Source: Luteimonas sp. FCS-9 (GTDB lineage Bacteria; Pseudomonadota; Gammaproteobacteria; Xanthomonadales; Xanthomonadaceae). From it: a stretch of 64,000 nt of DNA. The stretch covers positions 1 through 64,000 of the forward strand of contig NZ_LASZ01000012.1 of NCBI RefSeq assembly GCF_001014645.1, read 5' to 3'. Numbering within the stretch: position 1 is the stretch's first letter; each line of letters begins with the position of its first letter. A program made the translations under genes and the position numbers. Below, piece by piece: positions 1-64,000 of this stretch. The notes beneath the pieces are model-generated. The model was not told the DNA's origin and made no database searches. It saw only the letters and a list, made by a program, of their open reading frames with translations.

Positions 1-328
1 GCCGGTCGATCGCTATCGCCCTAGCGCACGGGACTACGTCGAGCATCCGGCACCGCCTGAATACGGCAACAGGGACGAGGTGCGGCTCGTGCACGAACAT
101 GGCCGCATCGCCTGGCGAGGGCAGAACTGGAAGGTGGGCAAGGCGTTCGTGGGCGAGCGTGTGGCGATCCGCCCAACTCTGGAGGACGGACGCTACGAGG
201 TGTACTGGAGCACGTGTCGAGTGGCCAGGATCGACCTGGCCACCGGGCAAGTGAACGCGGGGCGCGCCCTCGCATGACCCGTCCACCATGTCTCCGAACA
301 GGTGTCCACCTTGTCTCCGGTCTGTACA
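1..328 (+). mobile_element. Right end of an IS481-like insertion sequence
   Basis: Downstream of the transposase stop the sequence contains two direct copies of a TGTCTCCG core (at about 290 and 312) and finishes with TCTGTACA at 321-328, a 3' end in ACA as expected for IS481-type termini starting TGT. Directly after 328 an interrupted copy of a GC-palindrome repeat begins, which sets the probable junction. The left end is outside the window, so terminal inverted repeats and target duplication cannot be verified. Confidence 0.6.
2..277 (+). CDS. IS481-family transposase, C-terminal part (cut by window edge)
   Basis: The open frame runs in from the left edge and ends with TGA at 275-277, giving 91 residues. 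It reads as the C-terminal tail of a DDE/rve integrase-type transposase of the IS481 family: a proline-rich linker (PAPPEY) followed by a beta-rich domain with HGRIAWRGQNWKVGKAF, GERVAIRP and a final RIDLATG stretch, the layout usual after the catalytic core in this family. The DDE residues lie outside the window, so activity cannot be judged. The IS end follows about 50 bases downstream. Family assignment is from recalled domain pattern; confidence is good for IS481-like, not for a named element. Confidence 0.8.
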   Translation, partial: PVDRYRPSARDYVEHPAPPEYGNRDEVRLVHEHGRIAWRGQNWKVGKAFVGERVAIRPTLEDGRYEVYWSTCRVARIDLATGQVNAGRALA

Positions 329-354
329 GCGGGGGAGGGTTGGGTGGGGGCCGG
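329..354 (+). repeat. Truncated GC-palindrome repeat at IS junction
   Basis: These 26 bases are identical to 549-574: the right half of a palindrome (GCGGGGGAGGG) plus its tail TTGGGTGGGGGCCGG. The left half of the palindrome is missing and replaced by the IS end, so the IS appears to have inserted into, or recombined at, the centre of this repeat. Confidence 0.75.
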
Positions 355-429
355 CGGCCATGTCGAAGACGCCGGCGCGCTTTTCCTGGCGCCCCACGTC
401 GTTCTTGACAGCGCGATGCATGCGCGTGC

Positions 430-494
430 GCCCGCCGGGTACCGCGCCGAGTCGCGGCCCGACATCCGCTTGGTCGTCGCGACACCCGGCGGGC
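430..494. repeat. 65-bp palindromic dispersed element, copy 1
   Basis: The element begins GCCCGCCGGGT and ends with its exact reverse complement ACCCGGCGGGC. The inside is imperfectly self-complementary. A second copy lies at 9711-9775 with 58 of 65 identical bases. Two of the differences are compensatory (positions 4/62 and 20/46 of the element), keeping base pairing. It does not resemble the REPIN family of this window. It lies in the gap between the IS end and the DUF2383 gene. Confidence 0.8.
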
Positions 495-535
495 GCTGGA
501 CACGTCGCTGCAATCTGCCCGAAGAGCCACCGAAG

Positions 536-574
536 CCCTCCCCCGCCTGCGGGGGAGGGTTGGGTGGGGGCCGG
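536..574 (+). repeat. GC-palindrome repeat with tail
   Basis: A 24-bp near-palindrome (CCCTCCCCCGC, CT, GCGGGGGAGGG) at 536-559 is followed by the tail TTGGGTGGGGGCCGG. Related copies are at 329-354 (half), 1377-1398, 22351-22387 (inverted) and 22454-22472. All are intergenic. With 329-354, 430-494 and the terminator at 625-652, this accounts for most of the gene-free stretch 278-693. Confidence 0.75.
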
Positions 575-621
575 CCGACCACGCGGAAGAACACGCGCGT
601 CTACGCGCCTGACGTTGACCC

Positions 622-652
622 AAAAAAGACCCCGGCTTGCGCCGGGGTCTTT
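622..652 (-). terminator. Rho-independent terminator of the DUF2383 gene
   Basis: A perfect 12-bp stem AAAGACCCCGGC / GCCGGGGTCTTT (625-636 and 641-652) with a TTGC loop. On the minus strand it is followed by a run of T (627-622), the direction expected for the gene ending at 694. It may also work in the other direction. Confidence 0.9.
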
Positions 653-693
653 GTGTCACTTGATCGTGGCCGCGCTCGCAGCCGTGCATCGGA

Positions 694-1152
694 TCAGCTG
701 CGATCCTTGATGTCCTTCAGCGCATGCTTGCGGGCGCGCAGTTCATCGTGGGTCGCGCGGACCTCCGGCAGCAGGCGGGTGACGACATCACGGGCGGCCG
801 GCGGCGTGTCGGCGTCGCGGGCGGCCTCGTCGAAGGCCTCGAGCAGGCGGTCTTCCGACTCTTCGAGCTCGGCGACGTAGCCGTATTCCTTGTCGCCGAA
901 CGCGGCGCGGACCTTGCCGTAGAACTGCTGCAGGCTGCCGACCATGGTGCCGGAGGTCTCCGGCTTGCCGCCGACGGCCTGGACCGCGGCGCTCAGGTCG
1001 GTGACCAGCTGCGACTTGTGCGCGGCGATGCGCGAGAACAAGGTCTTGAGCTCGGCGTCGTCGACCTTCTGCGCGGCTTCCTCGTAAAAATCCTTGCCGT
1101 CGCGGGCGATGGCGATGAGGTCGTTGAGCGTGTGCGCGGACTTGTTGGTCAT
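694..1152 (-). CDS. PA2169-type four-helix-bundle protein (DUF2383)
   Basis: 152 residues, almost wholly helical, beginning MTNKSAHTLNDLIAIARDGK. The pattern of a short N-terminal helix, ferritin-like helices with acidic residues (FYEEAA, ELKTLFSRIAAHKSQLV, YVAELEESEDRLLEAF) and a C-terminal HDELRARKHALKD matches the DUF2383/PA2169 family, which is often induced by stress and has no settled function. The ATG at 1152 has GGAG upstream; a longer in-frame reading to 1338 is rejected because it lacks family similarity. It stands alone, with a strong terminator 40 bases beyond its stop. Confidence 0.85.
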   Translation of the reverse strand: MTNKSAHTLNDLIAIARDGKDFYEEAAQKVDDAELKTLFSRIAAHKSQLVTDLSAAVQAVGGKPETSGTMVGSLQQFYGKVRAAFGDKEYGYVAELEESEDRLLEAFDEAARDADTPPAARDVVTRLLPEVRATHDELRARKHALKDIKDRS

Positions 1153-1376
1153 CTTGCTCTCCAGTGCGAATGGGGGTTGGCGCGGCGCGATCGCGTGGTC
1201 GCGGTGCGCATCGTCCAGGCGGGGCGTCGTCGGACGCCGTCGTGGATCGATAGGCGCCACCCTATCGACGGTGCCGGCAAGGACACGTGACGCGTGGGCG
1301 ACGATCGTGTGAATGGGGGCGTCGCCCCCGTCGCCCAACGCGACCCCGCATCGTCCCGGCCTGCCCGCTCGAGCGC

Positions 1377-1398
1377 CCCTCCCCGCATGCGGGGAGGG
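1377..1398. repeat. 22-bp perfect GC palindrome
   Basis: CCCTCCCCGCA / TGCGGGGAGGG is a perfect palindrome, a shorter relative of the 24-bp repeats at 536 and 22364. It lies 22 bases beyond the stop of the S9 peptidase gene and could form a hairpin at that 3' end, but no T-run follows. Confidence 0.7.
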
Positions 1399-1419
1399 CG
1401 ACGTGACGCGATGGGCGCC

Positions 1420-3468
1420 TCAGCGCGCGGCGTCCGCCTTCGGCAGGGCGTAGTCGATCTCGTAGGCAGGAGGCTCGCCGTCGGGGCCGGTCAGGTAGTG
1501 GGTCATCCACTGCACCAGCCGCAGCGAGTAGTCGTAGCGGGAGGCGCCGCGGCTGTTGCCGTGGCCCTCGCCGGGGTACAGCACCAGCCGCACCGGGGCC
1601 TGGCCGGCCAGCTTGAGGTAGCGGTACAGCATGTAGGACTGCATCACCGGCACGCGGGGGTCGGCTTCGCCGTGCAGGATCAGCGTCGGCGTGCGCGACT
1701 TCTGCGCGTGCGTGATCGGGCTGGCCTGGCGGTACATCTCCGGGCTCTCCCACGGCCAGGTCTGCATATGCACCTGGTACTGCTCGCGCGGGATGTCGCC
1801 GGTGGTGACCAGGCTGGCCTGGTCGGAGATGCCGACGAACATCACCGAGGCGGCGAAGCGCTCGCTGTAGTACGTGGCGCCCCAGGCGCTGGCGTAGCCG
1901 CCGTAGGAGCCGCCGGTGATGCCGACCCGGTCGCGGTCCACCAGGCCGATCTCGACCAGGTGGTCCACGCCATCGACGAGGTCGTCGAACTCCTCCCTGC
2001 CCGGCCGGCCGTGGTCGAGCTTGGAGAACGCCACGCCACGGCCGGTGCTGGCGCGGTAGTTGGGGAAGAACGACGCGAAGCCCTGCGCGGCCAGCGTCTG
2101 CGCCGGCTGCGCGTAGCTGTTGAGCCAGCCGTTGACGTTGTGCGATTCCGGTCCGCCGTGCACGACCACCACCAGCGGCACCCGCGCGTTGCCGCGGCGT
2201 TCGAGCGGATGCACCAGCAGGCCCTCGAGTTCGAGGCCGTCGCGCGCGGTATAGCGCACGATCTCCTGGCGGGCCAGGCGCACGTCGGCGAGCCACGGAT
2301 TGCTGTCGGTCAGCCGCCGCGGCTCGGAGCTGCCGGCGGCCAGGTGGAAGACCTCGGAAGGGTGCGCCGGCGTGCTGCCGACCAGCGCGACGTCGCCGTT
2401 GCGCGCCACGCTCAGGCCCATGTGCACGGGGCCTGCGGCCGGCAGCAGCGTGCGCTGGCCGCTGCCGTCGACACCGATCTCGGCCAGGCGGCTCTGCACG
2501 CCTTCCTGGCTCAGGAACACCAGCGTCGCCGCATCGCGCCAGCCCACGTGCCAGACGTGGCCTTCGAGGCCGGGCAGCAGGTCGCGTTGCACGCCGCCGT
2601 CCTTGCCGACGACGGTCAGCCGGCCTTCGCTCGGATCGTTGGCGTCGGCGGCCGAGACGATCGCCAGGTGCCCGCCATCCGGGCTCCAGGCGATCTCGCC
2701 GAGCTTGCCGGGGTTGTCGACGCGACCCAGTTCGCGGCCGTCCACCGAATAGATGCGCACGCGCGCATCGACCATCATGTCGTCGGTGAGCTGACGCGGG
2801 GCCACGACCACCGCCAGGCGGTCGCCGGCCGGGCTCCAGCGCACGGTGCGCACGCTGCCTTCGATCGCCAGCCTGCGCGGCGGCGCGCTGCCGCCCAGTT
2901 CGGCGATCCACAGTTCCACCGGACGCCAGTCCTCCTCGTAGACCTTCTGCGAGAAGCCCTGCTCGCGCAGTCGCTTGCGGGCCTCGTCCTCGAGCCGCGC
3001 GGCCAGCAGCGCGGCGCGGCGGCCATCGGGCGAAAGGTCGAAGCTGGCGATGTCGCCGGCCAGGTGCGCGACCGCCGTCGACTCGCCGCCGCGCAGCGGG
3101 ATCGTGTACAGACGGCGCGTCGCATCGCCCTCGCGCTTGGTCAGGTAGGCGATCGCCTGGCCGTCGGGCAGCCAGCGCGGCGCGGTCACGTCGACCTTGC
3201 CGGTCACAAAGCCGCGGTCGTTGCCGGCGCGGTCCACCACGTGCAGTTCGCCGCGGGCCGGGCCGTCCGGGTCGGTGCCCAGCGTGCGCGGCACCGACAG
3301 CACGTAGGCCACCTCGGCGCCATCGGGGCTGATCGCCGCCTGGCTCGCCGTGCGCGTGCGCGCCACCTGTTCCAGCGTCATGCCGGCGCCCTGGCCGGTG
3401 GCGGCCGCGACCGGCGCTCCGGTCGCCAGCACCAGCGCACAGACGATCCCTACCATCCAACGTCGCAT
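1420..3468 (-). CDS. Secreted/periplasmic S9 family peptidase (prolyl oligopeptidase type)
   Basis: 682 residues. An N-terminal signal peptide (about 1-24, MRRWMVGIVCALVLATG...AAA) precedes a beta-propeller region of WD40/PD40-like repeats (SPDGAEV, SPDGRRA, SPAGDRL, SPDGGHL; about 40-410) and an alpha/beta-hydrolase domain (about 430-660). The catalytic triad is visible: Ser521 in GGSYGG, Asp603 in HGEADPRVP and His636 in GEGHGNS. It should cleave peptides or acyl-peptides outside the cytoplasm. The ATG at 3468 was chosen because it opens the signal peptide; longer in-frame starts add non-conserved sequence. Substrate is not predictable. No operon partner: the neighbour upstream is divergent. 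Confidence 0.93.
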   Translation of the reverse strand: MRRWMVGIVCALVLATGAPVAAATGQGAGMTLEQVARTRTASQAAISPDGAEVAYVLSVPRTLGTDPDGPARGELHVVDRAGNDRGFVTGKVDVTAPRWLPDGQAIAYLTKREGDATRRLYTIPLRGGESTAVAHLAGDIASFDLSPDGRRAALLAARLEDEARKRLREQGFSQKVYEEDWRPVELWIAELGGSAPPRRLAIEGSVRTVRWSPAGDRLAVVVAPRQLTDDMMVDARVRIYSVDGRELGRVDNPGKLGEIAWSPDGGHLAIVSAADANDPSEGRLTVVGKDGGVQRDLLPGLEGHVWHVGWRDAATLVFLSQEGVQSRLAEIGVDGSGQRTLLPAAGPVHMGLSVARNGDVALVGSTPAHPSEVFHLAAGSSEPRRLTDSNPWLADVRLARQEIVRYTARDGLELEGLLVHPLERRGNARVPLVVVVHGGPESHNVNGWLNSYAQPAQTLAAQGFASFFPNYRASTGRGVAFSKLDHGRPGREEFDDLVDGVDHLVEIGLVDRDRVGITGGSYGGYASAWGATYYSERFAASVMFVGISDQASLVTTGDIPREQYQVHMQTWPWESPEMYRQASPITHAQKSRTPTLILHGEADPRVPVMQSYMLYRYLKLAGQAPVRLVLYPGEGHGNSRGASRYDYSLRLVQWMTHYLTGPDGEPPAYEIDYALPKADAAR

Positions 3469-3625
3469 TCGGATTCCCCGGAAAAATGACAGTCCGCGAC
3501 TTTGACCGGGTTGTGGAGCGCACGCAACGCGCAACGCAGCGATGCACGACGCGTCGGTTCGAAAGGCGCATTCAGGTCTACACTCACAGTCGAGCTGCAG
3601 CCCCGTCCCTGCTGTCCGGCTGCGA

Positions 3626-3961
3626 ATGTCGATGCACACGATCCAGGCCGTCGCGGCGACGATGCGACCGGAGTGTGCGATGCGCGGCATGCGATTCGAA
3701 CGAAGCCTGGAGGCCACCAACCGCGAACTGGCCTGGCGCTGTCGCGTCTTCGGCGTCGATCCCCGGCACCTGGACCGCTGCGATGCGTTGCCCCGGCGCA
3801 CGCTCGAACAGGTCCATGCGCTGATGCTGCTGTCGGTGGCGCAGGTGGGCCGCGCGATGCGCGACCAGGGCGCGGAGGCCACGCTGGCCGGCATCGCGCG
3901 CGTCGCGGCGCGGGTGGAGATCGTCCAGACCTACCTGCCGATGCCGGCGCGGCGCGACTAG
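3626..3961 (+). CDS. Hypothetical protein
   Basis: A small helical protein of up to 111 residues (start MSMHTIQAV at 3626; ATGs at 3629, 3659 and 3680 are alternatives, and MRGMRFERSLEATNRELAWR at 3680 may be the true start). It contains FGVDPRHLDRCDALPRRTLEQVHALMLLSVAQ and ends YLPMPARRD. I do not recognise a family and see no signal peptide or membrane segment. Its stop codon TAG interlocks with the TAG of the opposite gene (shared CTAG at 3958-3961). It lies divergent to the peptidase gene. Codon use resembles its neighbours, supporting a real gene. Confidence 0.6.
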   Translation: MSMHTIQAVAATMRPECAMRGMRFERSLEATNRELAWRCRVFGVDPRHLDRCDALPRRTLEQVHALMLLSVAQVGRAMRDQGAEATLAGIARVAARVEIVQTYLPMPARRD

Positions 3962-4764
3962 CCCGGGCGGCGCCCGCCGAGCGCGCGATGGCGCACGATG
4001 CGCGCCGCGATCCGCGGAAACACCTCGGGCAGCAGCTCACGCACCGTCGCCGGCACCCGCGCCACCAGCGCCTCGGCATCCAGCGCAGGCGCTACGCCGC
4101 GCCACGCGAACGCGACCCGATTGCTCATCTTCGGCTCGTCGACCACCAGCACCTGCGCCTCGCCGAATGCCTGCCGCAGCCGCGCGACGTGCGTCTCGGG
4201 ATTGCGCACGTACAGGTTGCAGGCCAGCACGCCGCCGGCGGCCAGCGCGTCGCGGCAGTCGTCGTAGAACGCCTGGCTCGACAGCGCGGCGGGAATGCCG
4301 TGCTCGTCGTAGCCGTCGACCAGCAGCACGTCGAAGCGGCCCGTGCGTGCGGCGACGAACCGCGCGCCGTCGTCGACGACGACCTCGAGCCGCGCGTCGT
4401 CGTCCGGCACGCCGAACTCCCCGCGCAGCGCGACCACGTGCGGGTTGTTCTCGACCACCTCGATGCGCGTGCCCGGCAGGTGGCGATGGGCGAACTTCGC
4501 CTGCGAACCGCCGCCCAGCCCGATCATGCCCAGCATCGCGGGCGCCGGCCGCCACAGCAGCGTGGCGAACATCGTGCGCGTGTAGTCGACCAGCAGGCGG
4601 TCGGGATCGCCGCTGACCATGCGGCTCTGCGTCTGCCGCCGCACGAACTGCAGCGACGTGAACCCCTCGTGCCGGCGCACGTACGGCCGCTGCGGCGCAC
4701 CGCGCCAACGCGCCAGCCAGCGATCCCACCACCCGGGCCGCACCGCCCCGTTCCCCTGCCCCAT
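3958..4764 (-). CDS. Spermidine-synthase-like methyltransferase-fold protein
   Basis: 268 residues with a Rossmann-type S-adenosylmethionine/decarboxy-SAM binding core: GLGGGSQAKF (motif I, about residue 83), an acidic residue at the end of strand 2 (RIEVVENNP), DDGARFV and LLVDGYD (motif IV). This is the fold of the spermidine synthase family (SpeE-like), but the N-terminal beta domain of true SpeE is replaced by a basic stretch, so aminopropyl transfer is not certain. Ends by a 4-base overlap with the convergent hypothetical gene and lies 8 bases after the 5'-nucleotidase gene, with which it is probably co-transcribed. Confidence 0.75.
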   Translation of the reverse strand: MGQGNGAVRPGWWDRWLARWRGAPQRPYVRRHEGFTSLQFVRRQTQSRMVSGDPDRLLVDYTRTMFATLLWRPAPAMLGMIGLGGGSQAKFAHRHLPGTRIEVVENNPHVVALRGEFGVPDDDARLEVVVDDGARFVAARTGRFDVLLVDGYDEHGIPAALSSQAFYDDCRDALAAGGVLACNLYVRNPETHVARLRQAFGEAQVLVVDEPKMSNRVAFAWRGVAPALDAEALVARVPATVRELLPEVFPRIAARIVRHRALGGRRPG

Positions 4765-4772
4765 GCCGGCGC

Positions 4773-5678
4773 TCAGCGGTTGGACCAGCCGTGCGGCACG
4801 TGCCCGGCGGCGACGTGCGGCCGCGCCGAATCGATGTTGTGCTGCGAGTCGTCGAAGAAGATGTCCGCCCCGAACGCATCCAGGAACGGCCCCTTCGGCC
4901 GTCCGCCCAGGAACAGCGCCTCGTCCAGGCGCACGCCCCAGGCGCGCAGCGTCCGGATGACGCGCTCGTGCGCGGGCGCCGAGCGCGCGGTGACCAGCGC
5001 GGTGCGGATCGGCGCGTCCTTGCCGGCCGGGTACGCCGCCTGCAGGTCGTGCAGCGCGGCCAGGAAGCCGCGGAACGGCCCGCCGGTCATCTCCTCGCGC
5101 GCGCGTTCGCGTTCGTGCTTGTGGAACGCGTCCAGCCCGCCTTCCTGCGACAGCCGCTCGCCCTCGTCGCCGAAGATCACCGCATCGCCGTCGAAGGCGA
5201 TACGCAACTGGTCGTTGCGGTGCGCCGGCGCACGCGCCGGGATGATCGTCGCCGCCGCGATGCCGTTCTCCAGCGCCCGGCGCACCGAATCGGGATTGGC
5301 CGACAGGAACAGCTGCGTGCCGAACGGCTTGATGTACGGCCAGGTCGGCTCGCCCGAGGTGAACGTCGCGCGGATGATGCCCAGTCCGTGGTGCTGGATC
5401 GAGTTGAAGATCCGCAGCCCCGTATCGGCGGAGTTGCGCGACAGCAGGATCACCTCCACGCGCGGCGCATCGGCCGGCGCGTCGACGTTCAGCGCCAGCA
5501 GCTTGCGCACCAGCGGGAACGCGATGCCCGGCTCCAGCACGTCGTCCTCGTGCGCCCGCTGGTGCTCGGCGTAGGCGTCAATGCCGTCGCTCTCGAACAG
5601 CGCGTGGCTGTCCTCCAGGTCGAACAGCGCCCGCGAGGAGATCGCGACGGTCAGCGTGGGAACGGTGGTGTCGGGCAT
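4773..5678 (-). CDS. Cytosolic 5'-nucleotidase (cN-I type)
   Basis: 301 residues starting MPDTTVPTLTVAISSRALFD. The N-terminus with AISSRALFDLEDSHALFE, the block EVILLSRNSADTGLRIFNS, LFLSANPDSVRRALENGIAAATI and the late DGDAVIFGDEGE and FFDDSQHNIDSA motifs match the 5_nucleotid (Pfam PF06189) family, homologous to mammalian cN-I. It should dephosphorylate nucleoside 5'-monophosphates in the cytoplasm by a HAD-like aspartyl-phosphate mechanism. The ATG at 5678 opens the conserved region directly; the longer upstream frame is non-conserved. First gene of a likely two-gene unit with the spermidine-synthase-like gene. Confidence 0.88.
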   Translation of the reverse strand: MPDTTVPTLTVAISSRALFDLEDSHALFESDGIDAYAEHQRAHEDDVLEPGIAFPLVRKLLALNVDAPADAPRVEVILLSRNSADTGLRIFNSIQHHGLGIIRATFTSGEPTWPYIKPFGTQLFLSANPDSVRRALENGIAAATIIPARAPAHRNDQLRIAFDGDAVIFGDEGERLSQEGGLDAFHKHERERAREEMTGGPFRGFLAALHDLQAAYPAGKDAPIRTALVTARSAPAHERVIRTLRAWGVRLDEALFLGGRPKGPFLDAFGADIFFDDSQHNIDSARPHVAAGHVPHGWSNR

Positions 5679-6005
5679 GGAAGGATTTCGCGGGCTTAGG
5701 GGGACGACGCTTCTCCGCCCACAGGGAAGATCGGAACGGGACGGCGGCCGGCGCCGCCGCACCGCATGCATCGCGGGCTGACCGCGAATTATGCCAGCCC
5801 TGCGCGCCGCATCGGCCTCCGACGCCGCCTGTCCGTGGCCCATGGCGCGCCCGTTTGCCGCGCCGTTCCAGGGCCAGGGGAATCGATCCAGCCGTTGCGA
5901 TACGGATGCGTCGACTTCGCGCTTAACCGCGCCTTCAATGGCCCGGGACGGCGCGACAACCATCGCGCTGGCACGATTGGCCCCCCGAACGCGAGCATCC
6001 GGCCC
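5679..6005. other. Gene-free divergent intergenic region (327 bases)
   Basis: Lies between the divergently transcribed 5'-nucleotidase gene and a lipoprotein gene, so both promoters should be here. I see a GC hairpin (GGCGGC / GCCGCC near 5742-5757) and one A+T-rich spot (GCGAATTATGCC near 5785) that could contain a -10 box reading left, but no convincing -35. No gene, repeat family member or operator is recognised. Confidence 0.5.
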
Positions 6006-6443
6006 ATGTCCTGGAACATCGCCGTCACCGTCGCCTTCGCGATGGCCGTTTGCGCCTGCACGTCCACCGGCACACCGACGACCGGGGGCGGCGTCCCTGC
6101 GTCCGGCGTGACGGTGCTGACCGCGCGCCACGACCCGGACGCAGTTGCGTTGACGGCCCAACGCAAGGGCATCCTGGCGATCGAACGCGGCTGCATCGTC
6201 GTGCGCACGGGCGAGGTGAGTTCTCGCGTGGTGCTGCCACGGACGTTCGCGTTGTGGACCGAGGGCGATCGCGCGATGGGGATCCACGACACCACCCACG
6301 ACCGACGCTTCCGGTTCGGGACGCCGCTCGTGCTGGGCGGCGGGCAGGTCGAAGCGCTGGGGCCGGAGGTCGTGGATGCCCGCGCCGGCGCGGCTTGCGG
6401 ACCGCCGTACTTCGTCGTCGGCGACGTGCAGTCACCGGGATAG
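6006..6443 (+). CDS. Putative lipoprotein of unknown function
   Basis: 145 residues. The start MSWNIAVTVAFAMAVCACTS shows a hydrophobic segment and a lipobox-like MAVC/VCAC (Cys16 or Cys18), suggesting export and lipid attachment. The mature part is Thr/Gly-rich near the N-terminus, then contains RGCIVVRTGEVSSRVVLPRTFALW and a C-terminal CGPPYFVVGD; two further cysteines (about 63 and 133) may form a disulfide. No family recognised. The ATG at 6006 was chosen because upstream in-frame sequence is non-conserved and precedes the signal peptide. A hairpin at 6460-6484 follows the stop. Confidence 0.65.
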   Translation: MSWNIAVTVAFAMAVCACTSTGTPTTGGGVPASGVTVLTARHDPDAVALTAQRKGILAIERGCIVVRTGEVSSRVVLPRTFALWTEGDRAMGIHDTTHDRRFRFGTPLVLGGGQVEALGPEVVDARAGAACGPPYFVVGDVQSPG

Positions 6444-6755
6444 CCCGTACCGTCGGTGCGCGCCGGCGTTGCGATCGCCGGCGCTGCACTGCGTCATGAA
6501 TACAGGGCGCAGACGGCGCTGGACACGCGCAACCGTGACTGTCTTCGCATTCCCGGCATCTGCCGTTGACAACGTTGTCTTTCCGGCCGCACATGGCGGC
6601 CGGCATCCCTGTCCCGACCCCGTACCGATTTCCGCTGCCCCCTGCGCCGCAGGAGGCGGCGGAAAGGGCATCCGGTCGGCGCTGCGCACCACGGGCGGAC
6701 CTCCGCCCGCGGCCAGGCGCCGGCTTCACTCGGCATCGGAAAGGGAGACTTCGTC
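6444..6755 (+). other. Intergenic region before chitinase (312 bases)
   Basis: Contains a 9-bp GC stem (6460-6468 with 6476-6484, loop TTGCGAT) just after the lipoprotein gene, which may end its transcript although no T-run follows; then a TTGACA hexamer overlapped by a 12-bp perfect palindrome at 6568-6579 (listed separately); then about 170 bases of G+C-rich leader before the chitinase start. No gene seen. Confidence 0.6.
6566..6580 (+). promoter_or_regulatory. LacI-type operator overlapping a TTGACA box upstream of the chitinase gene
   Basis: TGACAACGTTGTCT at 6567-6580 contains the perfect 12-bp palindrome GACAACGTTGTC with a central CG, the hallmark of LacI-family operators. It matches, with one mismatch at the last base, the TGACARCGYTGTCA pattern that I recall for N-acetylglucosamine (NagR-type) regulators in xanthomonads. 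TTGACA at 6566-6571 is a consensus -35 box. The -10 is not clear. The site is 176 bases before the chitinase ATG. Regulation by a GlcNAc-responsive LacI repressor is inference. Confidence 0.6.
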
Positions 6756-8813
<2,058 letters not shown>

Positions 8814-8851
8814 AGCCGCGTCGGGCGGGTCCAGGGAAGGATCCGCCGGCG

Positions 8852-8878
8852 CGCATGGGCGCGACGGGCGCCCATGCG
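8852..8878. terminator. Strong hairpin between convergent chitinase and nadK genes
   Basis: An 11-bp perfect stem CGCATGGGCGC / GCGCCCATGCG (8852-8862, 8868-8878) with a 5-base loop, placed between two convergent stop codons. There is no T-run on either side, so it may act as an RNA 3'-end stabiliser or an atypical terminator. Confidence 0.55.
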
Positions 8879-8880
8879 GC

Positions 8881-9648
8881 TCACACCACGAACTGCTCGC
8901 TGAGGATGCGTTCCTCGAGATTGTGCTCGGGATCGAACAGCAGGGTCACGGTGCGTTCGGATTCGCGCACCGTGACCTGGACGACGTCGCGGACCTCGTG
9001 CGAGTCGGCGGTCGCGCTGACCGGACGCTTGTAGGAATCGAGCACGCGGAAGCGAACCTCGGTCTCGGCGCGCAGGATGGCGCCGCGCCAGCGGCGCGGG
9101 CGGAACGGGGCGATCGGCGTCAGCGCGACGATGCCCGCGCCCAGCGGCAGGATCGGGCCGTGCGCGGAGAAGTTATAGGCCGTGCTGCCGGCGGCGGTGG
9201 AGAGGATGACGCCGTCGCCGACGAGCTCCTCCAGGCGCGTGACGCCGTTGAGCTCGATGCGCATGTGCGCGGCCTGGCGGGTCTGGCGCAGCAGCGAGAC
9301 CTCGTTGTACGCGAGCGAGGAAACGGTGGCGCCCGATTCGGTCTCGGCCAGCATCTCCAGCGGATGCAGCACCGCCGGCTGGGCGGCGGCGATGCGCGCC
9401 AGCAGGTCGCCCTGCCGATGCTGGTTCATCAGGAAGCCCACGGTGCCCAGCTTCATGCCGTAGACCGGCTTGCCGAGGTGGCCGTGGCGATGCAGCGTCT
9501 GCAGCATGAAGCCGTCGCCGCCCAGCGGCACCAGCACGTCGGCATCCGCCGGATCGCACTGGCCATGCTCGGCGCCGAGCACGCGCAGCGCCTCCTGGGC
9601 GTCGGCGGTCTGGCTGGCGACGAAGGCGATGCGGGGCGTTGCGGTCAT
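8881..9648 (-). CDS. nadK: NAD kinase
   Basis: 255 residues. Phosphorylates NAD+ to NADP+ in the cytoplasm. The conserved GGDG (43-46, in [10 protein letters not shown]), GxxGFL-type [11 protein letters not shown], the YNEVSL block and the [14 protein letters not shown] motif are all present, with length typical of the shorter proteobacterial NadK type. Start [12 protein letters not shown] is followed directly by the first beta strand, so the start is well placed. It is convergent with the chitinase gene and is separated by 285 bases, including a 65-bp palindromic element, from the next gene. Confidence 0.95.
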
Positions 9649-9710
9649 CGGCGGGCCGGTACGGGAACGTCGGCGCGCAGCTTAGCGCAGGCGGGACGGC
9701 TTCCGCAGGC

Positions 9711-9775
9711 GCCTGCCGGGTACCGCGCCCAGTCGCGGCCCGATATCCGCTTGGTGGTCACGGCACCCGGCAGGC
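9711..9775. repeat. 65-bp palindromic dispersed element, copy 2
   Basis: Begins GCCTGCCGGGT and ends ACCCGGCAGGC, exact reverse complements. It is aligned without gaps to copy 1 at 430-494 (58/65 identical). The C-to-T change at position 4 is matched by G-to-A at position 62, and G-to-C at 20 by C-to-G at 46. It lies in the 285-base gap between nadK and the glutamate dehydrogenase gene, both on the minus strand. Confidence 0.8.
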
Positions 9776-9933
9776 GCTGGACACGGATGCGACGACGGGC
9801 CGGTGCACCTTCTCAACCACGCCGCGCACGTTTCGCGTGGCGGGTTCGACAAGCAGGCCTCCCGAACGCAGACCGCACCTGCAACGGACGCGCGCTCGAA
9901 CAGGGAGGACGCCCGTGCGCCCTCCCCGTGCCT

Positions 9934-12900
9934 TCAGCTGCGCTGGACGAGCTGGGAGACGCGCTGCACCGCGACCGACACGGTCGCGTAGTCGAGCGTC
10001 TTCTGCGCGGCCAGCTCGGCCAGCATCGCGAGCGTGAAGCGCAGCGTCTGGTCGTCGCGTTCCAGCCAGGTGCGGACCTTCTCCTCGGGCGTGTCGCCGG
10101 GCATCGCCAGCACCTGGCCGACGAGGATGCGGTGCTGCTGGCCGAGGTCCTCGCGCAGCACGCCGCGGGCGACGGCGTGCCAGCGGCCGTCGACCTCGAG
10201 CGCGTCGATCTGCGCGGTCAGCCACGGCAGGTTGAGCGCCTCGCCGAGGCGGAAGTGCACGCGCGCGACGTCGATCGGCTTGCGCCGCGTCTCGCTGGCG
10301 ACCTCGACGATGTCCCATGCCGCCTCCAGGTACGGAAGCGCCGCGAGCTGTTCGGCCAGATCCTCCGGCACGCCCTTGTCGCGCCATACCTGCAGGCTGG
10401 CGTCGTGCTCGGCGCGCTGGCTGTCGGCGATGATCTGGCTGCCGTTGCGGATGGCGTGGAAGCCGTCGTGGTAGCGCTCGACGGCCGTGGTGATGTCCGG
10501 GATCGCGCCCGCGCGCGCCAGCAGCCAGCGGGTGAAGGCCCGCTGCAGGTTCCAGATCACCTGCAGCGCGTCGACCTGCACGGCCTCGGGCACGGTGCCG
10601 TCGAGCGCGTCGATCCGGTTCCACAGCGCGCGCGCCTCGATCGTCTCGCGGGTGATCGTGAACGCCTTGGCCACCTCGCCCGGCGACCGGCCGCTGTCCT
10701 CCTGCATGCGCAGCAGGAACGTCGCGCCCATGCGGTTGATCATCTGGTTGGTGACGGCCGTGGCGATGATCTCGCGCTTGAGGCGGTGCTGTTCCATGAC
10801 CGCGGCGTACTTCTTCTGCAGCGGCGCGGGGAAATAGCGCTGCAGCTCGCGCGACAGGTACGGGTCCTCGGGGATGTCGGAATCGAGCATCTGGTCGAAG
10901 GCGACGAGCTTGGAGTACGACAGCAGCACCGCGAGCTCGGGCCGGGTCAGGCCCAGGCCCTTGGCCTTGCGCTCGGACAGCTCGGCGTCGGACGGCAGGA
11001 ACTCGATCTGCCGGTCGAGCAGGCCCTGCGCCTCGAGCGTGCGGATGAAGTGCCGCTTGGAGCCCAGCCGCGCGACGCTCATGCGCTCCATCAGGCTCAG
11101 CGCCTGGTTCTGGCGGTAGTTGTCCCACAGCACCAGACCCGCGACCTCGTCGGTCATCGAGGCCAGCAGCTTGTTGCGCGCCGGCACCGTGAGCTTCTTC
11201 GACTGCACGACGGCATTGAGCAGGATCTTGATGTTGACCTCGTGGTCGGAGGTGTCCACGCCCGCCGAGTTGTCGATGAAGTCGGTGTTGAGCAGCACGC
11301 CGTGCTGCGCGGCCTCGATGCGGCCGAGCTGGGTCATGCCCAGGTTGCCGCCCTCGCCCACGATCCTGCAGCGCAGGTCGCGGCCGTCGACGCGCAGCGG
11401 GTTGTTGGCGCGGTCGCCGACATCGGCGTGGCTCTCCGACGACGCCTTGACGTAGGTGCCGATGCCGCCGTTCCACAGCAGGTCGACCGGCGCGCGCAGG
11501 ATCGCCGACATCAGCTCGTTGGGGCTGAGCGCGGTGACGTCGCCGTCGATGCCCAGCGCGGCGCGGGCCTCCTTCGACAGCGGGATCGACTTGGCGCTGC
11601 GCGGCCACACGCCGCCGCCCTTGCCGATCAGCCCGGTGTCGTAGTCCGCCCAGCTCGACCGCGGCAATGCGAACAGGCGCTGGCGCTCGACGAACGAGCG
11701 CGCGGCGTCCGGATCGGGATCGATGAAGATGTGGCGGTGGTCGAACGCGGCGACCAGGCGGATGTGCTCGCTGAGCAGCATGCCGTTGCCGAACACGTCG
11801 CCGGACATGTCGCCCACGCCGACCGCGGTGAAGTCCTGGGTCTGCGAGTTGCGGCCCAGCGCGCGGAAGTGGCGCTTGACCGACTCCCACGCGCCGCGCG
11901 CGGTGATGCCCATGCCCTTGTGGTCGTAGCCGACCGAACCGCCGGACGCGAACGCGTCGTCGAGCCAGAAACCGTGCTCGCGGGCGATGCCGTTGGCGAT
12001 GTCGGAGAACGTCGCGGTGCCCTTGTCGGCGGCGACGACCAGGTACGGGTCGTTGTCGTCGTGGCGCACCACGTCGCGCGGCGGGACGATGTCGCCGTCG
12101 ACGATGTTGTCGGTGATGTCGAGCAGGCCGTTGATGAACAGCGTGTAGCAGGCGACGCCCTCGGCGAACAGCGCGTCGCGGTCGCCGCCGGCCGGCGGCC
12201 GCTTGACGATGAAGCCGCCCTTCGAGCCGACCGGCACGATGACGGTGTTCTTGACCATCTGCGCCTTGACCAGGCCCAGCACCTCGGTGCGGAAGTCCTC
12301 GCGGCGGTCCGACCAGCGCAGGCCGCCACGGGCGACCGGGCCGAAGCGCAGATGGATGCCCTCCACGCGCGGGCCGTAGACGAAGATCTCGCGGTACGGG
12401 CGCGGCTTGGGCAGCTCGGGCACGCGCGCCGAATCGAACTTGAAGGCGATCGTGTCGCGCACCGCGCCTTCTGGCGTGCGCTGGTAGTAGCTGGTGCGCA
12501 AGGTCGCGTCGATCACGCCCAGGTAGCTGCGCAGGATGCGGTCCTCGTCGAGGCTGGAAACGCGGTCGAGCAGGCCCTTGAGCGCGGCGCGCGCCGCGTC
12601 GTACTGCGCGTCGCGGTCGCCGGCGCGGGCATCGAGCACCGGCTGCAGCAGCGCGAGCGTGGCCTCGTCGCCCGACAGCGCGCCGAGCTGGCTCGACAGC
12701 GCCTCGACGCCCGCGGCGATCTGCGCGCGGCTCTCGCGGCCGGTGGCCGGGTCGAAACGGGCCTCGAACACCTCCACCAGCAGGCGGGCCAGCAGCGGGT
12801 AGCGGCCCAGGGTGTCCTCGACGTAGGCCTGCGAGAACGGCACGCCGACCTGCTGCAGGTACTTGCAGTAGCCACGCAGCATCGCGACCTGGCGCCAGTC

Positions 12901-14967
12901 GAGGTCGGCGGCGAGGATCAGGCGGTTGAAGCCGTCGTTCTCGGCATCGCCGCGCCACACACGGTCGAAGGCCTCGGTGAACGCGGGCGCGCGTGCGTCG
13001 ATGTCGACGTTCGCGGCCAGGGTCTCGACGAAGAAGTCCTGGATGAACAGCGCGGTGCCGTCGACGGTCAGGCGCGTGGGGTTCTCGGCGATGACGCGCA
13101 GGCCGAGGTTCTCCATCACCGGCAGCACCTCCGACAACGGCAGGTGCTGGCCGCTGCGGTAGAGCTTGAAGTGCAGCAGCGTGTCCCCGGTCGGCGACGT
13201 GACCTGATTGTAGAAGCTCAGCTGCAGCGCGCCGCTGCCCTGGGCTGCGGCGAGCTTCTCGACGTCGGTCGCGGCGACGGCCGGCGACGCGAACTCGATG
13301 TAGGCGGCCGACAGCCCGCGGCCCAGGCGGCCGGCCAGGCGCAGGCCTTCGCCTTCGCCGTGGCGGCGCACGAGTTCGTCGCGCAGGTCGTCGTGCCAGT
13401 TGCGCACGATCTTCTGCAGCGCCTGCTCCAGCGCGGCCTGGTCGACCTCGCCCTGCACGCCGGCGCGCGGGCGCACGATAAGGTGCAGCTGGGCGAGCGG
13501 CGATTCGCCCAGCACCACGTGCGCATCGACGTGGTCGGCCTGCATCGTCTCGCGCAGCATGTCCTCGACGCGGTGGCGCACGTCGGTGTTGAAGCGGTCG
13601 CGCGGGATGTACACCAGCACCGAGTAGAAGCGGCCGTAGCGGTCGCGGCGCAGGAACAACCGGCTGCGCACGCGCTCCTGCAGGCCGAGGATGCCCGTGC
13701 CCAGGCGGAACAGTTCGTCGGGCGTGGACTGGAACAGCTCGTCGCGCGGCAGCGTCTCGAGCAGGTGCTTGAGGGTCTTGCCGCTGTGGCCGGTCGGCTT
13801 GAGGCCCGACTCGCTCATCACGTGCTCGAAGCGCTCGCGCACCAGCGGGATGTCCCACGGCCGGCGGGTGTAGGCGCTGGAGGTGTAGAGGCCGAGGAAG
13901 CGCTGCTCGCCGACCACCTGGCCCTTGGCGTCGTAGCGCAGCACGCCGATGTAGTCCATGTAGCCGGGGCGGTGGACGGTCGAGCGGGCGCTGGTCTTGG
14001 TGAGGATCAGCGCATCGACCTCGCCCGCGCGGCGCAGCGCGTCGGCGCCGAGTTCGCTGAGCGGACGCGACTTGACCGCGGCCGGCGTGCGCAGCAGGCC
14101 CAGGCCGCTGTCGGGCACCGCCTCGAGCACGCCGTCGCCGCCCTTGCGGCGCACCTTGTACTCGCGGTAGCCGAAGAACGTGAAGTGGTCGCTGGCAGCC
14201 CAGCGCAGGAACTCCTGCGCCTCGCGCCGGCTGGCGTCGGCGACCGGCATCGGCCGCAAGACGAGGTCGGCGGCGACCTCCTGCATCTTCTCGCGCATCG
14301 GGCCCCAGTCGGCGACGATCGCGCGCACGTCCTCGAGCACGCGGCGCACGACCTGCTCGATGCGTGCGCTTTCCTCCGGCGTCTGGCGGTCGATCTCCAG
14401 GTGCATCACCGATTCGGCGTCGCCCTCGCCCACGCCGGTCAGCCGGCCCGCGCGGTCGCGCGCGATGTGCAGCACCGGGTGCCCGAGCACGTGCACGCCG
14501 ACGCTGCGCTCGGCCAGCGCCATGGTCACCGAGTCGACCAGGAACGGCATGTCGTCGTTGACGATCTGCAGCACGGTGTGCGGCGATTCCCAGCCGTGGG
14601 TGCCCTGCACCGGGTTGAACAGGCGCACGTTCGCGGTGCCGGGCTTGCGGCGCGCGGCGAAGTCGAACAGATCGGCGGCCAGCGCGGCCCAGCCGTCGGC
14701 GCTGTGCAGCGGAAGCTCCTCCTCGGTCATGCGCCGGTAGAAGCCCTGCGCGAAGGCGTCGGCGCCGCGTTGCGCGGCCTTGCCGGCGCGGCGGCGCACG
14801 GCCTCGAAGATCGGATCCAGCAGCCCGGCGCCGACGCGCCTGGGCGGCGCGGGCATGACGCTGGCGTCGGTGTCGCGGGCCTTGGCGCGCTTGCGCGGGG
14901 CCGCCGGCTTGGCGGCCGCGGCCTTGCGTTTCGAGGAGGGGGTACCGGTCTTGCGGGATGTGCTCAT
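9934..14967 (-). CDS. gdhB: NAD-specific glutamate dehydrogenase, large (about 180 kDa) type
   Basis: 1677 residues. Converts L-glutamate to 2-oxoglutarate and ammonia with NAD+, a catabolic cytoplasmic enzyme. The basic Ala/Lys-rich N-terminus (about 1-35) is followed by the long regulatory region of the Bac_GDH family and, around 700-1200, the catalytic part with GIHLRFGPVARGGLRWSDR, EDFRTEVLGLVKAQMVKN and the lysine-bearing VPVGSKGGFIVK, then GDMSGDVFGNGML and GEGGNLGMTQ. The C-terminal helical region ends VQRVSQLVQRS. Length matches the L-GDH180 class of Pseudomonas and xanthomonads. It appears to be monocistronic; the acyl-CoA dehydrogenase gene 195 bases upstream reads the same way. Confidence 0.95.
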   Translation of the reverse strand: MSTSRKTGTPSSKRKAAAAKPAAPRKRAKARDTDASVMPAPPRRVGAGLLDPIFEAVRRRAGKAAQRGADAFAQGFYRRMTEEELPLHSADGWAALAADLFDFAARRKPGTANVRLFNPVQGTHGWESPHTVLQIVNDDMPFLVDSVTMALAERSVGVHVLGHPVLHIARDRAGRLTGVGEGDAESVMHLEIDRQTPEESARIEQVVRRVLEDVRAIVADWGPMREKMQEVAADLVLRPMPVADASRREAQEFLRWAASDHFTFFGYREYKVRRKGGDGVLEAVPDSGLGLLRTPAAVKSRPLSELGADALRRAGEVDALILTKTSARSTVHRPGYMDYIGVLRYDAKGQVVGEQRFLGLYTSSAYTRRPWDIPLVRERFEHVMSESGLKPTGHSGKTLKHLLETLPRDELFQSTPDELFRLGTGILGLQERVRSRLFLRRDRYGRFYSVLVYIPRDRFNTDVRHRVEDMLRETMQADHVDAHVVLGESPLAQLHLIVRPRAGVQGEVDQAALEQALQKIVRNWHDDLRDELVRRHGEGEGLRLAGRLGRGLSAAYIEFASPAVAATDVEKLAAAQGSGALQLSFYNQVTSPTGDTLLHFKLYRSGQHLPLSEVLPVMENLGLRVIAENPTRLTVDGTALFIQDFFVETLAANVDIDARAPAFTEAFDRVWRGDAENDGFNRLILAADLDWRQVAMLRGYCKYLQQVGVPFSQAYVEDTLGRYPLLARLLVEVFEARFDPATGRESRAQIAAGVEALSSQLGALSGDEATLALLQPVLDARAGDRDAQYDAARAALKGLLDRVSSLDEDRILRSYLGVIDATLRTSYYQRTPEGAVRDTIAFKFDSARVPELPKPRPYREIFVYGPRVEGIHLRFGPVARGGLRWSDRREDFRTEVLGLVKAQMVKNTVIVPVGSKGGFIVKRPPAGGDRDALFAEGVACYTLFINGLLDITDNIVDGDIVPPRDVVRHDDNDPYLVVAADKGTATFSDIANGIAREHGFWLDDAFASGGSVGYDHKGMGITARGAWESVKRHFRALGRNSQTQDFTAVGVGDMSGDVFGNGMLLSEHIRLVAAFDHRHIFIDPDPDAARSFVERQRLFALPRSSWADYDTGLIGKGGGVWPRSAKSIPLSKEARAALGIDGDVTALSPNELMSAILRAPVDLLWNGGIGTYVKASSESHADVGDRANNPLRVDGRDLRCRIVGEGGNLGMTQLGRIEAAQHGVLLNTDFIDNSAGVDTSDHEVNIKILLNAVVQSKKLTVPARNKLLASMTDEVAGLVLWDNYRQNQALSLMERMSVARLGSKRHFIRTLEAQGLLDRQIEFLPSDAELSERKAKGLGLTRPELAVLLSYSKLVAFDQMLDSDIPEDPYLSRELQRYFPAPLQKKYAAVMEQHRLKREIIATAVTNQMINRMGATFLLRMQEDSGRSPGEVAKAFTITRETIEARALWNRIDALDGTVPEAVQVDALQVIWNLQRAFTRWLLARAGAIPDITTAVERYHDGFHAIRNGSQIIADSQRAEHDASLQVWRDKGVPEDLAEQLAALPYLEAAWDIVEVASETRRKPIDVARVHFRLGEALNLPWLTAQIDALEVDGRWHAVARGVLREDLGQQHRILVGQVLAMPGDTPEEKVRTWLERDDQTLRFTLAMLAELAAQKTLDYATVSVAVQRVSQLVQRS

Positions 14968-15162
14968 GACGACGATGGGTCCGATGCAATGAGGCCCGCG
15001 TTCTCACGCGGGCCGACAGGGAAACAGGAACCGACGGGTGGCGCGCCGCGCAGGGCGCGGCTGGCGGCCGGATCGGGGACGACGGAAGCGGCCGCGCAGC
15101 CGCCGGGGCGGCGCGGACCGGTGAAACGCACGACGGGGACGGGCCGGGCGGTCACGACGCGC

Positions 15163-16311
<1,149 letters not shown>

Positions 16312-16553
16312 GGCCGCACCGCTCCTGCACCCAAGGCAATCCGCCGATTGTAGCGACGAACGCCTCGCGACTGTGTGGGCGGACGTTGCGCAGTGCAGCA
16401 TCGTTCGTGGCCACGATCGGCGCGAACCGTTGCTTGTGCCGGAACGCTGCGTTTGGCAAGGTACTTCGCTTGCGCGGGCCGCAGCGGGAAGGGGGAATCG
16501 GCAGGGAGCCGCCCGTTCGTGCGCCTGACCGACCGACCAGACCGGGGAGCCCG

Positions 16554-18056
16554 ATGTTCAAGAACCTGCTGATTACCAAGCCCATCCAGGCCCAGCCGCA
16601 CGTCGACGCCGGCGAGCCGGTCGAGGGCGCGCTGTCGGGCGAGGCCAGCTTCAAGCGAACCCTCACCGCCAAGCACCTGGTGATGCTGGGACTGGGCGCG
16701 GTGATCGGCGCGGGCATCTTCGTCATCACCGGCACGGCGGCGGCCAACCACGCCGGCCCGGCGATCATGCTCAGCTTCGTCATCGCCGGCTTCGCCTGCG
16801 CGATGGCGGGCCTGTGCTACGCGGAGTTCGCGGCGATGATCCCGGCCTCGGGCAGCGCCTACAGCTACACCTACGCCACGCTGGGCGAGGCGCTGGCGTG
16901 GTTCGTGGGCTGGAGCCTGGTGCTCGAGTACCTGTTCGCGGCCTCGACGGTCGCGGTCGGCTGGTCGGGCTACACCGTGAGCTTCCTGGACAGTTTCGGG
17001 GTCCACCTGCCCGCGGCGCTGACCCAGGCGCCGATCAACTTCTGCACGCACGAGGCCGCCCAGGCCGGCAGCTGCGAGTTCGGCCGCTTCGTGCTGACCG
17101 GCGCGCTGTTCAACCTGCCGGCGCTGCTGATCGTCGGCGCGGTCGGCACGCTGTGCTACGTGGGCATCACCCAGTCGGCGACCGCCAACGCGATCATCGT
17201 CTCGATCAAGGTGGTGGTGATCCTGTTGCTGCTGGCCTTCGGCGCGCAGTACGTGAATGCGGAGAACTGGCTGCCGTTCATCCCCGAGAACCAGGGCGGC
17301 GACCGCTTCGGCTGGGAAGGCGTGCTGCGCGGCGCGTCGATCGTGTTCTTCGCCTACATCGGCTTCGACGCGGTCTCGACCGCGGCGCAGGAGGTCAAGA
17401 ACCCGCAGCGCGACATGCCGATCGGCATCCTCGGTTCGCTGGCGCTGTGCACACTGATCTACATCGCGGTCTCGGCCGTGCTGACCGGCATGGTGCCCTA
17501 CACCGCGCTGGGCACGGCCAAGCCCGTGGCGACCGCGCTGGAGATCTACCCCAGCCTGTCCTGGCTCAAGACGCTGGTGGAGATCGGCGCGATCGCCGGC
17601 CTGACCACGGTGATCCTGGTGATGCTGATGGGCCAGCCGCGGATCTTCTTCTCGATGGCCCAGGACGGGCTGCTGCCGCGGTTCTTCGGCGCGGTGCACA
17701 AGCGCTTCCGCACCCCGCACAAGGGCACGGTGCTGGTCGCGGCGATCGCCGCCATCATGGCCGCGCTGCTGCCGATCCAGCTGCTGGGCGACGTGGTGTC
17801 GATGGGCACGCTGGTCGCGTTCGCGACCGTCTGCCTGGGCGTGATGGTGCTGCGCCGCACGCAGCCGGCGCTGCACCGCCCGTTCCGCACGCCGGCCGTC
17901 TACATCGTCGGCACGCTGGGCGTGCTCGCGTGCCTCGGGCTGGTGGCGATCATGCCGATGCTCAACTGGATGGTGCTGCTGGGCTGGACGGTGGTGGGCT
18001 TCGTGATCTACTTCACCTACGGCTACCGGCACAGCAAGCTGCGCAACGGCCGCTGA
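16554..18056 (+). CDS. APC-family amino acid permease
   Basis: 500 residues with about 12 membrane segments. The first segment carries GLGAVIGAGIFVITGTAAA, the unwound-helix substrate motif of the cationic amino-acid transporter/YfnA-like branch of the APC superfamily; later FFAYIGFDAVSTAAQEVKNPQRDMPIGI is the conserved loop of the same branch. It should import an amino acid by proton symport. The ATG at 16554 has GGGGAG 5 bases upstream. A hairpin terminator follows at 18063-18086. Specificity (e.g. cationic or branched-chain) cannot be read from the sequence. Confidence 0.9.
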   Translation: MFKNLLITKPIQAQPHVDAGEPVEGALSGEASFKRTLTAKHLVMLGLGAVIGAGIFVITGTAAANHAGPAIMLSFVIAGFACAMAGLCYAEFAAMIPASGSAYSYTYATLGEALAWFVGWSLVLEYLFAASTVAVGWSGYTVSFLDSFGVHLPAALTQAPINFCTHEAAQAGSCEFGRFVLTGALFNLPALLIVGAVGTLCYVGITQSATANAIIVSIKVVVILLLLAFGAQYVNAENWLPFIPENQGGDRFGWEGVLRGASIVFFAYIGFDAVSTAAQEVKNPQRDMPIGILGSLALCTLIYIAVSAVLTGMVPYTALGTAKPVATALEIYPSLSWLKTLVEIGAIAGLTTVILVMLMGQPRIFFSMAQDGLLPRFFGAVHKRFRTPHKGTVLVAAIAAIMAALLPIQLLGDVVSMGTLVAFATVCLGVMVLRRTQPALHRPFRTPAVYIVGTLGVLACLGLVAIMPMLNWMVLLGWTVVGFVIYFTYGYRHSKLRNGR

Positions 18057-18062
18057 GCTGCC

Positions 18063-18086
18063 CACGGCCCGCCTGTGCGGGCCGTG
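18063..18086 (+). terminator. Hairpin terminator between the two permease genes
   Basis: A perfect 10-bp stem CACGGCCCGC / GCGGGCCGTG with loop CTGT, followed by TCCGTTT. It lies 6 bases after the first permease stop, so the second permease gene probably has its own promoter or depends on read-through. Confidence 0.7.
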
Positions 18087-18129
18087 TCCGTTTCCGATAC
18101 GGCGCATCGCGCCACTGCGAGATCCCGCG

Positions 18130-19437
18130 ATGTCCACCTCGTCCACGGCCCGCAAGATCGGCCCGGTGCTGGCGACCTTCATGGTCGCCAACAACATGAT
18201 CGGCTCGGGCTTCTTCCTGCTGCCGGCGACGCTGGCGCGCTCGGGCGCGGTGACCGCGCTGTCGTGGCTGCTCGGCACGCTGCTGGCGGTGGCGCTGGGC
18301 GGCGCGTTCGCGCGGCTGGCGCGGCAGTACCCGGACCTCGAGTCGCCGGACGACTACATCCGCCCGACGCTCGGCCGCGACATGGGGTTCCTGGCCTCGA
18401 CGCTGTACTGGCTGTCGTCGTGGATCGGCAACAACGCGATCGCGGTCGCCGCGTTCGGCTACCTGATCATCCTGCTGCCGATCGAGGCGACCCCGGGCGC
18501 GCAGGTCACCGGCCAGGTGCTGCTGATCTGGGCGATGTTCGCGCTGAACCTGCTGGGCCCGCGCAACATCGCCCGGTTCCAGTCGTTCTGCGTGGTGTTC
18601 GGCCTGCTGCCGGTGGCGGCGATCCTGATCGCCGGCTGGGCGCATTTCGACCCGGACCTGTACATCGCCGGCTGGAACGTCAGTGGGCAGTCGGACGCGG
18701 CCGTCGCGATCGGCTCGCTGTCGGTCGTGTTCTGGGCGTTCATCGGCCTGGAGACCGGCGCGATGGTCGCCGGCGTGGTCCGCGACCCGGACCGCAACGT
18801 GCCGATCGCCACGCTCGGCGGCATCGTGCTGGCCGGGGTGGTCTACCTGGTGTCGTCGGTGCTGATGATGGGCATCGTGCCGGTCGCGCAGCTGGCGCAG
18901 TCGAGCGCGCCGTTCGCGCTGGTCGCCGGGCAGATGTTCGGCGCCTGGGCGATCCCGGTGATCGCCGCGGCCGCCGCGCTCAAGGCCACCGGCACGCTCG
19001 GCGGCTGGATGCTGGTGACCGGCGAGTCGGGCGCGCGCGCGGCCCAGCGCGGCTTCCTGCCGTCGATCTTCGGCCGGCTGCTGCCCAATGGCGCGGCCGC
19101 CACCGGGTTGCTGATCGTGGTGATCTCGATGACCGCGATCGCGTTCACCACGTTCTCCGACTCGGTGGCCAACCAGTTCGAGACGATCATCAACATGGCG
19201 GTGACGCTGGTGGTGATGGCCTATGCGGCCGCCGGCCTGAGCCTGCTGCTGGGCAACCGCGTGCACGTCTCGGGCATGCGCGAGCGGCTGCTGGGCATGG
19301 GCGCCCTGCTCGCCTGCGGCCTGCTGGTCTGGTCGACGCCGGTCGACACGCTATTGGGCGCCGGGATCATCGCGCTGCTGGCCTGGGCCGGCTACCGCGG
19401 CTTCGGCCGCCGCGCACACGCCGGCAGCCCGCCGTGA
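18130..19437 (+). CDS. APC-family transporter, arginine/agmatine-antiporter (AdiC)-like
   Basis: 435 residues, about 12 membrane segments. The N-terminus ATFMVANNMIGSGFFLLPATLA has the GSG unwound-helix motif typical of the basic amino-acid/polyamine antiporter branch (AdiC, CadB, PotE), and FWAFIGLETGAMVAGVVRDPDRNVPIAT is the matching loop. Exchange of a basic amino acid or amine is the best guess; AdiC-specific residues cannot all be checked here, and YjeH-like efflux is an alternative. Its stop overlaps the GTG start of the next small gene by 4 bases (GTGA). Confidence 0.87.
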   Translation: MSTSSTARKIGPVLATFMVANNMIGSGFFLLPATLARSGAVTALSWLLGTLLAVALGGAFARLARQYPDLESPDDYIRPTLGRDMGFLASTLYWLSSWIGNNAIAVAAFGYLIILLPIEATPGAQVTGQVLLIWAMFALNLLGPRNIARFQSFCVVFGLLPVAAILIAGWAHFDPDLYIAGWNVSGQSDAAVAIGSLSVVFWAFIGLETGAMVAGVVRDPDRNVPIATLGGIVLAGVVYLVSSVLMMGIVPVAQLAQSSAPFALVAGQMFGAWAIPVIAAAAALKATGTLGGWMLVTGESGARAAQRGFLPSIFGRLLPNGAAATGLLIVVISMTAIAFTTFSDSVANQFETIINMAVTLVVMAYAAAGLSLLLGNRVHVSGMRERLLGMGALLACGLLVWSTPVDTLLGAGIIALLAWAGYRGFGRRAHAGSPP

Positions 19438-19685
19438 GCCGGCCGGGCGACGACGGATACTGGTTCCCGGCCAAGCGGTTCGGCTGGGGCTGGGGCCTGC
19501 CGCGGCGCTGGCAGGGCTGGGCGGTGCTCGGGGTCTACGCCGCAAGCTACGTCGTCGTGCTGCTGCGCTTTCCACCGCAGCGCCATCCGGCCGCGTTCTT
19601 CGGCTGCCTCGCGCTGGCCACGGCGCTGCTGATCGCGGTCTGCGCCCTGAAGGGCGAGCCGCCGCGCTGGCGCTGGCGACGCTGA
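19434..19685 (+). CDS. Small two-helix membrane protein coupled to the permease
   Basis: 83 residues from a GTG start at 19434 that overlaps the permease stop (GTGA), implying translational coupling. The N-terminus WFPAKRFGWGWGLPRRWQGW is rich in aromatic and basic residues, then two hydrophobic segments follow (about 28-44 and 53-70), ending in a short basic tail (RWRWRR). I recall similar short proteins in proteobacteria but no assigned function. A role beside the transporter is only suggested by the overlap. Confidence 0.7.
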   Translation: MSRPGDDGYWFPAKRFGWGWGLPRRWQGWAVLGVYAASYVVVLLRFPPQRHPAAFFGCLALATALLIAVCALKGEPPRWRWRR

Positions 19686-19702
19686 CCGGTGCAGGCGCAC
19701 GG

Positions 19703-19708
19703 TAGACT
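19703..19708 (+). promoter_or_regulatory. Possible -10 box for a leaderless mtnB transcript
   Basis: TAGACT ends 6 bases before the mtnB ATG at 19715, so transcription would start at or next to the start codon. No Shine-Dalgarno sequence precedes the ATG. No clear -35 is seen. Confidence 0.4.
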
Positions 19709-19714
19709 CTGCGC

Positions 19715-20359
19715 ATGCCCGATCCGACGCCCCCCTTCGATACCCACCGCCTGCGCGAGCTCGCCGGCGAGCTGATCGTCAACATCCGCAAACTCGCCCA
19801 GGCCGGCTGGACGCCGGCGACCAGCAGCAACTTCTCGCAGCGCCTCGACGACCGCCACGCGGCGATCACCGTGTCGGGCCGCGACAAGGGCCGGCTGCAG
19901 GAGGGCGACATCATGGTCGTCGACTTCGACGGCCAGGCCGTGGGCAGCACCCACCGGCCGTCGGCCGAGACGCTGCTGCACACGCAGCTCTATCGCCGCT
20001 TTCCCGAGGTCGGCTGCATCCTGCACACGCATTCGCCGAACCAGACCATCGCCTCGCGGCTGTACGCCGCGGCCGGGCACGTGCGCCTGGAGGGCTACGA
20101 ACTGCTCAAGGCCTTCGCCGGCAACGCGACCCACGAGACCGCGATCGACGTGCCGGTGCTGCCCAACAGCCAGCACATGCCCACGCTCGCCGCGCAGGTC
20201 GAGCGCCTGCTCGATGCCGGCCCGATGTGGGGCTACCTGATCGACGGCCACGGCCTCTACGCCTGGGGCCGCGACATGGCCGAGGCGCGCCGGCACCTGG
20301 AGGCGTTCGACTTCCTGCTGCACTGCGAACTGGCGCTTCACCGGCTGCGCGGCGCCTGA
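19715..20359 (+). CDS. mtnB: Methylthioribulose-1-phosphate dehydratase
   Basis: 214 residues, class II aldolase/adducin fold. Dehydrates 5-methylthioribulose-1-phosphate to 2,3-diketo-5-methylthiopentyl-1-phosphate in the methionine salvage pathway. The metal-binding HTHSPNQT block, the [14 protein letters not shown] substrate loop and a late GHGLYAWG histidine are present. It starts a run mtnB-mtnD-mtnC in pathway-linked order but with 110- and 175-base gaps, so each gene may have its own promoter. mtnA, mtnP or mtnN and the final transaminase are not in the window. Confidence 0.93.
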
Positions 20360-20469
20360 GGCCGGCGATCCGCGCACGCGTGGAACGCCTGCGTTCCGCG
20401 CCGGTCAACGCTGGTCCACGGGGCAACTGCTAGTCTGGCCTACCCAGCACCCGCCAGAGCCAGACCGCC

Positions 20470-21024
20470 ATGAGCCGCCTCCGCATCTTCGCCGACAACG
20501 CCCCCGACACGCCGCTGCTCGACAGCCGCGACGGCGACGAGATCGCCCGCGAACTCGGCAAGCTGGGCGCGACCTTCGAACGCTGGGAAGCCGCGCAGCC
20601 CGTCGCCGCGGGCGCCTCGCCCGAACAGGTGCTGGCCGCCTACAAGCCGGACATCGACCGGATCAGCGCCGAGCGCGGCTTCAGCACGGTCGACGTGATC
20701 AGCATCGCGCCCGACAACCCCAACCGCGACGAGCTGCGCAGCAAGTTCCTCGACGAGCACCTGCACAAGGAGGACGAGGTCCGGTTCTTCGTCGACGGCT
20801 CGGGCCTGTTCACGCTGCACGTCGACGACAGGGTCTACGAGATCGAGTGCGTCAAGGGCGACCTGATCGGCGTGCCGCACGGCGTGACCCACTGGTTCGA
20901 CATGGGCCCCGAACCGCGCTTCGTTGCGATCCGCTTCTTCCAGCAGCCCGACGGCTGGATCGGCCACTTCACCGGCTCGGACATCGCGCAGCAGTTCCCG
21001 CGCTACGAGCCGAACGCGCGCTGA
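20470..21024 (+). CDS. mtnD: Acireductone dioxygenase (cupin)
   Basis: 184 residues. Acts on 1,2-dihydroxy-3-keto-5-methylthiopentene; with Fe it gives the 2-oxo acid that returns to methionine, with Ni an off-pathway product. The cupin metal ligands are visible in [15 protein letters not shown] (His, His, Glu) and a later His in [14 protein letters not shown] possible -10 box CTAGTCT is about 36 bases before the ATG. A REPIN follows 20 bases after the stop. Confidence 0.95.
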
Positions 21025-21044
21025 GCGCCCCCCTCGCGAACCCT

Positions 21045-21112
21045 GTAGGAGCGCGCTCGCGCGCGATGTGGCTTTCCCTGCGAAGCCCCATCGCGCGCGA
21101 GCGCGCTCCTAC
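21045..21112. repeat. REPIN copy A
   Basis: Two inverted REP units: GTAGGAGCGCGCTCGCGCGC at the left and its complement at the right, separated by a variable spacer. Lies between mtnD and mtnC. One of eight copies in the window (21045, 24572, 28559, 36097, 36247, 40375, 59380, 61819). Confidence 0.92.
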
Positions 21113-21199
21113 AAGGGCGTGGGGAGGCCGTGAGCGCTTGCCAGCGCAGCCTAGGGGTTCGCCTTACACTTCGACACCCTGCAGTCCGCGATCCCAAGC

Positions 21200-21889
21200 A
21201 TGATCCTCACCGACATCGAAGGCACCACCAGCAGCATCTCGTTCGTCAAGGACATCCTCTTCCCCTACGCCCGCCGCGCCCTGCCCGGCTTCGTCGCCGC
21301 GCATGGCCAGGCGCCCGAGGTGCGGCGCTGGCTGGACGCGGTGGCGATCGAGCACGGCGCGATGTGCGACGACGCGATGATCGTCGAGACGCTGCAGGGC
21401 TGGATCGACGAGGACCGCAAGCACACCGCGCCCAAGGCGTTGCAGGGCATGATCTGGGATGCGGGCTACCGCGACGCCGACTTCACCGCGCACATCTATC
21501 CCGACGCGGCGCAGGCGCTGCAGCGCTGGCACGCGGCCGGCGAGCGCCTGGCGGTGTACTCGTCGGGCTCGGTGCCTGCGCAGAAGCTGTTCTTCGGCCA
21601 CAGCGACGCCGGCGACCTAACGGGCCTCGTCTCGGCCTGGTTCGACACCGAGGTCGGCGGCAAGCGCGAGGCCGCGAGCTACGCGCGCATCGCGGGCGCG
21701 CTGCAGGCGGCGCCGGCGGACATCGTGTTCCTGTCGGACGTGGTCGCCGAACTCGACGCCGCGCGCGAGGCGGGCCTGCGCACGGTGCTGGTCGATCGCC
21801 TCGAGGACTACCCCGAGCCGCGCGATGCGACCGCCGCGAACGGGCACCGCCGCGTGACCACGTTCGACGCGATCGATCCGGCTGCCTGA
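21200..21889 (+). CDS. mtnC: Enolase-phosphatase E1
   Basis: 229 residues, HAD superfamily. Enolises and dephosphorylates 2,3-diketo-5-methylthiopentyl-1-phosphate to the acireductone substrate of MtnD. The nucleophile loop [21 protein letters not shown] is the family signature; [14 protein letters not shown] gives the second HAD motif and [17 protein letters not shown] the last acidic motif. Completes the MtnB-MtnC-MtnD trio. The start at 21200 begins directly at the catalytic strand. No partner downstream. Confidence 0.95.
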
Positions 21890-22033
21890 CCGACACCGTC
21901 TTGCATCGTCGTCCTGCGCGATGCAAACACGTCGGGGCAGGTCTGGAGGCCGGACGCGATCGTCCAATGCGCGGCAATCGCGGGGTTCGCACACCCAGCA
22001 GATGCGGCGTCGTGCTCGCTGCGCCGATGCTGT

Positions 22034-22082
22034 AACGCGAGCAATTCTCATTCCGTCATGCATTGCGTGCGCTCGCTAGAAT
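22034..22082 (+). promoter_or_regulatory. Fur-box-like site and -10 box of an orphan transcript
   Basis: AACGCGAGCAATTCTCATT at 22034-22052 matches 14 of 18 informative positions of an AATGAGAAT-N-ATTCTCATT Fur dyad; the right half is perfect and the left half weak. TAGAAT (one mismatch to TATAAT) is at 22077-22082, about 25 bases downstream. The -35 region is poor, as can be the case for regulated promoters. Iron control is inference. Confidence 0.4.
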
Positions 22083-22088
22083 CGACAT

Positions 22089-22192
22089 GCGCCGGAAGCC
22101 CGCCATCGCCAGCCAGCCGCGCACGACCCGCCCGTCAGCCTTCGCTCGCCAGCCGGTCATCTTCTCGAAAACCCGCGCCTGCGCGGGTTTTT
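22089..22192 (+). ncRNA. Candidate small RNA, about 104 nt
   Basis: Start is placed 7 bases after the TAGAAT box; the end is the T-run of the terminator at 22168-22192. The interval has no credible coding frame. It does not show a recognised RyhB or PrrF core, so no family is assigned. It would be transcribed in an intergenic space between two convergent genes. Existence is inferred only from promoter plus terminator. Confidence 0.35.
22168..22192 (+). terminator. Rho-independent terminator
   Basis: AAAACCCGCG / CGCGGGTTTT stem (22168-22177 and 22182-22191) with CCTG loop and five T residues (22188-22192). It is 280 bases after mtnC, so it more likely ends the orphan transcript, though read-through from mtnC is possible. 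It may also act leftward. Confidence 0.85.
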
Positions 22193-22350
22193 GTGTTTCA
22201 GCGCTCGCCGGATGCGCGACGGTCCTTCGTGATGCGCTCGCGCATCCTCCCCTCTGCGCGAGAGCGCCACTGCTTCGTACGCCGTCGCAGCGTGAGCAGG
22301 CCACGACGCGCTTACATGCAGGCGTGACCAAGAACTCGCCGCGAGCGTCG

Positions 22351-22387
22351 GCCCCCACCCCAACCCTCCCCCGCATGCGGGGGAGGG
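22351..22387 (-). repeat. GC-palindrome repeat, inverted orientation
   Basis: The perfect 24-bp palindrome CCCTCCCCCGCA / TGCGGGGGAGGG at 22364-22387 is preceded by GCCCCCACCCCAA, the complement of the tail seen after the copies at 329 and 536. It is the same repeat family in the other orientation. Confidence 0.75.
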
Positions 22388-22453
22388 AGCACGGCAACGC
22401 CGCGTTCGACAGGAATACGACGAGGCCCACACCGCGCACGGTGGCCGTGCATT

Positions 22454-22472
22454 CCCCGCGTGCGGGGGAGGT
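22454..22472. repeat. Degenerate GC palindrome
   Basis: CCCCGC-GT-GCGGGGGAGG is a decayed relative of the nearby 24-bp palindrome, without the tail. Confidence 0.45.
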
Positions 22473-22621
22473 CGACGCGCAACGCGCGGCGGGCGGGGGC
22501 GACTTCGCGCACCATTGGCCCCGCATCGCGCTGGGCATGTTCGAGCACCGGCGACCCAGCATCGAGCGACGCGGGCCGCACCCACGCGATCGACGTCTGC
22601 AGGACGCGATCGCGCGCGTCG

Positions 22622-23128
22622 TCAGTGCCCGCTGTGGCCTTCGGCCGGGGCATCGCCGGCCAGGGGGCGGACCTCGAACTGGACCTGCTGCGCAGGCGCG
22701 TGTTCGAAGCGCAGCGTCGCCTCGACCGTGGCGCCGGCGCGCAGCGGCTCGACCGGGTCGATTAACATCAGGTGGTGACCGCCGGGGCGCAACTCGACGC
22801 GCGTGCCGGCCGGCAGCGCGACGCCGTCGGGCAGTTCGCGCATGCGCATCATGCCGCCGTCGTGGCGCATCTCGTGCATCTCGACGGCCGCCGAGGCGGC
22901 GGTCTCGACCGCGACCAGGCGGTCGTCGCCGGTGCTGTGCAGGGTCAGGTAGCCGCCGGCCACAGCCGCGCTGGGTGGGGTCTCGCGGATCCAGGCGTCG
23001 GACACCGTCACCTGCGCGGGCGCGGCGTCCGGCGCCGGAGGGGCGGCGTCGGGCGACGCGGGCTGGCAGGCAGCCAGCGCCAGGGCGGTCAGGCCGACGG
23101 CGAGAAGACCGAGACGGGGATGGCGCAT
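22622..23128 (-). CDS. PCu(A)C-type periplasmic copper chaperone, lipoprotein
   Basis: 168 residues. The signal sequence [21 protein letters not shown] ends in a lipobox with Cys21, so the protein is probably lipid-anchored. The mature domain has the copper motif of the PCu(A)C (DUF461) family: methionines and histidines in [20 protein letters not shown] and a later HHLMLI. Such proteins deliver Cu(I) to the CuA site of cytochrome oxidase. The C-terminus adds a His-containing tail (EGHSGH). It is divergent from xseA; no Sco or oxidase gene is adjacent. Confidence 0.9.
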
Positions 23129-23233
23129 CCGAATACTCCGCTGCGACGCCTGCGGCGCCTGGCCGGCCATTATCGCCGGCATCGACCGGCGCGCCTGCGA
23201 CAGGTTGTCGCGGCCCGGCGGCCGGCATGCCGG

Positions 23234-23239
23234 TATCCT
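23234..23239 (+). promoter_or_regulatory. Possible -10 box for a leaderless xseA transcript
   Basis: TATCCT ends 7 bases before the ATG at 23247, so the transcript would start at or beside the start codon; no Shine-Dalgarno sequence is present. Confidence 0.4.
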
Positions 23240-23246
23240 TGTGCGC

Positions 23247-24575
23247 ATGCACGATTCCGCACGCGACGTCCTGACCCCGAGCCAGCTCAACACCCTTGCC
23301 CGCGGGCTGCTGGAGGACAGCTTTCCCCAGGTCGCAGTCGAGGGCGAGCTGTGCAACGTCTCGCGACCGGCGTCGGGCCACATGTACTTCACGCTCAAGG
23401 ACGCGCGCGCGCAGGTGCGCTGCGCGCTGTTCCGCCAGAAGAGCCAGTGGCTGCGCTTCGTGCCGCGCGACGGCATGCTGGTGCGCGCGCGCGGCCGGGT
23501 CACGCTGTACGAGGCGCGCGGCGACTACCAGCTGATCCTCGACACGCTCGAGGAGGCCGGCGAAGGCGCGCTGCGCCGCGCGTTCGACGCGCTGAAGGCC
23601 CGCCTGCAGGCCGAGGGCCTGTTCGACGCCGAGCGCAAGCGCCCGCTGCCCGCCTTCCCGCGGCGGCTGGCCGTGGTCACCTCGCCGTCGGGCGCGGCGG
23701 TGCGCGACGTGCTCAGCGTGCTGGCGCGCCGCTTCCCGCTGCTCGAGGTCGAGGTGCTGCCGACGCTGGTCCAGGGCGTCGACGCGCCCGCGCAGCTGCT
23801 GCGCACGCTGCAGCGCGCCGGCGAGAGCGGACGCTACGACGTGCTGCTGCTGACCCGCGGCGGCGGCTCGCTCGAGGACCTGTGGGCGTTCAACGACGAG
23901 GCGCTGGCGCGTGCGGTCGCGGCTTCGCCGGTGCCGGTGGTCTCGGCGGTCGGGCACGAGACCGACTTCAGCCTGACCGATTTCGCGGCCGACCTGCGCG
24001 CACCCACGCCATCGGCCGCCGCCGAACTGCTGACGCCCGACCGCAGCGACCTGCTCGGACGCGTGCGCCAGCTGCAGCGCCAGGTCGACGCCGTGCAGCT
24101 GCGCACGCTGCAGGCCTGCGCGCAGCGGCTCGACCGTGCGGCGCTGCGCCTGCAGGCCACGCGTCCGCAGGCGCGGCTCGACGCCCTGCGCCAGCGGCAG
24201 GACGCGGCGCTGCGCCGGCTGCAGGCGGCCCATCGGCAGCAGCTGCAACAGCGCCAGGCACGGCTCCAGCATGCCGGCGCGGTGCTGCGCGCGGCTTCGC
24301 CGCAACGCCGGCTCGCCCAGCTACACCAACGCCTCGACGCGCTGCAGGCGCGCCCGCAGGCCGCGGTCGCGCGCCGGCTGCAGCGCGACGCGCTGCACCT
24401 GCGCGGGCTGGTGCGCTCGCTCGAGGCGGTGAGCCCGCTGGCGACGATCGCCCGCGGCTACAGCATCCTGCAGCGCGACGACGGCCGCATCGTACGCAGC
24501 ACCGCCGACGCGGCCCCGGGCGACACGCTGGAGGCCCGGCTCTCCGACGGCAGCCTGCGCGTGCGGGCGCTGTAG
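23247..24575 (+). CDS. xseA: Exodeoxyribonuclease VII large subunit
   Basis: 442 residues. With XseB forms the exonuclease that degrades single-stranded DNA to oligonucleotides. An N-terminal OB-fold (about 15-105, [20 protein letters not shown]) is followed by the catalytic domain with [16 protein letters not shown] and [20 protein letters not shown], then a long coiled-coil rich in Arg/Gln/Leu (about 270-400). The stop codon TAG is part of a REPIN (GTAG at 24572-24575). Start at 23247 was chosen because [15 protein letters not shown] precedes the conserved N-terminal helix; xseB is not adjacent. Confidence 0.95.
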
Positions 24576-24639
24576 GCGCGCGCTGGCGCGCGATGGGGCT
24601 TTGCCGGGACTGCCGCATCGCGCGCGAGCGCGCTCCTAC
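24572..24639. repeat. REPIN copy B
   Basis: GTAGGCGCGCGCTGGCGCGC ... GCGAGCGCGCTCCTAC. The left unit is diverged (CGC for AGC, TGG for TCG). Its first four bases contain the xseA stop codon. Confidence 0.88.
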
Positions 24640-24758
24640 GTGGGGCCGGCGCGGCATGGGGCCCCGCGCCACCCCACGCAGCGTTCCATCCCTCTCGCCC
24701 GCCGATCACAGCCGCGCTGGCATGCTGGCCGTCCACGTCACGACGGAGCCTGCGTACG

Positions 24759-26405
<1,647 letters not shown>

Positions 26406-26439
26406 ACGCCCCACCCGCCTTCCGATCTTGGAGACCCCG

Positions 26440-27900
26440 ATGGCCAAGTCCCCCCGCCGCGCCGCCGGCCTGGCGCGCCGCTACCCCTACTACCTCGCCA
26501 ACACCGCGGTCGCCGCGAATGCGGACCTCGAAGTCCGCGACAAGTACAGTGGACAGGTCGCCACGCGCGTGGCGATGGGCGATGCGACGGCGATCCGCAA
26601 GGCGATCGTCGCCGCACACAAGGCGCGCGAGGCGATGGCCGCGTTCGCGCCCGACCAGCGCCGCGACGTGCTCGAGCACTGCGTGCGTCGGTTCGAGGAA
26701 CGCGCCGAGGAACTCGCGCTGGCGCTGTGCATCGAGGCCGGCAAGCCGATCAAGGACGCGCGCGGCGAGGTCGTGCGCCTGATCGACACCTTCCGCATCG
26801 CCGCCGGCGAGGCGACGCGGCTCGACGGCGAGGTCGTCGAGCTGCAGATCTCGCCGCGCACCCGCGGCTACCGCGGCATGGTCAAGCGCGTGCCGGTGGG
26901 CGTGTGCAGCTTCATCACGCCGTTCAACTTCCCGCTGAACCTGGTCGCGCACAAGGTCGCGCCGGCGATCGCGGCCGGCTGCCCGTTCGTGCTCAAGCCC
27001 GCGGCCAAGACCCCGGTCGGCGCGCTGATCATCGGCGAGATCCTCGCCGAGACCGACCTGCCCAAGGGCGCGTTCTCGGTGATCCCCTGCAGCAACGAGG
27101 ACGCGGCCGCGCTGACCGAGGACGAGCGCATCGCGCTGCTGAGCTTCACCGGCGGCCTGGTGGGTTGGGATCTCAAGGCCCGCGCCGGCAAGAAGAAGGT
27201 CGTGCTGGAACTGGGCGGCAATGCGGCCTGCATCGTCGACGAGGACCCGGGCGCGAGCCTGGACCACGTGGTCGAGCGGCTGGTGTTCGGCGCCTACTAC
27301 CAGTCCGGGCAGAGCTGCATCGGCGTCCAGCGCATCTACGCGCACCGCGCGATCCACGACGCGCTGCGGCGCAAGCTCAAGAAGGCCGTCGGCGCGCTGC
27401 GCATGGGCGATCCGCGCGACGAGTCGACGTTCATCGGCCCGGTGATCGACGCCGATGCGGCCGACCGCATCCAGGCATGGATCGATGCCGCGCGCAAGGG
27501 CGGCGCGAAGGTGATCGCCGGCGGCAAGCGCGACGGCACCCTGATCCCGGCCACGCTGCTGGAGAAGGTGCCGCGCGATGCCGACCTGCAGCGCAAGGAA
27601 GTGTTCGGACCGGTCGCGCTGCTCGAGCCGGTGGACAGCTTCGACGAGGCGATCGCGCGCGTGAACGACAGCGATTTCGGCCTGCACGCCGGCGTGTTCA
27701 CCGGCAACCTCGCGCATGCGATGCGCGCCTGGGACCGGATCGAGGCCGGCGGCGTGATCGTCGGCGACGTGCCGAGCTTCCGCGTCGACAACATGCCCTA
27801 TGGCGGCATCAAGGACTCGGGCATCGGCCGCGAGGGCGTGCGCTACGCGATCCGCGACATGTGCGAGGACCGGCTGCTGGTGATCCGCGATCCGGTCTGA
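26440..27900 (+). CDS. NAD(P)-dependent aldehyde dehydrogenase
   Basis: 486 residues. The ATG at 26440 has GGAG upstream. Catalytic residues are Cys293 (GQSCIGVQR) and Glu257 (VVLELGGNA); the NAD(P) region contains FITPFNFPLNLVAHKVAPAIA and KPAAKTP. It should oxidise an aldehyde to an acid, or to an acyl-enzyme. It is paired with the ThDP enzyme upstream, so the aldehyde may come from that reaction; this is inference. Ends 48 bases from the convergent hisIE gene. Confidence 0.92.
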   Translation: MAKSPRRAAGLARRYPYYLANTAVAANADLEVRDKYSGQVATRVAMGDATAIRKAIVAAHKAREAMAAFAPDQRRDVLEHCVRRFEERAEELALALCIEAGKPIKDARGEVVRLIDTFRIAAGEATRLDGEVVELQISPRTRGYRGMVKRVPVGVCSFITPFNFPLNLVAHKVAPAIAAGCPFVLKPAAKTPVGALIIGEILAETDLPKGAFSVIPCSNEDAAALTEDERIALLSFTGGLVGWDLKARAGKKKVVLELGGNAACIVDEDPGASLDHVVERLVFGAYYQSGQSCIGVQRIYAHRAIHDALRRKLKKAVGALRMGDPRDESTFIGPVIDADAADRIQAWIDAARKGGAKVIAGGKRDGTLIPATLLEKVPRDADLQRKEVFGPVALLEPVDSFDEAIARVNDSDFGLHAGVFTGNLAHAMRAWDRIEAGGVIVGDVPSFRVDNMPYGGIKDSGIGREGVRYAIRDMCEDRLLVIRDPV

Positions 27901-27948
27901 GCCGGACCGCACCTTCCCCACCCGGGCGGGACTGCGACGGCGCCGGCG

Positions 27949-28545
27949 CTAGCCGCGCGCCGCCAGCACGCGCTCCACGTCGCGCAGCGACAGGCCGCGT
28001 GCGCGCAGCAGCACCAGCAGGTGGTACAGCAGGTCGGCGCCCTCGCCGAGCAGCTCGTCGTCGCCCTGCGCAACGGCCGCGAGCGCGGTCTCCACGCCCT
28101 CCTCGCCGACCTTCTGCGCGATGCGGCGGATGCCGCCGTCGAACAGCCGCGTGGTGTAGCTGCCGTCCGGCCGCTCGCGTTCGCGCTGCGCGACCAGTGC
28201 ATCCAGCTCGGCCAGCACGCCGCCGGGGGCGGACGGGAAACAGCTGGGCCGTTGCAGGTGGCAGGTCGGGCCGTGCGGCCGCGCCAGCACCAGCAGCGTG
28301 TCGGCATCGCAGTCGGCCTCGATGGAGACCAGGTCGAGCACGTGGCCCGAGCGTTCGCCCTTGGTCCACAGCCGCCCCTTGCTGCGGCTGAAGAACGTCA
28401 CGTGGCCGAGCCGGCGCGTGGCGTCGAGCGCGTCGCGGTCCATGTAGCCGAGCATCAGCACGCGCAACGTGTCGGCGTCCTGGACGATCGCCGGCAGCAG
28501 GCCGTCGCCCTTGGCCCAGTCCAGGGTTTGCGGATCGACCGTCAT
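27949..28545 (-). CDS. hisIE: Bifunctional phosphoribosyl-AMP cyclohydrolase / phosphoribosyl-ATP pyrophosphatase
   Basis: 198 residues. Steps 2 and 3 of histidine synthesis in one chain: HisI domain about 1-105 (GYMDRDALDATRRLGHVTF, SIEADCDADTLLV, CHLQRPSCF) and HisE domain about 108-198 (GSYTTRLFDGGIRRIAQKV, GEEGVETALAA, ADLLYHLLVLL). The ATG at 28545 has GCAGGAG upstream; a longer frame to 28632 is rejected because it is translated from a REPIN. Last gene of the his operon. Confidence 0.95.
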   Translation of the reverse strand: MTVDPQTLDWAKGDGLLPAIVQDADTLRVLMLGYMDRDALDATRRLGHVTFFSRSKGRLWTKGERSGHVLDLVSIEADCDADTLLVLARPHGPTCHLQRPSCFPSAPGGVLAELDALVAQRERERPDGSYTTRLFDGGIRRIAQKVGEEGVETALAAVAQGDDELLGEGADLLYHLLVLLRARGLSLRDVERVLAARG

Positions 28546-28558
28546 GCCGGCATCTCCT

Positions 28559-28624
28559 GCAGGTGCGCGCTCGCGCGCGAAGAAGTTTTCCGGGTGACGC
28601 CGATGGCGCACGGGCGCGCGCCTG
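28559..28624. repeat. REPIN copy C (decayed)
   Basis: GCAGGTGCGCGCTCGCGCGC at the left and a degenerate complementary GGGCGCGCGCCTGC at the right. It separates hisF from hisIE, the only gap of more than 20 bases inside the his operon. Confidence 0.75.
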
Positions 28625-28638
28625 CCAGGCAAGCGGAT

Positions 28639-29412
28639 TCAGACATCGCGCACCTCGATTCCGGCCGCGCGCAGGTCGCGTTTGAGATCGGGAATCGCGA
28701 TGCGGCCGCTGTGGAACACACTGGCCGCCAGCGCACCGTCGACGTCGGCCTGCGCGAACGCGTCGACGAAGTGCGCGCACTCGCCGGCCCCGCCCGAGGC
28801 GACCAGCGGCACGGCGCACAGCGCGCGCGCCTGCTGCAGCTGCGCAATGTCGTAGCCGCGGCGCACGCCGTCGTTGTCCATGCAGTTGAGCACGATCTCG
28901 CCGGCGCCCAGCCGCTGTGCCTCGACGATCCAGTCCAGCGTACGCACGGCCAGCGCGCGCGTACGGTCCGGATCGCCGGTGTGGCTGCGCACCCGCCATT
29001 CACCGTCGGCTTCGCGGATCGAATCGATGCCCACGACCACGCACTGCACGCCGAAGGCCTCGGCCAGTTCGCTGATCAGCGCAGGCCGCTCCAGCGCCGG
29101 AGTGTTGATCGAGACCTTGTCGGCGCCGGCATGCAGCACGTCACGCGCGGTGGCGACGTCGCGGATGCCGCCGGCGACGCAGAACGGGATGTCGATCAGC
29201 CGCGACACTCGCTCGACCCAGCCGCGGTCGACCGAGCGGCCCTGCGGACTGGCCGAGATGTCGTAGAACACCAGTTCGTCGGCGCCGGCGTCGCGATAGC
29301 GCAGCGCGAGGTCGGCGATGTCGCCCATGTCGACGTGGTCGCGGAAGCGCACGCCCTTGACCACGCGGCCGTCGCGCACGTCCAGGCACGGGATGATGCG
29401 GCGGCTCAGCAT
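28639..29412 (-). CDS. hisF: Imidazole glycerol phosphate synthase, cyclase subunit
   Basis: 257 residues, (beta/alpha)8 barrel. Uses ammonia from HisH to turn PRFAR into imidazole glycerol phosphate and AICAR. Visible: [17 protein letters not shown] with the first catalytic Asp, [25 protein letters not shown], and a late GGAGECAHF phosphate loop. The loop usually read as DITAS is DISAS here. Overlaps hisA by 7 bases. Confidence 0.96.
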
Positions 29413-30143
29413 GCGAGCGCGTCCCGCAGCGCGAAGCGCCCTTCAAGCAGTGCGCGGCCGAGCACGATGCCGGCGCAGCCCTGCGCACGCGCCGCGGCGA
29501 TGTCGTCCAGCGCGCGCACGCCGCCCGACGCCTGCACCTGCAATGCCGGCGTCAGGCTGCGCAGATGCGCGTACAGCGTGGCATTGGGCCCGGACAGCAT
29601 GCCGTCGCGGGCGATGTCCGTGCTCAGCAGGTGACGCAGCCCGGCCTGCGCGTAGCGCACCGCCAGCGTGTCGAGCGTGGCCTCGGCGGTCTCGGTCCAG
29701 CCGTGCACCGGCAGGCGCCAGACACCTTCGGCGTCCTGGCGCGTGTCGAGCGCGACGGTGATGCGCTCGGCCCCGAAGCGCTCGATCCAGCCGGCCACCG
29801 CGTCGGCATCGCGCACCGCGCGCGAACCGACGACCACGCGGGCGGCGCCGGCCTCGAGGATCCGCGCGACGTCGTCGCCGCTGCGCACCCCGCCGCCGGT
29901 CTGCACCTGCAGGCCGGTGGTCTGGCGGATGCGCGCCAGCAGCGGCGCAAGCGTGAAGCCGCCCGCGCGCGCGGCGTCCAGGTCGACCAGGTGCAGCCAG
30001 GTCGCGCCGGCCTCGGCGTAGGCCTGGATCTGCGCCAGCGGGTCGTCGCCGTAGCGTGTCTCGCGGGCGTAATCGCCCTGCGCCAGCCGGACCACGCGGC
30101 CGTCGCGGATGTCGATGGCGGGATAGACGGTGAAACCGCTCAT
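29406..30143 (-). CDS. hisA: Phosphoribosylformimino-5-aminoimidazole carboxamide ribotide isomerase
   Basis: 245 residues, (beta/alpha)8 barrel. Isomerises ProFAR to [23 protein letters not shown] with the catalytic Asp near the N-terminus, [12 protein letters not shown] and [14 protein letters not shown] carry the phosphate-binding and second catalytic Asp motifs. Start at 30143 ([11 protein letters not shown]) overlaps the hisH stop by 4 bases (ATGA). Confidence 0.96.
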
Positions 30144-30757
30144 GCACGGGCTCCGGGAACGAACGACGGCGACAGGAAGTTGCGCAGCAGTTGCGCGCCG
30201 ACCGCGGCCGAGCGCTCGGGATGGAACTGCGCGCCGGCGATCGGGCCGCGCTGCACGGCGGCGGCGAACGATTGGCCGTGCTCGCACGCGAGGATGCAGT
30301 CGGCAGTCACCGGCGCCGCGAAGCTGTGCACGAAGAACGCCTGCGCATCGGCGTCGATCCCGGTGCGCAGCGTGCCGTCGGCCCGCGGCTGCAGCCGGTT
30401 CCAGCCCATGTGCGGCACGCGCACGCCGGGGCCGCCGCGCAGCCGGGCCACGGTGCCCGGCAGCAGACCCAGCCCCTCGACGTCGCCTTCTTGCGAGCGC
30501 TCGAACAGCAGCTGCATGCCCACGCAAATCCCCAGCAGCGGCCGCTCCAGCGTGCGCAGGACCTCGACCAGATCGAGCGCCCGCAGCCGCGCCATGACCT
30601 GCGCCGCGGTGCCGACCCCGGGCAGGATCACGCGGTCGGCGCCGCGGATCGCCTCGGCATCGGTGACCAGCGCAGCGGTCACACCCAGGCGCTCGAACGC
30701 GTAGCGCACCGAGCCGGTGTTGGCGCCGCCGGCATCGACGATCACCACACGCATCAC
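30140..30757 (-). CDS. hisH: Imidazole glycerol phosphate synthase, glutaminase subunit
   Basis: 205 residues, class I glutamine amidotransferase. Nucleophile Cys78 in [11 protein letters not shown]; His and Glu of the triad in [11 protein letters not shown] near the C-terminus. Supplies ammonia to HisF. 4-base overlaps with hisB upstream and hisA downstream show tight translational coupling. Confidence 0.96.
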
Positions 30758-31833
30758 AGCACCCCCTTGGTGCTGGGCAGCGCGTCCCCGTCACGGCGCA
30801 CCGCTTGGCCCAGCGCACGCGCGAAGGCCTTGAAACAGGCCTCGACCTTGTGGTGGTCGTTGTCGCCCTCGACCTTGAGGTGCAGGTTCAATGCCGCCGC
30901 GTCGCAGACCGAGCGGAAGAAGTGCGCGACCAGCTCGGTCGGCATGTCGCCGACGCGCTCGCGCCGGAACGTGCCGTCGAACACGAGGTACGGCCGGCCG
31001 CCGAAGTCGAGCGCGGCGCTGGCCAGCGTCTCGTCCATCGGCAGCGTGAACCCGTAGCGGGCGATGCCGCGCTTGTCGCCGAGCGCCGCGCGCAAGGCCT
31101 GCCCGAGCGCGATGCCGACGTCCTCGATCGTGTGGTGCTCGTCGATCTCCAGGTCGCCCTCGGCCTGCACGGTCAGCGCGATGCCGCCGTGCTTGCCGAT
31201 CTGGTCGAGCATGTGGTCGAAGAACGGCAGGCCGGTCGAGACCTGCGCATCACGCGCGGCGTCGAGGTCGAGCTCGACCCGGATGCGCGTCTCGCGCGTG
31301 TTGCGAACGATGCGCGCCTGGCGCGGCGCATCGCTCAGCGCGTGCGCGATGCCGGGCCAGTCCCACTCGCCGCCGAACTGCGGCGTGCGCAGCTTGAAGC
31401 CGCGGATGCCCAGGTTGTCGGCGAACTGCAGGTCGGTGTCGCGATCGCCGACCATCGCCGAGGCATCGAGATCGATGCCGCGGTCGCGCAGGTAGTGCAT
31501 CACCAGCCCCAGGCCCGGCTTGCGCGTCGGCGCGTTGTCGGCCGGCCAGGTGCAGTCGATCAGCACCTCGCGGAACACGATGCCCTGGCTTTCGAAGATC
31601 TGCAGCATCAGGTCGTTGGGGCCGTCGAAACTGGCGCGCGGATAGCCCTCGGTGCCCAGGCCGTCCTGGTTGCTGACGATGACGAACTCGAAGCCGGCGT
31701 CGCGCAGCCGCAGCAGCGCCGGGATCACGCCCGGCACGAAGCGCAGCTTGTCGTAGGCGTCGATCTGGTAGTCGGCCGGCTCCTCGATCAGGGTGCCGTC
31801 CCGGTCGACGAACAGGATCTTCGTGCCGCTCAT
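30754..31833 (-). CDS. hisB: Bifunctional histidinol-phosphatase / imidazoleglycerol-phosphate dehydratase
   Basis: 359 residues. N-terminal HAD phosphatase domain (about 1-165) with the nucleophile DRDGTLI at 10-16 and [16 protein letters not shown]-terminal IGPD domain with [35 protein letters not shown] and [18 protein letters not shown] metal ligands. The fused form is typical of enterobacteria and xanthomonads. Carries out steps 6 and 8. Overlaps hisC by 4 bases. Confidence 0.96.
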
Positions 31834-32912
31834 GCCGCGATCTCCAGTGCCTGCAGTGCGTCGACCACGCGCGCGTTCTGCGCCGGCGTGCCGATGGTGA
31901 TGCGCAGCGCGTCGCCGAGCCCGGGCGCGGCGCGCTGGTCGCGTACGACGATGCCGGCGGCGAGCAGCGCCGCGAATGCGCGCGACGCATCGGCGAAGCG
32001 CACCAGCAGGAAGTTGCCGGCCGACGGATACACCCGGCGCACGCCCGGGGTCGCCGCCAGCGCGGCGGCCAGTGCCTCGCGCTCGGCGACCGTCTGCGCG
32101 ACACGCGCGCGCGTCTGCGCGAGCGCGTCGTCGGCCAGGCCGGCCAGCGCCAGTGCAGCGCAGGGCGTGGGCACCGGATACGGCGCCTGGCAGCGTCGCA
32201 GCACCGCGATCAGCGCCGGATCGCCGATCGCCACGCCGATCCGCGCCGCCGCCAGGCCGTGCGCCTTCGACAGCGTGCGCAGCACGACCAGGTTGGCGTG
32301 GGCATCGAGCCGCGTCGTCGCCGACGGCGCGTCGGCGAACTCCACGTAGGCCTCGTCGACGACGACGATCGCGCGGCCGTCCAGCGCCGTCGCCAGCGCC
32401 GCGACATCGGCCAGCGGCAGCAGGCCGCCGGTCGGGTTCGACGGCGAACACAGGAACACCAGCTTCGCGGCGTGTGCGAGGGCGGCGTCGCGCACGGCGT
32501 CGACATCGACCGCGAAGCCGTCGGCGCCATCGCGCAGCGGCACCTCGACGAACGGTGCGCCCTGCAGACGGGCGCTGACCGCGTACATGCCGAAGACCGG
32601 CGGCGTGGCGAGCACCGCGTCGCGCCCGGGCACGCACAGTGCGCGCACCAAAAGGTCGATCGCCTCGTCGCTGCCGCGGCCGATCAGCAGCCGCGACGGG
32701 TCCACACCGTACAGCGCCGCCAACCGCGCCTGCAGCGCCGGCGGCTGCGGCGCGGGATAGCGCCGGCACTGGCCGTCGGCATCGCCGGGATTGGCCCATG
32801 GCGCCTCGTTGGCGTTGAGCCAGACCTCGCCTTCGAGCGCCTGGGTCCGCGCCGAGGCGTAGCCGGAGAACGCGCGCAGGTCCTCGCGCACCAGGTCGAG
32901 CACCGCGCTCAT
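31830..32912 (-). CDS. hisC: Histidinol-phosphate aminotransferase
   Basis: 360 residues, PLP-dependent fold type [12 protein letters not shown] near the N-terminus, [35 protein letters not shown], and the PLP lysine in [15 protein letters not shown]. Converts imidazole acetol phosphate to histidinol phosphate. Overlaps hisD by 4 bases. Confidence 0.95.
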
Positions 32913-34246
32913 GCGCCCGCCCTCGCCAGCCGCAGCGCGACCGCGTTGGCGTGCGCGTCCAGGCCCTCGGCGCGCGCCAGCGTCACCGCGTCGGGCCCGA
33001 TCGCGCGGATGCCCGCGGCGTCGGCGGCCTGCACGCTGACCAGGTTCTGGAAGCTCGACACGCCCACCCCGCTCCAGGCCCGCGCGGCGCCGCCGGTCGG
33101 CAGCACGTGGTTGGTGCCGCTGCAGTAGTCGCCCAGCGCCTCCGGCGTCCAGTCGCCGAGAAACACCGAGCCGGCGACCTCGACCCGGTCGAGCCAGTCG
33201 CGCGGCGCGCGCAGCGCCAGGATCAGGTGCTCGGGGGCGTAGCGGTTGCTGATGTCAAACGCGACGTCCAGCGCCGGCACGCGCAGCAGCCGCGAGCGCG
33301 CCATCGCCCGGCGCGCGATGTCGGCGCGCGGCAGCGCCGCCAGTTGGGTCGCCAGTTCGACGCGCACGCGGCGCAGCAGCGTATCGTCGTCGGAGACCAG
33401 CAGCACCTGCGAGTCGGGCCCGTGCTCGGCCTGCGACAGCAGGTCGGCGGCCACGAACGCCGCGTCGGCGCCGGCGTCGGCGATCACCAGCACCTCCGAC
33501 GGGCCGGCCGGCATGTCGATCGCGACCGTGCCCGACTGCGCCACCTGCTGCTTGGCCTCGGTGACGAAACCGTTGCCGGGGCCGAAGAGCTTGTCGCAGG
33601 CCGGCACCGACGCGGTGCCGAACGCCATCGCGGCGATCGCCTGGGCGCCGCCGAGCTTGAACACGCGGTGCACGCCGGTCAGCCTGGCGGCGACCAGCAC
33701 CGCCGGATCGGCGCTGCCGTCCGGGCGCGGCGGCGTGCACAGCACGACCTCGCGGCAGCCGGCCAGCCGGGCCGGCACGCCGAGCATCAACGCGGTCGAG
33801 GGCAGCGGCGCGCTGCCGGCAGGCACGTACAGCCCGACCCGCGGGATCGGCCGCACGATGCGCGCGCAGTCCACGCCGTCGGCGGTCTGTACCGCATAGC
33901 CGGCCGCCATGCCCGCGGCGTGGAAGCGCTCGATCCGCGCCGCGGCGTTCGCCATCGCATCGCGCAGCCGGATCGAGACCTCGGCCTCGGCCGCGGCGAA
34001 TGCGTCGGCGCCGACCTCGAAGTCGTCGAGGGCGACGCGATCGAAGCGTTCGGTCAGTTCGCGCAGCGCGGCGTCCCCGCGTGCGCGCACGTCCGCGAGC
34101 ACCTCAGCGACGGCCGCGCGCGTCTGCGCGGCAACGGCCTGCGTGGGGCGGCGCAGCAGTTCGGTCTGCGCCGCCGCATCGGCGGCCGACCAGTCGACGA
34201 TCGCCGGGATCGCCCCGTCCAGCGAGAAGGTGTCGGCTGCGTTCAT
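32909..34246 (-). CDS. hisD: Histidinol dehydrogenase
   Basis: 445 residues. Zn-dependent, two-step NAD+ oxidation of histidinol to histidine. [55 protein letters not shown] and the late APEHLIL and [10 protein letters not shown] blocks cover the catalytic and metal-binding residues. Start [11 protein letters not shown] overlaps the hisG stop by 4 bases. Confidence 0.96.
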
Positions 34247-35157
34247 GCCAGCATCCGCTCCACCGGCAGCACCATCAGCCCGGCCGCGCCGGCCTGCTTG
34301 AGCGCCTCGAGCCGCGGCCAGGTCAGCTCGCCGTGGCACAGCACCTGCAACGCGACCGCCTCGCTGCCGTCGACCTGCAGCAGCGTCGGCGCCTCGGCGT
34401 CGGGCAGCAGTTTCAACAGCGCGTCGACGCCGTCGCGGCGCGACTGGAACATCAGCAGGCGGCTGTCGCGCAGCCGCATCACGCCGTCGAGCCGGCGCAG
34501 CAGCAACGCGGCCAGGTCGCCGCGCACGTCGGAGAACGGCTGCACCGGGCCCGCCAGTACCGCCTCGCTGGTCATCAGCGTGACCGCCGGCTTGAGCTGG
34601 TTGGCCAGCAGCGTCGCGCCGCTGGACACCAGGTCGCAGATCACGTCGGCCTGGCCCAGCCGCGGCGCGATCTCGACCGAGCCCGACAGCGTGACGATGC
34701 TCGCCTGCACGCCCTGCGCATCGAGCCACTGCTGCAGCAGGCCCGGATAGCTGGTCGCGATGCGGCTGCCCTGCAACTGCGCCGGGCCGGACCATTCCTG
34801 CGAATCGGGGATCGCGATGTCGAGCCGGCAACCGCCGAAACCGAGGGCACGGACGGCCTTGGAGACCTGCGGCAACCCGCGCAGCGCGCGGTCGGCGGCG
34901 ACCTCGTCGAGCACGTTGCGGCCGACGATGCCGTAGTCGCAGACGCCGTCGGCGAGCAAGCCGGGAATGTCGTCGTCGCGGACCAGCAGCAGGTCCACCG
35001 GCAGCGTCTCGCCGTAGCAGAACAGCTTGTCGCGGCTCTCGCGCCACGACAGGCCGCACGAGGCGAGCAGCGCCCGCGCCGGCTCGCTGAGCCGCCCGGA
35101 CTTCTGGATCGCGATACGCAGGCGGTCGCGCGTGGCGCCGCCGGTGACAGGACTCAT
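34243..35157 (-). CDS. hisG: ATP phosphoribosyltransferase (long form)
   Basis: 304 residues, the long form with a C-terminal regulatory domain, so feedback inhibition by histidine is expected and no hisZ is needed. [41 protein letters not shown] and the PRPP loop [14 protein letters not shown] are visible. First committed step of the pathway. Begins 10 bases after the stop of the TrpR-like gene. The frame could be extended upstream but the ATG at 35157 fits the family start. Confidence 0.95.
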
Positions 35158-35167
35158 GGGGATGACC

Positions 35168-35527
35168 TCAGTGGGAATCGTTGGACGCGGACGGCGTCGC
35201 GCGCGCGACGCGGCGGGCCGCGATCGCATAGCCGCCGGCGCCGCGGTCGAGCGTGCGCGCGACGCGGCCGACCGTGGTCACGCTGACGCCGGTGCGCTCG
35301 TGGATCTCGCGATACGGCACGCCCTGCTGCAGCAACGGCACGACGCGCCAGCGGTCGACCAGCGCCTCCAGCTCGGCCGGCGTGCACAGATCGTCGAGGA
35401 ACCGGGCGACCTCGTCGGCCGTCTTCAGCGCCGCGAATGCGCGCGCCAGCGCCTGCAGCGAGGCGCCGGCTTCGTGATCCGGCAGGGGTTCGGGGCGTTG
35501 CTTCACGGGGATCGACGGACGTATCAA
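35168..35527 (-). CDS. TrpR-family (YerC/YecD-like) regulator heading the his operon
   Basis: Up to 119 residues. The domain from about 24 to 95 ([27 protein letters not shown] ... [35 protein letters not shown]) is the Trp-repressor/YerC helix-turn-helix domain. Start is uncertain: TTG at 35527 gives the full frame, GTG at 35506 is the alternative; neither has a good ribosome site. It lies 10 bases before hisG in the same direction, and a 24-bp dyad overlaps its promoter and start (35526-35549). The likely role is a histidine-responsive repressor that controls itself and the his operon; effector is inference. Confidence 0.85.
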
Positions 35528-35549
35528 TGTAATAGCGTGCTAGTACATT
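35526..35549 (-). promoter_or_regulatory. 24-bp operator dyad at the his operon promoter
   Basis: AATGTAATAGC, then GT, then GCTAGTACATT: 10 of 11 base pairs match between the arms. The CTAGTAC half resembles the core of the E. coli TrpR operator. A TTGACT box (complement of 35567-35572) lies 17-19 bases upstream of the dyad's TGTACT/AATGTA, so the dyad covers the -10 and start point, as a repressor site should. Confidence 0.75.
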
Positions 35550-35566
35550 ACGCCTTTCCGAATCGA

Positions 35567-35572
35567 AGTCAA
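35567..35572 (-). promoter_or_regulatory. -35 box of the his operon promoter
   Basis: Reads TTGACT on the minus strand (5 of 6 to consensus). The paired -10 must lie within the adjacent dyad (candidates TAATGT or TGTACT at 16 or 19 bases spacing). Confidence 0.5.
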
Positions 35573-35735
35573 CCCAGACCGCGGCGGCGTACAGCGGCGA
35601 TGCATGGGCGCACTCCTGATGCCGTGTGTCGTCGCGTCCCGTTCGCGCCGCGCATCGACTGGATTGCAGCGTTCCACCGCCCTCGCCCGCCGATCCCGGA
35701 AGATCCCGCGTCGACTCTCAGATGCGGGTGCCCCC

Positions 35736-36053
35736 ATGCGCGACCGATTGCAGGCCCTGCTCGAGGCCGGGCGCGACGATGCGCTGCTGCGCTTCGGGCT
35801 GGGCACTGCCTGCCTGCAGACAGGCGATCCGGCCGCGGCCGCGACGCATCTGGCAGCCGCGACCCAGCACGATCGGGACTACTCGGCCGCTTGGAAACTG
35901 CTCGGCAAGGCGCTGCTGGCGCTGGGACGCGAGGCTGAGGCGGAAGCGGCCTGGCGTTCGGGCCTCGAAGCCGCGACGCACCGCCGCGACGTGCAGTCGT
36001 CGAAGGAGGTGACCGTGTTCCTGCGGCGGATCGAACGCGGGCGCGCGGGATAG
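35736..36053 (+). CDS. Small tetratricopeptide-repeat protein
   Basis: 105 residues from ATG 35736 (MRDRLQALLEAGRDDALLR). Two TPR-like helix pairs: ALLRFGLGTACLQTGDPAAAATHL and SAAWKLLGKALLALGREAEAEAAW, with the usual G-x-A spacing; then VFLRRIERGRAG. No signal peptide. Protein-protein interaction is the only function that can be suggested. Divergent from the his operon; a 5' extension to 35604 is Arg-rich and unlikely. The 3' end of the gene is part of a 150-bp duplication. Confidence 0.75.
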   Translation: MRDRLQALLEAGRDDALLRFGLGTACLQTGDPAAAATHLAAATQHDRDYSAAWKLLGKALLALGREAEAEAAWRSGLEAATHRRDVQSSKEVTVFLRRIERGRAG

Positions 36054-36096
36054 AAGCGGCCGGCACGCCGGGATCCGCCGCACACCCATTGCTTCC

Positions 36097-36164
36097 GTAG
36101 GAGCGCGCTTGCGCGCGATGGGGCGTTCCCGCGAAAAGCCACTCGCGCGCAAGCGCGCTCCTAC
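36097..36164. repeat. REPIN copy D
   Basis: GTAGGAGCGCGCTTGCGCGC and the inverted complement, spacer with GGGGCGTTCCCGCG. First of two REPINs placed 150 bases apart between the convergent TPR and membrane-protein genes. Confidence 0.92.
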
Positions 36165-36246
36165 AAGGGGGCGTTCCGGATCGGACGCGGATGCGTGGGA
36201 TAGAAACGACCGGCGCGCCCAGGCTCGCTGCGCGCCTCAGGCATCT

Positions 36247-36314
36247 GTAGGAGCGCGCTCGCGCGCGACGCCGGCTTTCCGGCAAGGCCCCATCGCGCGC
36301 AAGCGCGCTCCTGC
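36247..36314. repeat. REPIN copy E
   Basis: GTAGGAGCGCGCTCGCGCGC and complement ending CTGC instead of CTAC. Lies in the second unit of the 150-bp duplication. Confidence 0.92.
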
Positions 36315-36324
36315 AGGGCTCGGA

Positions 36325-36687
36325 TCAATCGCGGAGTTTCTTCGCGTGCAGCGCCAGCCAGGCCAGCGCGACGCCCGACACCGCGGCCAGCGAGGACATG
36401 AACACCCGCGTGGCGAGGAAGTTGGGATCGTGGATCTTCTGCAGCGCGATCCGCGCGTAGACCGGCGATTCGAGCTTGACCACGCCCATGTAGAACAGGT
36501 GCCAGGCATCGATGCCGACCGCGATCGCGAGCGCGCCCAGGCTGCTCCAGGCGATCGAATGTCCGTGCGCCCAGCGGTGGCGCGCGCCCAGCCAGTGGAA
36601 CAGCAGGTAGCACAGCGCGCCGACCGCCATCGCGATCAGCGCGGCCTCCAGCACGCCCAGCCAGCCGAAGTGCAGCGGCAGGTTCAT
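36325..36687 (-). CDS. Small membrane protein, unknown function
   Basis: 120 residues with three or four hydrophobic segments (WLGVLEAALIAMAVGALCYLL; IAWSSLGALAIAVGIDAWHLF; a C-terminal one with SLAAVSGVALAWLAL). A short loop holds HRWAHGHSIAW; the last loop is VKLESPVYARIALQKIHDPN. No family recognised. The start overlaps the stop of the ammonia-lyase gene by 4 bases (ATGA), so it is the last gene of the hisS-lipoprotein-lyase group. Confidence 0.7.
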   Translation of the reverse strand: MNLPLHFGWLGVLEAALIAMAVGALCYLLFHWLGARHRWAHGHSIAWSSLGALAIAVGIDAWHLFYMGVVKLESPVYARIALQKIHDPNFLATRVFMSSLAAVSGVALAWLALHAKKLRD

Positions 36688-38600
36688 GCGGCCGCGCCCG
36701 CCGACGGGACCCGCCAGCGCGGCAGCACGCCCAGCAGCGTGCCGTCGGCGACCAGGCGCACCGCGGCCGCGACCTCGCCGTCGAGCGCGCGGTCGCGTTC
36801 GAGGAACGGGATCGCCTGGCGGATGCGCGCGTGCGCCTCGGCGACGATCGCGCCGGGATGGAACGGCGCGCACGCGGCGAGCTCGACGCGCAGCGCCTCG
36901 ACCTCGTCGAGGAAGCGGGCGCGCGACCCGCGGTCCTCCGCGGGACCGCCCTGCACCTTGGTCGCCAGCGCCGAGGCATCGGCCCGGCGCGCGAGATCGC
37001 GCGCGGCGTTGATCATGTCCAGCCGCAGGTCCAGCGCCTGCGCGGCGGTGTAGAGCTCCAGCGCGAGCACCTTGCCCAGGTCGTCGGCCATCGCCAGCAC
37101 GTGGCGCGCCTCGTTGGTGCCCATCGAGACATGGTCCTCGGCGTTGGCGCTGGTCGGCACCGAGTACACGCTCGCTGGGTGCGCGCGCGTGGCCAGGTCG
37201 TTGACGAGGGCCGCCGCGGTGTACTGCACGATCATGAAGCCCGATTCGGTGGCGTCCTCGTTGCCGATCAGGAACGCCGGCAGCCCATCGTTGGTCGCCG
37301 GGTCGACGAGCTTGGCCAGCCGGCGCTCGGAGATCGACGCCAGCACCGGGATCGCCGCCTTGACGTAGCTCATCGCCAGCGCCAGCGGCATGCCGTGGAA
37401 ATGGCCGGCCGAGATGACCTGCTGCTCGACGTGCTCGGCCTCTCGGCCCGGGAACACCAGCGGGTTGTCGGTGACCGCGTTGAGTTCGACGTCGAACACG
37501 CGCTTGGCCTGCTCGACCGCATCGCGCACCGCGCCGTGCACCTGCGGGACGCAGCGCAACGAATAGGCATCCTGCGGCTGGTGCTTCTTGCCGCCGCGGA
37601 ACGGCCGGAACCGCGTGTAGAACTTCTCGCGGCCGTGGCGCTGGTCGCTGGGCACCCAGTCCCAGCCGATGTCGAAGCGCAGCGCCTGCGCCTGCGCGGT
37701 GTCCCAGCTCGACGGCAGCCACGGCCGGAACTTCGGCACCAGGTGGTAGGCGATGTCGGCCAGCGTGGAGCCGTCGAGCAGCTCGCGCAGGTGCGCGGCG
37801 ACCTCGACCTGGCCCGGGTGCGGGCGCAGCGCGTGGACGTCGGCGTCGAACGCGCCCAGCCGGCCGGCGAAGGCGTCGATCGTCATCGCCGCGGCGAGAT
37901 CGGCGGTGTCGAGCAAAGCGTCGAGCCGGTGCAGCGCCAGCACGCCGGTGGCGAGCATCTGCGCGGTGCCGTTGTTGAGCGCCAGGCCCTCCTTGTACGA
38001 CAGCGTGACAGGCGCCAGGCCGGCGCGCCGCAGCGCCTCCGCGCCGGGCATGCGCTCGCCCTCGAAGAACGCCTCGCCGCCGCCCAGCAGCACGATCGCC
38101 AGGTGCGACAGCGGCGCCAGGTCGCCCGACGCGCCGACCGAGCCCAGCCCCGGCACCACAGGCACGATGCCGGCGTTGAGCAGGTCGGCCAGCGCCTGCA
38201 GCGTCGCCACGCGGATGCCCGAATGGCCCTTGAGCAGGGTGTTGATGCGGATGCACAGCATCGCGCGCACCACCTCGGGCGCCAGCGGCTCGCCGACGCA
38301 CACCGCGTGGGTGACGATGAGGTTGTGCTGCAGTTCCTCGTGCAGCGAGCGGCCCGAGGGCGTCGCGCCCGGCAGGTCGTCGCGCAGCGGGCGCGCGCCC
38401 AGCAGGCGGTCGGCATTGCTGCCGAAGCCGGTCGACACGCCGTAGATCGGTTCCTCGCGCCGCACCTGTTCGGCGAGGAAGTCGGCCGCCTGCGCCACCG
38501 CGCGCAGCGCCCCGTCGTCGAGCTCGACCGGCGCGCCGTGCGCGACGATCACCAGTTGCGCCCGGGTCAGCGCGCGGCCGTCGAGGCGGATGGCTTTCAT
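36684..38600 (-). CDS. Aromatic amino acid ammonia-lyase (HAL/PAL family), atypical long form
   Basis: 638 residues, about 130 longer than ordinary HutH. Active-site features are intact: Tyr53 in YGVSTGFG, the Ala157-Ser158-Gly159 triad in GSVGASGDLAPLSH that forms the MIO cofactor, NNGTAQ at 209-214, YSLRCVPQVHG at 346-356 and ANAEDHVSMG at 485-494. It should eliminate ammonia from His, Phe or Tyr. An extra segment of about 60 residues lies just before YSLRC (about 285-345, with WDWVPSD and HGREKFYTRFRPFRGG), and the selectivity region reads LQHNLIVTHAV. No hut genes are adjacent; it is coupled to hisS, a lipoprotein and a membrane protein. Histidine ammonia-lyase is plausible, but substrate is open. 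Confidence 0.85.
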   Translation of the reverse strand: MKAIRLDGRALTRAQLVIVAHGAPVELDDGALRAVAQAADFLAEQVRREEPIYGVSTGFGSNADRLLGARPLRDDLPGATPSGRSLHEELQHNLIVTHAVCVGEPLAPEVVRAMLCIRINTLLKGHSGIRVATLQALADLLNAGIVPVVPGLGSVGASGDLAPLSHLAIVLLGGGEAFFEGERMPGAEALRRAGLAPVTLSYKEGLALNNGTAQMLATGVLALHRLDALLDTADLAAAMTIDAFAGRLGAFDADVHALRPHPGQVEVAAHLRELLDGSTLADIAYHLVPKFRPWLPSSWDTAQAQALRFDIGWDWVPSDQRHGREKFYTRFRPFRGGKKHQPQDAYSLRCVPQVHGAVRDAVEQAKRVFDVELNAVTDNPLVFPGREAEHVEQQVISAGHFHGMPLALAMSYVKAAIPVLASISERRLAKLVDPATNDGLPAFLIGNEDATESGFMIVQYTAAALVNDLATRAHPASVYSVPTSANAEDHVSMGTNEARHVLAMADDLGKVLALELYTAAQALDLRLDMINAARDLARRADASALATKVQGGPAEDRGSRARFLDEVEALRVELAACAPFHPGAIVAEAHARIRQAIPFLERDRALDGEVAAAVRLVADGTLLGVLPRWRVPSAGAAA

Positions 38601-38908
38601 CTTGCGTCTCCCTTGCATACGACCTGCGCCCGGACCCGGATGGCCGGACACTCCCCACGCACCGCGTTGCCCAGCCAGGCACTTTCGCTGGTCTGCCCGT
38701 CGAGCGCATGGCCGCCGGGACAGCGCCGGGCGGCGACGCGATCGACATCGGCGAGTGCGGCCGCGGGGGCGCCGTCGACCGAACAGCGCACGACGTCGAC
38801 GTGCCAGCGCCCGGGGCCGACGCGCTGCGTGGAGACCTTCGGATTGCTGGTGCATGCGGCCGCGAGCGCGACGATGGCCACGGCGGCGCCCGCATGCCGC
38901 GCCTTCAC
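38597..38908 (-). CDS. Small putative lipoprotein
   Basis: 103 residues from a GTG start that overlaps the hisS stop (GTGA); its own stop overlaps the lyase ATG by 4 bases. The N-terminus [19 protein letters not shown] is a signal peptide with lipobox LAAAC (Cys19). The mature part has four cysteines (near [21 protein letters not shown] and VVCKGD), suggesting disulfides. No family recognised. Confidence 0.7.
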
Positions 38909-40275
38909 GGCATCGACCTCGCCTGCTCCCGCTCGACCAGCAGCGTGCGCGGCAGGTCGTCGTCGGCGACCTCGAACTGCTCGCCCCGGCGCAGGTCCTT
39001 GACCGCGACCACGCCGCGCGCCGCCTCCTCGTCGCCGCGGATCACCACGAAGCGGATGCCGGCACGGTCGGCGTACTGCATCTGCTTGGCGAGCTTGCGC
39101 GGCTCGAGCTGGGTCTCGACGTTGAGCCCGGCGCTGCGCAGGCGCTGCGACAGCGCGAGCGCCGACGGCAGGCCGGCGTCGTCGAACAGCGTCACCAGCA
39201 CGTCCACCGAGCTGTCGGCGGTGCGCACCAGACCCGCCTCGCGCAGCTGCCAGAACAGCCGCGTGAGGCCGATCGAGATGCCCACGCCCGGCAGCTTCGA
39301 CTTGGTGTAGTGGCTGGCGAGGTTGTCGTAGCGCCCGCCCGAGCAGATCGAGCCGATCTGCGGGTGCGCATCGAGCACGGTCTCGTAGACCATGCCGGTG
39401 TAGTAGTCCAGGCCGCGCGCGATCGACAGGTTCAGCGCGTAGCGCGACTCGGGCACGCCGAGCGCGCGCAACTGGCCCAGCAGCGCACGCAGCTCGTCGC
39501 GGCCCTCCTCGAACAGCGGCGTGCCCGCACCCAGCGCGTCCAGCTGGGCCAGCGCATCGTCGTGGCCGGTCGAGCGCACGCGCGAGAACGCCAGCAGGCG
39601 CTCGGCGACGGCGTCCGACAGCCCGAACGCCTCGCCGGTCAGCGTCGCGCGCACCGCGTCCTCGCCGCGCTTGTCGAGCTTGTCGATCTCGCGCAGCACC
39701 GGCACCTGGCGGTCGTCGGCGATGCCCTGCCCCTCGAAGTAGCCGCGCAGCAGCTTGCGGTGGTTGAGCTGGATCGTGAACTCGCCGATGTCGAGCGCGG
39801 AGAACACCGCGCTGATCACCGCCGGCACCTCGGCGTCGTAGCGCGGCGACAGCGTGTCCTTGCCGATCACGTCGATGTCGCACTGGTAGAACTCGCGGAA
39901 GCGCCCGCGCTGCGCGCGCTCGCCGCGGTACACGCGCTGCATCTGGTAGCGGCGGAACGGGAACGCGAGGTCGTGCTCGTGCTCGGCGACGTAGCGCGCC
40001 AGCGGCACGGTCAGGTCGAAGCGCAGCGCCAGCTCGGGCAGGCCGTCGGACTGCTTCTCGAGGGCGCCGGTCGACTGCGCGAAGTACACCTGCCGCTCGG
40101 TCTCGCCGCCGGACTTGGTCAGCAGCGTCTCCGACAGCTCGAACACCGGCGTCTCGATCGGCAGGAACCCGAAGCCCTCGAACGTGCGGCGGATCGTGTC
40201 CAGCATGCGCTGGAACGCGATCTGGTCGCGCGGCAACAGTTCCATGACGCCGGGCGGGGTCCGGGGCTTGATCAT
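38905..40275 (-). CDS. hisS: Histidyl-tRNA synthetase
   Basis: 456 residues, class II synthetase. Motif 2-like [23 protein letters not shown], the histidine-specific [14 protein letters not shown], and motif 3 [13 protein letters not shown] are present, followed by the anticodon-binding domain (VLVTLFDD ... [12 protein letters not shown]). Charges tRNA-His. First gene of a four-gene group with 4-base overlaps. A REPIN lies upstream. Confidence 0.96.
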
Positions 40276-40374
40276 GCGGGCGGGCTCTTCGGTGGTGCGG
40301 ATGGAAGCGGCATTCTAATCCGTCCCCGTGCCGCGCATCGGCCCGCCCCGCAGCGATGCCGGGCCAGCATGAAC

Positions 40375-40442
40375 GTAGGCGCGCGCTCGCGCGCGAGAAG
40401 GGTTCACAGGGAACGCGCCATCGCGCGCAAGCGCGCGCCTAC
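40375..40442. repeat. REPIN copy F
   Basis: GTAGGCGCGCGCTCGCGCGC and the inverted complement ending GCGCGCCTAC. The right-hand CTAC, read on the minus strand, contains the cydC stop codon TAG (40439-40441). Confidence 0.9.
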
Positions 40443-42124
40443 GAAGGATCCGCTGCCTGCAGCCGTCCGTCGCGCAGCCACAGATGCCGGTCCGCCAGGC
40501 CCGGCGGCACCGCGCCGTGGGTGATCAGCAGCAGGCTGCGGCCGTCGAGCAGGTCGGGCAGTTCGCGCAGCAGCGCGTCGGCGGTGTCGTGGTCCAGGCC
40601 CTCGGTCGGCTCGTCGAGCACTACCAGGGCGGCGTCGCGCAGCAGCGCCCGGGCCAGCGCCAGCCGCCGCGCCTGACCGCCGGACATCGTGACGCCGGCC
40701 TCGCCCACCCAGGCGTCGAGCCCGCCCAGCGCCCGTGCCCAGTCGGCCAGCCGCACCCGCCCGAGCATCGCCCACAGTTGCGCGTCGTCGGCCTGCGGCG
40801 CGCCGAAGACCAGGTTGTCGCGCACGCTGCCGGCGAACACCGGCGCGTTCTGCGGCAGCCAGGCAACCCGCGCGAACCAGTCGCGCTGGCGCACCGTGCG
40901 CAGGTCGACGTCGCCGAACGACACCGTGCCCGCATCGGGCTCGGCGCTGCGCAGCAGCAGCGCGGCCAGCGTGGACTTGCCGCCGCCGCTGTCGCCGCCG
41001 ATCGCGACGCGCTCGCCCGGTGCGATCGCCAGCGCCAGGCCGCGCAGCACCGGCCGCGCCTGCCCCGGCCAGGCGAACGTGACGTCGTCGAAGCGCAACG
41101 CGCCGGTCATCGGCAGCGCGACCGGCACCGCGGGATCGACGACCGTCGGCTCGGTGCCGGCCACCGCGTCGAGTCGCGCGATCGACGCGCGCGCGGCCAG
41201 CAGCGCCTGCCACGCCAGCCCGGCCCCGGCCCAGGCCTCGAACAGGCCGATCGCGAGGAAGAACAGTGCCGCCGCGTGCGCGGCGGGCAGCGCGCCGTCC
41301 AGCGCCGAGGCGGCGACGAGCCACAGCGTGCCGACCAGGCCCGCGCCGGTCGCCAGCCCATGCCACAGACCGCCGTCGGCGAGCTGGCGCCAGCGCACGC
41401 GCTCGGCATCGCCCAGCGCCCGCGCGTCGCCGTCGACGCGGGCCAGCCAGGCCGCCTGCGCGCCCAGCGCCGCCAGGTCGGCGTGGCCTTCGTAGAGTTC
41501 GTGCAGGCGGGCGCGCAGTTCGGCGCGCAGCCGCGCGCGCTCGGTCTCGGCCGCCGCCCGGCCGCGTGCGACCAGCCACGGCACGCCGACACCGGTCGCC
41601 AGCGCGACCAGCGCCAGCCACGCCGCGGTCGGCGGGTGCAGCCAGGCGGCCGCGCCCAAGCCGAGCACGCCGACCGCAAGCAGCGCGAACAGCGGGCCGG
41701 TCGCGCGCAACAGCAGGCCGTCGACCGCGTCGATGTCGCCCAGCAGCCGCGCCAGCAGGTCGCCGGTGCGCAGACGACCCAGCTGGCCGGGCGTGAGCCG
41801 CAGCGCACGCGCGAAGAACCAGCTGCGCAGGTCGCGGGCGATGCGCAGCATCGCGTCATGGCCGGCGAGCTTCTCGAGATAGCGCGAGGCGATGCGCGCG
41901 AAGGTCAGTGCGCGGATGCCGGCCGACGGCGTGAAGAAGTTGAAGCTGCCCAGCGTGCCGAAGGTCAGCGCGGTCGCGGCGATGAAGCCGCCCGACAGCC
42001 CCAGCAGCGCGACGCCGGACACCAGCGTCAGCGCCAGCAGGCCGATCGCCGCGGCAACGCGCCCGCGGTGCAGGCGCAGCAGGTCCCGGGTGCCGGCGAT
42101 GTCGCGATCCGGTGCCCGTCTCAT
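40439..42124 (-). CDS. cydC: Thiol-exporting ABC transporter, CydC subunit
   Basis: 561 residues: six membrane segments (about 20-310) and an ATPase domain (about 335-560) with Walker A GGDSGGGKST, Q-loop LPQNAPV, signature MSGGQARRLALARALL and Walker B ALVVLDEPTEGLD. With CydD exports cysteine/glutathione to the periplasm, needed for cytochrome bd assembly. Its stop codon is provided by a REPIN. The start overlaps the cydD stop by 4 bases. Confidence 0.92.
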   Translation of the reverse strand: MRRAPDRDIAGTRDLLRLHRGRVAAAIGLLALTLVSGVALLGLSGGFIAATALTFGTLGSFNFFTPSAGIRALTFARIASRYLEKLAGHDAMLRIARDLRSWFFARALRLTPGQLGRLRTGDLLARLLGDIDAVDGLLLRATGPLFALLAVGVLGLGAAAWLHPPTAAWLALVALATGVGVPWLVARGRAAAETERARLRAELRARLHELYEGHADLAALGAQAAWLARVDGDARALGDAERVRWRQLADGGLWHGLATGAGLVGTLWLVAASALDGALPAAHAAALFFLAIGLFEAWAGAGLAWQALLAARASIARLDAVAGTEPTVVDPAVPVALPMTGALRFDDVTFAWPGQARPVLRGLALAIAPGERVAIGGDSGGGKSTLAALLLRSAEPDAGTVSFGDVDLRTVRQRDWFARVAWLPQNAPVFAGSVRDNLVFGAPQADDAQLWAMLGRVRLADWARALGGLDAWVGEAGVTMSGGQARRLALARALLRDAALVVLDEPTEGLDHDTADALLRELPDLLDGRSLLLITHGAVPPGLADRHLWLRDGRLQAADPS

Positions 42125-43827
42125 CGCGCGGCCTCCGCGGAGGCATCGACCGGCCCCGGCAGTTGCCAGACCGCGTCGGCCCAGGCCATGACCGCCGGGC
42201 TGTGCGTGGCGACGACCACGGTGCAGCCGCGCAGCGACGCGTCGAGCGCGGCCAGCAGGTCAGTCTCGGTCGCCGGATCGAGAAAAGCCGTGGGCTCGTC
42301 GAGCAGCAGCAACTGCGGCCGCAGCAGCAGCGCGCGCGCCAGCGCGACGCGACGCGCCTGCCCGCCCGACAACCCGAAGCCACGCTCGCCGATCTGCGTG
42401 TGCAGGCCCTCGGGCAGGTGCGCGGCGAAGCGCGAGACCTGGGCGATGTCCGCCGCCGCGCGCACCGCCGCGTCGTCGGCCCGCGGCGCCCCGATGCGCA
42501 GGTTGTCGAGCAGGCTGCCCTGGAACAGCCACGGCCGCTGCCCGGCCAGTGCGATGCGCGTGCCGGCGGGCACGACGATGCGTCCGTGCTCGGGCGGCAG
42601 CCAGCCGGCGAGCGCGTCGAGCAGCGTGCTCTTGCCGCCGCCGCTGGGCGCGACGATCGCCAGCCGCTGCCCGGCGGGAATGTCGCGCGAGGCCCCGGCC
42701 AGCGCCGGCGCCGCGGCGTCGGGATGGCGCAGCGCGACCGATTCGATGCGCACCGCCGGCGCACCGGTCGCCATCGGCGCCATCTCCGGGACCGCCGCTT
42801 CGTCGAGCGCCGGGCGCGCGTCGTCGAACGCGGTCTCGACCTCGGCGACCGCCGCCAGCGCGTTCGCGCGGTCGTGGTAGTGCCCGGCCAGCCGGCGCAT
42901 CGGGCCGTGGAACTCGGGCGCCAGCAGCAGGCAGAACAGGCCGGTCGCCAGCGTCGGTGCCGGGTCGCGCAGCGCGATCAGTCCCAGGTAGCTGAAACCG
43001 AAGTACAGCGCCACCAGCGCGACGCTGACCGAGGCGAAGAACTCGAGCACCGTCGAGGACAGGAACGCGATGCGCAGCACGCGCATGCTGCGCACGCGGA
43101 TCGTCTCGGTCGCCTCGCCGACCTGCGCCAGCTCGGCCTCGCCGCGGCCGTAGACGCGGATCAGGTCGAGCCCGCGCAGCCGGTCGGTGAAGTGCGCGCC
43201 GGCCCGCGCGAGCGCCGACAGCTGGTCGCGCCCGGCGGCCTCGGCGCGCATGCCGATCAGCGCCATGAAGAACGGCGCCAGCGGCGCGGCGGCCAGCAGC
43301 AGCAGGCCGACGATCCAGTCCGCGGCGAACACCGCCGCCAGCAGCACCGGCGGCACCAGCATCACCTCGGCACGCGCGACCAGGTAGCCGCCGAAGTACG
43401 GCGCCGCCGCGTCGACGTGCCCAGTCGACAGCGCGACCAGCTCGCCGCTGCGCCGCCGGCGCATCCACACCGGGCCGCGCGCGATCGCCGCGCGTGCCAG
43501 CCCCACGCGCATGCGCGCCAGCGTGTCCTCGACCGCATCGGCGGAAGCACGTTGCCCGACCCAGCCCAGCAGCGTGCGCGCCAACAACGTGACCGCCAGC
43601 AGCGCGAGCGGCGCACGCAGCGCATCGAGCCCGCGCCCGTCGATCAGCGCCGCGTCCAGCCCCCAGGCGATCGCCGCGGCCTGCGGCACCAGCAGCCAGC
43701 CGGCGAGCACCTGGCAGGCCTGGGCGACACGGTGGCGCGCGCGGCTCGGCAGCAACTGCGCATCGAGCCATTGCAGGCGAAGTCGACGGGGACCGGAACG
43801 GTCCTTCCCTTGCGGCGGCGAGGTCAT
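42121..43827 (-). CDS. cydD: Thiol-exporting ABC transporter, CydD subunit
   Basis: 568 residues from ATG 43827; in-frame ATGs at 43866 and 43875 are alternatives and no start has a clear ribosome site. A GATAAT box (43891-43896, minus strand) about 20 bases above 43875 favours a longer form. Six membrane segments with MRRRRSGELVALSTGHVDA loop, then ATPase domain: Walker A APSGGGKST, signature LSGGQARRVALARALL, Walker B LLLLDEPTAFLD. Partner of CydC. cydAB are not in the window. Divergent from tRNA-Pro. Confidence 0.9.
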   Translation of the reverse strand: MTSPPQGKDRSGPRRLRLQWLDAQLLPSRARHRVAQACQVLAGWLLVPQAAAIAWGLDAALIDGRGLDALRAPLALLAVTLLARTLLGWVGQRASADAVEDTLARMRVGLARAAIARGPVWMRRRRSGELVALSTGHVDAAAPYFGGYLVARAEVMLVPPVLLAAVFAADWIVGLLLLAAAPLAPFFMALIGMRAEAAGRDQLSALARAGAHFTDRLRGLDLIRVYGRGEAELAQVGEATETIRVRSMRVLRIAFLSSTVLEFFASVSVALVALYFGFSYLGLIALRDPAPTLATGLFCLLLAPEFHGPMRRLAGHYHDRANALAAVAEVETAFDDARPALDEAAVPEMAPMATGAPAVRIESVALRHPDAAAPALAGASRDIPAGQRLAIVAPSGGGKSTLLDALAGWLPPEHGRIVVPAGTRIALAGQRPWLFQGSLLDNLRIGAPRADDAAVRAAADIAQVSRFAAHLPEGLHTQIGERGFGLSGGQARRVALARALLLRPQLLLLDEPTAFLDPATETDLLAALDASLRGCTVVVATHSPAVMAWADAVWQLPGPVDASAEAAR

Positions 43828-43967
43828 GGAATCGGAGAAATCCAGCGGCGGATGACGACGCACCATTGTCGGCATCGCGTCGTGCCCGCTATTATCGCAG
43901 CCCGCCGCGCCGACGACGCGACCGCCATCCACCCGATGCCGATCGCCCGCCGTCCGATACGCCCCCC

Positions 43968-43997
43968 TTGCCCTCCTGGCGGGTGCATCGGTAGAAT
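43968..43997 (+). promoter_or_regulatory. Promoter of tRNA-Pro
   Basis: TTGCCC (43968-43973), 18-base spacer, TAGAAT (43992-43997). The predicted start is about 8 bases before the mature tRNA. Confidence 0.65.
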
Positions 43998-44012
43998 GCG
44001 CGGCTCACCTGT

Positions 44013-44089
<77 letters not shown>

Positions 44090-44101
44090 ATCTGGTGATC
44101 C

Positions 44102-44126
44102 GAAACCGGCCCTCGCGCCGGTTTTC
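44102..44126 (+). terminator. Terminator after tRNA-Pro
   Basis: Stem AAACCGGC / GCCGGTTT with loop CCTCGC and four T residues at 44122-44125, 12 bases after the tRNA CCA. Confidence 0.85.
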
Positions 44127-44155
44127 GTCTATTACGGCCGTGCCCGGTTCGCGGC

Positions 44156-45418
44156 ATGCGATGCCGCCCCGCCATGACGTCCACTCCCCACGCCGCCCGT
44201 CCACCGATCGCCCTGCGCACGGTGCGCCTGGTGGTGCTGCTGGGCATCGCGCTGTCGGCCTTCAACCTGCGTACCGCGGTGACCTCGCTCACCCCGCTGC
44301 TCGACCTGTTGGGCGTGCAGTTCGGCTTCGGATCGACCACCGCCGGCGTGCTCGGCATGGTGCCGACGGCCGCGTTCGCATTGTTCGGCGTGACCACGCC
44401 GATGCTCGCGCGCCGCATCGGCATCGAGCGCACTGCCCTGCTGGCGATGCTGCTCGCCACCGCCGGCCTGGCCCTGCGCTCGTGCGCCGGCGGCGTGGGC
44501 CTGCTGATGGCCGGCTCGATCGTCGCGCTGGCCGGCATGGGTATCGGCAACGTCGTGCTGCCGCCGCTGGTCAAGCGCTACTTCCCCGACCGGGTCGGCG
44601 CGGTCTCCACGCTCTACATCACCGTGCTGCAGCTGGGCACGATGCTGCCTGCGCTGCTCGCCGTGCCGCTGGCCGAGGCCGCGGGCTGGCGGGTCGCGCT
44701 CGGCGCGTGGACGCTGACCGCGCTGGCCGCGGCGCTGCCGTGGATCGGACTGCTGGCGATGGCACGCCGGCGCGGCAGCGGCGTCCGCGTCGATGGCCCA
44801 TCCACCGCGATCGCCGACGCACCGCCGGGCGGCGTGCGCGGCCGCGCCTGGCGATCGCCGGTCGCCTGGGGCATGGCGATGATGTTCGGCACCACATCGC
44901 TGATCACCTACGCGATGTTCACCTGGCTGCCGACGCTGCTCAGCGAGGCCGGCGCATCCCCCGCGTTCGGCGGCACGATGGTCGCGCTGTTCTCCGCACT
45001 CGGCCTGGTCGGCGCGCTGGGCATGCCCGCGCTCGCGGTGCGCGTGCGCAACCCGTTCGCGATCGTGCTGCTGTGCGCCTGCTGCCACGTCGCTGCGTTC
45101 TCCGGCCTGCTGCTCGCGCCGATGGCCGCGCCGGTGCTGTGGGTCGTGCTGCTGGGCCTGGGCCCGTCGACGTTCCCGCTGGCGCTGACGCTGATCAACC
45201 TGCGCACGCGCACCCCCGCCGGCTCGGCCGCGCTGTCGGGCTTCATGCAGGGCGTGGGCTATACGCTCAGCTGCATCGGCCCGCTGCTGTTCGGCGTATT
45301 GCACGGCGCGACCGGTGGCTGGCGGTGGCCGTTCGCGATGCTCTACGGCTTCGTCGCCGTGCTGCTGGTCGGCGGCTGGCTGGCCTGCAAGCCGCGCGCG
45401 CTCGAGGACAGCTGGTAA
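44156..45418 (+). CDS. MFS transporter, CynX/NimT (YycB-like) family
   Basis: 420 residues from ATG 44156; ATG at 44174 ([11 protein letters not shown]) is equally possible. About 12 membrane segments. The first segment reads [22 protein letters not shown], the NLR motif typical of the cyanate-permease (CynX) family, and [19 protein letters not shown] marks the second half. Substrate unknown: members transport cyanate, nitroimidazoles or glutamate-like anions. It is followed 79 bases later by an acyl-CoA synthetase gene on the same strand. Confidence 0.85.
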
Positions 45419-45497
45419 GCAGCGTCCTGCGCCGGCCGTGGTCGGCGCCCGGGTCCCGGCGATATCCTCGGTCTCCCTGTCGTTCGAGGAGGACCGG

Positions 45498-47213
<1,716 letters not shown>

Positions 47214-47343
47214 ACCGGGTGTCGTGGCGCCGGCGGCCGCACCGACACCGGCTTAACATCGCCGCGGGCAGCCTTTCGCACGTCGAGACATGCGCAGGGG
47301 TGGTGCATTTCGACATTTCTTTGGCTAGGAGTGCCGAAACACC

Positions 47344-49410
47344 GTGTCCAATCGCCCCTTGACCCGGCGCCGCGCGCGCCGCCCGTTCGTGCGTCTCGCG
47401 GCCACTTTTGTGACCGCCGTCACCTTTCCGGCCGCCGCCGATGGGTCGCTCGACGATGCCATCGCCCTGCGCGACCAGTCGCAGTTCGCCCAGGCCCTGG
47501 CGCTGATCCAGGGCCGGCTCGATGCCGCGCCCGGAGACCGCGAGGCGCTGCGCCTGCAGGTGCTCACGCTCGCCGACCTCGGCGCCAGCGCGCTGGCCGC
47601 CGACGTGCTCGCCCGCCATGACGGCCTGCTGCCCGATCACGAGCGCGAGCGCATCGAGGGCGATGCCCTCGCCCGGCGAATCGGCTGGAGCCGGGTCGAG
47701 CCCGAACGCCCCGATGCGCGGCTGGACGCGATGCGCGACACGCTAGCGACGATCGAGGCATTGCAGCGCAGCGCACCGCGCCGTACGAACTGGGAAGCGA
47801 CGCGGCTGCGCGTGGACACGCTGTCGGCGCTGAGCCACCTGCAGCAGCACCAGGCGGTCGTCGACGGCTACCGGGCGCTGCGCGACGCGGACATCGAGGT
47901 CCCGGCCTACATCCTGCCCACGGTCGGCGACGCGCTGCTCGCGCTGCGCCGCCCCGGCGAGGCAGCGACCGTGCTCGAGACGGCGGTCGGACACGCGCCC
48001 GACGACGTCAATGCCCGCATCCTGCTGGGCTACGCGTACCTGGAGAGCGAGCGCTTCGATCGCGCGCTGCCGGTGTTCGAGGCGGTCGCGGCGTCGCAGG
48101 ACGCCTGGCCGCGACGGGCCGGCGCGCCGTTCGGCTACGAGAACTGGGATCGGTTCGAGGCGGACGTCAATCTCGCGCTCGCGTACTCCCATGCCGGCGA
48201 CCAGGCGCGCGCCGAGGCGATGCTGCGCTCGCTGGTCGCCATCGGTCCGCACAATGCAAGGCTGCAGGCCGCCTACGGCGCGGTGCAGTCGCGCCGCCTG
48301 CGGCCATCGGCGGCACTGGAGCGCTACGAGATGGCGCGCACGCTCGAACCGCAGGCGCGCGATGCGCTGGCAGGACGCGTGGGCGCGCTGCTGGCGCTCG
48401 ACCGCGCCGATGCCGCCAGCGAGGCGCTGACCACCCTGCGCACCGCGCATCCGGAGGATCCGCGTCTCGAGCGCGATGCCCGCGCCGTGGCGCTCCACCG
48501 CGGCATACAGGCGACGCTGACGGCGTCCCGCGGGCGCAGCCGGACGCGCGATGCCGGCACGTCGGCCTCGCCGCTCGGCAGTCGCGACGGCGGCTGGGCG
48601 CTCGACCTGCGCTCGCCGCTGATCGACGACCGCTGGCGGCTGGGCGTCGTCGCGCAGGAACGCCATGCGGATTTCGATACCGGGCGCACGCGCCTGCGCC
48701 AGCACGGGGTCGGCGCGTGGTATCGCCACGACCGGCTCGGCGCGTCGCTGTGGGTCGGCCGGCTCGATGTCGACGGCGGTCCGCGGCAGGACCGCGTGGC
48801 CTGGGACGCGGCTGTCGACTGGCGCTTCAACGACGCCTGGCGTGCCGGGATCGGCATCGCGCGCAACACGATCGACGCCTCGCTGCAGGCACGCCGGTTG
48901 GGCATCGCCGCAGACAGCGTGACGCTGGAGGCCGCGTACGCACCCGACGAGCGCGTCTCGCTCGATCTGCACGCCACCCGGCTGCGCTACGACGACGGCA
49001 ACCGGCGCGACCGCATCGGCTTCGATGCGAGCCGGCAGCTGCTCGGCCGTCCGCATCTGCGCATCGACGGCCTGCTGTCGGCCGACGCCAGCCGCGGCTC
49101 GCGCGGCGCGGAGGTCGGCTACTTCAACCCGGCACGCGACGCCTCCGCAAGCCTGGGCCTGCGCCTGGACCACATCGCCTGGCGCCGCTACGAGACCGCA
49201 TTCCGACAACGCCTGGAACTGGCCGCCGGTCCGTACTGGCAGCGCGAGGCCGGCACCGCCTGGGTGCCGACGCTGGGCTATCGCCACCTGTGGCAGCGCG
49301 ACGGCCGCGCGATCGAGTACGGGCTGGCGTGGTCGCGCCCGGTCTATGACGGCCAGCGCGAGCAGCGCGTCGCCTTCGACCTGGGCCTGCACTGGGGAGG
49401 CGCACGATGA
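47344..49410 (+). CDS. pgaA: Poly-beta-1,6-N-acetylglucosamine outer-membrane export porin
   Basis: 688 residues from a GTG start (AGGAG 12 bases upstream). Signal peptide about 1-32 (FVTAVTFPAAADG); a TPR superhelix about 35-385 (LRDQSQFAQALALIQGRL, ARILLGYAYLESERFDRALPVF, LRPSAALERYEMARTLEP); and a C-terminal beta-barrel of about 300 residues with alternating aromatic strands ending VAFDLGLHWGGAR. Layout equals E. coli PgaA (807 residues) with fewer repeats. Exports the polymer deacetylated by PgaB. First gene of pgaABCD, 130 bases after the synthetase gene; overlaps pgaB by 4 bases. Confidence 0.92.
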   Translation: MSNRPLTRRRARRPFVRLAATFVTAVTFPAAADGSLDDAIALRDQSQFAQALALIQGRLDAAPGDREALRLQVLTLADLGASALAADVLARHDGLLPDHERERIEGDALARRIGWSRVEPERPDARLDAMRDTLATIEALQRSAPRRTNWEATRLRVDTLSALSHLQQHQAVVDGYRALRDADIEVPAYILPTVGDALLALRRPGEAATVLETAVGHAPDDVNARILLGYAYLESERFDRALPVFEAVAASQDAWPRRAGAPFGYENWDRFEADVNLALAYSHAGDQARAEAMLRSLVAIGPHNARLQAAYGAVQSRRLRPSAALERYEMARTLEPQARDALAGRVGALLALDRADAASEALTTLRTAHPEDPRLERDARAVALHRGIQATLTASRGRSRTRDAGTSASPLGSRDGGWALDLRSPLIDDRWRLGVVAQERHADFDTGRTRLRQHGVGAWYRHDRLGASLWVGRLDVDGGPRQDRVAWDAAVDWRFNDAWRAGIGIARNTIDASLQARRLGIAADSVTLEAAYAPDERVSLDLHATRLRYDDGNRRDRIGFDASRQLLGRPHLRIDGLLSADASRGSRGAEVGYFNPARDASASLGLRLDHIAWRRYETAFRQRLELAAGPYWQREAGTAWVPTLGYRHLWQRDGRAIEYGLAWSRPVYDGQREQRVAFDLGLHWGGAR

Positions 49411-51293
49411 CACGCATGCTGCTGGCCGCGCTGCTGCTGCTCGCGACGTTCGCCCTGCCCGCACGGGCTTCACTGCTGGTGCTCAGCTACCACGACATCC
49501 GCGACGACGTCGCCGCCAAGGGCGATCCCGACGCGTACGCGGTGTCGACCGCCAACTTCGCCCAGCACCTGGACTGGCTGCGCGCCAACGGCTATCGCGC
49601 AGTCAGCGTGCAGGCGGTGCTGGACGCGCGCGCCGGCGGGCCGCCGCTGCCGGACAAGGCCGTGCTGCTGACGTTCGACGACGGCCTGCGCAGCGTCTAC
49701 ACGCACGCCTTCCCGCTGCTGCGCGCCTACGGCTGGCCGGCCCTGGTCGCCCCGGTCACCGGCTGGCTGGACCTGCCCGAGGGCGCCGTGGTGCCTTACG
49801 GCCCGCGCGATTTCGGCCGCGACGACTTCCTGACCTGGGCGCAGCTGCGCGAGATGCGCGACAGCGGGCTGGTCGAGATCGGCTCGCACAGCCACGACCT
49901 GCACCGGGGCGTGCCGGGCAATCCGTTCGGCAACCAGACCCCTGCCGCGGTGACGCGGATCTGGTCGCAGGCCGGCGGCTACGAGTCCGAGAACGCGTGG
50001 CGGGCGCGAATCGAGCGCGATCTGCGCACCAGCCGCGACCTGATCGTACGCCACACCGGGCACGCGCCGCGCGTGATCGTGTGGCCGTACGCCGCGTACA
50101 ACGGCGTCGCCAACGACATCGCGGGCCGCCTCGGCATGACGCTGTCGTTCGACCTGGAAGGCCGGGCGCGCCAGGCCGACCTCGGCCAGCAGGGCGAGAC
50201 CCGCGTCGAGGGCGCGTCGCTGGCGAGCCTGGCGCGACTGCTGATGCACCGCAATCCCGACGTGCGCGACCTCGCCGGGGAGCTGCGCCGCGACCTGTCG
50301 CTCGACGGCGTGCGCGCGGTCCAGGTCGACCTGGACTACGTCTACGACGACGACGCCGCGCAGATGGCGCGCAACGTGGACGCACTGGTGCAACGGATCC
50401 ACGACATCGGCCCCAGCCATGTGTTCCTGCAGGCGTTCGCCGACCCCGACGGCGACGGCGCCGCCGAGGCGGTGTACTTCCCCAGCCGCCACCTGCCGAT
50501 GCGCGCCGACCTGTTCAACCGCGTCGCCTGGCAGTTGCGCACGCGCGCCGGCGTGCGGGTGTTCGCATGGATGCCGGTACTGGGCTTCGAACTCCCCGAT
50601 GCCGCGCTGCAGGCGCAGCTGCGGATCGCCGCGAGCGACCCGGCCGAGATCCCGCGGCTGGACCCGGGCGATCCGCGCACGCGCGCGATCGTGTCCGACC
50701 TCTACGCCGAGCTCGCGATCGCCGCGCATTTCGACGGCCTGCTGTTCCACGACGATGCCTATCTGCGCGACGACGAGATCCCGGGCTACGGCGGCGGTGT
50801 GCCGGCGGCGCGCACGCAGGCACTGGTCGATTTCACCCTCGCGCTCAAGGCCGCGGCCGAGCGCTGGCGCCCCAAGCTCACGACCGCGCGCAACCTGTTC
50901 GCGCGGCCGGTGCTCGAGCCGGCGGCCGAGGCCTGGTTCGCGCAGCGCCTCGAACCGTTCCTGGCGGCCTACGACTACACGGCGCTGATGGCGATGCCGC
51001 AACTCGAGGGTGTCGAGGCCGGCCGCGCCGACGCCTGGCTGCGCGGGCTTGCCGACGCGGTCCGCACGACGCCGGGCGGCGTCGAGGGCACCCTGTTCGA
51101 GCTGCAGACCGTCGACTGGCGCGCACCCGCGCCGCTGCCCGGCACCACGCTGCGCGCGCAGGCGCGCCTGCTCTCGGCCGCGGGCATCCGGCACCTGGGT
51201 TACTACCCCGACGATTTCGTCGGCGACCGGCCGCCGCTCGAGGACGCGCGCGAGGCGATGTCGGCGCGGCAATTTCCGTACATGGAGCGTTGA
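49407..51293 (+). CDS. pgaB: Poly-beta-1,6-N-acetylglucosamine N-deacetylase
   Basis: 628 residues. Signal peptide about 1-21 (no lipobox cysteine, unlike E. coli PgaB). N-terminal NodB-type deacetylase domain about 22-280 with LSYHDIRDD, TFDDG (Asp91-Asp92) and the metal histidines in EIGSHSHDLH; C-terminal glycoside-hydrolase-like domain from about 300 (VQVDLDYVYDDD, YFPSRHLPM, FDGLLFHDDAYL). Partially deacetylates the polymer in the periplasm. pgaC starts 2 bases after its stop. Confidence 0.94.
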   Translation: MTRMLLAALLLLATFALPARASLLVLSYHDIRDDVAAKGDPDAYAVSTANFAQHLDWLRANGYRAVSVQAVLDARAGGPPLPDKAVLLTFDDGLRSVYTHAFPLLRAYGWPALVAPVTGWLDLPEGAVVPYGPRDFGRDDFLTWAQLREMRDSGLVEIGSHSHDLHRGVPGNPFGNQTPAAVTRIWSQAGGYESENAWRARIERDLRTSRDLIVRHTGHAPRVIVWPYAAYNGVANDIAGRLGMTLSFDLEGRARQADLGQQGETRVEGASLASLARLLMHRNPDVRDLAGELRRDLSLDGVRAVQVDLDYVYDDDAAQMARNVDALVQRIHDIGPSHVFLQAFADPDGDGAAEAVYFPSRHLPMRADLFNRVAWQLRTRAGVRVFAWMPVLGFELPDAALQAQLRIAASDPAEIPRLDPGDPRTRAIVSDLYAELAIAAHFDGLLFHDDAYLRDDEIPGYGGGVPAARTQALVDFTLALKAAAERWRPKLTTARNLFARPVLEPAAEAWFAQRLEPFLAAYDYTALMAMPQLEGVEAGRADAWLRGLADAVRTTPGGVEGTLFELQTVDWRAPAPLPGTTLRAQARLLSAAGIRHLGYYPDDFVGDRPPLEDAREAMSARQFPYMER

Positions 51294-51295
51294 GC

Positions 51296-52558
51296 ATGGA
51301 TCTGGCCGCATTGCCGTGGACGCGCTGGCTGTTCAATTTCGCGTTCTTCTACCCGATCGTCATGTCCGTGCTGTGGATGACCGGCGGGCTGTACTACTAC
51401 CTGCGCCGCGAACGCAAGGGTCCCAGGCCCGACGCGCCGCCGCCGCTGCGCCGCGCACCGTTCGTCTCGATCCTGGTGCCGTGCCACAACGAGGAAGCGC
51501 ACATCGTCGCCACGATCACCGCGCTGTCGGCCCAGGCGTATCCCGACTACGAGATCGTCGCCATCGACGACGGCAGCGGCGACCGGACCTGCGAGCTGCT
51601 CGACGCGCTGGTGGCCGACCACCCGCGGCTGCGCGTGGTGCATCTGGCGCAGAACCAGGGCAAGGCCAATGCGCTGCGCATCGGTACGCTGGCCGCACGG
51701 TCGGACCTGCTGGTCTGCATCGATGCCGATGCGACGCTCGATCCGCACGCGGTGCGCTGGATGGTCGGGCACCTGATCGACGGCCCGCGCGTGGGCGCGG
51801 TGACCGGCAACCCGCGGATACGCAACCGCACGACGCTGATGGGCCGCATGCAGATCGGCGAGTTCTCGGCGATCATCGGCCTGATCAAGCGCGCGCAGCG
51901 GACCTATGGCCGGTTGTTCACCGTGTCGGGCGTGATCTGCGCGTTCCGCCGCACCGCGCTGCACGACGTCGGCTACTGGTCCGACCGCATGGTCACCGAG
52001 GACATCGACATCTCCTGGCGGCTGCAGCTCGCCGGCTGGGACATCCGCTACGAGCCCAACGCGCTGTGCTGGATCCTGATGCCCGAGACGCTGCGCGGCC
52101 TGTGGTCGCAGCGGCTGCGCTGGGCCTGCGGCGGCGTCGAGGTCCTGCTCAGCCACGGCCGCAGCGTGCTGGGCTGGAAGAAGCGGCGCATGTGGGGCGT
52201 GCTGGCCGAGTACCTGCTGAGCCTGGTCTGGGCCTACGTCATGCTGGCGATCATCGTGCTGTGGGCGCTCGGTCACTTCGTGCCGCTGCCGCCCGCGCTG
52301 CACGTGGAGACCATCCTGCCGCGCTGGCACGGCATGGTGCTGGCGTTCGTGTGCATGCTCCAGTTCGCCACCAGCCTGATGATCGAGCGCCGCTACGAGG
52401 CGCGGATGGCGCGCCATTTCTACTGGGTGATCTGGTACCCGATCGCGTTCTGGATGCTCGGCATGCTGACGGCGGTCGTGGCCTTCCCGCGCACCCTGCT
52501 GCGACGCGGCGCCCGGCGCGCCCAGTGGACCAGTCCCGACCGTGGAGCGACCGCATGA
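51296..52558 (+). CDS. pgaC: Poly-beta-1,6-N-acetylglucosamine synthase
   Basis: 420 residues, GT2 processive glycosyltransferase in the inner membrane. One N-terminal membrane segment, the catalytic domain with VSILVPCHNEE, IDDGSGD, CIDADATLD, TEDIDISW and SQRLRWACGG (QxxRW), then three C-terminal membrane segments. Polymerises UDP-GlcNAc. In E. coli PgaC/PgaD together bind c-di-GMP; the same may hold here but is not visible. Overlaps pgaD by 4 bases. Confidence 0.95.
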   Translation: MDLAALPWTRWLFNFAFFYPIVMSVLWMTGGLYYYLRRERKGPRPDAPPPLRRAPFVSILVPCHNEEAHIVATITALSAQAYPDYEIVAIDDGSGDRTCELLDALVADHPRLRVVHLAQNQGKANALRIGTLAARSDLLVCIDADATLDPHAVRWMVGHLIDGPRVGAVTGNPRIRNRTTLMGRMQIGEFSAIIGLIKRAQRTYGRLFTVSGVICAFRRTALHDVGYWSDRMVTEDIDISWRLQLAGWDIRYEPNALCWILMPETLRGLWSQRLRWACGGVEVLLSHGRSVLGWKKRRMWGVLAEYLLSLVWAYVMLAIIVLWALGHFVPLPPALHVETILPRWHGMVLAFVCMLQFATSLMIERRYEARMARHFYWVIWYPIAFWMLGMLTAVVAFPRTLLRRGARRAQWTSPDRGATA

Positions 52559-52995
52559 GGCCACCGATCATCGACCACAGCCGGCACCGGCCGCCGACAC
52601 GCCGGGCCGCATCCGGCGCCCTGACCGCCGCCGCGTGGATGGTCTACGCCTGGCTGTGGGCCCCGCTAGTCACCGCGGTCGCCTGGTTCGTCGGGCTGCG
52701 CAGCGCCTACCTGCGCCTGTACGTGGCCGAGAACGCACTCGACCCGTTCCTGCTGCTGTCGCTGCCGGTCATCGCGCTGGTGTGCAGCGTGTCGCTGATC
52801 GGCTGGGCCGAATACAACCGCGCGCGTTTCGCCGACGCCGACCGCCGCCACCGGCGCGTGGACATCGGCCACGACCAGGTCCGGATCGCGCTGGGCGCGA
52901 GCGATGCACTGGCCGCGAAACTGCAGAGCGGGCGGATCGTCCAGGTCGCGCTCGACGACGACGCCCGTCCCGTGGCCATCCGGCGCGGCAGCTGA
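52555..52995 (+). CDS. pgaD: Poly-beta-1,6-N-acetylglucosamine biosynthesis protein PgaD
   Basis: 146 residues. Two membrane segments (about 25-47 and 64-86) in a protein beginning MRPPIIDHSRHRPPTRRA, the IIDxP-like start known for PgaD, followed by a cytoplasmic tail. Accessory subunit needed with PgaC for polymerisation. Last gene of the operon; 32 bases from the convergent proA stop. Confidence 0.88.
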   Translation: MRPPIIDHSRHRPPTRRAASGALTAAAWMVYAWLWAPLVTAVAWFVGLRSAYLRLYVAENALDPFLLLSLPVIALVCSVSLIGWAEYNRARFADADRRHRRVDIGHDQVRIALGASDALAAKLQSGRIVQVALDDDARPVAIRRGS

Positions 52996-53027
52996 GCCGG
53001 CGCCGGTGGGCCGGCGACGTGGCGGCG

Positions 53028-54278
<1,251 letters not shown>

Positions 54279-54352
54279 GCCGGCTCCTGTGCCGAGGAAA
54301 CAGGGCGTCAACCCTAGCACCGCGGCGGCGCGCATGGGACCTGCGCCTTCGC

Positions 54353-55171
54353 CTACTCCAGCGTCGGCAAGGCGATCCGCGTCGGTTGCGCGGGCAGATA
54401 CAGCAGCTCGAGCGTCCGCGCGGTCTCCACGCGCGCCAACCGCAGCGGCGCGATCGCACGTTCGGCGACCACCGTGTGGGTGACGCCGGCGCGATCGACG
54501 AAGCGCAGGCGCAGGGCGATCACCGGTGCGTCGTTGATCACCGTGCCGGTGTGCTCGGCCGACAGCACCTCGGCCACCACCGGCACGCCGCCGTAGCGCA
54601 GCTCGGCCGGCACGGCCAGCGCATGGCGCCGCAGCGTCCGTGCGACGAACGCCAGCACCGCCACCAGCAGCAGCACCGCGATCGCCAGCCCGAACTCGGC
54701 CTGACCATGACCGAACATCTCCGACCATTCGCCACCGGCCTGGTAATGGCGCAGCCGCAGGCGCCAGGCACACAGCGCAGCGATGCCCAGCGGCAGCAGC
54801 GGCAAGGCCCAGGCCCAGAGGGCCGGGCGCGAACGCGCGCCCTCGATCACCAGGGGCGGCGCGCGACGCGGATCCGGCGCCAGCCGCACCGCCAGGCGCC
54901 CGCCGGGCACGAACCGGCGCAACTGCGGCCGGGTGTCGACCAGGGTCACTACATCCTGGATCCGATGCCCGCCCAGGTTGTCGAACGCCAAGGTCACCGT
55001 GGTCGCCGGGCCCGGCCCTGCGGTCGCCGCAAGCACTTCGGCCTCGCGACGGACGCCGGCGGTGGCGATCCGGCGTACGCGCCACCACTGCCGCAGCGGC
55101 CAGACCGCGGCCCACGCCGCTGCCAGCGTCGCCAGTGCCATCGCCACGAGCACCAGGATCAGCTCGATCAT
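54353..55171 (-). CDS. Membrane protein of unknown function (between proB and proA)
   Basis: 272 residues with an N-terminal membrane segment ([17 protein letters not shown]), two central ones ([17 protein letters not shown] and [17 protein letters not shown]) and two similar soluble parts ([21 protein letters not shown] and [23 protein letters not shown]), each with a beta-rich, DUF3592-like pattern. No firm family. Its start overlaps the upstream gene by 4 bases (ATGA). Confidence 0.7.
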
Positions 55172-56643
55172 CGGGTCGCCTCCGGCGCCAGCGGCTGCGT
55201 CTCGCGTGTCCGCGCCAGGTAGCGCCAGCCGGTGCCGCGGCCCGGGTCCACCCGCAGCAGCACATCCGAGCGCGCGCCGTCGCTGCGCCCGGCGGCCAGC
55301 AGGGCGCCGTCGCGTGCGCGCCAGATCGCGTCGAGCCGGTCCACGCCCAATGCCAGCGTCCAGCGCACGTCGCCGTCCTCGCCGACCGCACTGAGCAGCT
55401 GCGGCGCATCGCGCGCCGCATCGGCGGCGTGCAGCACCAGGCGATCGCGCGCATCACCGACCGTCCACAGCGCATCATCGGCCGTCAGCCAGGCGCGCTG
55501 CAGCAAGGGACGCATCGCGTTGATGTACGCATTGCGCGCACCGCGCGCCTGCCCCGCACGCGCATCGGCCTGCTGCCGTTGCTCGCGGTAGGCCGCCATC
55601 GCGCGCATGTAGTCCGCCTGCTCGGCGTGGAACCGCCGCAGCGCCGCCGGCAGCTGCGCACGGTAACGTGCCCGTGCCTGCCGATAGGCGGCCTCGCTGG
55701 GGAAATCGGACGGCTCGCGCCCGAAATGCGGCATGCGCGGCGATTCCGGCTCCGGCACGTCGTCCTCGGGCCCGACCTGCGAGAGCGCCGTCTCGACGTC
55801 CAACGGCGGCTGCGCCGGGTCGCGCAGGAACACGCCGCGGATGAACACCGCCTCGCCCACCGGCGCGAAGCCGTTGGCATCGGGTGAGCGCCAGTGGAGC
55901 CGCCCACGCAGCAGCTGGCGGCGTGCGTCGAGCACGTCGTCGCCGCTGCGCTCGCGCCCGGCGGCCAGCGCCTGCGCCTCCGCCGGCGCCGCCAGCAGCG
56001 TCCAGATGCCCTCGGCGTCGACCGCGGCCGAAGCCGATGCCAACGTGGGCGCGGCCATCGCCGGGTCGGCAGCGTCGAACAGCGTCGCCGGGTCGATGTC
56101 GTCCGCCGCCGTCGGCGCCAGCGTGTCGCCGTCGATGCGCCAGGCGCGGCCCTGCGCGTCGACGATCGCCAGCCGCCCGGCCTGCGTGTCGTAGCGCGCG
56201 CGTTGCACCGGCGTGGCCAGTGGGCCGTCGGGCTTCTGGCGATGGCCATCGGCCCGGTCGAAGGCATAGACCGCATTGCGCCATGCGAACAGGTAGCGCT
56301 GCGATGCGCCGAGCAGCGCGCCGCGGCCCCAGTCTCGGCCCTGCGCATCCTCGGCGTTCAGGCGTCGGCTCCACAGCAGCCGGCCGTGGCGCATGTCGAC
56401 GACCTGCGCGTACTGGCGCGAGCGGCTGCGCACGATGCCGTTCTCGACCGCGTGCGCGCGGGTGTCCTCGAGCACAAACGCCATCTGCGACGCATCGGCA
56501 TCGTCGAGCAGCAGCGGGCCGGACTGGATCCGGCTGTCGGCATGGCGCGAGAGCATCCAGGCGATCAGCAGCGGGATACCGGCGACCATCCCAAGCCCCA
56601 TGCCCACCGCCAGCACGGACTTGCGTAGCTGCGCGAAGGTCAT
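55168..56643 (-). CDS. Membrane-anchored hypothetical protein (possibly PA2928-like)
   Basis: 491 residues. One N-terminal membrane anchor (about 8-29), then a periplasmic domain with propeller-like repeats ([56 protein letters not shown]) interrupted by a charged helical insert rich in Arg/Gln/Ala (about 300-370). I recall similar proteins named PA2928 family, but that is not certain. Start overlaps the proB stop by 4 bases, so it is translated with proB; together with the next gene it forms a cassette inside the arg-pro operon. Confidence 0.7.
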
Positions 56644-57788
56644 GTCAGCACCAGATCGTCGCGGTGGACGATGTTGCCGCCGTAGCTGTAGCCGAGCACA
56701 GACTCGATGTCGCGTGTATGCCGGCGCAGCAGGCGCCGGATGTCGTCGGCCGCGTACTGGCTGACGCCGCGTGCGACCGCGTCCTGGCCATCGCCGTCGC
56801 GCAGCACGATCTCGACCAGGTCGCCGCGGCGGAATGCGCCCTCGACCGCGACCACGCCACCGGGCAGCAGCGACGCCCCCTTCTCCACCGGCGCATGGGC
56901 AGCGCCGGCATCGACGACCAGCGCGCCCGGCTCGGCCGGTGCGTTGCGCAGCCAGTGCTTGCGCGCCGCCAGCCGGGTGCGCAGCGCGTGGATGCGGGTG
57001 CCGGTCAGGCGGTCGCGGGCCAACGCGTCGAGCACCTCGGCGCGGCGGCCGTTGAACAGCACGGTTGCGATGCCGGCCGATGCCGCGCGCTGGGCGGCTT
57101 CGAGCTTGGTGCGCATGCCGCCGGTGCCGACACTGCTGCCCGCGCCGCCTGCGACTGCGAGCAGCGAGCCGCTCATCTGCGCGACCACCGGCATCGGCCG
57201 TGCGAACGGTTCCACCCGCGGATCGGCGTCGTAAAGGCCGTCGATGTCGGTGGCGATGAACAGCACCTCGGCATCGACCAGCGCGGCGACGATCGCGGCG
57301 AGGTTGTCGTTGTCGCCGAGCTTGAGTTCGTCCACCGACACGGTGTCGTTCTCGTTGACGACCGGCAAGGTGCGGTGGCGCAGCAGCGCCTGCAACGTGG
57401 CGCGCGCGTTGAGATACCGGCGGCGGTTGCGCAGATCGTCGTGGGTCAGCAGCACCTGCGCGACGGGCCGCTCGAAGAAGCCCTGCCAGAACCCGGTCAG
57501 CCGGGCCTGGCCGAGCGCGGCCAGCGCCTGGCGCTCGGCCATCGGCGCGCCCGGCTCGCCGCCGGCCTGCAGGATCGCGCGACCGGCGGCCACCGCCCCC
57601 GACGAGACCAGTACGACCTCGCGCCCGGCCGCGTGCGCGGCGCGCACGAAGCCGGCGAGCGCGGCGGCGTACTGCGGCGACAGCCCGCCGCCGTCGGCGG
57701 CCAGCAGGCTGCTGCCGACCTTGAGCACCGCGCGCCGCCACGGCGGCAGCGGCTGCTCGGGAAACACAGGGGACGAGGAGACCGACAT
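56640..57788 (-). CDS. proB: Glutamate 5-kinase
   Basis: 382 residues. Kinase domain (AAK fold) about 18-265 with VLKVGSSLLAADGG, VLVSSGAVAAGR, VVNENDTVSVDELKLGDNDNLAA and GGMRTKLEAAQ; C-terminal PUA domain about 285-375 (ALVVDAGAAHAPVEKGASLL). First step of proline synthesis, feedback-inhibited by proline in homologues. Lies 11 bases after yciI. Confidence 0.96.
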   Translation of the reverse strand: MSVSSSPVFPEQPLPPWRRAVLKVGSSLLAADGGGLSPQYAAALAGFVRAAHAAGREVVLVSSGAVAAGRAILQAGGEPGAPMAERQALAALGQARLTGFWQGFFERPVAQVLLTHDDLRNRRRYLNARATLQALLRHRTLPVVNENDTVSVDELKLGDNDNLAAIVAALVDAEVLFIATDIDGLYDADPRVEPFARPMPVVAQMSGSLLAVAGGAGSSVGTGGMRTKLEAAQRAASAGIATVLFNGRRAEVLDALARDRLTGTRIHALRTRLAARKHWLRNAPAEPGALVVDAGAAHAPVEKGASLLPGGVVAVEGAFRRGDLVEIVLRDGDGQDAVARGVSQYAADDIRRLLRRHTRDIESVLGYSYGGNIVHRDDLVLT

Positions 57789-57799
57789 CGCGCCTGCCT

Positions 57800-58066
57800 T
57801 CAGCGGGTATGCCACTGCCGAACGACCAGATCGCTCGCGCCTTGCAGCGCGAGCGGGTCGGCCGCGACGATGGCCTGGGCGTCCTCGAGCGAGGCGACAT
57901 TGCGCAGCACGTACGCGCCGCCACTGCCGTCGCCGAAACCGCCCGTCATCTCCAGCAGGCCGCGGTCGCGCAAGTCGTCGAGGAAAGCCTGGTGCGGCGC
58001 GACCACCGAGGCCTCGAACTCGGGCCGCCGCATCGCCAGCACCAGGTAGCGCGTGGTCGTGCTCAT
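57800..58066 (-). CDS. YciI-like protein
   Basis: 88 residues, ferredoxin-like dimeric fold of the YciI family: [12 protein letters not shown], the [14 protein letters not shown] helix with its conserved His, [28 protein letters not shown]. Biochemical role unsettled in the family. Start overlaps the argH stop by 4 bases (ATGA), placing it inside the arg-pro operon. Confidence 0.85.
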
Positions 58067-59358
58067 GCCAACGCCTGCCAGCGCGCACGCAAGGCATCTA
58101 GCCGCAGGTCGGCGGCGCCACCCGGCGAGGTCCGCGCCGCCAGGCTGCCCTCGGGCGTGCGGCCCTGGCCGGCGGTGTCGGCGCTCTGCGCGGCGGCCTT
58201 GTAGGCCTCGCGGAACGGGACGCCCGCGATCGCGGCCTCGACCGCGACGTCGGTCGCGTACATGCCCGAGTCGACCGCCGCGCGCAGCCGGTCCTCGCGC
58301 CATTCCAGGTTCGCCAGCAAGGCCGGCAGCAGTTCCAGTGCGGCCAGCCCGCGGCCGAAGCCGTGGAAGATCGCGCCCTTGGAGCTCTGCAGGTCGCGGT
58401 GGTAGCCCGACGGCAGCGACAGCAGCTGCTCGATCTCGGTGCGCGCGGCAGCGACGCTGGCGTGCGTGGCGCGCATCAGCTCGACGACATCGGGATTGCG
58501 CTTGTTGGGCATGATCGAACTGCCGGTGGTGTACTGCGCCGGCAGCGCGACGAAACCGTACTCGGCGCTGGTGAACTGCGACAGGTCCCAGGCCAGGCGG
58601 CGCAGGTCGAGCGTGGCGCTGCCCAGCGCCTCGAGTGCGGCGAGCTCGAACTTGCCGCGCGAGAGCTGCGCGTAGACCGGCGAGACCTGCAGCCGCGCGA
58701 AGCCCAGCGCAGCCGTCGTGTGGTCGCGGTCGAGCGCCAGGTTCACGCCGTAGCCGGCCGCCGTGCCCAGCGGATTGCAGTCGATCAGCGCCAGCGTGTC
58801 GGCCGCGCGTACCGCGTCGTCGATGAAGGCCTCCGCCCAGCCCGACCACCACATGCCGCCCGACGACAGCACCGCGCGCTGGATGTGGGTGTAGCCGGGA
58901 ATCGGCAGGTCGCGCTCGGCCTCGGCCCTGTCCAGCGCGATCTTGGCGATCTCGCGCGACAGCGCGGCCAGCCGGGCGAGCTTCTCCTTGAGCCACAGCC
59001 GCGTGGCGACCAGTACCTGGTCGTTGCGGCTGCGGCCGGTGTGGATGCGGCGGCCGGCATCGCCCAGGCGCTCGGTCAGGCGCGCCTCGATCGCCGAATG
59101 GCCGTCCTCGAAGCGGTCGTCGAGCACGAATGCACCACTGCGGAAGTCCTCGGCCAGCGTCTCCAGTTCGCGCTCCAGGCCGGCGAGTTCCTCGGCCGAC
59201 AGGATGCCCACACGCTGCAGGCCCTGCGCGTGCGCGGCGCTGGCGGCGATGTCGTGCAGGAAGAACGCGCGGTCGAGGATCACGTCGTCGCCGGCCAGGA
59301 ATGCCTGGATCTGCGTGTCGACGGCGACGCCGGGCTTCTGCCAGAGGAGATTGCTCAT
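58063..59358 (-). CDS. argH: Argininosuccinate lyase
   Basis: 431 residues, fumarase/aspartase superfamily. Cleaves argininosuccinate to arginine and fumarate. [46 protein letters not shown] and the signature [12 protein letters not shown] with the catalytic Ser loop are visible. The start [11 protein letters not shown] fits the family. A REPIN lies between it and argC. Confidence 0.96.
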
Positions 59359-59379
59359 GTCTGTTTCCAGTTGTGATCT

Positions 59380-59446
59380 GTAGGAGCGCGCTTGCGCGCG
59401 AATGGCGTTAGGGGGAAAGCGTCATCGCGCGCGAGCGCGCTCCTAC
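59380..59446. repeat. REPIN copy G
   Basis: GTAGGAGCGCGCTTGCGCGC and inverted complement; spacer AATGGCGTTAGGGGGAAAGCGTCAT. Sits in the argC-argH gap inside the operon, just upstream of argH. Confidence 0.92.
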
Positions 59447-59456
59447 ACAAAGAGGA

Positions 59457-60422
59457 TCAATGCGGGATCGAAGCCAGCTCGTCGAAGCCCAACGCGCGGT
59501 TGAGATTCTGCATCGCCTGCGTCGCCGCGCCCTTGAGCAGGTTGTCGAGCGTCGCCACCACGACCACGCGGCCGTTGCCCTGCGCCATCGAAAAGCCGCC
59601 GACCTGCGCGCCGTGGCGGCCGGCGATGCGGCTCACCCACGGCGCCTCGTCGACCACCTCGACCAGCGGCTCGCCGGCATAGCGCGCCTCGAACAGCGCC
59701 TTGACCGCGTCGCGCGACATCGGCGCGCGCAGCCACAGGTTCACGGTCATCGTGATGCCGCGGAAATGCGGCGCCACGTGCGGCATGAACTCCACCGGCA
59801 CGCCGAGCCGGGCCGAGACCTCGCGCTCGTGCACATGGCCGGTCAGCGCATAAGGCATCAGGTTGTCGGCCAGCAACGCGACGTCGTTCTTGTCCGACGG
59901 CGTGGTGCCCGCACCGGAATAGCCGGACACGCCAAAGCACTGCGGCGGGCCGGCGAGCCGGTCGAGCAGCGGCGCGATCGCCAGCTGCATCGCCGTCGCG
60001 TAGCAGCCGGGGTTGCTGATGCGCGTCTGGCCGGCATAGGCGTCGCGGGTCAGCTCCGGCAACCCGTAGTACCAGGCCGGGTCGAAGCGGTAGTCGGCCG
60101 ACAGGTCGACGATCACGGTATCGGGCCGGGCCGCGTCCAGCGCCTCGACGTACGGCGCCGCCTTGCCATTGGGCAGCGCCAGGATCACCGCATCGGCGCC
60201 CTTGGCCGCGATCGCCGCGGCATCGAGGTTCTCGAAGCGCAGTTCGCCCTGCCAGGCGTCGTTGTGGTCGGCCACGCGCTGGCCGTCGAGCTCGCGCGAG
60301 GACACGAACGCCAGTTCGAGGCCGGGATGCGCGGCGACGAGGCGGATCAGCTCGCTGCCGGTGTGGCCGCGGGCACCGACGATGCCCAGCGTGCGCCTTG
60401 CGGTCGTGTTCGAGGTCGTCAT
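59457..60422 (-). CDS. argC: N-acetyl-gamma-glutamyl-phosphate reductase
   Basis: 321 residues. NADPH-dependent reduction to N-acetylglutamate semialdehyde. Rossmann start [19 protein letters not shown], the active-site [19 protein letters not shown] with catalytic Cys, and [16 protein letters not shown] with the catalytic His. Length and GARGHTG match the xanthomonad type. 12 bases downstream of the fused argB gene. Confidence 0.96.
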
Positions 60423-60434
60423 GTGCGTCGTCCT

Positions 60435-61751
60435 TCAGCCGGCCAGCGTCGCGGCGCGCGTCGCGCAGTGCGCCACGCAGCGCTGGATCTGCTCGAAACC
60501 GTCGAGCCCGTACCAGAACACCTTCCACTTCTCCTGCTTGATGCAGCCGTCGGACTCGGCGTAGTAGAAGATGTTGACCGGGTTGTGGTGGCGCGAGCGC
60601 CAGAACAGCTGCGGCGTCTCCTCGCGCATCACCTGCCACACCGCCCGCCCCAGGCCCTCGCCCTGGGCGTCATCGAGCACGGCGAACTTGTCGAGGTAGG
60701 TGCTGCCCTCGGCCTCGGTCAGTACGACCGCCGCGCGGTAGTTCTCGCTGACGTAGGCGCGCAGCAGCGCCGTGCGCTCGAAGTAGTCGTCGGCCAGCGT
60801 GCGCCCGAAGCTCGACTCGATCAGGGTCCGCAGCCGCGGCAGGTCGAGCGCGTCCCACGACGCGGCGCGCAGCACGCGCTCGCCGCGCCGCACCAGCGTG
60901 CCCGAGCCCTTGTGCGTGAACAGCTCCTTGGCCAGGTCCGCCGGCCGCGTGATCGACACCGACGAGGCCAGCGGCAGCCCTTCGAGCAGATCCTTGATCT
61001 GCTCGATCTTGACCTTCATGCCCCCGTGCAACCACGGCTGCTGGATCAGGTGGTCGTACTCGGTCGACAGGTTGATCGAGTCGATCACCTTGCCCGCCTC
61101 GTCGAGCAGCCCGCCGGTACCGGTCAGGAAGATGATCTTGTAGGGCTGCAGCTCGCGCACCAGCTCGTTGGCGGCGAAGTCGGCGTTGACGTTGAGGATC
61201 TGGCCCGAGGCGGTCTCGCCCAGGCTCGTGATCACCGGGATCGAGCCGGCCTGCAGGCTGGCCTCGATCGGCGCCAGGTTCACCCGCTCCACCTCGCCCA
61301 CCAGCCCGTAGGTGTCGCGGTCCAGGTACCGCGCCTCGAACACGCCGCCGGTGATCGACGTCGCGCGCGCGCCGTTCTTCTGCAGCGCCTCGACCAGGCG
61401 CAGGTTCGCGGCCTGGAACACCCGGCGCACGACCGCCAGCGCCTCGGGCGTGGTCACGCGCAGCCCGTCGATGGTCGTCTTCTCGATGCCGGCCGCCGAC
61501 AGTTCGGCGTCGAGCTGCGGGCCGGCGCCGTGCAGCACGATCGGCGTCAGCCCGACCTCCTGCAGGAACGACAGCGACGAGGTCAGGTCGTCGAGCTCGT
61601 CGCGCAGCACCGCGCCGCCGACCTTGACCACGGCGAAGCGCTTGGCGTCGAGCTGCGAGAAGCGCTTGAGGTACTGGCTGATCTCCTTCGCGCTCGCCAT
61701 GCTCGAGAGCAGGCGCACGATGGTCTGGCGGGTCTGTTGGTGTGCGTGCAT
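60435..61751 (-). CDS. argB: Bifunctional acetylglutamate kinase / N-acetylglutamate synthase
   Basis: 438 residues. N-terminal amino-acid-kinase domain (about 20-285: [49 protein letters not shown]) fused to a C-terminal GNAT acetyltransferase domain (about 290-438: [58 protein letters not shown]). Such NAGS/K fusions are a known mark of Xanthomonas relatives and vertebrate NAGS. It makes N-acetylglutamate and phosphorylates it, and homologues are inhibited by arginine. Start at 61751; Met18 is an alternative. Confidence 0.95.
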
Positions 61752-61818
61752 GGGTCTGTTCTTGGTGAGGCTTCGTTGATGCGAATGACACGGGTCACTG
61801 GGATGGCCGGGATCAATC

Positions 61819-61885
61819 GTAGGAGCGCGCTCGCGCGCGATGAGGCGTTACCGAAACCGTCCATCGCGCGCGAGCGCGCTCCTAC
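61819..61885. repeat. REPIN copy H
   Basis: GTAGGAGCGCGCTCGCGCGC and inverted complement. Its right end, read on the minus strand, supplies the argE stop codon TAG (61882-61884). It fills most of the argE-argB gap. Confidence 0.92.
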
Positions 61886-63015
61886 ACGGCCTCATGGTGC
61901 GGGCCCGCAGCCAGCCCGCCGTTGATGATCCGGTGGACCGAGTCGGCGTAGCGCTGCAGCTGGTCGAGGGTCACGAACTCGTCGGCGGTATGCGCCTGGG
62001 CGATGTCGCCCGGCCCATAGACCAGCGCGGTATAGCCGCCGGCCGAGAACAGCGAAGCCTCGGTCCAGAAGTCGACCGCGTTGCCGATCGGCAGCTCCAG
62101 CGCGTCGGCGACGTCGCGCGCGGCCAGGCGCCGCTCTTCCGCCCGCGCAGCACTTCCATCAAGAGCCGCGCCCGACGGCAGGCTCGGCCCGCGGAACGTC
62201 TCCTCGAAGTGCGCGGCCGCGGGCTCGGCGAAGCCTGCGAAGGTCGCCAGCAGGTCGTCGACGTCCATCGACGGCAGCGGCCGGAAGCCAAAGCGCAGTT
62301 CGGCCTCAGGCGCGATCATGTTGGCCTTGATGCCGCCGTCGATCCGGCCGATGTTGAAACGCAGCCCGGTCAGGCCGCCGAAGCGCGCCCTCTCCAGCGA
62401 CGCGACGTGGTCGAGCGCGCGGTCGCCCCAGCGCACCGCCTGGTGCAGCGCGCTCGCGGCCGGGTCCTGCCGCCCGGAGGCATGCCCGGCCCGGCCGGCG
62501 AAGCGCATCAGCACCGAGCTGATGCCTCGATGCGCGAGCACCGCCTCGCACTGCGTCGGCTCGGCGACCAGCACCGCGTCGAACCGCAGGCCGCGTGCGA
62601 GAAACGCGGCGATGCAGCGCGGATCGTTGGCTTCCTCGTCGGACGAGAACAGGAACGCCGCGTCGCCGTCGCCGGCATTGGCCGCGGCGATCAGCGCCGC
62701 GGCCGCGCCCTTGATGTCGCACACGCCCAGCCCGACCACACGGTCGTCCAGGCGCCGCATCGCGTGCGGATCGGCCGTCCACGCCGGCGAATCGGGCACG
62801 GTGTCCAGGTGCACGTTGAACAGCACCTTCGGCGCGCCGCGCACCGCGTACAGGCTGACCGCGCCCGCACCGTGGTCGATGACCTCGATCGCGAAGCCCG
62901 GCAGCTGCGCGCGGATGTAGTCGAAGATCCCACCCTGCGCCGTGATCGCCCGCGGCGGATTGCGGGTGTCGAAGGCCACCAGGTGTTCGAGATGGTCGAG
63001 GGTCTGTTCAAGCAT
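61882..63015 (-). CDS. argE: N-acetylornithine / N-acetylcitrulline deacetylase
   Basis: 377 residues from ATG 63015 (AAGG about 10 bases upstream); ATG 63045 would add ten residues. M20 zinc peptidase: metal motifs LFNVHLDTVPDS, GLGVCDIKGAAAAL and FSSDEEANDPRC, VAEPTQCEAVL. In Xanthomonas the homologue removes the acetyl group from acetylcitrulline because those bacteria carbamylate acetylornithine (argF'); the argF' partner would be beyond argG, outside the window. Stop codon lies in a REPIN. Confidence 0.93.
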   Translation of the reverse strand: MLEQTLDHLEHLVAFDTRNPPRAITAQGGIFDYIRAQLPGFAIEVIDHGAGAVSLYAVRGAPKVLFNVHLDTVPDSPAWTADPHAMRRLDDRVVGLGVCDIKGAAAALIAAANAGDGDAAFLFSSDEEANDPRCIAAFLARGLRFDAVLVAEPTQCEAVLAHRGISSVLMRFAGRAGHASGRQDPAASALHQAVRWGDRALDHVASLERARFGGLTGLRFNIGRIDGGIKANMIAPEAELRFGFRPLPSMDVDDLLATFAGFAEPAAAHFEETFRGPSLPSGAALDGSAARAEERRLAARDVADALELPIGNAVDFWTEASLFSAGGYTALVYGPGDIAQAHTADEFVTLDQLQRYADSVHRIINGGLAAGPHHEAV

Positions 63016-63118
63016 GGATCGGCAAGCCTTCAGAACTGCTTTCATCCGGCCGGAGGAGAGCCCCCTTCTTGTTGCAGGGGGCGCGCCAACGGCACGGGGT
63101 CAAGGTGAAATGCCTAGC

Positions 63119-63150
63119 CAAGTCAACCGCGGTCAGCTGCGGTTGACTTG
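63119..63150. other. 12-bp perfect inverted repeat across the argG stop codon
   Basis: CAAGTCAACCGC (63119-63130) and GCGGTTGACTTG (63139-63150), spacer 8 bases containing the argG stop. Half of the stem codes for the last residues QVNR of ArgG. No T-run follows on the minus strand, so it is not a standard terminator. Confidence 0.8.
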
Positions 63151-64000
63151 CGCGTACAGCGTGGAGCTCATGCCGAACAGCTTGATGAATCCTTCCGCTT
63201 CCTCGACGCCCCAGTCGGCCGACTGCGCGTAGGTCGCGCCCTTGGCGTTGAGGATGTGCGGCGAGGCCACCGCCACCGCATCGACGCGCGCGCCACGGGT
63301 CTCGAGCACGACATCGCCGGTCACGTTGGCCTGCGAGGACGCCAGGAACGCCTCGAGGTCGGTCTTGAGCGGATCGTGGAAGAAGCCCTCGTAGACCAGT
63401 TCGGTCCACTTGCGCGCGACCTCGGGCTTGAACCGGTTCTGCTGCTTGGTCAGCACCGTGTCCTCGAGCGCGCGGTGCGCGGCCAGCAGCGCCACCAGGC
63501 CCGGCGCCTCGTACACGATGCGGCCCTTGAGCCCGATCACGGTGTCGCCGGTGTACACGCCGCGACCGACGCCGTAGGGCGCGAACAGCGCGTTGAGCTT
63601 CGCCAGGATCTGCGCGCCGGGCAGCGTCTGGCCGTCGAGCGCGACCGCCTCGCCGCGCTCGAAGCGCACGGTCACCTGCAGGGGCGCCTCCGGCCACTCG
63701 GCACGCGGCGCGCACCAGCCGCGCGCGCCCTCGCCAGGCGCCTCCCAGCGGTCGATCTCGCCGCCGGACATCGTCACGCCCAGCAGGTTCTCGTTGATCG
63801 TGTAGGCCTGCTGCTTGGCACGCACGCCGAAGCCGCGTTCTTCCAGATACGCCTGCTCGTAGGCGCGCGTCTGCGTGTGTTCCTTCTGGATCTCGCGGAT
63901 CGGCGCCACGATGCGGAACTCGCCCTGCGCCTTGACCGCCAGGTCGAAGCGCACCTGGTCGTTGCCCATGCCGGTGCAGCCGTGCGCGATCGCGTTGGTG
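63133..64000 (-). CDS. argG: Argininosuccinate synthase (5' end outside window)
   Basis: 289 C-terminal residues are visible, the frame continuing through the right edge. [16 protein letters not shown] carries the family motif (usually GCTGKGNDQVRF; Met replaces Lys here), then [44 protein letters not shown] and [21 protein letters not shown]. Condenses citrulline and aspartate with ATP. First visible gene of the arg-pro operon, 117 bases before argE. Confidence 0.94.

What the first reader, a model, noticed from the sequence alone, without database searches (positions are those of the whole stretch)
430..9775. Two copies of a 65-bp palindromic element with compensatory base changes
430-494 and 9711-9775 align without gaps (58/65). 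The 11-base ends are exact inverted repeats in each copy. Of seven differences, two pairs are co-variations that keep pairing: positions 4/62 (C-G to T-A) and 20/46 (G-C to C-G). This pattern is expected for a selected hairpin (RNA or cruciform) or a mobile REPIN/MITE-like unit. It is unrelated to the GTAGGAG REPIN family here, and I do not recognise it.
Basis: seen in the sequence. Interest (0 to 1): 0.72.

Follow-up and report, generated by a model that had tools for sequence, protein, structure and literature searches.

The report
Repeated hairpin with a frozen core
The two short repeats belong to a family of bacterial DNA hairpins, found here in several genera, in which a 24-letter core hardly changes while the 20-pair stem around it is rewritten without losing its pairing, so a folded strand is being kept for a job that is not yet known.

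Summary
In detail: 430-494 and 9711-9775 agree at 58 of 65 positions with the stated co-variations. The genome holds 54 full copies, and each of the two co-varying pairs is intact in 44 of the 45 gapless ones. The copies belong to a larger family: a ~64-nt hairpin whose 24-nt core is nearly fixed while its 20-bp stem differs in sequence. It occurs in Luteimonas, Lysobacter, Thermomonas, Arenimonas, Halieaceae and Burkholderiales records. In 75 non-redundant hairpins 97.5% of outer-stem cells pair and none of 500 shuffles reached the covariation score. A model built from other genomes finds both window copies at 65-71 bits. Wobble pairs single out one folded strand (44:4), equally when neighbouring genes transcribe it or not. 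That argues against a plain mRNA element and favours a single-stranded DNA hairpin; RNA is not excluded. The copies are extragenic, in head-to-head pairs or tandem arrays like REP/BIME elements, but show no GTAG foot or Y1-transposase link. No Rfam family reached its gathering score and no searched paper holds the core. The partner protein is unknown.

The parts
430..494 (-). Copy 1: hairpin; the folded strand is the minus strand
   Evidence: Model R1 match 431-494 minus, 65.4 bits, E 1.3e-13; minus strand folds at z -3.89 against -2.56 for plus
451..474 (-). Copy 1 conserved 24-nt core (plus strand GTCGCGGCCCGACATCCGCTTGGT; one change from the common Luteimonas core)
   Evidence: Pattern match with 1 mismatch; core columns over 327 hairpins
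430..450 (.). Copy 1 outer stem, one arm; base 450 pairs with 474
   Evidence: Pairing map; model alignment
475..494 (.). Copy 1 outer stem, other arm
   Evidence: Pairing map; model alignment
9711..9775 (-). Copy 2: hairpin; the folded strand is the minus strand
   Evidence: Model R1 match 9712-9775 minus, 71.1 bits, E 5.1e-15; minus strand z -5.01 against -3.62 for plus
9732..9755 (-). Copy 2 conserved 24-nt core (plus strand GTCGCGGCCCGATATCCGCTTGGT)
   Evidence: Exact pattern match
9711..9731 (.). Copy 2 outer stem, one arm; base 9731 pairs with 9755
   Evidence: Pairing map
9756..9775 (.). Copy 2 outer stem, other arm
   Evidence: Pairing map
9776..9795 (.). Flank shared by many copies of this genome (CGCTGGACACGGATGCGACG...); copy-lineage sequence, not conserved across the family
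   Evidence: Printed copies and own-genome consensus; family-wide flank columns carry 0.6 bits or less

Best explanation
Each copy is a structured nucleic-acid element of about 64 nt. Shown: a 20-bp outer stem of free sequence, an invariant closing A-T pair, an internal loop (CCAA / GAC), a short inner helix and an eight-base loop; one defined strand (minus at both window sites) is the one kept foldable, whichever way the neighbouring genes run. Inferred: that strand acts as single-stranded DNA, folding when it is exposed (for example during replication), and its core is bound by an unknown trans-acting protein, plausibly a hairpin-recognising nuclease or transposase, that spread the element as head-to-head pairs or tandem units, much as REP elements spread. 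Where the family is active (this genome, Luteimonas aestuarii) copies are near-identical; in Thermomonas old copies persist at fixed sites with the core kept and the stem drifting by compensatory changes, which suggests that some resident copies also serve the host. The protein and the chemistry are not identified.
For: Structure: 97.5% of outer-stem cells paired in 75 non-redundant hairpins, covariation score 0.952 against 0.184 shuffled (0/500) and 0.13-0.18 slid; these 75 were picked with at least 16 of 20 Watson-Crick pairs, but in a sample picked by the core alone 112 of 124 distinct matches have at least 16 of 20. Resident copies: hslV-hslU, 98.9% paired, 9 pairs changed on both sides in 8 sequences; lpxA-lpxB, 100% paired, 12 such pairs in 6 sequences. 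One folded strand: A.C against G.T on plus 44:4 in the 75. Not tied to local transcription: non-redundant means 21.6:4.7 where the folded strand is transcribed and 26.5:4.2 where it is not; single hairpins between codirectional genes 24 against 17. No shared flank that could be a promoter of its own. Spread: 54 copies here; neighbouring hairpins within 450 bp are head-to-head in 58 of 93 cases.
Against: No trans-acting gene was found; Y1 transposases do not track the element. No insertion site with a clean border or target duplication. In the hslV-hslU gap of Thermomonas 8 hairpins have the folded strand as the transcribed strand, as an mRNA element would. G.U in RNA and G.T in DNA are both tolerated, so wobble asymmetry cannot tell RNA from DNA. 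Vertical persistence with compensatory change is not expected of a purely selfish repeat. Gene orientation rests on a simple ORF predictor of mine, with 99 of 235 clusters unresolved or inside a predicted ORF.
Confidence: 0.45

Rival explanations
1. Structured RNA: the hairpin acts in mRNA (between cistrons or in 3' ends) or as a small RNA, its core bound by a protein or ligand.
For: RNA-like anatomy and covariation; inner positions 28/39 and 29/38 are mostly not standard pairs (51 of 75 each) and in the printed sequences mostly read G.A and A.G, a stacking common in RNA; hslV-hslU copies mostly in the transcribed sense; rare between divergent genes (12 of 136 resolved clusters).
Against: Wobble asymmetry is the same when the folded strand is not the transcribed one; in a leuB-asd cluster both hairpins lie in the other sense; no conserved flank for a promoter; no Rfam match at gathering score.
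Confidence: 0.33
2. Neutral palindromes kept perfect by templated repair of quasi-palindromes, without selection.
For: Such repair makes paired changes at imperfect inverted repeats (general knowledge, not tested here).
Against: Repair has no reason to leave A.C ten times as often as G.T on one strand or to keep a 24-nt core with unpaired invariant positions.
Confidence: 0.05
3. Ordinary REP/REPIN of the GTAG class moved by a RAYT.
For: Extragenic, head-to-head pairs, clusters, bursts in single lineages.
Against: No GTAG foot in the printed copies or the family-wide flanks; stem of 20 bp or more; 6 of 11 examined genomes have no Y1_Tnp match although they carry the hairpin; the eight Y1 loci hold no hairpin.
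Confidence: 0.07
4. Intrinsic transcription terminator, or terminal repeat of a MITE moved by a DDE transposase.
For: Convergent 3' ends are favoured (62 of 136 resolved clusters); long inverted repeats.
Against: TTTT follows the stem in 1 (folded strand) and 4 (other strand) of 325 hairpins; stems differ between copies of one genome, unlike terminal repeats of one element; no target duplication seen.
Confidence: 0.1

Closest known systems
REP / BIME / REPIN elements with TnpA-REP (RAYT)
   Same: Extragenic palindromes; head-to-head dimers and clusters; patchy distribution with bursts in single lineages; a hairpin of one strand is the recognised form.
   Different: No GTAG or GTGG foot; stem of 20 bp or more (the passages of PMC3733652 that I saw give 5-13 bp for GTAG families and 8-9 bp for CGTC families); the conserved part is the apical core, not the foot; no Y1 gene beside it.
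CGTC-tagged repeats (PMC3733652, passages seen)
   Same: Head-to-head dimers predominate; no transposase linked.
   Different: Stems 8-9 bp, loops 4-5 nt, CGTC end; mostly alphaproteobacteria.
Stem-loop sequence families of Cozzuto et al. 2008 (PMC2267715, passages seen)
   Same: Intergenic repeated stem-loops found by genome scans.
   Different: The main text does not mention Xanthomonas or Xylella; supplements not seen.
Structured RNA motifs of Rfam release 15
   Same: Conserved core in covarying stems.
   Different: No family reached its gathering score in the window or in nine family loci. Below threshold, animal miRNA hairpin models overlap some hairpins (best mir-1420, E 0.00086, 34 bits against a cut-off of 70); I read these as generic long-hairpin matches.

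Membership tests
GTAG-class REP with RAYT | GTAG/GTGG tetranucleotide at the foot of the hairpin | tested here: not met
   Printed copies show none at the foot; flank columns of 75 hairpins carry at most 0.6 bits with G or C leading beside the stem
GTAG-class REP with RAYT | Cognate Y1 transposase gene flanked by the repeats | tested here: not met
   8 Y1_Tnp places in 5 of 11 genomes; 0 of these 8 loci hold the hairpin, and G000's own is among GTAGGAGCG repeats. More diverged HUH proteins were not searched
GTAG-class REP with RAYT | Head-to-head dimers and clusters in extragenic DNA | tested here: met
   58 of 93 neighbour pairs within 450 bp are (+,-), 8 are (-,+), 27 same-sense
Intrinsic terminator | T run directly after the stem | tested here: not met
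   1 and 4 of 325 on the two strands
MITE | Terminal inverted repeats bounded by a target-site duplication | tested here: inconclusive
   Three loci compared with relatives; borders not clean, no duplication recognised
Structured RNA family (Rfam) | Match to a curated covariance model at its gathering score | tested here: not met
   Window: only a tRNA; nine loci at E up to 5: none at gathering
Structured RNA (new) | Transcription of the folded strand | not testable with these tools
   No expression data; orientation against genes shows no significant preference, 24 against 17

The most novel reading that the evidence does not exclude
A previously unnamed class of genomic element in Gamma- and Betaproteobacteria: a protein-recognised single-stranded DNA hairpin with a near-invariant 24-nt core and a stem under pure structural selection, amplified by an unknown trans-acting enzyme in some lineages and domesticated at fixed operon sites (hslV-hslU, lpxA-lpxB) in others.
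Probability: 0.3. Interest if true: 0.88.

Novelty: new variant of a known kind. Interest (0 to 1): 0.72.

Why it matters
If right, extragenic palindromes are not all GTAG/RAYT elements: a second system recognises a hairpin by its apical core and leaves the stem free to change. The same 24-nt core in many stems, at dispersed and at fixed sites and in several genera, gives an unusually clean substrate for finding the binding protein, and the wobble test against gene orientation is a general way to ask whether a covarying hairpin is kept as mRNA or in another form.

Tried and rejected
mRNA-only reading: lowered by the orientation tests. RAYT link: not found. A gene between two hairpin clusters in Arenimonas (L168) as mobiliser: the frame with coding bias encodes a short protein that I read by recall as bactofilin-like; ten ORFs gave no Pfam family, several of them being wrong frames. 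A peptide reading of the repeat: not pursued formally; some own-genome copies have gaps (9 of 54 rows). Viral carriage: 0 matches for two patterns. Class-wide census with model R1: 1 of 369 genomes, only this one; the first look scored at most 14 of up to thousands of candidates per genome, so it says little. The genus scan (12 of 52; the reversed control pattern gave 1) uses a pattern that the GCTC...TCGC core variant fails by three mismatches, so it is a lower bound, and some of its two-mismatch hits may be chance. The resemblance of AAGCGG in the folded strand to primosome assembly sites is recalled, not tested; the paper search (listing only) gave nothing on it. In one search one measure (pairs with a change on both sides, 21 against 20.6 shuffled) does not discriminate. 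One search's first pair table for hslV-hslU was out of register by my indexing and was replaced. One search's marks column came out empty from a faulty pattern; I read the printed sequences.

Full report
OBSERVATION. The two window copies are as described: 58 of 65 positions agree, the ends are exact inverted repeats, and positions 4/62 and 20/46 co-vary. The own genome (3,945,173 bases, 55 contigs) gave 72 matching pieces at E up to 10; after merging, 57 pieces remained at E up to 1e-3, 54 of them full copies and 3 short ones dropped. Many copies lie in same-sense arrays, for example four at 116-bp steps on contig C6.

FROM REPEAT TO FAMILY. A search of 61 genomes (this one and 60 relatives) with copy 2 found matches in 13, all in the same genus. 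In G010 (contig lengths equal those of Luteimonas aestuarii B9) the hairpins stand in inverted pairs with two different stem types around the same 24-nt core. Core-pattern scans gave 8 of 297 family genomes (four single control hits in other genomes), at least 12 of 52 genus genomes, 7 of 398 order genomes and 21 of 25 genomes of a second genus, control 0. That genus includes Thermomonas, by identical sequence at hslV-hslU in T. flagellata and T. haemolytica records. Viral contigs: none for two patterns.

ANATOMY. Written on the folded strand (minus at both window sites): outer stem, then A-CCAA-[inner helix GC + 2]-[8-nt loop]-[2 + GC]-GAC-U, outer stem. In 75 non-redundant hairpins 13 core-region columns are invariant and 5 more nearly so. 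Inner-helix variants in the sequences are GCGG/CCGC, GGCG/CGCC, GCCG/CGGC on the plus strand, and the commonest, GCTC/TCGC, which on the folded strand puts G opposite A and A opposite G. In G318 and in G065/G116 nearly every copy has its own stem sequence.

COVARIATION. A1 (75 sequences, 64 columns, no gaps): outer helix 97.5% paired, 695 cells changed on both sides against 202.8 shuffled, covariation score 0.952 against 0.184 (0 of 500), slid versions 0.13-0.18. A1 was chosen from 327 hairpins by core (2 mismatches or fewer), at least 16 of 20 Watson-Crick pairs and arm identity up to 72%, so the percentage is biased upward. The unbiased figure comes from matches chosen by the core alone: 112 of 124 have at least 16 of 20 pairs; of the 12 below, several look like one-base shifts. 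Hand-picked orthologous sets in Thermomonas agree: hslV-hslU, 8 of the loci with the folded strand in the gene sense (reverse-sense hairpins left out): 98.9% paired, 9 pairs changed on both sides, 2 unpaired cells; lpxA-lpxB, 6 of 8 loci: 100% paired, 12 pairs changed on both sides. The genes were confirmed in one locus of each set. Model R1, which holds no own-genome row, finds exactly the two window copies, at 71.1 and 65.4 bits.

WHICH STRAND, AND IN WHAT FORM. Mismatches in the stem are A.C on plus (G.U or G.T on minus) 242 times and G.T on plus 52 times in 186 hairpins, 12 weak matches dropped; in the 75 non-redundant ones 44 against 4. The minus strand has the lower predicted energy in 57 of 75. 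The asymmetry does not depend on transcription: non-redundant means are 21.6:4.7 where neighbouring genes transcribe the folded strand and 26.5:4.2 where they transcribe the other, 24.9:6.0 at convergent and 8.2:1.4 at divergent sites. Single hairpins between codirectional genes: 24 folded sense, 17 other. Flank columns carry 0.6 bits or less, so no shared promoter. I infer that the kept form is not simply part of the local mRNA; single-stranded DNA is the most economical alternative, an independent RNA the next.

PLACE AND SPREAD. Of 235 clusters 62 are convergent, 62 codirectional, 12 divergent, 37 inside a predicted ORF and 62 unresolved. Neighbouring hairpins within 450 bp: 58 (+,-), 20 (-,-), 8 (-,+), 7 (+,+). 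In the window copy 2 lies between an NAD-kinase gene and an NAD-glutamate dehydrogenase gene, both minus; copy 1 lies upstream in coordinate of a DUF2383 gene on minus. At the copy 2 locus three close relatives (92-93% identical flanks) have no hairpin, but the border is not clean; at two further own-genome sites relatives have none or, in G011, a decayed relic. G008 and G011 have no match to the Luteimonas-type core; other core types were not searched there.

WHAT IT IS NOT. It is not a GTAG/RAYT element, not an intrinsic terminator, and not a family of Rfam 15 at gathering score. Passages of PMC3733652, PMC2267715 and PMC6006769 were read; they describe REP classes with GTAG or CGTC ends and, for the second, no Xanthomonas data. 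Other papers were seen as listings only. Searches for the core strings and for related terms gave no description of this element; the library is open-access only, so a description elsewhere is possible.

VERDICT. A real, strongly selected, apparently undescribed hairpin family that behaves like REP/BIME repeats in layout but differs in its recognised part. Function and partner are open.

Noticed in passing
L131 (G000 contig C1, 260862-264044): The only Y1 transposase match found in this genome, surrounded by seven GTAGGAGCG-type repeats: the likely RAYT of the other REPIN family in the window.
   Followed up: partly
536-577 and 22346-22387: Inverted copies of a CCCTCCCCCGC...GCGGGGGAGGGTTGGGTGGGGGCC repeat, 86% complementary.
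   Followed up: no
1-277: Open frame cut by the contig start, ending shortly before copy 1; it reminded me of a transposase C-terminus (recall), but Pfam gives no match at E up to 1.
   Followed up: partly
L253 (Luteimonas endophytica contig): Two near-identical hairpin pairs about 5.7 kb apart.
   Followed up: no
L399 (G011): A decayed relic of the hairpin at the site matching G000 C5:170.8 kb.
   Followed up: partly
L263 (HGW-Gammaproteobacteria-14 contig), 3207 and 4462: Two similar hairpins in the same sense on either side of leuB, before asd.
   Followed up: no
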